Both the position numbers and the translations under genes were made by a program. A DNA stretch of 32,842 bases, from NCBI GenBank assembly GCA_947475655.1, contig CANJOB010000011.1, positions 1 through 32,842 on the forward strand. The letters are read 5' to 3'. Every line of letters starts with the position of its first letter. Positions within the stretch are counted from its first letter, which is position 1. The notes below the pieces were generated by a model that worked only from the letters and a program-made list of their open reading frames with translations, was not told the DNA's origin and made no database searches. This DNA comes from Caulobacterales bacterium (GTDB lineage Bacteria; Pseudomonadota; Alphaproteobacteria; Caulobacterales; Caulobacteraceae). Below are positions 1-32,842 of the stretch, piece after piece.

Positions 1-710
1 ACGGCGCGGATCTCGATGACGCCGTCGTAGACTTCCGGCACTTCCTGCGCGAACAGCTTGGCCATGAAGCCGCCGTGGGCGCGGGAGAGCATGATCTGCG
101 GGCCCTTGGTCTCGCGGCGCACGTCGTAGATGTAGGCTCGGATGCGGTCGCCGACGTTGAAGGCCTCGCGCGGGATCGACTGGTCGCGGCGCATGATGCC
201 CTCGCCCCGGCTGAGGTCGACGATGACGTTGCCGTATTCGACGCGCTTGACCGATCCGTTGACGATCTCGCCGACGCGGTCCTTGAACTCCTCGAACTGA
301 CGCTCGCGCTCGGCTTCGCGCACCTTGTGGGTCACCACCTGGCGAGCCATCTGGGTCTGCACGCGGCCGAACTCGAACGGCGGGAGGATCTCCTCATAGA
401 CCTTGCCGACGAAGGCCTCCTTGTCGGCGGGCAGGGCGTCGGCCAGGCGCTGCACGCCGAGCGTGCCTTCCTCGATCTCGGCGTCGTGGGCGACGATGGT
501 CAGCACGCGCTTGAGCGTCATCTCGCCGGTCTTGGGGTCGATGTGGGCTCGGATGTCATGCTCGGCGCCGTAACGGCTGCGGGCCGCCTTCTGGATGGCG
601 TCCTCGATCGCCTCGATGACGATCTCCTTGTCGATGGATTTCTCCATGGCGACGGCGTTGGCGATCTGCAGAAGTTCCAGCCGGTTGGCGGAAATGCCGG
701 TCAGGCTCAT
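1..710 (-). CDS. nusA: Transcription termination/antitermination factor NusA, N-terminal part (C-terminus outside window)
   Basis: NusA binds RNA polymerase and nascent RNA and modulates pausing, termination and antitermination in the cytoplasm. The reverse strand from an ATG at 710 reads MSLTGISANRLELLQIANAV, followed by the conserved N-terminal RNA-polymerase-binding domain (EKSIDKEIVIEAIEDAIQKA), and then the start of the S1 domain near residues 130-200 (RVGEIVNGSVKRVEYGNVIV, followed by SIPREAFNVGDRIRAYIYDV). About 236 codons are present. The KH domains and the C-terminal repeats lie beyond base 1. The start is 4 bases after the rimP stop, the classical rimP-nusA order, so the two are surely cotranscribed. 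Recognition from sequence is firm; only the C-terminal architecture is unknown here. Confidence 0.96.
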   Translation of the reverse strand, partial: MSLTGISANRLELLQIANAVAMEKSIDKEIVIEAIEDAIQKAARSRYGAEHDIRAHIDPKTGEMTLKRVLTIVAHDAEIEEGTLGVQRLADALPADKEAFVGKVYEEILPPFEFGRVQTQMARQVVTHKVREAERERQFEEFKDRVGEIVNGSVKRVEYGNVIVDLSRGEGIMRRDQSIPREAFNVGDRIRAYIYDVRRETKGPQIMLSRAHGGFMAKLFAQEVPEVYDGVIEIRA

Positions 711-714
711 GGCG

Positions 715-1284
715 CTACTCCTCGGTGATCTCGGCGCCGTCTTCGGCTCCGGAAAGTGAAAGTTCGGCGGCGCGGCGGTCCGCGCCCAGTTTCAGAAGCT
801 GGTCGTTGATGATCAGCTTGGCTTCGATGATCCAGGCGAAAGGTACCAGGGCGGTGTGCTCCTCGCCCTCCAAGTCGACGGCGACCATGTCCTGCCCGTC
901 TTGGCTTTCAGTCCCGGCCAGGATGCCACGGAAGCGCTTGCGGCCCTCGGCCACGCGGTCCAGCTCGATCCGGGCCTCGAGGCCCTCATTGACGGTGAAG
1001 TCCTTCAGCCGGGTCAGGGGCCGGTCGATGCCGGGCGAGGAGACTTCCAGGGTGTATTCGCCGGGAATAGGGTCGGCCTCGTCCATCAGCACGGATACAG
1101 CCCGCGAAAGACGCGCGCAGTCCTCGACGTTCATCGAGCCGTCCGGCCGCTCGGCCATGATCTGCAGCCGGCGCGCGGCCTCCCCGCCCATCAGGCGCAG
1201 GCGCACGATCTCGAACCCCGCGTCCTCGGCCACGGGGTCGAGCAGGGCGATCAGGTCGCGGTCCTCGGCGGTCTTTCCGCGCAA
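715..1284 (-). CDS. rimP: Ribosome maturation factor RimP
   Basis: RimP assists maturation of the 30S ribosomal subunit. The protein begins [20 protein letters not shown] and carries the family core [11 protein letters not shown] (residues about 24-34), [10 protein letters not shown] and the strongly conserved [14 protein letters not shown]. The C-terminal SH3-like domain follows, with an acidic tail. Start choice: the frame is open to a TTG at 1305, but that codon directly abuts the U-tract of a hairpin (1308-1335) and has no ribosome-binding site. The in-frame TTG at 1284 has GAAGGA 9 bases upstream and gives 189 residues, so I prefer it. It lies 4 bases upstream of nusA. The hairpin just upstream suggests attenuation of the rimP-nusA transcript. 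Confidence 0.93.
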
Positions 1285-1307
1285 GCTTGACTGTCCTTCG
1301 GCCAAAC

Positions 1308-1335
1308 AAAAAGCGGCGGCCCGAAGACCGCCGCT
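1308..1335 (-). terminator. Intrinsic-terminator-like hairpin in the rimP leader
   Basis: Read on the minus strand, a perfect 7-bp GCGGCGG/CCGCCGC stem (1328-1334 with 1313-1319) encloses an 8-nt loop containing TTCG and is followed at once by TTTTT (1312-1308). It is a textbook Rho-independent terminator. It ends only about 25 bases before the likely rimP start, so either it terminates the upstream DUF1993 gene or it is a premature terminator in the rimP-nusA leader. Attenuator hairpins ahead of rimP are known in other bacteria. Confidence 0.8.
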
Positions 1336-1411
1336 CGAATGCGCTATCCAGCGCTTTCAAACGATGTGAGGCCGATATAGCCCCTCGCGGGGGCTTTGTC
1401 AGCCCCCCCTT

Positions 1412-1936
1412 CTAGCCCTTCGGCCGGATGAACGACGGATCCATGGTTGAGAGGAAGTCGCCCTTGCCCAGGGCCACCCCCTTCATGCGCAGGATCGCGT
1501 ACAGCATGGTGACGTGGAAATAGAAATTCGGCAGGGCGAACTGCGGCAGGTACTCGTGGCCGCGGAAGTGCATTTCGATCTGTGGGAACTTCAGCACGAT
1601 TTCACGGTCGGCGGCGCCCTCGAACTTGGAAGCCGCGACGCTGTCGATAAAGGCGACGGTCTTGGCCAGGCGCTCCTTCAGATCGGCGACCGTGGCCGCG
1701 TCGTCGGCCATGACGGGGTTCTCCACCCCGGCCAGGCGGGCGATGGCGCCCTTGGCGGTGTCCGAGGCGATCCCGATCTGCGCCGGCAGGGGCAGCATGT
1801 CCGGGGCCAGGCGCGCCTCCATGATGTCGGCCTCGCTCATGCCGCCGGCGACCGCCTTGTCGAGCAGGTTGGACATGGCCTTGAGGCCGCGCGTGAACAG
1901 CGGCGCGGACGCCATGTGATAAGTCAGGTTGGACAA
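1412..1936 (-). CDS. DUF1993 family protein
   Basis: This 174-residue soluble protein matches what I know of the DUF1993 family: an N-terminal helix (FTRGLKAMSNLLDKAVAGG), a central ARLAPDMLPLPAQIGIASDT segment, and a C-terminal LPNFYFHVTMLYAILRMKGV. The family is predicted to be a four-helix DinB-like bundle; no biochemical function is established. The start is a TTG at 1936 with GGAG about 8 bases upstream (an ATG at residue 8 is the alternative). It is on the same strand as its neighbours but separated from rimP by about 130 bases with a terminator hairpin, and from trmB by a palindromic repeat, so it may be a single-gene unit. There is no signal peptide or membrane segment. Confidence 0.85.
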   Translation of the reverse strand: MSNLTYHMASAPLFTRGLKAMSNLLDKAVAGGMSEADIMEARLAPDMLPLPAQIGIASDTAKGAIARLAGVENPVMADDAATVADLKERLAKTVAFIDSVAASKFEGAADREIVLKFPQIEMHFRGHEYLPQFALPNFYFHVTMLYAILRMKGVALGKGDFLSTMDPSFIRPKG

Positions 1937-1997
1937 GGGGCGTCTCCAGCTTTCGGCTTATGGTTATGCCCTAACCTAATGCGGCGTCCGGTTTCCG

Positions 1998-2050
1998 CTA
2001 GAGCCTTCCCGGTTCAGATGGATCATCTGAACCGGATCAGAAAGCTCTAG
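1998..2050. repeat. Long interrupted palindrome, intergenic repeat
   Basis: A perfect 12-bp inverted repeat, CCGGTTCAGATG (2009-2020) and its complement (2024-2035), surrounds a 3-base centre. Outer arms CTAGAGC (1998-2004) and GCTCTAG (2044-2050) extend the dyad. This resembles the dispersed TAGAGC-bounded intergenic palindromes common in alphaproteobacterial genomes. There is no U-run, so it is not a classical terminator. Confidence 0.75.
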
Positions 2051-2059
2051 ATTCAAGGC

Positions 2060-2111
2060 CTAGAACCTGTCCGGGCGGCGAACCGCTCACACCTCGCCTG
2101 ACAGGCTCTAG
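2060..2111. repeat. Second inverted repeat overlapping the trmB stop
   Basis: CTAGAACCTGTC (2060-2071) pairs with GACAGGCTCTAG (2100-2111), 11 of 12 positions complementary. The right arm contains the trmB stop codon (2108-2110). It shares the CTAG(A)GC edge motif with the neighbouring palindrome and may form an RNA hairpin at the 3' end of the trmB transcript. Confidence 0.55.
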
Positions 2112-2767
2112 AGCTTGGTCCAATCAAACCAGACCGGGGCGATGTCGCCGAGCTTCTTTTCCTCATAGCGGGTGACGACGTGGTCCTCCGGCGCGAGGTT
2201 CTGATCGGCCGCCACGGCTTCGAACAGGGGCGAGGCGTCGATCACGGCCCGGCCTTCCTCGGCGTAGTTTTCCCAGTCGGTGGCGAAGCGCAGGCGCGCG
2301 CCGCTCGCCATGACGCGGGCCAGGTCGGCGACGAAATCGGCCTGGATCAGCCGGCGCTTGTGGTGGCGGGCCTTGGGCCACGGGTCGGGGAACAGGATGA
2401 ACACGCGGCGGAGCGCGGCGCTGGGCAGGCGGGCGATCAGTTCCCGGGCGTCGCCTTGCCAGAGGCGAACATTTTCGAGCCCACCCTCTTCGATATGCCG
2501 AAGCGCGCTGGCGACGCCGTTGACGAAGGGCTCGGCCCCCAGGAAGGCGATATCGGGATGGCGCGCGGCCTGGGCGGCCAGGTGCTCGCCGCCGCCGAAG
2601 CCGATCTCCATCCAGGTTTCGCCACTGATCGCCACCGGACCCTCGGCGGATACGGCCACCTTCGGCAGCAGGCTGTCGAACAGCGCCGCCTGCCGGCTCT
2701 TCAGCGGCCTGGCCTTGAGGCGGCCGAAGCTGCGCAGCGGGCCGCCTGGCTGTTGGGGCGTGGTCAT
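2108..2767 (-). CDS. trmB: tRNA (guanine-N7-)-methyltransferase TrmB
   Basis: TrmB makes N7-methylguanosine at position 46 of tRNA using S-adenosylmethionine. Seen: the SAM-binding loop MEIGFGGGEHL near residues 53-63, the acidic GAEPFVNG strand, and the signature FPDPWPKARHHKRRL followed by FATDWENYAEEG. The protein has 219 residues, typical for the family. The frame is open further upstream to 2854, but that extension overlaps metK and is unlike the family; the ATG at 2767 gives the expected MTTPQQPGG start. It lies 31 bases downstream of metK, which makes its methyl donor, so the two are probably cotranscribed. Confidence 0.95.
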   Translation of the reverse strand: MTTPQQPGGPLRSFGRLKARPLKSRQAALFDSLLPKVAVSAEGPVAISGETWMEIGFGGGEHLAAQAARHPDIAFLGAEPFVNGVASALRHIEEGGLENVRLWQGDARELIARLPSAALRRVFILFPDPWPKARHHKRRLIQADFVADLARVMASGARLRFATDWENYAEEGRAVIDASPLFEAVAADQNLAPEDHVVTRYEEKKLGDIAPVWFDWTKL

Positions 2768-2798
2768 GCGGCGGGTGTAGCCGCCCGGCCGGAAAAGT

Positions 2799-3995
2799 CT
2801 AAGCCAGCTTCTGCAGCGCCAGCGCCAGGTCGGTGCGCTCCCAGGAGAAGCCACCCTCGTTGTCCGGCTTGCGGCCGAAGTGGCCGTAGGCGGCGGTGCG
2901 GGCGTAGATCGGGCGGTTGAGGCCCAGGTGTTCGCGGATCGCCCGCGGGGTGGCGCCGCCGATCATCTCCGGCAGGGCCTTTTCCAGCACGGCGGGATCG
3001 ATCACGTCGGAACCGTGCAGGTCGACATAGAAGCTCAACGGCTTGGCCACCCCGATCGCATAGCCGATCTGGATCGTGCACTTCTTGGCCAGGCCGGCGG
3101 CGACCACGTTCTTGGCCAGGTAGCGGCAGGCGTAGGCGGCCGAACGGTCGACCTTGGTCGGGTCCTTGCCGGAAAAGGCGCCGCCGCCGTGGGGCGAGGC
3201 GCCGCCGTAGGTGTCGACGATGATCTTGCGCCCGGTCAGGCCGCAGTCGCCGTCCGGCCCGCCGATTTCGAAGCGCCCGGTCGGGTTGACGTGCCACTCG
3301 GTCTTCTTGGTGATCAGGCCTTGTGGGAACAGCGGCAGGATGTGCGGGCGCAGGGCGTCCAGCATACGCTTGGAGGTGGCGATCTTGCCGTCGATGCGGC
3401 GCTGATGCTGGTGGCTGACGACGATGCTGACCACCCTGGTCGGGATGCCGTTCTCGTAGAGCAGGGTGACCTGGCTCTTGGCGTCAGGCTCGAGGAACGG
3501 CAGCTCGCCGTTGTGCCGCAGCTCGGCCAGCCTGTGCAGGATGTTGTGGCTGTACTGCAGCGTGGCCGGCATCAGCTCCGGCGTCTCGTCGGTTGCGTAG
3601 CCGAACATGATGCCTTGGTCGCCGGCGCCCTCTTCCTTCTTGTCGGAGGAATCGACGCCCTGGGCGATGTGGGCCGACTGGCCGTGCAGGTAGTTGTGGA
3701 ACTTGGCCTTTTTCCAGGAGAAGCCCTTCTGGTCGTAGCCGATCTCCTTGATCGCGGCGCGGACCTTCGGCTCCAGGCTTTTCAGGATCGCCTTGGTCTG
3801 GTCCTTGGAATTGGCGCGGACCTCGCCGGCCAGGACGATGCGGTTGGTGGTGACCAGAGTCTCGCAGGCGACGCGGGCCTCGGGGGCCTGTTCGAGGAAG
3901 GCGTCGACGACCACGTCGCTGATGCGGTCCGCGACCTTGTCGGGGTGGCCCTCGGAAACGCTCTCGCTGGTGAAGATATAGGACGGACGGGTCAA
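2799..3995 (-). CDS. metK: S-adenosylmethionine synthetase MetK
   Basis: MetK condenses methionine and ATP into S-adenosylmethionine. The 398-residue protein has all signature blocks: [20 protein letters not shown] at the N-terminus, a [13 protein letters not shown] block in the middle, and the P-loop-like [19 protein letters not shown] in the C-terminal third. The start is a TTG at 3995 with GAGGAG 7 bases upstream; no in-frame ATG fits the conserved beginning. A symmetrical A/T-rich operator-like site lies about 45-65 bases upstream (4040-4059). trmB follows directly on the same strand. Confidence 0.97.
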
Positions 3996-4039
3996 AGCTC
4001 TGCTCCTCGGAACCTACTCAGGTCCAATCGCGCGGAACC

Positions 4040-4059
4040 ATATAAAGCAATGTTTATAT
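4040..4059. promoter_or_regulatory. Palindromic operator candidate upstream of metK
   Basis: ATATAAA, six bases, TTTATAT: a perfect 7-bp dyad in an otherwise GC-rich region, between the XRE gene's end and the metK start. Its symmetry and position fit a dimeric repressor site. Methionine-cycle genes in alphaproteobacteria are often controlled by an ArsR-family SAH-sensing regulator (SahR) with A/T-rich palindromes; assignment to that regulator is inference. Confidence 0.5.
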
Positions 4060-4094
4060 CCGCAAGCGCATCACGGCGCCCTGAAACGCGGCCC

Positions 4095-4523
4095 TCAGGC
4101 CTTGGCGGCTTCAGCTTCCTCGTCGGCCATGGAGCGGACCAGGTCGAGCACGCGCCGGCGCACCGCGCCGCGGCGGATCTTGGGAAACAGCCCGGCCAGC
4201 TCCAGGCCCTCGGGGGTCGTCAGGAAGTCGTGCACGAACTGCTCGGCCCCGTTGTCGATGGCCTCGCCCGCCGCCTGGGACGGGTCGGCCAGGCCTTCGA
4301 AGAAATAGGCGATCTGGGTCTGCAGGGCGGCGGCGATCTCGTACAGCTTGCTGGCGCTGACCCGGTTGGCCGCGCGCTCGTACTTCTGCACCTGCTGGAA
4401 GGTCAGGCCGAGGCATTCAGCCAGCTTCTCCTGGCTGACGCCGAGGATCTTGCGCCGCGTGCGGATACGCGCACCGACGTGCAGGTCGATAGGGTTCGGG
4501 GATCGGTCGTCGGTGTCGCGCAT
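4095..4523 (-). CDS. XRE-family helix-turn-helix transcriptional regulator
   Basis: A 142-residue DNA-binding protein. Residues about 13-68 form a Cro/C1-type HTH: GARIRTRRKILGVSQEKLAE, then LGLTFQQVQKYERAANRVSA and LYEIAAALQTQIAYFF. The C-terminal half is a family-specific tail rich in Glu/Ala/Arg with no recognised ligand domain. Such regulators sit between lnt and metK in Caulobacter relatives. It starts at an ATG (4523), 45 bases after the lnt stop, and ends about 100 bases before metK. Its target is unknown; the metK operator candidate (4040-4059) lies just downstream and could be one, but nothing shows this. Confidence 0.88.
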   Translation of the reverse strand: MRDTDDRSPNPIDLHVGARIRTRRKILGVSQEKLAECLGLTFQQVQKYERAANRVSASKLYEIAAALQTQIAYFFEGLADPSQAAGEAIDNGAEQFVHDFLTTPEGLELAGLFPKIRRGAVRRRVLDLVRSMADEEAEAAKA

Positions 4524-4568
4524 CGATCTCGATCTGCTTGGGGGCCGTTATATTGCCCGCCCGCTAGG

Positions 4569-6125
4569 CTATGCCGTTTCCGCCATGCCGCGCCGTCCGT
4601 CAAGTCTCCATGCCATGGCGATTGAGATCAACAGAAACGCCGCAAACAGCCCGTCCCCCCATCGCCCATACGGGGTGGGCGCCAGGGCGGGGGGCAGGGG
4701 ACCCTCTATGGCGCCCATGCGGCCAAGGCCCAGGTTAACCTTGGAATCCGAACGGCCATAGGCATCTACCAGGGCCGAGACCCCTGTCGGGGTGGCGCGG
4801 GCGAGGGGCAAACCCGCCTCGATCGCCCGGTAGCTGGCGAGGTTCAAATGCTGCAATGGGCCGGAGGTGCGACCAAACCACGCATCATTGGAAACATTGA
4901 CGATGAGCGCCGCGCGGACCCCCGATATGTCCGCGCTCCGGCTTACGAAGCCGGGGAACAGGCTCTCGTAGCAGATCAGCGGCTGGACCCTTATTTGGCC
5001 CTGGCCGATCAGGATCGGCCGCGGCGGGGGGCCGGAACTGAAGCCGTCGCCCACCGCCACCATCTGCTTGACGCCCATCCACAGCGGCTCCAGCGGCAGG
5101 TACTCGCCGAACGGCACCAGCCGGTGCTTGTCGTACAGTCCCTGAACGCTGAGTTCCGGCCCGCGTAGGGCGACCAGGCTGTTGTAATATTTACCCTTTT
5201 CCTGGCGGTAGCCGCCGACCAGCAGTATCTGGCCCTGCGACATGGCGGCGGCGATCTGGGCCCTGGGCCAGGCGGCGGGGCTCAGGTAGTCGTCGAGGGC
5301 GGCGGGGATAGCCCCCTCCGGCCAGATGACGATGTCGGCGGGGCGGCCCGGCGAGGGGGTCAGGCGGGTGTAGCGGCCGACGATGTCGGTGAACATGGCC
5401 GTGTCGTACTTGGCCGACTGCGGCACGTCGGGCTGAACAATCCGCACCACCAGGGCGTCAGGCGCGGGGGCGGCGGCGCCGTGCAGGCGCTGGGCGCCGT
5501 AGCCCCAAAGGGCAGCCAGGGTCAGGGCCGCGGCCCCGGCGGCGATCAAGCCGCGCCGTCCTTCGCGCACCAGGGTCAACCCTGAGAAGACCGCCAGGGT
5601 CAGCCAGGTCAGGCCGTAGGCCCCCATCAGGGCCGCGCCCTGCGACAGGGCCGAGCCGGCGCGGTAGCTCTCGCCGGGCAGGTTCCAGGGAAAGCCGGTC
5701 AGGATGTGGCCGCGCGTCCATTCCAGGGCGGCGAAACAGCCGGCGAAGATCAGCGCCCGGCGCAAACTGGCCGATCCGCGCGTCAGGCGGCCGTAGAGCG
5801 CGGCGGCGGCGCCCCAGAACAGGGCCAGGCCCCCGGACAGCAGCACCACGGCGAACGGGGCCATCCAGCCCTGCCGGGCCGCATCGACCATGAAGGCCTC
5901 TGCAACCCACCAGACGCCGACCGCGAAATAGGCCGCGCCGGCCAGCCAGCCGGCCAGGAAGGCCGACCGCAGCGGGCGCGGACCCTCGACCCGGTCGATC
6001 AGCCGCATCAAGAGGCCGTAGCCGAGCAGGCCGGGCAGGAAACCGAACGGCGGGTGGGCCAGGGCGGCGGCGGCGCCACAAGCCAGTGCGAGGGTCCTGC
6101 GGACCCAGGCTTTCGAGAAGGTCAC
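4569..6125 (-). CDS. lnt: Apolipoprotein N-acyltransferase Lnt
   Basis: Lnt is an inner-membrane enzyme that adds the third acyl chain to the N-terminal cysteine of lipoproteins. The first 215 residues hold about six to seven hydrophobic segments. They are followed by a periplasmic nitrilase-type domain with the catalytic triad visible as Glu270 (VIWPEGAIPA), Lys333 (YDKHRLVPFGEYLP) and Cys385 (PLICYESLFP), and a last membrane helix near residues 490-508. The length of 518 residues is normal. The start is GTG at 6125, overlapping the TGA of the corC-like gene (GTGA), so translation is coupled. CorC/YbeX next to Lnt is a widely conserved pairing. Confidence 0.96.
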   Translation of the reverse strand: MTFSKAWVRRTLALACGAAAALAHPPFGFLPGLLGYGLLMRLIDRVEGPRPLRSAFLAGWLAGAAYFAVGVWWVAEAFMVDAARQGWMAPFAVVLLSGGLALFWGAAAALYGRLTRGSASLRRALIFAGCFAALEWTRGHILTGFPWNLPGESYRAGSALSQGAALMGAYGLTWLTLAVFSGLTLVREGRRGLIAAGAAALTLAALWGYGAQRLHGAAAPAPDALVVRIVQPDVPQSAKYDTAMFTDIVGRYTRLTPSPGRPADIVIWPEGAIPAALDDYLSPAAWPRAQIAAAMSQGQILLVGGYRQEKGKYYNSLVALRGPELSVQGLYDKHRLVPFGEYLPLEPLWMGVKQMVAVGDGFSSGPPPRPILIGQGQIRVQPLICYESLFPGFVSRSADISGVRAALIVNVSNDAWFGRTSGPLQHLNLASYRAIEAGLPLARATPTGVSALVDAYGRSDSKVNLGLGRMGAIEGPLPPALAPTPYGRWGDGLFAAFLLISIAMAWRLDGRRGMAETA

Positions 6126-7018
6126 GCCGCGTCGGGGGCGGCGGGCGCAGGCTCGGCCACCCGCCGTAGGCGGATGCGCTTGACCCGGCGCGGGTCGGCG
6201 TCGGTGACCTCGATCTCGAACCCGGCCGGATGGGCGATCACCTCGCCCCGCTGCGGCACGCGGCCCGCCAGGGTGGTGACCAGGCCGGCGGCGGTGTCGA
6301 TCTCCTCCTCGAGGTCCTCGGGCGCCAGGGCGACGCCGACGGCGGCCTCCAGGGTCTCCAGCGGGGTGCGGCCCGCGGCCTCGAACACCCCGCCCGGGCG
6401 TTCGATCACGTCCGGCGCTTCGGCCTCGTCGTGCTCGTCGTCGATGTCGCCGACCACCGCCTCGATCAGGTCCTCCAGCGTCACCAGGCCGTCGGTGCCG
6501 CCGAATTCGTCGATGACCAGCGCCATGTGGATACGGCTGGAGCGCATGCGCAGCAGCAGGTCGGCGGCGCGCATCGAGGCGGGCACATACAGGGTCTCGC
6601 GCCGCAGCTTGTGCAGCACCGGATCGTCCGGGCCGGGCTTCTCGCCGTCCTGCTCGGCCAGCAGCTTGAAGACGTCCTTGATGTGGGCGACGCCCAGCGG
6701 CTCGTCCATGGTGTCGCGGTAGATCGGCATGCGCGAGTGCTCGGACTCGGCGAAACGGGCCACCACGGCGGCGAAGGGCTCGGTGATCTCGATGGCGGTG
6801 ATGTCGGTGCGCGGCGTCATGACCTGGGCGACGCGGACGGTCTGGAAGGCGTGGGCCTGGTCGACCAGGTCCGGCTCGCCGTTGCCGGGCTCGGGCCGTC
6901 CGTTGCGCTCGGGCTCGGGCTTGACGCCGCGGCGGCGGATCTGGCGCAGCAGGGCGCGGAAGCCGCGGCTGGCGGGCGCCGCGGCGGCCGTACTGGGAGG
7001 GTCTTCGGGGTTCGACAT
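6122..7018 (-). CDS. CorC/HlyC-like CBS-domain protein (YbeX type)
   Basis: A 298-residue cytosolic protein without membrane helices. After a charged linker (residues 1-55) come paired CBS domains (VAQVMTPRTDITAIEI near 63-78; SEHSRMPIYRDTMDEPLG; then VPASMRAADLLLRM and HMALVIDEFGGTDGLVTLED near 155-185) and a C-terminal CorC_HlyC domain (about 205-285, ending AHPAGFEIEVTDADPRRVKR). The family is linked to magnesium/cobalt efflux and, for YbeX, to ribosome metabolism. It sits between ybeY (25-base gap) and lnt (GTGA overlap), the usual phoH-ybeY-ybeX-lnt order. It lacks the DUF21 membrane domain of larger homologues. Confidence 0.92.
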   Translation of the reverse strand: MSNPEDPPSTAAAAPASRGFRALLRQIRRRGVKPEPERNGRPEPGNGEPDLVDQAHAFQTVRVAQVMTPRTDITAIEITEPFAAVVARFAESEHSRMPIYRDTMDEPLGVAHIKDVFKLLAEQDGEKPGPDDPVLHKLRRETLYVPASMRAADLLLRMRSSRIHMALVIDEFGGTDGLVTLEDLIEAVVGDIDDEHDEAEAPDVIERPGGVFEAAGRTPLETLEAAVGVALAPEDLEEEIDTAAGLVTTLAGRVPQRGEVIAHPAGFEIEVTDADPRRVKRIRLRRVAEPAPAAPDAA

Positions 7019-7043
7019 GGGGGGTGTGTGGAGGCCTTATGCG

Positions 7044-7511
7044 TCAGGCGTATGGATCAGCGACGCCCAGGCGGCCAAGGATCTGGCGCTCGCGCGCCTC
7101 CATGGTCTGGGCCTCGTCGTCCGTCTCATGGTCGAAGCCTACTAGATGCAGCACCCCGTGCGCCACCAAGTGTTGCAGATGGGCGGCCAGAGTCTTGCCC
7201 TGCTCGGCCGCCTCCCGGGCGCAGACGCCGTAGGCCAGGGCGACGTCGCCCAGGTGGTTTTCGGGCCCATTCTCGCCTGGCATGGCCGCCGCCGGGAAGG
7301 ACAGCACGTTGGTGGCGGTGTCCTTCTCGCGGAAGCGGGCGTTCAGCTCCCGCACGGCTTCGTCGCCGGTCAGCAGGACAGCGACCCCGCCGGTGGGAAT
7401 GTCGGCGTCCTCCAGGGCGGCCTCGGCGGCGATGCGCGCCAGGCCGGCGGCGTCGGCCAAGGCGGCGTCCCACGCGGGCTCCTCCACCTCGACCTCTATT
7501 CGATCCGTCAC
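7044..7511 (-). CDS. ybeY: Endoribonuclease YbeY
   Basis: YbeY is a single-strand-specific metallo-endoribonuclease needed for 16S rRNA 3' processing and ribosome quality control. The zinc signature H-x3-H-x5-H is present as HLVAHGVLHLVGFDHETDDE near residues 113-132, preceded by the family block FREKDTATNVLSFP and HLGDVALAYGV. The length of 155 residues is typical. The start is GTG at 7511, overlapping the phoH stop (GTGA). It lies between phoH and the corC-like gene, the classical arrangement. Confidence 0.96.
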   Translation of the reverse strand: MTDRIEVEVEEPAWDAALADAAGLARIAAEAALEDADIPTGGVAVLLTGDEAVRELNARFREKDTATNVLSFPAAAMPGENGPENHLGDVALAYGVCAREAAEQGKTLAAHLQHLVAHGVLHLVGFDHETDDEAQTMEARERQILGRLGVADPYA

Positions 7512-8437
7512 GGGGTCTCGGCCTCGTAGGCGCGGACGATGCGCTCGACCAGCGGGTGGCGCACCACGTCGGCGGCGGTGAAGCGGGCCACCGCCACGCC
7601 CTCCACCCCTTCCAGCAGGCCGACCGCGTGGGCCAGGCCGCTGTCGGCGGCGCGCAGCAGATCGACCTGGGTCGGATCGCCCGTCACCGCCATGCGCGAG
7701 CCTTCCCCTAGGCGGGTTAGCACCATCTTCATCTGCAGGCGAGTGGCGTTCTGGGCCTCGTCGCAGATGACGAAGCAGTGGCTTAAGGTGCGGCCGCGCA
7801 TGAAGGCGATCGGCGCCACCTCGATCTCACCCTTGTCGCGGCGCCGCCGCATCTGGTCGACGCCGAGGATGTCGCTGAGCGCTTCCCAGATCGGGGCCAT
7901 GTAGGGGTCGACCTTCTCGGTCAGGTCGCCGGGCAGGAAGCCGAGCCGCTCGCCGGCCTCCACCGCCGGGCGGGTGACCACCAGGCGGTCGACGTCGCCG
8001 CGCATCAGCATGCCGGCGCCGTGGGCCACGGCCAGGAAGGTCTTGCCGGTGCCGGCGGGGCCGAGGCCGAACACCAGCGGGTGGTCGGTCATGGCGTCCA
8101 GATAGCGGGCCTGGCCGGCGGTGCGCGGCGAGACCGGGCCGCGGCGGCCGGCCGACAGCGAGCCCTTGGTCTCCCCGACCCGCGCCTGGCCGATGGCGGC
8201 GCGCACGTCCGCGGCGGCGACATCCAGCCCCGCGTCGGCCCGTTCGCTCAGGATGGCGATGGCGCGCTTGGCGGCGGCCTTGCCGCGCGGGTCGCCGGCC
8301 AGTGAGACGCCGCCGCCGGGGGTCTCGATCAGGACCTTGAAGCCGTCCTCGATCAGGGCCGCGTGGCGCCCGCCGGCGCCGGCGACAGCGCGCACGGCCA
8401 GGTCGGACAGGGGGATGAATTCCGGGCTCTGACTCAC
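7508..8437 (-). CDS. PhoH-like ATPase (PhoH/YbeZ type)
   Basis: A 309-residue predicted RNA-associated P-loop ATPase. Walker A is GPAGTGKT (residues 126-133) and Walker B is [12 protein letters not shown], with the arginine-containing [14 protein letters not shown] sensor block after it. The N-terminal roughly 90 residues form the KH-like domain of YbeZ-type PhoH. PhoH/YbeZ physically and genetically associates with YbeY in other proteobacteria. The start is GTG at 8437, overlapping the miaB stop (GTGA). The next gene, ybeY, also overlaps by GTGA, so the three are translationally coupled. Confidence 0.95.
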
Positions 8438-9885
8438 GCCGCCTCGAAGGATTTGGAACGATCCGGCTCTAACGCGCCAGACAGGGCGTTGGGGCCAAGC
8501 TTGTCGATCCGCACCGGGACGATCCGGCCGATCAGGCGCTCGTCGCCGTCCAGGTGCACCGCCTGCAGATAGGGGCTGCGGCCGCCGATCTGGCCGGCAT
8601 GACGGCCCTTGCGCTCGATCAGCACATTGAGGGTGCGGCCGACCTGGGCGGCGTTGAAGGCCTGGCGCAGGGCCTCAATCAGGGCGTTCAGCCGCGCCAG
8701 GCGCTCGGCCTTCACCGCCTCGTCGACCTGGCTGCTCATGGCGGCGGCGGGGGTGCCGGGGCGGCGCGAATATTTGAAGGTGAAGGCGCTGGCGTAGTTC
8801 GCCGCCTCCACCAGGGCCAGGGTGGCCTCGAAGTCGGCGTCGCTCTCGCCGGGGAAGCCGACGATGAAGTCGCCGCTCAGGGCCAGGTCGGGCCGTTGCG
8901 CGCGGATGCGTCCCACCAGCGCCAGATAGCTGTCGCCGGTGTGGCCCCGGTTCATGGCTTTCAGGATGCGGTCCGACCCCGACTGCACCGGCAGGTGCAG
9001 GTAGGGCATCAGGGCCTCGATCTCGCCGTGGGCGGCGATCAGGTCGTCGCGCATGTCCGACGGGTGGCTGGTGGTGTAGCGGATGCGGTCCAGGCCATCG
9101 ATCCTGGAAAGCGCCCGGGCCAGGTCGGCCAGGCCGCCGATCTCGCTGGCGTAGGCGTTGACGTTCTGGCCCAGCAGGGTGACCTCGCGCACGCCCTGAT
9201 CGGCCAGCGCCTGGGCCTCAGCCAGAATGGCGGCGGCCGGGCGCGACCATTCGGGGCCGCGGGTGTAGGGCACGACGCAGAAGCTGCAGAATTTGTCGCA
9301 GCCCTCCTGCACGGTGAGGAAGGCGGTGACGCCGTTGACCTGGCGCTCGGCCCCGCCGGCGCTTAAGGCGTCGAACTTGGCCTCCGGGGCGAAGTCGGCC
9401 GACAGGGCCTCGCCGTCGGCGCGGTGGGCGCGGGCGATCAGCTCGGGCAGCTGGTGATAGGCTTGTGGTCCGACCACCAGATCGACCGCCGGCTGGCGGC
9501 GCATGATCTCGGCGCCCTCGGCCTGGGCGACACAGCCGGCGACGGCGATCTTCATCCGCCCGCCTGTTTCGGCCTTCATGGCCTTCAGCTTGCCCAGCTC
9601 GGAGAACACCTTCTCGGTGGCCCGCTCGCGGATGTGGCAGGTGTTGAGCACCACCAGATCGGCGCCCTCGGGACTGTCGGTCAGGCCATAGCCCAGCGGG
9701 CGCAGCACATCGGCCATGCGCTCGCTGTCATAGACGTTCATCTGACAGCCGTAGGTCTTGATGTAGAGCCGCCGGGGCGGGGCGGCTTTGACTTCTTCCC
9801 CCAGAGCGCCTATGCGCTCTAGATCTTTCTGTGCGCGCATTTCTTCACGCGAACCGGTTTCCACTTCGCTCGAAATGCGCGTCAT
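8434..9885 (-). CDS. miaB: tRNA-2-methylthio-N6-dimethylallyladenosine synthase MiaB
   Basis: MiaB is a radical-SAM methylthiotransferase that thiomethylates i6A37 in tRNA. Domains in order: UPF0004 with cluster cysteines in [16 protein letters not shown] (Cys47), [15 protein letters not shown] (Cys83) and [10 protein letters not shown] (Cys118); radical SAM with C-x3-C-x2-C as [17 protein letters not shown] (Cys196, 200, 203); and a TRAM domain at the end. The 483-residue length follows from ATG at 9885, whose ATGA overlaps the fur stop. ATG at residue 16 is an alternative. Oddity: residues about 2-28 are encoded by a palindromic element (9803-9880) that looks like an intergenic repeat, so the N-terminus is probably a late addition. 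Confidence 0.95.
9803..9880. repeat. Palindromic repeat element inside the miaB 5' coding region
   Basis: Two dyads lie side by side. AGAGCGC (9803-9809) pairs with GCGCTCT (9814-9820), and GCGCATTTC (9835-9843) pairs with GAAATGCGC (9872-9880) around a GAACCGG-containing centre. The GCTCTAGA edge and the GAACCGGTTT core resemble dispersed alphaproteobacterial intergenic repeats. Here the element lies in frame within the first 28 codons of miaB. Confidence 0.65.
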
Positions 9886-10289
9886 TCCTCGATCGGAACG
9901 CCGTACAGCTCCAGCCGGTGGTCGATCAGCTTGTAGCCCAGACGCTTGGCGATGGCGTTCTGCAGCGCCTCGATCTCGTCGTCGGTGAACTCCACCACCT
10001 TGCCGGTCTTCATGTCGATCAGGTGGTCGTGGTGGTGATCGGGCACTTCCTCGTAGCGCGAGCGGCCGTCGCGGAAATCGTGGCGCTCGATGATGCCGCT
10101 CTCCTCGAACAGCCGCACGGTGCGGTACACCGTGGCGATGGAGATGTGCGGGTCGATGGCGTGGGCGCGCCGGTGCAGCCCCTCCACGTCCGGATGGTCC
10201 TCGGCGCGCGACAGCACGCGGGCGATGACCCGGCGCTGCTCGGTCATCCGCATGCCTTTTTCGATGCACAGCTTTTCGAGGCGATCCAA
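9882..10289 (-). CDS. fur: Ferric uptake regulator Fur
   Basis: An iron-responsive dimeric repressor of 135 residues. The winged helix occupies residues 1-80 ([20 protein letters not shown], then [20 protein letters not shown]). The metal-binding dimerisation half contains the histidine cluster [20 protein letters not shown]. The C-terminal Cys-x2-Cys motifs of E. coli Fur are absent, as is usual in Caulobacter-type Fur. The start is TTG at 10289 with GGAG 6 bases upstream. The stop overlaps the miaB ATG (ATGA), placing an iron regulator directly ahead of an iron-sulfur tRNA-modifying enzyme. Confidence 0.95.
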
Positions 10290-10320
10290 GGGAAGCTCCA
10301 GGACGGGGGGCGGTCGTTTT

Positions 10321-10770
10321 TCAGCTTATAGTCGGCGGCGGCGGCGCTGTTAAGGAAAGACGCATCAAGAGGGCGTCCTCGCGATCCCCGTCCGTTTCGT
10401 AGTAGCCCCTGCGCAGGCCTGCGTCCTCGAAACCGGCGGCCCGATACAACCCGACGGCGGCGTGGTTGCGGCTGGAAACCTCCAGGAACATTTCCGTTGA
10501 TCCGGCCTCCGACGCTCGGGTCAGGGCCGCGCCGAGCAGGGCTTTCGCCAGGCCCCGGCGGCGCTGGGCGGTGGCCACGGCCAGGGTCAGGATCTCCGAC
10601 TCGCCGGCCACACCGCGCCAAAGGATGAAGCCGTCCTGCCCGGCGATCAGCCCCGCCACGGTGGGGTCGCCCAGGAAAACCTCGAAGGTTTCCTCGCTCC
10701 AGGGCCGGGGAAACGAGCCCGCGTGCAGCGCCGCCAGCAGGGCTGCGTCCACTGTCGCCGCCTCACGCAT
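10321..10770 (-). CDS. rimI: Ribosomal-protein-alanine N-acetyltransferase RimI-like
   Basis: A GNAT-fold acetyltransferase of 149 residues. It carries the acetyl-CoA-binding motif A as LTLAVATAQRRRGLAKALLG (R-R-x-G-x-A), motif B as EVSSRNHAAVGLYRAAGFED, and the typical end RRGYYETDGDREDALLMRL. RimI acetylates the N-terminus of ribosomal protein S18 in E. coli; the family assignment is firm, the substrate inferred. The start is ATG at 10770, overlapping the last 8 bases of tsaB. The tsaB-rimI pair is a widely conserved operon. Confidence 0.92.
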   Translation of the reverse strand: MREAATVDAALLAALHAGSFPRPWSEETFEVFLGDPTVAGLIAGQDGFILWRGVAGESEILTLAVATAQRRRGLAKALLGAALTRASEAGSTEMFLEVSSRNHAAVGLYRAAGFEDAGLRRGYYETDGDREDALLMRLSLTAPPPPTIS

Positions 10771-11365
10771 AGGCGTGGCGCATATAGACCGGATCGGCGG
10801 GGATGAGCGGGTCGCGGGCGCCCAGCAGGGCCACCAGCGTCGGGTCGCAGGCCTCCGGCATGACCTGCCGTGCGGCGGGGAAGGCGGCGGCCAGCAAGGC
10901 CGCGCCGTCGCCGATCAGCACCTGGGGCGCCTCCAGCCGGCCGGCGGCTTCGATGTCCAGCGTCACGGCGTCGTCGGCCGGCGCGCCATCCTGGAAAGCC
11001 TGGCAGTGGACCTGGCCGGCGCGGGCGTCCAGGACGGCCAGGACGCGGCCGTTGCCTCCCTGGCGGCCGAGCGTCTCCAGCACCCCGACCCCGGCGCAGG
11101 GCCTGTCCAGCGCGACGCTCAGGCCCTTGGCGAAGGCCAGGCCGATGCGCAGGCCGGTGAAGGAGCCCGGGCCGACGGTGACGGCGATGCGGTCGAGGTC
11201 GGAAAATCTCAGGCCGGCGGCTTTCATAAGCTCATCGGTCATGCCGGCGATGCGCTCCTGATGGCCGCGCTGCATCGGCTCGACCGCGCGGCTCAGCACC
11301 TCGCCGTCGCGGACCACGGCCCCGGCGCAGGCGGACAGGCAGGTATCGAGGGCGAGGACGATCAC
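10763..11365 (-). CDS. tsaB: tRNA threonylcarbamoyladenosine biosynthesis protein TsaB
   Basis: TsaB is the non-catalytic ASKHA-fold partner of TsaD in forming t6A37 on ANN-decoding tRNAs. Seen: the N-terminal VLALDTCLSACAGAVV, the histidine-bearing MQRGHQERIAGMTDELM, and the conserved VTVGPGSFTGLRIGLAFAKG near residues 63-82. It has 200 residues. The start is GTG at 11365. It lies 13 bases after the nfu-like gene and overlaps rimI by 8 bases, so it belongs to the same minus-strand operon. Confidence 0.95.
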   Translation of the reverse strand: MIVLALDTCLSACAGAVVRDGEVLSRAVEPMQRGHQERIAGMTDELMKAAGLRFSDLDRIAVTVGPGSFTGLRIGLAFAKGLSVALDRPCAGVGVLETLGRQGGNGRVLAVLDARAGQVHCQAFQDGAPADDAVTLDIEAAGRLEAPQVLIGDGAALLAAAFPAARQVMPEACDPTLVALLGARDPLIPADPVYMRHAYA

Positions 11366-11378
11366 CCGATCGTCCGCC

Positions 11379-11942
11379 TTACAGCGTGGCTTCGACGGCG
11401 GTCACTTCCGGCACGTAGTGCTTGAGCATGTTCTCGACCCCGGCTTTCAGGGTCATGGCCGAGGACGGGCAGCCCGAGCAGGCGCCGCGCATGTGCAGGT
11501 AGACGACGCCGGTCTCAGGGTTGAAGCGGTCGAAGACGATGTCGCCGCCGTCCTGGGCCACGGCGGGGCGGATCTTGGCGTCGAGCAATTCCTTGATCTC
11601 GGCCACCACCTGGGCTGTGTCGCCCTCATAGACGGTCTCGTCGGCGGTTCCGTCCTCGCGCAGCAGGACCGGGCGGCCGCTGGTGAAGTGATCCATCACC
11701 GCCGCCAGCACCGGGGCCTTCAGATGGGCCCAGTCGCGGTCGTCGCGCTTGCCCACGGTGAGGAAGTCGCCGCCGAGATAGACCTTCGTCACCCCGTCGA
11801 GGGCGAACAGGGCGCTGGCCAGGGGCGAGCGGGCGGCGGCCTCGGCGTCGGGGAATTCGACCCCGCCGTCGTCGAGCACGGCGCGGCCGGGCAGGAACTT
11901 CAGCACCTGCGGATTGGGCGTGGCTTCGGTCTGGATGAACAT
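11379..11942 (-). CDS. Nfu-type iron-sulfur cluster scaffold/carrier (NifU C-terminal domain)
   Basis: A 187-residue protein with two domains: Nfu_N (MFIQTEATPNPQVLKFLPGR to about residue 90) and a C-terminal NifU-like domain containing RPAVAQDGGDIVF and the cluster-binding C-x2-C in MRGACSGCPSSAMTLKAGVE. Proteins of this type hold and deliver 4Fe-4S clusters to target apoproteins, and are common in alphaproteobacteria and mitochondria (Nfu1). The start ATG at 11942 is the family start. The gene lies upstream of tsaB and downstream of trpS, with a GGCGCT/AGCGCC hairpin between it and trpS. Confidence 0.94.
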   Translation of the reverse strand: MFIQTEATPNPQVLKFLPGRAVLDDGGVEFPDAEAAARSPLASALFALDGVTKVYLGGDFLTVGKRDDRDWAHLKAPVLAAVMDHFTSGRPVLLREDGTADETVYEGDTAQVVAEIKELLDAKIRPAVAQDGGDIVFDRFNPETGVVYLHMRGACSGCPSSAMTLKAGVENMLKHYVPEVTAVEATL

Positions 11943-11953
11943 GGGGGATAAAT

Positions 11954-11967
11954 GGCGCTAGAGCGCC
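11954..11967. repeat. Small perfect inverted repeat between trpS and nfu
   Basis: GGCGCT and AGCGCC flank an AG centre, just upstream of the nfu-like start codon. It contains the GCTAGAGC sequence seen at the edges of other palindromes in the window. It may be a repeat fragment; there is no U-tract. Confidence 0.4.
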
Positions 11968-12001
11968 GACTCCGCAAGTTTCCTCAATTCCGAGCGGGTT
12001 T

Positions 12002-13036
12002 TCAGGCCCCCCAGAACCCCACGAGCTTGCGCACCTCGTCGACCACCGGGCGGGCGACCTGACGGGCGCGGGCGGCGCCGGTGGCGAGGATGGAGTCGAT
12101 CTCGCCCGGGTCGTTCATGTAGTCGCGCATCTTCGCCGTCACCGGGCCCATGGTGGCGACCACCAGGTCGGCCAGCACCGGTTTGAAGGTCCCGAAGCCC
12201 TGGCCGGCGTATTCGGTCAGGACATCGAGCTTGGTGCGCTCGGACAGGGCCGCGAAGATGCCGACCAGGTTGTCGGCCTCGGGGCGGGTCGCCAGTTCCT
12301 CCAGAGTCTCCGGCAGGGGCGCCGGATCGGTGCGGGCCTTGCGGATCTTCTGCGCGATGGTGTCGGAATCGTCGGTCAGGTTGATGCGCGAATAGTCGCT
12401 CTCGTCCGACTTGCTCATCTTGGCCGAGCCGTCGCGTAAGGACATCACCCGCGCCCCCGGCCCCTGCACCAGCGGGTCGGGCAGGGGGAAGAAGCCTGGG
12501 GCGTCGTAGTCGTGGTTGAACTTGGCGGCGATGTCGCGGGTCAGTTCCAGGTGCTGTTTCTGGTCCTCGCCGACCGGCACGTGCGTGGCCTTGTAGACCA
12601 GGATGTCGGCCGCCTGCAGCACCGGATAGGTGTAGAGGCCGACGCTGGAGCGCTCCTTGTGCTTGCCGCTCTTCTCCTTGAACTGGGTCATGCGGTCGAG
12701 CCAGCCCAGGCGGGCGACGCAGTTGAAGATCCAGGCCAGTTCGGCGTGCTCCGGCACGGCGGACTGCGGGAAGATCGCCGCCTTGGCCGGGTCGAGGCCG
12801 GCGGCGAGATAGGCGGCCGCGATCTCGCGGGTCTGGGCGGCCAGTTTCGCCGGCTCCTGCCACACGGTGATGGCGTGCATGTCGGCGACGAAGATGAAGG
12901 TCGGCTGCCCGTGCTGCAGCCGGGCGAACTTCACCAGGGCGCCCAGGTAGTTGCCCAGGTGCAGGGCGCCGGACGGCTGCACGCCGCTCAGCACGCGCTG
13001 CGGGCCGGTGTAGGCGACGGGGGCATGGTCGGTCAT
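12002..13036 (-). CDS. trpS: Tryptophanyl-tRNA synthetase TrpS
   Basis: A class Ic aminoacyl-tRNA synthetase that charges tRNA-Trp. The 344-residue protein begins with the substrate motif [20 protein letters not shown] (a HIGH-type signature), continues with FVADMHAIT and [11 protein letters not shown], and carries the KMSKS loop exactly ([15 protein letters not shown], near residues 205-219). The ATG start is at 13036. It lies between murJ (43-base gap) and nfu on the minus strand. Confidence 0.97.
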
Positions 13037-13079
13037 GGCGCGGCTCTAACCGGTCCGGCCCGGCGCCACAAGTTCGCTC

Positions 13080-14699
13080 CTAGAGCAGACCGGGTCCCGA
13101 GGGGGTGTTGCCGAGGTCTTCCTCCACCGGCCCGGTGCGGCGGCGCAGGGCGGCCTTCACCTCGGCGAGCTTGAGGCCCCCCGTGGCGAACAGCAGCGGC
13201 AGGTAGGCGAGGCCGCCGACGGCCACGGTCAGGGCCAGGGCGATCTCCTTGGCCCCGACGGCCTTGCCGTTGAGGTGGAACAGCTGGAACGGCTCCTCGA
13301 TCAAGGCGCGCCAGTGGCCGGCGGCGATCAGCATCGCGGCCAGGACCGCCGTCGCCACGCCGATCCGCGCCAGCCGCGACCAGGTCGCCTTCGTCGGGCT
13401 GTAGTCGCCGCGCCGGCTCAGACGCAGCGCCATCTGGCCGACGTTTATCCAGGAGGCAAGGGCGGTGGCGGCGGCGATGCCGGGCACGCCAATGACCTGA
13501 AACAGCGCCACGCCGAGCACGATATTCACCACCATGGAGATCAGGGCGAAGCGCATCGGCGACTTGGTGTCCTGGCGGGCGAAATAGGCGCGCGAATAGA
13601 GCTGCTGCAGCACAAACGCCGGGGTGCCCAGGCCGTAGAAGAACAGCGCCGCCGCCGTCTGCTGTCCGTCGAAGGCGGTGAACTGCCCGCGCACATAGAG
13701 GGCGTCGGAGAGGAAGCCCGGGATCGCCGCCATGGCCGCCGCCGCCGGCAGGGTCAGGGCCATGGCGAAGGTCACCGCCTGGTCCATCGACGATTGCGCC
13801 GAGGCCTGGTCGCCCGAATGCACGGCGCGCGACAGGCGCGGCAGCAGGGCCACGCCGATGGCGACGCCGACCAGGCCCAGCGGCAACTGGTAGAGCCGGT
13901 CCGCCGTGGCCAGCCAGGTGCGGCCGCCGTTCTCGAAACTGGCCAGGTTGGAGGAGACGAAGATGTTGACCTGCACCGCGCTGGCGGCGATGGCGCCCGG
14001 CACGGCGCGGCCGACCAGCTCCTTCACCGCGGGCGTCAGGGTCGGCAGCCGCCAGCGGATGCGCGCGCCGGTGCGCTTGACCCCCCAGGCCAGCAGGATC
14101 GCCTGCAGCACCCCGGCGACGATCACGGCGATGGAGCAGGCGTAGGCGGCGGCGACCGGGTCGTGCTGCGGGATCACGGCGACGAGCAGGCAGAGGTTCA
14201 GCACCACCGGCGCCACGGCTGACAGCACAAACCGCCCGCGCGTGTTCAAGACCCCCGACATCAGGGCGACGATGGCCATGCAGGGCAGGTAGGGCATGGT
14301 GATCTGGGTCAGGATCACCGCCAGTTTGAACTTCACCGGGTCGTCGGCGAAGCCGAAGTTGATGCCGTACATCAGCCACGGCATGGCCAGGCAGCAGACC
14401 ACGGTCAGCACGATGGTGGCGGCGGCGATGGTGGCCATGGCGTCGCCGGCCAGGCGGTCGGCGGTCTCCTCGCCATCGATCTCCAACGACTTGGAATAGG
14501 CCGGCACGAAGGCGGCGGCGAAGGCCCCCTCGGCGAAGATGCGGCGGAACAGGTTGGGGAAGGCCAGGGCGGTCTGGAAGGCGTCGGCGGCGGGGGTGGC
14601 GCTGGCGCCCAGTTTGGCGGTGATGAAGACGTCGCGGGCGAAACCGAGGAAGCGGCTGACCAGGGTCAGGGACGAGAAGATCATCGAGGAGCGGATCAT
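13080..14699 (-). CDS. murJ: Lipid II flippase MurJ
   Basis: MurJ moves lipid II across the inner membrane for peptidoglycan synthesis. The 539-residue protein has about 14 hydrophobic segments and the family N-terminus SSMIFSSLTLVSRFLGFARD, then IFAEGAFAAAFVPAYS and the conserved RRGDYSP block in the second half. Start: the frame is open to 14741, but AGGAGG lies 5 bases before the ATG at 14699, which also fits the family. It sits 50 bases downstream of glnD and just upstream of trpS. The cytosolic C-terminus ends in a short charged tail. Confidence 0.95.
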   Translation of the reverse strand: MIRSSMIFSSLTLVSRFLGFARDVFITAKLGASATPAADAFQTALAFPNLFRRIFAEGAFAAAFVPAYSKSLEIDGEETADRLAGDAMATIAAATIVLTVVCCLAMPWLMYGINFGFADDPVKFKLAVILTQITMPYLPCMAIVALMSGVLNTRGRFVLSAVAPVVLNLCLLVAVIPQHDPVAAAYACSIAVIVAGVLQAILLAWGVKRTGARIRWRLPTLTPAVKELVGRAVPGAIAASAVQVNIFVSSNLASFENGGRTWLATADRLYQLPLGLVGVAIGVALLPRLSRAVHSGDQASAQSSMDQAVTFAMALTLPAAAAMAAIPGFLSDALYVRGQFTAFDGQQTAAALFFYGLGTPAFVLQQLYSRAYFARQDTKSPMRFALISMVVNIVLGVALFQVIGVPGIAAATALASWINVGQMALRLSRRGDYSPTKATWSRLARIGVATAVLAAMLIAAGHWRALIEEPFQLFHLNGKAVGAKEIALALTVAVGGLAYLPLLFATGGLKLAEVKAALRRRTGPVEEDLGNTPSGPGLL

Positions 14700-14749
14700 T
14701 CCGCCCTCCTTGACCAGTTCCTTCTTAGCGCCCCCGCCCATCTAAGCCC

Positions 14750-17584
14750 CTAGCGCGCCGCGCTGGCCCGCGCCCGCTGCAGGCGCGGCTGGGCCGTGTC
14801 CGGCTCGGGGGTGTCCATGGCCGCCAGCAGGCTGGCCTTGAGGGCGGCGATGCGCTTGGCGTCGGTCAGTTTGCCGCCGCTCAGGGTCTGCACATAGAAG
14901 GCGTCGACCGCCCGCTCGCCGTAGTTGTCGATGTGCGCCGACTGGATCGACAGCCCCGCCTTGGCCAGCACCCGCGCCAGGGCCTCCATCACGCCGGGCC
15001 GGTCGCGGCCCGAGGCCTCGACCACGGTCGAATGTTCGGAGGAGTCGTTGTCGACGGCCACCGAGGGGGCGATGGAGAAGGCCGCCGCCCGGCCCAGCTC
15101 ATAGGGCCGCCGCGCCTCGAGCTTCGATGTCTCGCCGCGCGCCGCCGCCTCCAGCACCTGGCCCAGCCGCTGCAGCAGCCGCGGGTTGTCGCAGCCGAAC
15201 GGCTCGCCGGTGACGTCCTGCACATAGAAGGCGTCGAGCGCCTGGCCCGAGCGGGAGGTGAAGACCCGCGCCCCGACCACATTGGCGCCCAGGCTGTTGA
15301 TGGCCAGTGCCAGGTCGGCGAACAGGCCCGGCCGGTCCTTGGCGGCCACCACCACCTCGGCGGCGTTGACCGCGCGGTCGATGCGCGCCTCCGCCGCCGC
15401 CCCGCCTTCCGCCGCCGCGCGGCGCGACAGGCCGGCGTGGGCGATCAGCTGGCTGGTGGGGAAGGCGACGAAATAGGCGTCTTCAAGTTCGGCGGCCCAG
15501 GTTTCCGCGGGCGGGTCGGCGGCCAGCAGTTCGGCGCGGGCGCCGGCGGCCTGTTCGGCATGGTGGCGGCGCACATTCGCCGCGCCCTCGGCGCCGCGTC
15601 CGCCGCGGAACACCGCCTCGGTGGCGGCGTAAAGCTCGCGCAGCAGCTGGCCTTTCCAGCCGTTCCACACGCCGGGGCCCACCGCGCGGATGTCGGCCAC
15701 GGTGATCACCAGCAGCAGGCGAAGGCGTTCGGGGTTCTCGACGATCTTGGCGAAGGCGGCGACGGTGCCGGGGTCGGCCACGTCGCGCTTCTGGGCGAAG
15801 TCGCTCATCACCAGGTGGTGCTCGACCAGCCAGGCGGTCAGGTCGACCTTGGCCTTGTCCATGCCCATGCGCTCGGTCACCGCGCGGGCCGCGCGGGCGC
15901 CGCCGATCTCCTGCCCGTCCGGTCCGCCCTTGCCGGTGTCGTGCAGCAGCATGGCCAGGAACAGCGTCTCGCGATCGTCGATCAGCGGCATGATCGAGGC
16001 CGACAGCGGATGCTCGTCGGCCAGCCGCCCGGCGACGATGTCGCTGATGGTCCCCACCGCCCGCAGGGTGTGCTCGTCCACCGTGTAGGAGTGGTACATG
16101 TTGAACTGCATCTGGGCGACGACGCGGCCGAATTCCGGGATGAAACGGCCCAGCACCCCGCTCTCGTTCATCAGGGTCAGGACGCGGTAGGTGTCGCGCC
16201 CGCGCGCCAGCACATCGAGGAACGCCTTTACCGCCTCGGGGTCCTTGCGCACGCGGGCGGTGATCAGGCCGAGACTCCGCGTCACCGCCGTGAAGGCTTC
16301 GGGATGGATGTCGAGGTCGCGCTGGTCGGCGACGTGGAACAGGCGGATAAGGTCGACCGGGTCGGACTCGAATACCGACGGGTCCTCGATATTGAGGCGG
16401 CCGTTCTCCTCGAAGAAGCCTTCGTGGTCGATGGTCTTGCGGCGGGTCTTGCCCGAGCGCGGCAGGAAGCGCGACAGGCCGCGCGGCTCCAGCTTGAGGT
16501 GGTTGGCCTCCAGGCTGGCGGTGAAGGCGCGGGTCAGGGCGCCGACCTCCTTGGCGATCAAGAAGTAGCGGCGGGTGAAGCGCTCCACCGCCGGCTGGTC
16601 GGCTCCGCTGCGGGTGCGGTCGCCATAGCCCATGCGGCGAGCGATCTCCGGCTGCAGGTCGAAGGTCAGGCGCTCTTCCGGCCGGCCGGTGGTGAAGTGC
16701 AGATGCGCGCGCACCGCGTGCAGGAAGTCGAGCGCGCGATTGAAAGTGCGGCGCTCGCGCTCGTCGAACATGTCGAGGCTGAACACATGATCGCTGTCGA
16801 CGCCGTGCAGGTATTCGGCGACCCAGATCAGGGTGTGCAGGTCGCGCAGACCGCCCTTCCCCTCCTTGACGTTGGGCTCGACCATGTAGCGGCTCATGCC
16901 GGCGCGGGCATGGCGCTCGTCGCGTTCCTTAAGCTTGGCGGCGACGAAGGCGGCGGCCGAGCCGGCGGGCTTGATCACCTCCTCGCGGAAGCGCTTGTCC
17001 AGGTCGCGCGCCAGGTCCTCGTCGCCGGTCAGGCGGCGGGCTTCCAGGATCGAGGTGCGGATGGTGAAGTCGGCCTTGGAGAGCTTGATGCACTGCTCCA
17101 CCGTGCGCGAAGCGTGGCCGACCTTGAACCCCAGGTCCCACAGCGCATAGAGCATGAACTCGATCACGCTCTCGGCGTGCGGCGTCTGTTTGTAGGGGCG
17201 CAGGAACAAGAGATCGAGGTCGCTGTAGGGAGCCAGGGTGCCCCGCCCGTAACCGCCCACCGCCAGCAGACACAGGCGCTCGCCCTCGGTCGGGTTGCGG
17301 GCGCGGAACATGTGCACGGTGGTGAAGTCGTACAGGGCGGTGACGACCGTGTCGGTCACCCCGCTGAGCAGCCGCGCGGTCTCGATGCCGCCGGCGCCGT
17401 TCTCTAATCTCTCCTTGGCGATCATCCGGCCGCGGAACAGCGACTGGCGCAGGATATCCAGCGCCCGGCGGCGCTGCTCGACCGGATCGCCCAGGGCGTC
17501 TAGCGCGGCGGCGGACAGGCGCGCGCGCAGGGCGTGGCCGTCGACGACGTATTCGAGCTTGGTGGGCTTGAGGCGGCGGGGCAT
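14750..17584 (-). CDS. glnD: Bifunctional [protein-PII] uridylyltransferase/uridylyl-removing enzyme GlnD
   Basis: GlnD senses glutamine and adds or removes UMP on PII proteins. Domains: nucleotidyltransferase with GGYGRGTLAPYSDLDLLFL (Asp122 and Asp124 as metal ligands); a linker with the EPNVKEGKGGLRDLHTLIW block near 236-255; an HD phosphohydrolase domain with His505 (YTVDEHT) and His548-Asp549 (AMLLHDTGKGG); and two ACT domains starting near residues 743 (VVVAAKDRPGLFADLALA) and 853 (TVVEASGRDRPGVMEALA). The 944-residue length is normal, and all catalytic residues are present. ATG start at 17584. A large palindromic region lies between it and mutS. Confidence 0.97.
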   Translation of the reverse strand: MPRRLKPTKLEYVVDGHALRARLSAAALDALGDPVEQRRRALDILRQSLFRGRMIAKERLENGAGGIETARLLSGVTDTVVTALYDFTTVHMFRARNPTEGERLCLLAVGGYGRGTLAPYSDLDLLFLRPYKQTPHAESVIEFMLYALWDLGFKVGHASRTVEQCIKLSKADFTIRTSILEARRLTGDEDLARDLDKRFREEVIKPAGSAAAFVAAKLKERDERHARAGMSRYMVEPNVKEGKGGLRDLHTLIWVAEYLHGVDSDHVFSLDMFDERERRTFNRALDFLHAVRAHLHFTTGRPEERLTFDLQPEIARRMGYGDRTRSGADQPAVERFTRRYFLIAKEVGALTRAFTASLEANHLKLEPRGLSRFLPRSGKTRRKTIDHEGFFEENGRLNIEDPSVFESDPVDLIRLFHVADQRDLDIHPEAFTAVTRSLGLITARVRKDPEAVKAFLDVLARGRDTYRVLTLMNESGVLGRFIPEFGRVVAQMQFNMYHSYTVDEHTLRAVGTISDIVAGRLADEHPLSASIMPLIDDRETLFLAMLLHDTGKGGPDGQEIGGARAARAVTERMGMDKAKVDLTAWLVEHHLVMSDFAQKRDVADPGTVAAFAKIVENPERLRLLLVITVADIRAVGPGVWNGWKGQLLRELYAATEAVFRGGRGAEGAANVRRHHAEQAAGARAELLAADPPAETWAAELEDAYFVAFPTSQLIAHAGLSRRAAAEGGAAAEARIDRAVNAAEVVVAAKDRPGLFADLALAINSLGANVVGARVFTSRSGQALDAFYVQDVTGEPFGCDNPRLLQRLGQVLEAAARGETSKLEARRPYELGRAAAFSIAPSVAVDNDSSEHSTVVEASGRDRPGVMEALARVLAKAGLSIQSAHIDNYGERAVDAFYVQTLSGGKLTDAKRIAALKASLLAAMDTPEPDTAQPRLQRARASAAR

Positions 17585-17690
17585 GGGCTCGCAGGGTTAC
17601 CGGTGTTCGCCCATCCATATAAGTGGGCGCGGGGGTTGTCGCAGGTTTAAGCGGGCGGCGCGGGCGAATGTCTTTCAAACGCCAGGAATG

Positions 17691-17788
17691 CTCCCTTCCC
17701 CCTTCATGGGGGAAGGGCGGGGGGTTGGGGGTGGCGGACAGCGGTTCACCCCCTATCCCAACCTTTCCCCCATCCAGGGGGAAAGGAG
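17691..17788. repeat. Large nested G/C palindrome between glnD and mutS
   Basis: The left half is CTCCCTTCCCCC...GGGGGTGG and the right half CACCCCC...GGGGGAAAGGAG, so the whole segment is an imperfect inverted repeat of about 98 bases. Each half contains its own smaller hairpin (CTTCCCCC/GGGGGAAG; CTTTCCCCC/GGGGGAAAG). It lies immediately downstream of the mutS stop and probably acts as a strong 3' structure. Its form matches dispersed repeats seen in Caulobacter-type genomes. Confidence 0.7.
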
Positions 17789-17798
17789 CTTGGCGCGG

Positions 17799-20492
17799 CT
17801 AGATCAGCCCCTTGAGCCGGTACAGCGTGTCCAGCGCCTCGCGCGGGCTCATATGGTCGATGTCCAGCTCGGCCACGGCCTTGGCCACGGCGGAGTTGGC
17901 GACCGGGTCGGGCGCCGCTTCCTCGGCGAAGGCGGCGAACAGCGGCAGGGCCTCCAGCCCGCTGGCGGAACGCCCCTCCCGTTCAAGTCTATCCAGCACC
18001 TCGCGGGCGCGCACCACCACCGCCATCGGCACCCCGGCCAGCTTGGCCACCTGCACCCCGTAGGAGCGGTCGGCCGGTCCCTCCTGCGCCTCGTGCAGGA
18101 ACACCAGTTCGCCGTTCCACTCCCGCGCCTTCATCGACAGGTTGGACAGGTGCGCCAGGCGCCCCTCCAGCACCGCCAGTTCGTGGTAGTGGGTGGCGAA
18201 CAGGGCGCGGCAGCGGTTGGTTTCATGCAGGGCCTCGACGCAGGCCCAGGCGATGGCCAGGCCGTCGTAGGTGGCGGTGCCGCGGCCGATCTCGTCCAGG
18301 ATCACCAGCGACCTGGGCGTGGCCTGGATCAGGATGGCGGCGGTCTCGACCATCTCCATCATGAAGGTGGAGCGCCCGCGCGCCAGGTCGTCGCCGGCGC
18401 CGACGCGGCTGAACAGCTTGTCGACCACCCCCAGCCGAAGCGATTTGGCGGGGACGAAGGCTCCGGCCTGGGCCAGCACCGCCAGCAGGGCGTTCTGGCG
18501 CAGGAAGGTCGATTTGCCGGCCATGTTCGGGCCGGTGACGATGGAGAGCCTGGGCCCCGCCGCCCCGTCGGCGTCGAGCCGGCAGTCATTGGGGGTGTAG
18601 GGCTCGCCCGCGCGCTTGACCGCCGCCTCCACCACCGGATGCCGCGCGGCCACCGCCTCGAAGGCCAGCGACAGGTCGACGCGCGGCCGCACCGCGCCGC
18701 AGTCGGCGGCCCATTCGGCGACGGCGCTGGCCACATCGAGGGACGCAAGCGCCGCGGCGGCGGCCTGGATCGGCGCGGCCAGGCTGACGGCCTGTTCGCG
18801 CCAGGCCTCGAAGGTTTCCACCTCGATGGCCAGGGCGCGTTCGCCGGCGGCGGCGATGCGGGCGTCCAGGTCGGCCAGTTCGACGGTGGTGAACCGCACC
18901 TGGTTGGCCATGGTCTGGCGGTGGATGAAGATGGCGTTGAGCGGGGGCTGCAACAGCGGGTCGGCCTTGCCGGCGGTGGCCTCGACGAAATAGCCCAGCA
19001 CGGCGTTGTGGCGGACTTTCAGGGATACGCCGCTCTCGGCGATCAGCCGCTGTTCGAGCTGGGCGACCACCCGGCGGCTGTCGTCGCGCAGCGCGCGGGC
19101 CTGGTCGAGTTCGGGGCGGACGTCGGCAGCGACGAAACCGCCGTCGCGGGCCTGGGCCGGCAGGTCGGGGCCGAGGCCGGCTTCGAGGGCGGCGAGATAG
19201 TGCGCCAGCTCCGGATGCAGGGAGACGGTCAGCCGTTGCAGCGCCGACTGCACCGCGTCGGGCGGGATGTTGAGCGGATCGCCGGCCTGGGCCGCCAGGC
19301 CGCCCAGCTTCTCGCCGCAGATCAAGGCGTCGCGCAATGTGCCGAGGTCGCGTGGGCCGCCTCTGCCGAGAGCGAGACGAGAAAAAGCCCGCTCCAGGTC
19401 GCCGGCGTTTTTCAGCCCCTCGCGCATGCGGCGGCGCAAATCGCTGCGCTCGAAGAACCATTCCACCGCGTCCAGCCGCCGGTCGATCCGGGCCGGGTCG
19501 AGCAGCGGCCGCGCCAGACGGCTGGCCAGCAGCCGCGCCCCGCCGGAGGTGACCGTGCGGTCGATGGCCGCCAGCAGCGATCCGTCGCGCGAACCGGACG
19601 TGCTGCGCTCGATCTCCAGGCTGGTGCGGGCGGCCGGGTCGATGGCCATGACCTCGCCCTGGGCGGTGCGGCGCGGCGGGCGCAGCGACGGCGCCTTGCC
19701 GGCCTGGGTCGTCTCCAGGTGGGCGGCGATGAGGCCAAGGGCGCTGATCTCGGCGGCTGAAAACTCGCCAAACCCGTCCAGGGTCTGCAGGCCGTAGAGG
19801 CGCTGCAACCGGCTGCGGCTGGCGTGCGGTTCGGCCAGGGCGGACGCCATGGGCTGCACCATGCCGCCGATGCCGCGCAGGACGCTTGCCAGGCTTTCAT
19901 CCGCGAACAGCCGGGCGGGGACCAGCACCTCGGCGGCGCCCAGGGACGCCAGGGCCGCGGCGATGCCGTCGAGCGTCACGCTCAGCACCTCGACCTCGCC
20001 GGTGGAAAGCTCGACCGAAGCGACGGCGGCCGTGCCGGCCCGCACCGCCACGGCGGCCAGGCGGTTGGCGCCGCGCGCGTCGAGCAGGCTGTCCTCGGTC
20101 AGGGTCCCCGGCGTGACCACCCGCACCAGTTCGCGGCGGACGATGGCCTTGCCGCCGCGTTTGCGCGCCTCGGCCGGGTTCTCCATCTGCTCGCACAGGG
20201 CGACCTTGAAGCCGGACCGCACCAGCTTGGCGAGATAGGCCTCCGCCGCATGCACCGGCACGCCGCACATCTGGATCGGCCGGTCGTTGTGTGACCCGCG
20301 CGCGGTCAGGGCGATGCCCAGCGCCGCCGAGGCCTTCACCGCATCGTCGAAGAACAGCTCGTAGAAATCGCCCATGCGGAAGAACACAAGGGCGTCGGGC
20401 TGCTGCGCCTTGGCGTCGAAGAACTGCTGCATAACCGGCGTGGCGCCGGCGGCGTCTGGAAACTCGGGCGCTGCGGGGGAGGCGTCGTCCAT
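17799..20492 (-). CDS. mutS: DNA mismatch repair protein MutS
   Basis: MutS recognises mispairs and recruits MutL. The 897-residue protein has the mismatch-binding domain I with the Phe-x-Glu motif (FFRMGDFYELFFDDA, near 37-51), the connector and lever domains, and a C-terminal ATPase with Walker A VTGPNMAGKSTFLRQ, the FMMEMVETAAIL signature, Walker B LVILDEIGRGTATYDG and the FATHYHEL switch. The C-terminal HMSPREALDTLYRLKGL matches the family end. The frame is open up to 21341, but the only start consistent with the family is ATG at 20492; the rest is antisense to the membrane-protein gene. It is transcribed divergently from that gene. Confidence 0.97.
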   Translation of the reverse strand: MDDASPAAPEFPDAAGATPVMQQFFDAKAQQPDALVFFRMGDFYELFFDDAVKASAALGIALTARGSHNDRPIQMCGVPVHAAEAYLAKLVRSGFKVALCEQMENPAEARKRGGKAIVRRELVRVVTPGTLTEDSLLDARGANRLAAVAVRAGTAAVASVELSTGEVEVLSVTLDGIAAALASLGAAEVLVPARLFADESLASVLRGIGGMVQPMASALAEPHASRSRLQRLYGLQTLDGFGEFSAAEISALGLIAAHLETTQAGKAPSLRPPRRTAQGEVMAIDPAARTSLEIERSTSGSRDGSLLAAIDRTVTSGGARLLASRLARPLLDPARIDRRLDAVEWFFERSDLRRRMREGLKNAGDLERAFSRLALGRGGPRDLGTLRDALICGEKLGGLAAQAGDPLNIPPDAVQSALQRLTVSLHPELAHYLAALEAGLGPDLPAQARDGGFVAADVRPELDQARALRDDSRRVVAQLEQRLIAESGVSLKVRHNAVLGYFVEATAGKADPLLQPPLNAIFIHRQTMANQVRFTTVELADLDARIAAAGERALAIEVETFEAWREQAVSLAAPIQAAAAALASLDVASAVAEWAADCGAVRPRVDLSLAFEAVAARHPVVEAAVKRAGEPYTPNDCRLDADGAAGPRLSIVTGPNMAGKSTFLRQNALLAVLAQAGAFVPAKSLRLGVVDKLFSRVGAGDDLARGRSTFMMEMVETAAILIQATPRSLVILDEIGRGTATYDGLAIAWACVEALHETNRCRALFATHYHELAVLEGRLAHLSNLSMKAREWNGELVFLHEAQEGPADRSYGVQVAKLAGVPMAVVVRAREVLDRLEREGRSASGLEALPLFAAFAEEAAPDPVANSAVAKAVAELDIDHMSPREALDTLYRLKGLI

Positions 20493-20624
20493 CGTCCCAT
20501 GTTTAGCGGGATAGGGGGGATTCGGAAGGTTTGGACCGAAGCGAACTGTGGAGACTTTGGTTAAGCTTTTAGTTGCTGGTTTGTTCTCTTTGTGAAATGG
20601 TCCTTTCAACCGGGAGGGCGGACC

Positions 20625-21569
20625 ATGAAGCGTGGCTTGGAGACGTTTTGTCTGGTGCTTGGTTCGTCGGCCGCAGCTGCTGGCGGCGCGATGGCGCAGA
20701 CCCCGGACGGCGCCGGTCCGCCAACGACGGCCATGATCGCCGTCACGCTTGGGGCTCTGGTCGCCGCCCTGGTCGGCGCGGTGGTCTGGGACGGCCGCCG
20801 TCGGCCGTCTGGCGTCAAGCTTTGGGCTATGATCGTCGCCGGCGCGAAATTCCTGCCCCGGCACTGGCGGCGGGCTCCTGGTCTTCTCGTGGTCGTGGTG
20901 ATCGCCTACGCGCTCCGCTTCATCTTCGAACTGAGCGACCCGGAAAGCGCTTCGGCCATCGGCTTGGGACTCGTGGCCGGCGGTTTGCTGTTTCTGTTCG
21001 AGGCCTCCGGACTGCGGCTGGCGTTTCTTGATCGAGACAGGGGTTTCAAACTCGGCTGGCTCGGATTCAGCCTGGGCGAGGCGGAAGCCCTGGTCTACGG
21101 GACGCGGCTGATATTGCTCATCGCCTATGTCGCTGCCTTCGCCGTCGGGGCGGGCGTGGTGGCCGGACTTTACTACTTGCTGCGACCGTTGGGACAGGAA
21201 TCCCAATTGATGATCTGCGGCGCCTTGGCGGGCGCGTTGTTCGGAGTCCTGTTCGCCATGACGGGACGGCTGCTCCTGTTCACGCCGGCGTCTGTGGCGG
21301 GGAGAGAAGTCGATCCCGTGGGTGCGTGGAAGGCCAGCCACGGCTTGGCCGGGTACGGTCTTGCGGCTGTGCTTACGGCCTATATCCTGGTCTTTCCGCC
21401 CGTGTTCCTGGGAGCCAATGCGGTCCTGGGGCCGAACGCACCAGTCATGCCGGTGCTGTACGGTCTGCTGATGGCGGCGAGCACCTCGTTCATCACTGGC
21501 TGTTCGTCCTATCTGGTCAATACGGTCATGCCGGCGAAGCCGAAGTCGGATTTGGTCTTCGCGCCATAG
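20625..21569 (+). CDS. Multi-pass membrane protein of unknown function
   Basis: This 314-residue protein is unrecognised. It begins MKRGLETFCLVLGSSAAAAG, a signal-anchor-like segment. Further hydrophobic segments follow: AMIAVTLGALVAALVGAVVW, LLVVVVIAYALRFIF, IGLGLVAGGLLFLFEA, LILLIAYVAAFAVGAGVVAG, LMICGALAGALFGVLF, and two near the C-terminus, about eight in all. Start: a GTG at 20592 is in frame, but ATG at 20625 is preceded by GGGAGG at good spacing. It is divergent from mutS with about 130 bases between and convergent with the next operon. Codon use is host-like. Function cannot be assigned. Confidence 0.8.
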   Translation: MKRGLETFCLVLGSSAAAAGGAMAQTPDGAGPPTTAMIAVTLGALVAALVGAVVWDGRRRPSGVKLWAMIVAGAKFLPRHWRRAPGLLVVVVIAYALRFIFELSDPESASAIGLGLVAGGLLFLFEASGLRLAFLDRDRGFKLGWLGFSLGEAEALVYGTRLILLIAYVAAFAVGAGVVAGLYYLLRPLGQESQLMICGALAGALFGVLFAMTGRLLLFTPASVAGREVDPVGAWKASHGLAGYGLAAVLTAYILVFPPVFLGANAVLGPNAPVMPVLYGLLMAASTSFITGCSSYLVNTVMPAKPKSDLVFAP

Positions 21570-21629
21570 AAACGCCGGTCGCCGTCGTGGCTATCTCGGT
21601 CCCAGCCTGCCTTTTCCCAGAACCTGGCG

Positions 21630-21655
21630 ACGCCAGGGCGTGGGCTCGCCCACCG
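21630..21655. terminator. Hairpin pair between convergent genes
   Basis: CCTGGCG-A-CGCCAGG is followed directly by GTGGGC-TC-GCCCAC in the short gap between the convergent membrane-protein gene and the secreted-protein operon. The position fits a bidirectional transcription end. U-tracts are absent and the loops are very short, so function is tentative. Confidence 0.4.
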
Positions 21656-21656
21656 C

Positions 21657-22490
21657 CTACCGCACCGGCGGCAAGTCGAAGCCGTAGCGCTTCTTCACGC
21701 GGGGATCGGGCCGCACCACCAGGTCGGGTCCGACGATCTTCTGCCAGTTTTCCTCCGGGCAGATTTTCTCGGTGATCGTCGCCGGGTCGGCGCGCTTGTA
21801 GAGCAGCGTCGCGGTGACCGGCTTGGTCAGGGCGACCGGATCGGTGATGTCGACGTCAATCCGCAGGGTGTCGCGGTCCACTAATCTGAAGTGCTCGACG
21901 AGGTGCGCCTTGTCGGAGTGGGGCAGGTTGTAGCCGAAGGTCATCTCCGGGCGCACGCCGATGGTGTCGGCGACGAACACGCCGCCCTCCCACTTGCCGA
22001 TGGAATCGCCCTTGACCGTGTGCAGCAGTTCGTCGCCCTTCAGGTGCGGCCGGCCGTCGGCGTAGATCCAGCGCACGGTGGTCTGGTATTCGAACACCAG
22101 CTCGACCCGGCCCGGCGTCTGCACCACCTCCATGCCGCTCAGGTCGTCGCGCAGCACGTAGTCGTCGATCGGCCCGGCCGGCCAGCAGCTGTTGTCGGGG
22201 TTGCCGTAGGGTGCGCCCTTGAGGTCGGCCGCATAGCGGTCTGCCAGGACTTTCGCCCAGGCCGGCTTGTAGGGGAATCCCGCCTGATGGCGGTTGGCGT
22301 CGACCGGCGGCAGCGCCTTGCCGTCGACCTTGAACACCACCCGCTGTCCCGGCGCCGGGCGCCAGAAGCCGCCGATCGGCGGATGCGCCGGGTCGGCGTA
22401 GTAGCCGTTGAGCGGCGCGGTCTGCGCCCCCGCGCCCGTGGCCGCGAACAGGAACGCAGCCGCGCAGGCGACACTGAGCTGGCGGGTCAT
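21657..22490 (-). CDS. Secreted protein of unknown function, paralogue of the upstream gene
   Basis: A 277-residue protein with a clear signal peptide (MTRQLSVACAAAFLFAATGA, cleavage near GAQ-TAP). The mature part shares blocks with the gene directly upstream: GGFWRPAPGQRVVFKVDGK, AGFPYKPAWAKVLADR, CWPAGPIDDYV, VQTPGRVELVFEYQTTVRWI, ADGRPHLKGDELLHTVKGDS, IGKWEGGVFVADTIGVR, and a C-terminal KKRYGFDLP. So it is a tandem duplicate with roughly one-third to one-half identity by eye. It is probably periplasmic. The start ATG overlaps the preceding stop (ATGA). The family is unnamed to me but typically accompanies DUF6152-type genes. Confidence 0.82.
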   Translation of the reverse strand: MTRQLSVACAAAFLFAATGAGAQTAPLNGYYADPAHPPIGGFWRPAPGQRVVFKVDGKALPPVDANRHQAGFPYKPAWAKVLADRYAADLKGAPYGNPDNSCWPAGPIDDYVLRDDLSGMEVVQTPGRVELVFEYQTTVRWIYADGRPHLKGDELLHTVKGDSIGKWEGGVFVADTIGVRPEMTFGYNLPHSDKAHLVEHFRLVDRDTLRIDVDITDPVALTKPVTATLLYKRADPATITEKICPEENWQKIVGPDLVVRPDPRVKKRYGFDLPPVR

Positions 22491-23365
22491 TCGGCGTTCT
22501 CCGACCAGGCGTCGTCCGGCAGGTCGAAGCCGTATTTCAGCCGCTTGCCCATATCCACCGTGACGATCTGGTTCTCGTCGGGCGTGTTGCGGTTGTTCTC
22601 GACGCAGAAGTCTTCCGTCGTGCGGTCTCCCGGCGGCGAGCGCTTGTAGATCAGGGTCGTCGTCGCCGGCCGCTCCAGCCCGACCGGATCGTTGATGGTG
22701 ATGTCGATCGCAAGCGTGTCGGCGTCGGTCTTGCGGAACCGCTCGACCAGATGCAGCTGCTCGGAGTGCGGCATGTTGAAGCCGAGGCTGAATTCGCGGC
22801 GCACGCCGATGGTGTCGACCACCAACGTGTCGCCCTCCCAGCGGCCGATGGAATCGCCGTGCGATGTCGGGACCAGCTTGTCGCCGGCCAGATGCGGCCG
22901 CCCGTCGGTGTGAATCCGCCGCACTTGCGTGAGGCGTTCATGCACGATCTGGAAGCGGCCCGGAGTCTGGGTGATCTCGATCGGCGATGGATAGCCGATG
23001 TAGTCGTGGTAGACGCCCTGCGGCCAACAGGCGCCGCCGGGTTCGCCATAGGGTTTCTGCGCCCGGGCCGAGGCCTGGCGGGCGGCGAAGGCCGCGGCCC
23101 AGTCGCTCTTGTAGGGGAAGCCAACCTGCATCTGTTCGATGTCGCGGCGCGGCAGCTGCTTGCCGTCGACGAAATAGATCGGCCGCAGGCCCGGCACGGG
23201 ACGATAGAAACCGCCAAGCGCGGGTTTCCCGGCCTCGGCGTTGTAGATGTTGTCGTCGTTCTTCTGCGCGAACGCCGCCGTCGCGGAGAGCGCCAGTATC
23301 GCCGCCGCGCAGGCCGACAGCCCGGCGCGGCGCCATCGCGCATTGATGCCCTGCATCATGGTCAT
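22487..23365 (-). CDS. Secreted protein of unknown function, tandem paralogue
   Basis: This 292-residue protein has a signal peptide (RAGLSACAAAILALSATAAF, cleavage near FAQ-KND). Shared blocks with the following gene: ALGGFYRPVPGLRPIYFVDG, VGFPYKSDWAAAFAAR, ITQTPGRFQIVHERLTQVRR, TDGRPHLAGDKLVPTSHGDS, IGRWEGDTLVVDTIGVRREF, MPHSEQLHLVERFR and KYGFDLP. The ATG at 23365 shares a base with the TAA of the DUF6152-type gene (TAATG), so the three genes are translationally coupled. The two paralogues may act as a pair in the periplasm, but no enzymatic motif is apparent. The long upstream frame extension is not used. Confidence 0.82.
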   Translation of the reverse strand: MTMMQGINARWRRAGLSACAAAILALSATAAFAQKNDDNIYNAEAGKPALGGFYRPVPGLRPIYFVDGKQLPRRDIEQMQVGFPYKSDWAAAFAARQASARAQKPYGEPGGACWPQGVYHDYIGYPSPIEITQTPGRFQIVHERLTQVRRIHTDGRPHLAGDKLVPTSHGDSIGRWEGDTLVVDTIGVRREFSLGFNMPHSEQLHLVERFRKTDADTLAIDITINDPVGLERPATTTLIYKRSPPGDRTTEDFCVENNRNTPDENQIVTVDMGKRLKYGFDLPDDAWSENAE

Positions 23366-23748
23366 TAGGTGTCGCCGACGGTCTTGCCGTTCTCCAGCAC
23401 GGCCTTGAGGAATCCCCCGCCGTGGCTGCCGTCGCGCATCGGGTTGTGGGTGATGGTGATCTTCTCGCCCGGATGGATGGTGTTCTTCGACCAGCCGGCC
23501 CGCGTCATGCCGCCGATGCCGCCGCCCTCGAACCCCCAGCGCACCGGCGCGCCGCCGCCCGGCGGCGGGGCCCAGATGAAGATCCACACATGCGGGTTGG
23601 TCCATTCCAGCTCGTCGACGACCCCGCTGATGGTGGCTTCCTTGGTGCGGTCGAAGGCGGCGTAGGAATGATGCGCCAGGACCGGGCCGCTTCCTAAAAG
23701 GACCGCCAAAGCCGCCGCCGAAGCGAGTTTCCACGCGATGCGCGCCAT
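23365..23748 (-). CDS. DUF6152-like secreted protein
   Basis: A 127-residue protein with a signal peptide (KLASAAALAVLLGSGPVLA). The mature domain begins HHSYAAFDRTKEATISGVVD and continues WTNPHVWIFI, which I recognise as the DUF6152 pattern (HHSxxxFD, GxVxxxxWxNPHxxI). Family members are small periplasmic beta-rich proteins of unknown role. It is the first gene of a three-gene operon with the two paralogous secreted proteins. ATG at 23748 with GGAG about 9 bases upstream; a longer frame to 23883 has no support. Confidence 0.82.
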   Translation of the reverse strand: MARIAWKLASAAALAVLLGSGPVLAHHSYAAFDRTKEATISGVVDELEWTNPHVWIFIWAPPPGGGAPVRWGFEGGGIGGMTRAGWSKNTIHPGEKITITHNPMRDGSHGGGFLKAVLENGKTVGDT

Positions 23749-23913
23749 GACCTTAATCTCCCACCTGGGGCGCTTATGTTCGCGAAGCCCCTTGGAGGTC
23801 GACCGTAGGCCGTCTTGGAAATCGCGACAACTGGGTCTTGAGGTGGGAGGCCGCGTTCGGGCGCTGCAGTGCGCGAGCGCCAATGGCGGCGACGTGTATG
23901 GAGCCCGAGGCGG

Positions 23914-24351
23914 TTAGTTTGTGGAAATAGCGGAAAGTGATAGTTCCAGCCTGCCCAGATCAGACATCACCTGCTCGGTGATCATGCTGATTTGCTCATC
24001 CGTATGGTCCGGCATTATGAGCGGCCTAAAACGGGCGAGAGCCATGTTTGCCAGCTCAATCACTTCCAAAATATTGATCAACTCTGCGCGCCGATAAGCC
24101 AGAGTATATTCTCGTATATCTGGGGCGAGGCGTGGCTCGCCGCCTTCGAACATTTTTCCCTGAAACCGGATGTCGTCTTTGGCCCCAACCAGTAACAACA
24201 GATCCGCATCATCGTCGGTATGACCAAACCGGCTGTGGGCGAAGGGATTGCGAAGCTTCATCGTATTGCCATGTTTCTGCAAAATCGTTCGCAATAGGTC
24301 GTGCCGATCTTGCGTCAAAAACATCGCTGCGATGGTTTCGAATGCGGCGAC
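23914..24351 (-). CDS. HEPN-like protein, C-terminal part (-1 frame relative to the upstream ORF)
   Basis: This reading frame continues the upstream ORF after a -1 shift at AAAAAAG (24351-24357). Read from the shift it gives 145 residues starting VAAFETIAAMFLTQDRHDLL; the first internal ATG is at 24324 (136 residues). It contains LRNPFAHSRFG, an R-N-x-x-A-H motif like the catalytic/nucleic-acid-contact motif of HEPN helical-bundle proteins, then DADLLLLVGA and a long amphipathic helical tail (LINILEVIELANMALARFRP). Base composition is lower in GC than the surroundings, suggesting acquisition. HEPN assignment rests on the motif plus all-helical context and is tentative. Confidence 0.6.
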   Translation of the reverse strand, partial: VAAFETIAAMFLTQDRHDLLRTILQKHGNTMKLRNPFAHSRFGHTDDDADLLLLVGAKDDIRFQGKMFEGGEPRLAPDIREYTLAYRRAELINILEVIELANMALARFRPLIMPDHTDEQISMITEQVMSDLGRLELSLSAISTN

Positions 24352-24572
24352 TTTTTTGCATCGCTTTGATGGCTGACTAGCACCTTCGCCACCCGATCAG
24401 CTACTTGCGGAGCCAAGCAAAGAACAATTTGCGCTAGCAGTAGTTCGGCCCAGGAGCTCGCGAGAATTATCTTGAGTGCAAGCATCGCATGCTCTGGACG
24501 CGCGTCGCAGGCGAGACCGCTCTGCAAGCTGTAGGCCTTCACATGCGGAAGTTGTGACAGGGGCTGAGGCAT
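24315..24572 (-). CDS. HEPN-like protein, N-terminal part (ends at possible -1 frameshift site)
   Basis: An 85-residue ORF from ATG 24572 with AAGGA 5 bases upstream, so initiation looks genuine. Its helical sequence (AMLALKIILASSWAELLLAQ, VADRVAKVLVSHQSDAKK) reads like the N-terminal helices of the following frame. At codons GCA-AAA-AAG (24359-24351) a -1 slip joins SDAKK to VAAFETIAAMFLTQ, giving a coherent 219-residue protein with RNPFAH at residues 108-113. Without the slip it ends after 11 further residues of Ser/Pro/Arg-rich unlikely sequence. Either programmed frameshifting or loss of one A from an A7 run explains it. Confidence 0.6.
   Translation of the reverse strand: MPQPLSQLPHVKAYSLQSGLACDARPEHAMLALKIILASSWAELLLAQIVLCLAPQVADRVAKVLVSHQSDAKKSPHSKPSQRCF
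24351..24357 (-). promoter_or_regulatory. A AAA AAG slippery heptamer, candidate -1 frameshift site
   Basis: The heptamer is in exactly the X-XXY-YYZ phase required for -1 frameshifting (zero-frame GCA-AAA-AAG, then GTC in the -1 frame). The same heptamer drives dnaX frameshifting in E. coli. A small stem CATCG-CAG-CGATG lies about 18 bases downstream. The alternative is an ordinary single-base deletion. Confidence 0.5.
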
Positions 24573-24624
24573 CGCGTCCTTCGACTATCGACGGGTTGCC
24601 CCTTAGCGGACTCCATCACGCAAA

Positions 24625-24680
24625 AACCTGGGTCCAGGCCTGCGCCGGGATGAGCGGAGTGGGGACGATCAGTCCTTACA
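24625..24680. repeat. Intergenic repeat fragment flanking the mobile element
   Basis: The stretch with AACCTGGGTCC, CTGCGCCGGGATGAGCGG and GGGGACGATC has the wording of a widely dispersed alphaproteobacterial intergenic repeat. It lies just outside the left inverted repeat of the mobile element. Recognised from memory of the pattern only; no second copy is in the window. Confidence 0.4.
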
Positions 24681-24685
24681 CTTTT

Positions 24686-24707
24686 CCGGTATTATGGCGC
24701 AAACGCC
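24686..24707 (+). repeat. Left terminal inverted repeat (22 bp)
   Basis: It begins CCGGTATTATGG and ends CAAACGCC, and is perfectly complementary to 28460-28481. Similarity stops sharply outside and weakens at once inside, as expected for transposon ends. Confidence 0.85.
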
Positions 24708-24754
24708 ACGGGCTTTCTGAGGCGACGGTAGGGCTCCCGGCCTAAACTGGCCAG

Positions 24755-25219
24755 ATGGAACGCCCCAATACGGTTTCGGGACTTCTGGATAAGCGCCGGG
24801 AGATCGCGGGCCGGATCGAACACGCCCAAGGCCAGATGCGCCAGCTTGTCGTGGAACTGGACGCCTTGGACCTTGTGATCCGGCTATTCGATCCCGAGGC
24901 CATTCCGACCGGCTCCAAGCCCTACCCGCCGCGCGCCATAGCCTTCCGGGGGGAGATCAGCCGCGTGGTGCTGGATGCCCTCAGGGAAGCGCCTGGGCCT
25001 GTTGCTACCGCCTCCCTCGCCCAAGCCGTCATGGACGGGCGCGGGCTCAATCCCGACGACACAGAGATGCGCCGAACCCTCAAACAGCGCGTGCGTCTCT
25101 GCCTGCGCCGCATGAAGGCCAAGGGGACGCTGTTTGAGGTTCCGTTGGCCGGGGGCCGCAAGGGTTGGGCGTTGGCGAACTCGACCCCGTCGAGGGCGAG
25201 CGCGCTTTCGCAAAGCTAA
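24755..25219 (+). CDS. Unnamed coiled-coil plus winged-helix protein (mobile-element passenger)
   Basis: This 154-residue protein opens MERPNTVSGLLDKRREIAGR. Residues about 10-45 form a predicted coiled coil (KRREIAGRIEHAQGQMRQLV, then VELDALDLVIRLFDP), followed by a linker with PPRAIAFRGEISRVVL. A winged-helix-like domain comes next (LREAPGPVATASLAQAVMDG, LKQRVRLCLRRMKAKGTLFE, GRKGWALAN). I recall similar MxRPNTVSGL proteins across alphaproteobacteria as unnamed families. The architecture parallels the protein at 25566-26306, with which it is convergent. It probably binds DNA. It starts 48 bases inside the left inverted repeat; the ribosome-binding site is weak. Confidence 0.75.
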   Translation: MERPNTVSGLLDKRREIAGRIEHAQGQMRQLVVELDALDLVIRLFDPEAIPTGSKPYPPRAIAFRGEISRVVLDALREAPGPVATASLAQAVMDGRGLNPDDTEMRRTLKQRVRLCLRRMKAKGTLFEVPLAGGRKGWALANSTPSRASALSQS

Positions 25220-25296
25220 GTGACAGGTTGCTTCCTCCGGCAAAGCCTAAGGATTCCAAGGACTCTTGACTTTTAGGGTGAAGGCGCCGACCCTAT

Positions 25297-25313
25297 AAAC
25301 GCGCCAAGGCGCG
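25297..25313 (-). terminator. Weak terminator-like palindrome at the end of the putative RNA
   Basis: CGCGCCTTGGCGCG is followed by TTTAT on the minus strand: a compact 5- to 6-bp stem with a short U-rich tail. Its 5' half (25309-25313) is also part of the 11-bp stem 25309-25337, so the two hairpins cannot form together. Confidence 0.4.
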
Positions 25314-25337
25314 CCGGGGTGTGGACCCCCGACGCGC
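25309..25337 (-). other. 11-bp RNA stem-loop
   Basis: On the minus strand GCGCGTCGGGG (25337-25327) pairs with CCCCGGCGCGC (25319-25309), one G-U pair and ten Watson-Crick pairs, with a 7-nt loop. It is the most stable hairpin in the gap. Confidence 0.6.
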
Positions 25338-25382
25338 TCCGGTTCCTAACCCTTGTGGAAGGGGCCGGACTGCCCCGTTCGG

Positions 25383-25403
25383 TTATGCGGCGGCGTAGCA
25401 CAT
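25383..25403 (-). CDS. Six-codon micro-ORF MCYAAA with strong Shine-Dalgarno
   Basis: ATG TGC TAC GCC GCC GCA TAA, with AGGAG (25414-25410) separated by 6 bases from the ATG: a near-ideal initiation site. It lies about 90 bases downstream of the tRNA-like element on the same strand. The peptide end YAAA is reminiscent of the small nonpolar ends of tmRNA degradation tags (for example ..LAA), but a leader or regulatory peptide, or coincidence, is equally possible. No gene follows on this strand within 800 bases, which argues against a normal leader. Confidence 0.35.
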   Translation of the reverse strand: MCYAAA

Positions 25404-25492
25404 GGCGTTCTCCTATGGGGTGCCGATAGGCCCCTGTTGGTGGCGACCGAGGGATTGCGGTCAGATGCAATCGTCCCTCGGACGGAATGGAG

Positions 25493-25562
25493 TGGAGACG
25501 GGGGGAATCGAACCCCAGGGGAGACATTGCAGGTTGTTCCTGGGCACCAGCCCTCCGTCCCC
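25493..25562 (-). ncRNA. tRNA-like / tmRNA-acceptor-like element
   Basis: The minus strand gives a 7-bp acceptor stem GGGGACG (25562-25556) with CGTCTCC (25500-25494), one G-U pair, then A73. A D-arm-like GGGC-TGGT-GCCC follows, then a central GGAACA...TGTCTCC stem, and a T-arm with the canonical loop TTCGATT in TGGGGTTCGATTCCCCC. The T-arm plus acceptor end is what one expects at the 3' end of tmRNA, a favoured integration site. The anticodon region is not canonical (no U33 in the natural fold) and CCA is not encoded, so a functional tRNA is unlikely. It is a tRNA-like RNA or a captured tmRNA end. Confidence 0.5.
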
Positions 25563-25565
25563 AAA

Positions 25566-26306
25566 CTAGATCAAGGTGGCCTCCTCGTTTTGCGAGGGGG
25601 CCACTTCCGCGTCGGACAGGTAGTAACGCGTTCCGACGCGCTTGATTTGGGTGCTCTCAACCATGCGGCTGAGGCTGTTGTAGACGTAGTTTGGCCGGGC
25701 GCTGACCCGCGCGCCGTAGTCCGGGTGCGTACTGAGCTGGTCGCGTAGCTCACCCGCCGTCAGCCCCCGTGGGGCTCCGCTCAGCGCCTCCAAGACAACG
25801 GTCCGGAAATCGGGCTTGGTGTCCCTTGCGGCAGCGAACCTGGGATCAATCAATTCGCCGCTCTTCACCCTCTGATACACCGAGGGCGCATAGAGAAGGG
25901 TTCCGTGCTTCACGATCTCTTCCAAATCCACCAGCCGCTTGATCACCGTATATATGGCGCCGGGGCTTCGGACGATTTTCGCTCTTATCGCAGTTTGCTT
26001 CAGGTGGCTGCTCAGTTCCATGGTTGTTCTCCCGACTACCTGGAGGCCGAGCGAGATTTTCACGGCGGCGGCCAGGGTGGTGTTGTCGGTAATCACCCAC
26101 TCGGTCAGCGAGGCGTCCTTGGGCTTTTCGAGCGGCGCGGCATCTTGGGCCAAGACCATATAAGCCGCCACTTTCCCCTCTAGATGGGCTTTTCGCTCGG
26201 TGAGCCGGTCCAACTCCTGTACGATTTCCACGATTTCCCGGCGCCAATCAGCGAGCTGGTCAGCGGTCAGGCTCAGGACAAGGGATTCGGAATTGGAAGC
26301 GGTCAC
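25566..26306 (-). CDS. Coiled-coil protein with two winged-helix-like domains (mobile-element passenger)
   Basis: A 246-residue unrecognised protein. Residues 15-53 form a coiled coil (QLADWRREIVEIVQELDRLT, then ERKAHLEGKVAAY). Two winged-helix-like units follow: about 75-145 (LGLQVVGRTTMELSSHLKQT through IVKHGTLLYAPSVY) and about 165-233 (FRTVVLEALSGAPRGLTAGE through IKRVGTRYYLSDAEV). The layout suggests a DNA-binding dimer. The start is GTG at 26306 with no clear ribosome-binding site, so a different start is possible. It lies 137 bases downstream of the transposase on the same strand; its stop is 3 bases before the tRNA-like element, so read-through transcription into that RNA is likely. 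Confidence 0.72.
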   Translation of the reverse strand: MTASNSESLVLSLTADQLADWRREIVEIVQELDRLTERKAHLEGKVAAYMVLAQDAAPLEKPKDASLTEWVITDNTTLAAAVKISLGLQVVGRTTMELSSHLKQTAIRAKIVRSPGAIYTVIKRLVDLEEIVKHGTLLYAPSVYQRVKSGELIDPRFAAARDTKPDFRTVVLEALSGAPRGLTAGELRDQLSTHPDYGARVSARPNYVYNSLSRMVESTQIKRVGTRYYLSDAEVAPSQNEEATLI

Positions 26307-26443
26307 AGGCCATGGTTAGGTCTGATCCACCCCCTCTGTCAACACCCCCTCACTAGTCACCCGGTGGGGTGCGGGCTGGGAGTCGCTGGGCTCGGTACGG
26401 GAAATCCCATATCGCCGATTATTCCACGGAAGCTAAGCCGCGA

Positions 26444-27427
26444 CTACGCCGCCAGGTGGCGCTGCCAGTAGCCGGAGAAATCGACGCTGGGCTTGGCGGC
26501 CAGGGCCAGATGGGCGACCCGCTGGACTTGCTCACCATTGGCGACCCGGCGGCTATCCTCGCGCCACGCAGCCTCTTGGGCGTAGCGCAGCAGGTAGGGA
26601 CCGGAAATGTGGTGGTGAATGCCGACTTCGGCGCGGCGCAGACGGGAGAAGTATTCTTCGGCCCAATTGGTGCAGGCCCCGTCGAGCGAATAGGCCTCGC
26701 TGTGGTTGACGCGCTTCATTTCAAACTTGGCGTGCAGGCTGTCCCATGAGGAAGCCTCATCGGCATTCACGACCGTTCCGGGGGCGACATGAGACTTGAT
26801 GAAGGCGGTCGCGGCCTTCTCGCTACGGAACACCGCCGGGAGGGAGTTGCCGTCACGCTCGCGGATGATGACCACGACCCGGCGCTTGCCGGTTTGGTTT
26901 TCGGAAAGGCGGCGATCCCGGCGGTTCTCGACCTGATTAGCGGGCTTGGAGTAGCCGCCGAAGTAAGCGCCGTCGATCTCGACCGTCTCGCCTTCCCCGC
27001 CCAGCGTGCGCCCGCGCATTTCCAGCGCCATCGCCTCGCGGAGCTTATGGCAGAGGACAAAAGCGGCCTTATACGAGAGGCCCAGATCGCGGCTCATCGC
27101 CAACATGCTCTTGCCCTTCACTTCGTTACAGAAGATCGCGATGGCGGCCAGATACATGCGGAGCGGGAGCTTGTGAGAGGCGAACAGCGTCCCCGACGTG
27201 ATGGTGAAATCCTTGGCGCAGGCCCGGCAACGGAAGCGGGCCGAACCGTTGGGACGGCGGCAATCGTAGGCGTCGTCACTGGCGCAGAAAGGGCAAATCG
27301 GCTCCCCGTCCGTCTCCGGCCAGCGCACTTGGCGGAACGTCTTTTCGGCTTGATCGTCCGTCATGCGGAAAACCGTGGCGAGAGAGAGCGTCTTGGCGGC
27401 GCGGGAGAGAAGGAAGTGTTGGGCCAT
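26444..27427 (-). CDS. IS1595 family (ISXO2-like) transposase
   Basis: This 327-residue transposase has an N-terminal zinc ribbon (C-x2-C at 45/48 in ICPFCASDD; C-x2-C at 67/70 in FRCRACAKDFTITSGTLF) and an ISXO2-type DDE/N domain: Asp152 in VEIDGAYFGGYS, Asp223 in TVVNADEASSWDSL, and the third acidic/Asn position in CTNWAEEYFSRLRR. The catalytic core appears intact and the frame is full length, so it may be active. The frame allows a TTG at 27433; ATG at 27427 is preferred although the ribosome-binding site is weak. It is divergent from the DUF6471-like gene across an operator-rich 115-bp region. Confidence 0.93.
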   Translation of the reverse strand: MAQHFLLSRAAKTLSLATVFRMTDDQAEKTFRQVRWPETDGEPICPFCASDDAYDCRRPNGSARFRCRACAKDFTITSGTLFASHKLPLRMYLAAIAIFCNEVKGKSMLAMSRDLGLSYKAAFVLCHKLREAMALEMRGRTLGGEGETVEIDGAYFGGYSKPANQVENRRDRRLSENQTGKRRVVVIIRERDGNSLPAVFRSEKAATAFIKSHVAPGTVVNADEASSWDSLHAKFEMKRVNHSEAYSLDGACTNWAEEYFSRLRRAEVGIHHHISGPYLLRYAQEAAWREDSRRVANGEQVQRVAHLALAAKPSVDFSGYWQRHLAA

Positions 27428-27542
27428 TTGCAATCACATCTGTTCGTTTGGCAAACACATGTGTATGGAAGGCGGCGATCACTTGCAATAGGAAATCGAA
27501 CAGATATGTTCGTTTTCTGTCCGAACCGATCAGGAAACGATT
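27428..27542. promoter_or_regulatory. Divergent promoter/operator region with repeated TGTTCG sites
   Basis: A perfect palindrome CGAACA-GATA-TGTTCG lies at 27497-27512; another TGTTCGTTT half-site lies at 27441-27449, with a partial complementary arm. TTGCAAT occurs twice (27428-27434 and 27483-27489), each time ahead of a TGTTCG site, suggesting a duplicated control module. The natural candidate binder is the small protein encoded at 27543; this is inference. Confidence 0.55.
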
Positions 27543-27770
27543 ATGGCCGCATCAAGCGACGAATGGGCCGACCTGGCCAAACGCACGCTCAAGGGCGAGA
27601 TGGCCCGTGCTGGCGTGCGTCATGGTGAGTTGGCCAAGCGCCTAACCGAAATGGGATTGCCGGAAACTGAGGCTTCCGTTCAGGTCAAAATCAACCGGGG
27701 GGCTTTTCCGGCTTGGTTTCTACTGGCGGCGATGAAGGCGCTGGGGACGACGACGCTACGTCTGGACTGA
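27543..27770 (+). CDS. DUF6471-like small HTH protein
   Basis: A 75-residue protein, MAASSDEWADLAKRTLKGEM, then ARAGVRHGELAKRLTEMG, ASVQVKINRGAFPAWFLLAA and MKALGTTTLRLD. I recognise it as a DUF6471-type protein: a single compact HTH-like domain often found beside IS1595-family transposases. It probably controls transposase expression through the palindrome upstream. ATG at 27543 with AGGA 8 bases before it. Its last 80 bases overlap, tail to tail, the end of the membrane-protein gene on the other strand. Confidence 0.82.
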   Translation: MAASSDEWADLAKRTLKGEMARAGVRHGELAKRLTEMGLPETEASVQVKINRGAFPAWFLLAAMKALGTTTLRLD

Positions 27771-28416
27771 TGAAGCCGAACAGGAACATGGGCCGCTCGC
27801 CCTGGGCTTCCGCGTAGGCTTTCAGATTTTCCCGGCTCACCCGCACATAGTGGTTGATGGGCCTATCTACGAAGTGGGCCAGCGGATTCGTGTCCGGCTC
27901 GGGTATCAGTTCCTTACTCAAAATGGCGGCCTTCAATCGCGCCATGCAGGCCTGAGCGGGCGATGAAAGAAGGAGATAGGTGGCTGGGGGGATGATTTCG
28001 ACCCAAAGAGAGGCCGCCTGCCAAAGCTCGAACGAGCGAGACTTGGACCAGTTTAGACTAGCCTCCCGAGCCGTAGCCCTTTTCTGCTCGCGTAGGGCGT
28101 CAACAACAGATGGGCCGATAGCGGGCGTAATCACCGGGACGGGGTGCTGCGTAACATGTCGAATCACATAGTCCGCGAGGGCGAGCCACACGATGCCCTG
28201 TAAGATCAGAAGCCACCCCCACCAGGGCAAAAGATGCGATCCGCCCATCACCATTTCCCCGATGGAGGGCAGATAGTGGTTTGGCCAAACTTGGGAAAAA
28301 ACACCGCTGAACGTGTCGTAGCTGGCCAGTAGAAACCATCCGCCGAGCGCGAGGCGAAACCACCACTGATCCCAGAGGATTTCCTTAGCCGCCTTGAAAC
28401 GGGAGCGCAGGTCCAT
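27691..28416 (-). CDS. Membrane protein, mobile-element passenger, function unknown
   Basis: A 241-residue unrecognised protein. Two N-terminal hydrophobic segments are clear (FRLALGGWFLLASYDTF near 20-37; WWGWLLILQGIVWLALADYV near 65-84). A cytoplasmic helical region follows (VVDALREQKRATAREASLNW), and a mixed hydrophobic stretch (LWVEIIPPATYLLLSS). The C-terminus is Pro/Ser-rich (SSPAPSSPPVETKPEKPPG) and probably disordered. ATG at 28416, 43 bases inside the right inverted repeat. It overlaps the DUF6471-like gene by 80 bases at the 3' ends. No catalytic motif seen. Confidence 0.7.
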   Translation of the reverse strand: MDLRSRFKAAKEILWDQWWFRLALGGWFLLASYDTFSGVFSQVWPNHYLPSIGEMVMGGSHLLPWWGWLLILQGIVWLALADYVIRHVTQHPVPVITPAIGPSVVDALREQKRATAREASLNWSKSRSFELWQAASLWVEIIPPATYLLLSSPAQACMARLKAAILSKELIPEPDTNPLAHFVDRPINHYVRVSRENLKAYAEAQGERPMFLFGFISPDVASSSPAPSSPPVETKPEKPPG

Positions 28417-28459
28417 CCCCGGATCATTGCCCGGACTCCGAACTCACGGCAACGCTTCT

Positions 28460-28481
28460 GGCGTTTGCGCCATAATACCGG
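28460..28481 (-). repeat. Right terminal inverted repeat (22 bp)
   Basis: Perfect reverse complement of 24686-24707. The base-for-base match over 22 positions at the outer edge of a transposase-bearing segment defines the element's right end. Confidence 0.85.
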
Positions 28482-28510
28482 GCTAATCGCTATCTGCTGT
28501 GTGCATGGGT

Positions 28511-28529
28511 CGTCGGATCAAGTCCGACG
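28511..28529. repeat. CGTCGGA...TCCGACG palindrome, intergenic repeat
   Basis: A 7-bp perfect dyad around TCAAG, just downstream of the aminotransferase stop and outside the right end of the element. The surrounding GGGTCGTCGGATCAAGTCC wording is typical of dispersed alphaproteobacterial intergenic palindromes. There is no U-tract. Confidence 0.55.
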
Positions 28530-28536
28530 ATGACTA

Positions 28537-29691
28537 CTAGTAGGAGCGTATCGCCCCGATGATCCGGTCCTGATCCGCCGCCTCCAGATACGGGTGCATC
28601 GGCAGGGCCAGCACCCGGCCCGCCGCGGCCTCGGTCACCGGCAGACCGCCGGGGCCGCGCTCAAAGCCGGCGTAGGGCCCCTGGATGTGCATCGGCGCCG
28701 GGTAATAGACGGCGGTGGGGATGCATTCGCTTTTCAGGTGCGCGGCCAGGCCGTCGCGGTCGGGGTGCTCGATCACATACTGCGCCCAGACCGACTGGCC
28801 GCCCTCGATCACCTTCGGGGCCTGGGCCTTCGAGCCGGCCAGGCCGGCGGCGTAGCGCCGCGCCACCGCCTCGCGCAGCACGATCTCCTCAGGAAAAATG
28901 GCCAGTTTCTCTATCAGGATCGCCGCCTGGATCGTGTCCAGCCGCGAATTCATGCCGATGCGGGTGTTGAGGTATTTCGGGTCATGGCCGCCGGTGTCGA
29001 TCCCGTCGCCGGCCACCGCCTTGCCGTGCACGCGCAGGCTGTCCATCAGGTTCCACAAGCCCTGATCCTTGGCTAGCACAGCCCCGCCGTCGCCGTAGCA
29101 GCCGAGCGGCTTGGCCGGGAAGAAGCTGGTGGTGGTCACATCGGCCCAGTGGATCGGGTGATGGCCATTGAGCGTGCAGCCGAAGCCCTGAGCGCTGTCG
29201 GCGATCAGCTTCAGCCCGTGACGGTCGCAGACCGCTTTCAGGGCCGGGTAGTCGGCGCTCTGGCCAAACAGGTCGACGGCGATCACGGCCGCGGGCTTGA
29301 GCCGCCCCGCCGCCTTCACCGCGACCACAGCCGCCTCCAGCGCCGCCGGATCGAGGCAGTAGGTATCGGCCAGCACATCGACGAACACCGGCTCGGCGTT
29401 GGTCCAGGGCACGATTTCCGCCGTGGCGGTGAAGGTGAAGGAGGGGCAGAACACCGCGTCCCCCGCGCCGATGCCCCAGGCCATCAGCGGCAGGGCCAGG
29501 GCGTCGGTGCCGTTGGCGCACGACAGGGCCAGGGGGGCTTGGCCGAACGCCGCCAGCTTGCCTTCGAACGCGCGCACCTCCGGCCCCATCACATAGCCGC
29601 CGTGGGCCAGCACCTTGGCGATGGCGGCGTCGATGGCCGGCTTGATGCGGCGCTGCTGGGCGGCGAGGTCGATGAAGGGCAGGTTGCTCAT
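28537..29691 (-). CDS. DegT/DnrJ/EryC1/StrS family PLP-dependent sugar aminotransferase
   Basis: A 384-residue fold-type I aminotransferase that would transfer an amino group to a nucleotide-linked keto-sugar for surface polysaccharide. Seen: LPFIDLAAQQ start, CANGTDALALPLMAWGIGAG, PSFTFTATAEIV, Asp165 in KLIADSAQGFG contacting the cofactor pyridine, and the Schiff-base Lys194 in TSFFPAKPLGCYGDGGAV. Further family blocks are RIGMNSRLDTIQAAIL and VYYPAPMHIQ. ATG at 29691 matches the family start, although the ribosome-binding site is poor and a GTG at 29730 is in frame. No sugar nucleotidyltransferase or glycosyltransferase is beside it, so the exact sugar is unknown. Confidence 0.92.
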   Translation of the reverse strand: MSNLPFIDLAAQQRRIKPAIDAAIAKVLAHGGYVMGPEVRAFEGKLAAFGQAPLALSCANGTDALALPLMAWGIGAGDAVFCPSFTFTATAEIVPWTNAEPVFVDVLADTYCLDPAALEAAVVAVKAAGRLKPAAVIAVDLFGQSADYPALKAVCDRHGLKLIADSAQGFGCTLNGHHPIHWADVTTTSFFPAKPLGCYGDGGAVLAKDQGLWNLMDSLRVHGKAVAGDGIDTGGHDPKYLNTRIGMNSRLDTIQAAILIEKLAIFPEEIVLREAVARRYAAGLAGSKAQAPKVIEGGQSVWAQYVIEHPDRDGLAAHLKSECIPTAVYYPAPMHIQGPYAGFERGPGGLPVTEAAAGRVLALPMHPYLEAADQDRIIGAIRSY

Positions 29692-29760
29692 GCGGCCGCG
29701 CTTACGCCGCGTTGCAACATTTTTCGACACAATCCTGGTAACCGACTGTTTCCCGCGAGC

Positions 29761-29979
29761 CTAGGCGGAGGCGGTCTCGCGCCATTCGCTGGCGAACTTG
29801 GCCCCCAGGGCGCCGTCCTCGAACACCACGCGCTTGAAGCCGCCGGCCTGGTCGATTTCCTGGCTGACCATCACGAACGGGAAGCCGTTGCGGGTCAGGA
29901 AGCCGTGGATGAAGCGCGACAGGCGGTCGTCGTCCTCAGGCCCGGCCAGGCGGATTTCGGTGGCGTCGACGCTGCTCAT
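29761..29979 (-). CDS. Small conserved-looking protein of unknown function
   Basis: A 72-residue protein beginning MSSVDATEIRLAGPEDDDRL, with IHGFLTRNGFPFVMV and FKRVVFEDGALGAKFASEWR. Initiation is well supported (GGGAG 7 bases before ATG 29979) and codon use is host-like. It has no signal peptide, membrane helix or known motif. It resembles the edge of a GNAT-like fold only very loosely (DDRLSRFIHGFL), which I do not call. It sits alone between the aminotransferase and the transaldolase gene on the same strand. Confidence 0.7.
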   Translation of the reverse strand: MSSVDATEIRLAGPEDDDRLSRFIHGFLTRNGFPFVMVSQEIDQAGGFKRVVFEDGALGAKFASEWRETASA

Positions 29980-30095
29980 TGGCCGCTCCCCGGTTGCACG
30001 CTGTCACACAGATAGGGTCCGTCTGCCGCAATTGCGAACAGACTCTTGTGCGATGCAACGAAAATCTCGCCCCGCGGGTTCCGGCTGCTGCTCAG

Positions 30096-30749
30096 CTAGA
30101 GAATTTTCTGGCCCGTCCCGGCCCAGTCCTTGAGGAAGTCCTGCAAGCCCTTGTCGGTCAGCGGGTGCTTGAACAGGGCGTCGAACACCGGGACCGGGAT
30201 GGTGGCGCAGTCGGCCCCGGCCAGGGCGGCGTCGCGCACGTGCTGGGGGCTGCGGATGCTGGCGGCCAGAATCTTGGTGCGGAAATCGTAGATGTCGTAG
30301 ATCGCCCGGATTTCCTCGATCAGATCCATGCCGTTGAAGCCCATGTCGTCCAGCCGGCCGATGAACGGCGAGATGTAGGTGGCGCCCGCCTTGGCGGCCA
30401 GCATGGCCTGCACGGCGGTGAAGCACAGGGTGACGTTCACCTCCGCGCCCTCGTCGCTCAGGGTCTTGGTGGCGATCAGCCCGTCGCGGGTCAGGGGCAC
30501 CTTCACCGTCACATTGGGCGCGATCTTGGCCAGGACCCGGCCCTCGGCGATCATGGTCGGGGCGTCGAGGGCCGCCACCTCGGCGCTGACCGAGCCTTTG
30601 AAGAAGTCGCAGATCTCGGCGATCACCTCCTTGAAATCCCGGCCGCTCTTGGCGATCAGGCTGGGGTTGGTGGTCACGCCGTCGACCAGGCCGCTGGCGA
30701 CCCCGGCCTTGAGGAGCGCGACCTCGGCGGTGTCGAGGAAGATCTGCAT
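30096..30749 (-). CDS. fsa: Transaldolase of the fructose-6-phosphate aldolase (FSA/TalC) type
   Basis: A 217-residue class I aldolase of the short transaldolase family. Seen: [16 protein letters not shown], the [12 protein letters not shown] motif (residues 25-36), the Schiff-base Lys83 in [13 protein letters not shown], the [20 protein letters not shown] block, [11 protein letters not shown] and [14 protein letters not shown]. The short length separates it from the roughly 320-residue TalB type. It interconverts sugar phosphates in the non-oxidative pentose phosphate pathway or acts as a dihydroxyacetone-dependent aldolase; transaldolase activity is more usual for this subgroup. ATG at 30749; the longer frame to 30860 overlaps the divergent gene's start and is rejected. 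Confidence 0.93.
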
Positions 30750-30840
30750 CGGAAATAGCCCTGCGGGAGTTGAACCCCCGTCTTGTGATCCCTCTCCGCC
30801 CTTGAGACAAGCACGAGCGCTTCTTCGCTGAGAGACTAAG

Positions 30841-31968
30841 ATGCCCGCTTCCGCCTTCACGCCCGCCCGCGACCGGCTGAAATCCTGGCTGCTGAACGAG
30901 GCCTACCCGCTGTGGTGGGAGCAGGGCTACGATCACGCGCGCGGCGGTTTCCACGAGAAGCTGAACCTGGACGGCTCGCCCCTCGACGTCCAGCGCCGGG
31001 CGCGGGTGCAGCCGCGGCAGGTGTTCGCCTACGCCGTCGCCGGCGAACTGGGCTGGGACGGACCGTGGCGCGAGGCGGTGCAGGCGGGGCTCGACTGGTA
31101 CCTGGCGCATTATTTCCGCCCCGACGGCCTGATCCGCACCCTGGTTTCGCCGGACGGGACGGCGATCGACGACAGCGTGGTGCTGTACGACCAGGCGTTC
31201 GGCCTGTTCGCCCTGGCCACCGCCTATGCGGCGCTGGACCGGCCACCGGAGCTGCTGCAACGCGCGGACACCTTGCTGGCGCAGCTTAAGGCTCAACTTA
31301 AACACCCGTTGGCCGGTTTCGAAGAAGCCAGCCCGCGCGTCCTGCCCCTGCTGTCCAACCCGCACATGCACCTGTTCGAGGCGTCCCTGGCCTGGACGGA
31401 AGGCGGCGGTGGGCCGCGGTGGCGCGCTCTTGCCGACGAGATCGCGCAGCTGGCCCTGACCAAATTCATCGATCCCGTGAGCGGCGGCCTGCGCGAATAT
31501 TTCGACGGCGACTGGAACGCGGTCGAGGGGGTCGACGGCCGTATCGTCGAGCCGGGCCATCAGTTCGAATGGGCCTGGCTGCTGCTGCGCTGGGCCAAGA
31601 TCGCCGGGCGCGAGGACGCGGCGGCAGCCGCCCATCGCATGATCGCCATCGGCGAGGGGCCGGGGGTCGATCCGGCGCGCGGCGTGGCCATGAACCAGCT
31701 GCTCGACGACATGAACGTCTATGACGCCCAGGCGCGGCTGTGGCCGCAGACCGAGCGCATCAAGGCCCATGTGCTGGCCGGTCATGCGGGCGGGGTCGCC
31801 GCCGGGACCGAGGGCCTGTTCAAATATTTCGACACGCCGGTGAAGGGGCTGTGGCGCGACCGCATGAACCCGGACGGAAGCTTCGTGCAGGAGCCGGCGC
31901 CAGCAAGCTCGTTCTACCATATCGTCTGCGCCATCCTATACCTCGACCGGGCGGTGCGCGGCCTCTAG
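30841..31968 (+). CDS. AGE-family sugar epimerase/isomerase
   Basis: A 375-residue protein with an (alpha/alpha)6-barrel, as in N-acylglucosamine 2-epimerase, mannose isomerase and cellobiose 2-epimerase. Seen: [34 protein letters not shown] (substrate arginine), [13 protein letters not shown] (His), [24 protein letters not shown] (catalytic His in GHQFEW) and the C-terminal [11 protein letters not shown] (second catalytic His). The substrate cannot be fixed; mannose-6-phosphate isomerase-like activity is plausible in this family. It is divergent from fsa with 91 bases between the starts, so the two sugar-metabolism genes may share control. ATG at 30841 is the family-like start. Confidence 0.9.
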
Positions 31969-31988
31969 CCCGCGTGCTATAGGCGGCC

Positions 31989-32842
31989 ATGGACGCCATC
32001 CTGCCGCTCGAAAAACTGGCCGACCCCGCCTTCTGGCGGGCGCGCTTTCCTGATCTGACCATCGGCGCCCCAGCGCAGGACTTCACCGCCATTCCACTCG
32101 CCAACGAGCCCGCTGTCGTCGCCGGCGACCGCATGCGGCGCGAAGGCTATTTCCAAGGCTCCGATCCCGGCCTGGCCGACCTCGCCGCGCCGCTGGCCGA
32201 GGCCGTCACCGAACTGGCCGCTATCGGCGCGCCGCCGGTGTTCATCTTCCTGTTCGACCAGGCCTGGGCCGCCTTCAACCGCCAGACGCGGATGATCGCC
32301 AGCCTGCTCGGCCCCGACTATCAGGTGCTGCCGGACTTCTGGGCCTGGCATGTCGACCCCAAGGGCGGCGAGGCCGGCTGGCGCCCGCACCGCGACCGGG
32401 GCTTCCGCAGCCTGGCGCCGGACAAGACACCGCTGTCCCTGACCGTTTGGATTCCGCTCACCCCCGCCACGCCTGACGCCAGCTGCATGTACGTCCTGCC
32501 GGCCGACCGCGACCCTACCTACGGGACCGAGCGCGACGGCCAGTACCAGATCGACCTGCCGGCGATCCGCGCCCTGCCGGTGGCTCCTGGCGACTGGCTC
32601 TGCTGGAACCAGGCGGTGTTGCATTGGGGCAGCCAGAGCAGCAGTTTCGCCGCCAGCCCGCGCGTCAGCATGGCGCTGGAATTCCAGCGCGGGACCATGC
32701 CGCCGCTGAACCAGCCCTTGCTGGGAACCCTGCCCGAGCCCGACTTCGAATTCAGGCTGAAGCTGATCTGCAAACAGATCCTGCAATACGCCCACATGTA
32801 CCCGCTCTCGCCGGAACTGGCGGCGGTGGCGACGAAGCTGAT
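31989..32842 (+). CDS. Phytanoyl-CoA dioxygenase-like Fe(II)/2-oxoglutarate oxygenase, 3' end outside window
   Basis: From ATG at 31989 the frame is open to the window end (284 codons). The core has the iron-binding H-x-D as His134/Asp136 in AGWRPHRDRGFRSL, a distal histidine in WNQAVLHWGSQSS (His212), and an arginine (SPRVSMALEFQRG, Arg225) fitting 2-oxoglutarate binding. The strands SLTVWIPLTPATPDASCMYV and LPVAPGDWLCWN match the PhyH-type double-stranded beta-helix. The substrate is unknown. It starts 20 bases after the epimerase stop on the same strand, so the two are probably cotranscribed. Confidence 0.85.
   Translation, partial: MDAILPLEKLADPAFWRARFPDLTIGAPAQDFTAIPLANEPAVVAGDRMRREGYFQGSDPGLADLAAPLAEAVTELAAIGAPPVFIFLFDQAWAAFNRQTRMIASLLGPDYQVLPDFWAWHVDPKGGEAGWRPHRDRGFRSLAPDKTPLSLTVWIPLTPATPDASCMYVLPADRDPTYGTERDGQYQIDLPAIRALPVAPGDWLCWNQAVLHWGSQSSSFAASPRVSMALEFQRGTMPPLNQPLLGTLPEPDFEFRLKLICKQILQYAHMYPLSPELAAVATKL

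Follow-up and report, generated by a model that had tools for sequence, protein, structure and literature searches.

Does an IS1595-type transposon that carries winged-helix proteins, a possible membrane protein and a structured RNA bring one fixed set of cargo genes with it, or do some of these parts belong to the transposon itself while others travel as a unit of their own? We addressed this for an element in a Caulobacterales bacterium, analysed within a window (the whole stretch of DNA considered) of 32,842 nucleotides, in which the first-pass annotation had seen what may be a defined cargo module of five loci. The features of the element are collected in Table 1.

Table 1. Features of the element, in window coordinates
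Feature	Position	Strand	Support
Left terminal inverted repeat, CGGTATTATGGCGCAAACGCCA	24687..24708	+	Perfect repeat; same arm and 8-bp target duplications in relatives
WH1, coiled coil and winged helix, far-end core gene	24755..25219	+	Recurrence, AlphaFold2 model
Short ORF MCYAAA*	25383..25403	-	
Shine-Dalgarno AGGAG of short ORF	25410..25414	-	Kept in 7/9 family members
TCGCCACCAACAGGGGCC	25429..25446	-	Identical in window and L004/L159
Hairpin 3' of tRNA-like domain	25446..25489	-	z -3.25 for 25435-25500
8/4 tRNA-like domain	25490..25562	-	MFE cloverleaf; 9-member covarying family; RF00023 E 5.6e-7
Acceptor GGGGACGG/CCGUCUCC with G3:U70, A73; 4-bp T-stem	within 25490..25562	-	
Bulged anticodon-like arm, loop ACCUGCAA	within 25490..25562	-	
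WH2, coiled coil and two winged helices, protein half of protein-RNA pair	25566..26306	-	AlphaFold2 model, homologs
IS1595-family transposase (zinc ribbon and DDE domain)	26444..27433	-	PF12762, PF12760, NF033547
DUF6471 protein, 75 aa, divergent from transposase, core gene	27543..27770	+	PF20075 E 2.8e-23
241-aa protein, possibly membrane-bound	27691..28416	-	Overlaps DUF6471 ORF on opposite strand
Right terminal inverted repeat	28459..28480	-	Perfect repeat; relatives

Results

The transposase matched the profiles of the ISXO2-type DDE domain (PF12762, E 4.7e-40) and of an N-terminal zinc ribbon (PF12760, E 1.6e-10), and it scored 143 bits against NF033547, for which the cut-off is 75. The locus is thus an IS1595-type transposon with passenger genes, as first proposed. 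The same or a similar terminal repeat, together with 8-bp duplications, was found in dozens of relatives, confirming that the repeat belongs to the transposase. Read as a string, the perfect inverted repeat extends over 23 bp (24686-24708 / 28459-28481), but the terminal repeat proper comprises the 22 bp from CGG (24687-24708 / 28459-28480), because the target duplication in relatives stops just before CGG; the repeat noted earlier is thus real, whereas the ends given for it (24686 and 28481) each lie 1 bp too far out. Within the window's own assembly, which is 83% complete, the repeat was found only as this one pair (up to 3 mismatches allowed). Perfect (8/8) 8-bp target duplications flank 62 of 99 transposase rows (105 rows including the window, minus 6 repeats or nested IS), whereas the window copy lacks such a duplication, its flanks reading CACTTTTC and GGCTAATC. 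The absent duplication is a mark of the insertion history of this copy and not of the IS1595 family. The insertion site of one element with winged-helix gene, RNA and transposase is uninterrupted in sister genomes.

Two of the supposed passengers proved to be core genes and not cargo, since both accompany the transposase in other elements of the lineage: the DUF6471 protein in 71 ORF rows and WH1, whose AlphaFold2 model (mean pLDDT 87) has a helix at residues 5-45 and then a winged helix at 62-140, in 50 (window and duplicates included in both counts). The element therefore belongs to a lineage of IS1595 transposons built on a core of transposase, DUF6471 and the winged-helix protein at the end, and it bears cargo in addition. 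In L058, the defence-type gene Abi_2 adjoins the core genes. By contrast, WH2 and the 241-aa protein had no match in the 80 nearest loci (tblastn, E 1e-3), and the notion of one five-locus module was not upheld. The label of a membrane protein is weak for the 241-aa product, because it shows a single strongly hydrophobic stretch (about residues 62-85) and has no Pfam or NCBIfam match. The identifications of the transposase, the DUF6471-like protein and two winged-helix proteins were all borne out by profiles or models, that of WH2 reaching pLDDT 83; overall, what had been observed at the locus was confirmed and its interpretation partly supported.

The structured RNA begins 3 nt beyond the WH2 stop codon. 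Its first 70 nt form a cloverleaf of the 8/4 type, which is followed by a hairpin and then by a Shine-Dalgarno site with an ORF of 6 codons. ARAGORN did not report it, and the Rfam tmRNA model RF00023 matched it with E 5.6e-7 (in 151 nt) at 20.7 bits, short of the gathering score of 47. This match and a covarying family of nine members, the window RNA included, substantiate the earlier call of a tRNA-like RNA, which runs from 25562 to 25490. Among 75 genus genomes, 2 contain the 15-mer GCCACCAACAGGGGC, in each case inside this structured RNA. Of 390 Caulobacteraceae genomes, 8 contain a member of the RNA family, which makes eight members, and the ninth comes from Methylocapsa. R2 hits scored 72-104 bits in 6 other genomes of the bacterial family and 54 bits in L086, whereas ordinary tRNAs gave a background of about 28-39 bits.

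All members share an 8-bp acceptor, a 4-bp T-stem and a bulged arm, with UGCA in the arm loop (9/9). The alanine identity elements G3:U70 and A73 are likewise invariant (9/9), while pair 5:68 varies over five pair types. The same cloverleaf was parsed in all nine and is, as a whole, also the free-energy minimum in seven, L086 showing an altered D-arm pairing and L186 a different fold. Covariation is strong, with 96.9% of cells paired and 26 double-change cells versus 8.2 ± 2.3 after shuffling (0/500 shuffles), and the 3' hairpin (helix 3) has double changes in 5 of its 7 pairs. Downstream of the cloverleaf, seven members keep a Shine-Dalgarno site and an ORF of 6-8 codons, the counterparts of the window's short ORF reading MCYAVS, MWQAEARP, VWQAKARH, MWQAEARH, MWQTVILD and MWQAHRR.

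In seven of the nine members the RNA lies 3-40 nt 3' of a winged-helix-type gene; a P63C gene takes this place in L086, and no winged-helix-type gene was found in L186. An IS1595 transposase is near seven members, with identity down to about 30% between elements, and three RNAs are inside elements for which the ends were mapped and 8-bp duplications found. The L185 element, with winged-helix gene, RNA and transposase, measures 2.1 kb. WH2 homologs (L004/L159 and L005/L160) adjoin other IS1595 transposases. What recurs, on other IS1595 backbones, is the WH2-type gene with the tRNA-like RNA: the two form a two-part unit inside the transposon, and this unit is passed among IS1595 elements whose transposases differ widely. 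In the literature searched, we found no description of winged-helix/tRNA-like RNA pairs in transposons.

Foldseek searches with the WH2 model placed SelB winged-helix fragments at ranks 1-3, with weak scores (E 0.004-0.027), one of the three coming from a complex with SECIS RNA, and one WH2 homolog matched Pfam SelB-wing_2 short of the cut-off (E 0.0044). SelB was absent among the 50 matches of a further listing. We take these matches of WH2 and its homolog as leads that may point to RNA binding.

Discussion

The best overall explanation, to which we give an even chance, is that the transposon carries a winged-helix protein and an alanylated tRNA-like RNA, which together may form a ribonucleoprotein. 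The RNA would derive from the WH2 transcript, be trimmed by tRNA-processing enzymes, receive CCA where the gene encodes none and, judging from its sequence, be charged with alanine by host AlaRS, which we infer because G3:U70 and A73 are fixed in nine members while the neighbouring pair changes freely. The winged-helix protein may then bind the bulged arm, and the resulting particle might sense or tap the host's alanyl-tRNA or translation state and so adjust how the element is expressed or moves; the short ORF would serve as the translated read-out. The full proposal, a transposon-borne particle with a translated mini-ORF that is traded among IS1595 transposons and couples element behaviour to host alanyl-tRNA or ribosome state, is tentative, and we consider it rather less than probable.

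Each component resembles a known system and departs from it. Elements of the ISNha5 group of IS1595 measure 3.4-7.9 kb, end in CGGnnTT and bear passengers. The window lineage shares the zinc ribbon and ISXO2-type DDE transposase with this group, and 8-bp duplications in relatives, but differs by its conserved DUF6471 and winged-helix core and its tRNA-like cargo, a combination that we did not find described in the literature searched. PMC8101967 names ISNha5 as one of the IS1595 groups. Allo-tRNAs (8/4 and 9/3) have the same 12-bp acceptor domain (8/4 in 9/9 here), and for some of them G3:U70 and insertion of Ala have been reported; however, the variable region of the window family is 2-4 nt (9/9) instead of a longer arm, which is why we do not class the RNA as an allo-tRNA. 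Further differences are the bulge and the 8-nt loop of its anticodon-like arm, a winged-helix-type gene upstream (7/9) and an ORF with Shine-Dalgarno site downstream (7/9). SelB likewise has tandem winged helices, and its SECIS RNA has a bulge, as does the hairpin here, a possible ligand of WH2; but the 246-residue WH2 model contains no EF-Tu-like domain, its fold scores are weak and no Sec link is known.

tmRNA, including the permuted alphaproteobacterial form, also unites in one RNA a short reading frame and a tRNA domain of alanine type that has G3:U70. That the RNA is a relic or offshoot of permuted tmRNA picked up by the transposon, its short ORF being a modified tag frame, seems improbable. 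The tmRNA model matches the tRNA-like part, the alignment to the permuted Rfam model takes in T-arm/acceptor, spacer and a later GGGG (E 0.047), and host tmRNA shares the order CUCCACCA-spacer-GGGGCC. However, the Rfam tmRNA models reached 20.7 and 24.6 bits, below gathering, the acceptor strand covaries with the upstream GGGGNNGG and not with the near-constant downstream GGGGCC, the window RNA is a contiguous cloverleaf with an anticodon-like arm, and normal tmRNA is kept in 3/3 genus genomes checked. Unlike a tag frame, which has no start signal of its own, the short ORF has a Shine-Dalgarno site and AUG/GUG in 7/7 members with this part.

A decoy or spare tRNA, which would soak up or make good the attack of toxins or defence nucleases on tRNAs while the winged-helix gene merely regulates the operon, is unlikely. 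It would fit the broader occurrence of tRNA-like genes in these transposons (14 of 100 tnp units), where the bodies vary and the anticodon arms are often disordered, as well as the Abi_2 gene of L058, but the nine-member family is uniform in its distinctive architecture (8/4, with a bulge and UGCA in the loop; ORF with Shine-Dalgarno site in seven), and Pfam and NCBIfam gave no toxin family among the element's own genes. The broken anticodon arms of several tRNA-like genes in other lineage elements could also suggest dead tRNA pseudogenes trapped by chance, a reading already disfavoured and, given the covariation and the invariant identity pair, highly improbable. The position of the RNA directly behind a stop codon, and after a terminator-like hairpin in some members (L183, L185), would suit a 3'-end device folded only for RNase P/RNase Z cleavage, maturing or stabilising the winged-helix mRNA and separating it from the short ORF; we think this quite unlikely, because processing alone does not require invariant G3:U70, A73 and UGCA.

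If the alanylated ribonucleoprotein is real, it would be a concrete case of irregular tRNAs residing in transposons, as has been suspected. The present work links a tRNA-like family with covariation to a named family of transposons, to a protein that recurs beside it and to a mini-ORF, and one member resides in Methylocapsa acidiphila B2; charging, processing, protein binding and an effect on transposition are therefore directly testable.

A tRNA-like RNA family behind winged-helix genes

Homologs of WH2, the gene with two winged helices directly 5' of the window's tRNA-like RNA, were found in two further genomes of its genus (with the window's own, 3 genomes with a match among 299 of the family), and this search led to the discovery of an RNA directly 3' of the homolog at one locus (L004/L159), where the tRNA covariance model (R1) also matched. 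Across 196 nt the new RNA shares 65% identity with that of the window; it has the same fold and matches the tmRNA model (E 2.8e-8); at the other homolog locus (L005/L160), searches including R1 and the family model R2 returned no comparable RNA. R2, built from the window and L004/L159 RNAs and run against 390 genomes of the bacterial family, revealed one strong place in each of eight genomes, two of them used for training and six new (G106, G293, G053, G796, G089 and G295, at 72-104 bits), above a background at 28-39 bits that we take for ordinary tRNAs and that makes up almost entirely the matches in 253/390 genomes at E 0.01. R2 also matched (54 bits) at L086 in the Methylocapsa acidiphila genome, which was not among the matches listed in the 390-genome search. 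The open-licence literature that was covered yielded no account of this RNA or of a winged-helix-RNA pair.

All nine members (window, L159, L181 to L186 and L086) fit one cloverleaf, parsed by seeking the loop motif UGCA and the T-arm string (each present in 9/9): an 8-bp acceptor, a 4-bp T-stem with loop UUCGAYU, a short D-arm, and an anticodon-like arm built from three inner pairs and an outer stem, with a pyrimidine bulge in its 3' strand and UGCA at positions 4-7 of its 8-nt loop. It is the free-energy minimum in 7/9 members, the exceptions being L086 (D-arm pairing altered) and L186 (different minimum). Every member has G:U as pair 3:70, an established identity element for alanyl-tRNA synthetase (AlaRS), and pair 5:68 varies (A:U, C:G, U:G, G:C or U:A). 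A73 is likewise invariant, CCA is encoded in 3/9, and UGC, if taken as anticodon, would be that of alanine. PMC7609411 also describes G3:U70 as an AlaRS identity element.

Across the acceptor, T-stem and two later hairpins, 96.9% of cells in the nine-member alignment are paired (sliding controls, 54-72%), the alignment being fitted to the model's structure and thus biased towards it, with two of the nine members having trained the model. Double changes occur in 9 pairs (equally high in 1/500 shuffles) and in 26 cells (8.2 ± 2.3 in shuffles, 0/500 as high). For acceptor and T-arm, inspection of the member sequences by eye allows a check. By eye, L182, set against L159 and L181, joins a tRNA-like domain of window type to a downstream part of L159 type; recombination between these two halves seems to occur.

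Association with IS1595 elements

In seven members a coiled-coil/winged-helix gene, coding for 157-282 aa, ends 5' of the RNA (its stop lies 3 nt from the RNA start in the window, 6 in L159 and L181, 5 in L182 and L184, 33 in L185, 40 in L183); this type is modelled for window WH2 only and judged elsewhere from sequence and loose alignment (identities 14-26%). The L086 RNA begins 13 nt past a P63C gene, and no winged-helix-type gene was seen at L186. Downstream, AGGAG and a short ORF follow in 7/9 members (MCYAAA, MCYAVS, MWQAEARP, VWQAKARH, MWQAEARH, MWQTVILD, MWQAHRR), L186 and L086 having neither. An IS1595 transposase adjoins the RNA in the window, L159, L182 to L185 and L086; none was found near it in L181 or L186. 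The window transposase shares 28-32% identity with those of L159 and L182 to L185 and 57% with that of L086, and the L159 transposase is 34-80% identical to those of L182 to L185.

Element ends were mapped around several members (see table); at L184 no convincing ends were found. When the joined flanks of the L185 element were compared with 25 genomes of its genus, seven other genomes (G029, G141, G068, G109, G153, G094 and G075) matched unbroken over the junction at 73-86% identity over 57-88 bases, of which only 19 bases lie left of the junction in six genomes and 40 in G109. G089 holds the site as two halves overlapping at the duplication, matches in G133, G042, G099 and G104 break off within ~6 bases of the junction, and 13/25 genomes gave no match.

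Features of the RNA loci and transposon elements
Feature	Locus	Position or size	Repeat	Duplication	Remark
R1 match	L004	2035-2110
Element	L183	3,273 bp	20/20	8/8
Element	L185	2,133 bp	18/20	8/8	winged-helix gene, RNA, transposase
Element	L086		20/20	8/8
Element	L159		16/20	6/8	candidate ends only
Element	L182				left end only
Palindrome-like flanks	window	24620-24680, 28500-28540
Second tRNA-like type	L032	1736-2206			small gene resembles RHH_1
Second tRNA-like type	L049	7048-7502			small gene, no Pfam match
Second tRNA-like type	L080	4428-4833			small gene, RHH_1 E 0.012, below cut-off
Long-stem tRNA-like gene	L010	3890-3982
End near host tRNA 3' end	L030	4551-4634
End near host tRNA 3' end	L059	5874-5958
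End near host tRNA 3' end	L085	8954-9035
End near host tRNA 3' end	L097	6530-6632		no clear duplication

tRNA-like genes and cargo across the transposon lineage

Searches with R1 and R2 placed tRNA-like genes in 14/100 transposase units (105 transposase rows minus the second rows of L016, L034 and L048, and L102 and L103): the window, the second units of L010 and L032, L026, L031, L036, L037, L045, L049, L055, L058, L080, L086 and L092. Since R1 alone is weak on the window (19.8 bits, E 0.042) and L086 (E 0.025) RNAs, their inclusion depends on R2. Ends with an 8/8 duplication were mapped in seven carriers (L026, L036, L049, L055, L080, L086 and L092), and the window has the terminal repeat only; placement within the element rests in the other six on adjacency to core genes, weakest for L037 and L058, where the gene lies ~300 nt past DUF6471. 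A custom scan of 80 loci plus the window gave 21 matches scoring at least as high as the window RNA, host tRNAs counted, versus 0.2 per set in block-shuffled controls. The anticodon arm is mismatched or disordered in many of these genes. In three elements another tRNA-like type, which lacks an encoded CCA, sits between transposase and a small gene; at the anticodon position the L010 gene carries a large loop on a long stem, predicted to fold with 8 bp, and it overlaps the 3' part of a 167-aa ORF.

The first-pass annotation had suggested that all passengers may form one cargo module. This is not supported: DUF6471, divergent from the transposase (71 ORF rows), and the coiled-coil/winged-helix gene WH1, convergent at the far end (50 ORF rows; window and duplicates counted in both), recur across the lineage as core genes. 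WH2 and the putative membrane protein gave no match in the 80 relatives' loci (tblastn, E 1e-3). Variable between copies are the stretches from transposase to WH1 and from DUF6471 to the left end; Abi_2 (L058), ORF6N (L032) and P63C (L086) genes lie there or beside core genes.

Element ends and insertion sites

Comparison of both arms confirmed the perfect inverted repeat annotated around the window element, and its assignment to the transposase's element was borne out in relatives retrieved by transposase search (the best 80 of 125 loci, and 20 further stretches), where the arm CGGTATTATGGCGCAAACGCCA or variants stop exactly at 8-bp target duplications. Duplications of 8/8 accompany 68/105 transposase rows (window row counted), or 62/99 after removal of six that repeat another row's element or represent a different nested IS (second rows of L016, L034, L048 and L055; L102 and L103, duplicates of L035 and L073). 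Convincing ends were not found in the remaining rows, often with a contig end close by.

The window copy lacks a target duplication (flanks CACTTTTC and GGCTAATC), and in its assembly (83% complete) the repeat occurs only as this pair. This could reflect rearrangement, loss of a flank or an error in assembly. Both flanks resemble, by eye, dispersed palindromic repeats, and recombination might thereby account for the missing duplication.

The same duplication, GGATAGTC, occurs in four different genomes (L008, L016, L028 and L034), and L077 has GGACAGTC, which suggests insertion into a recurring sequence. In four elements of the lineage, 6-12 bp separate one end from the 3' terminus of a host tRNA gene, a hint of target preference there.
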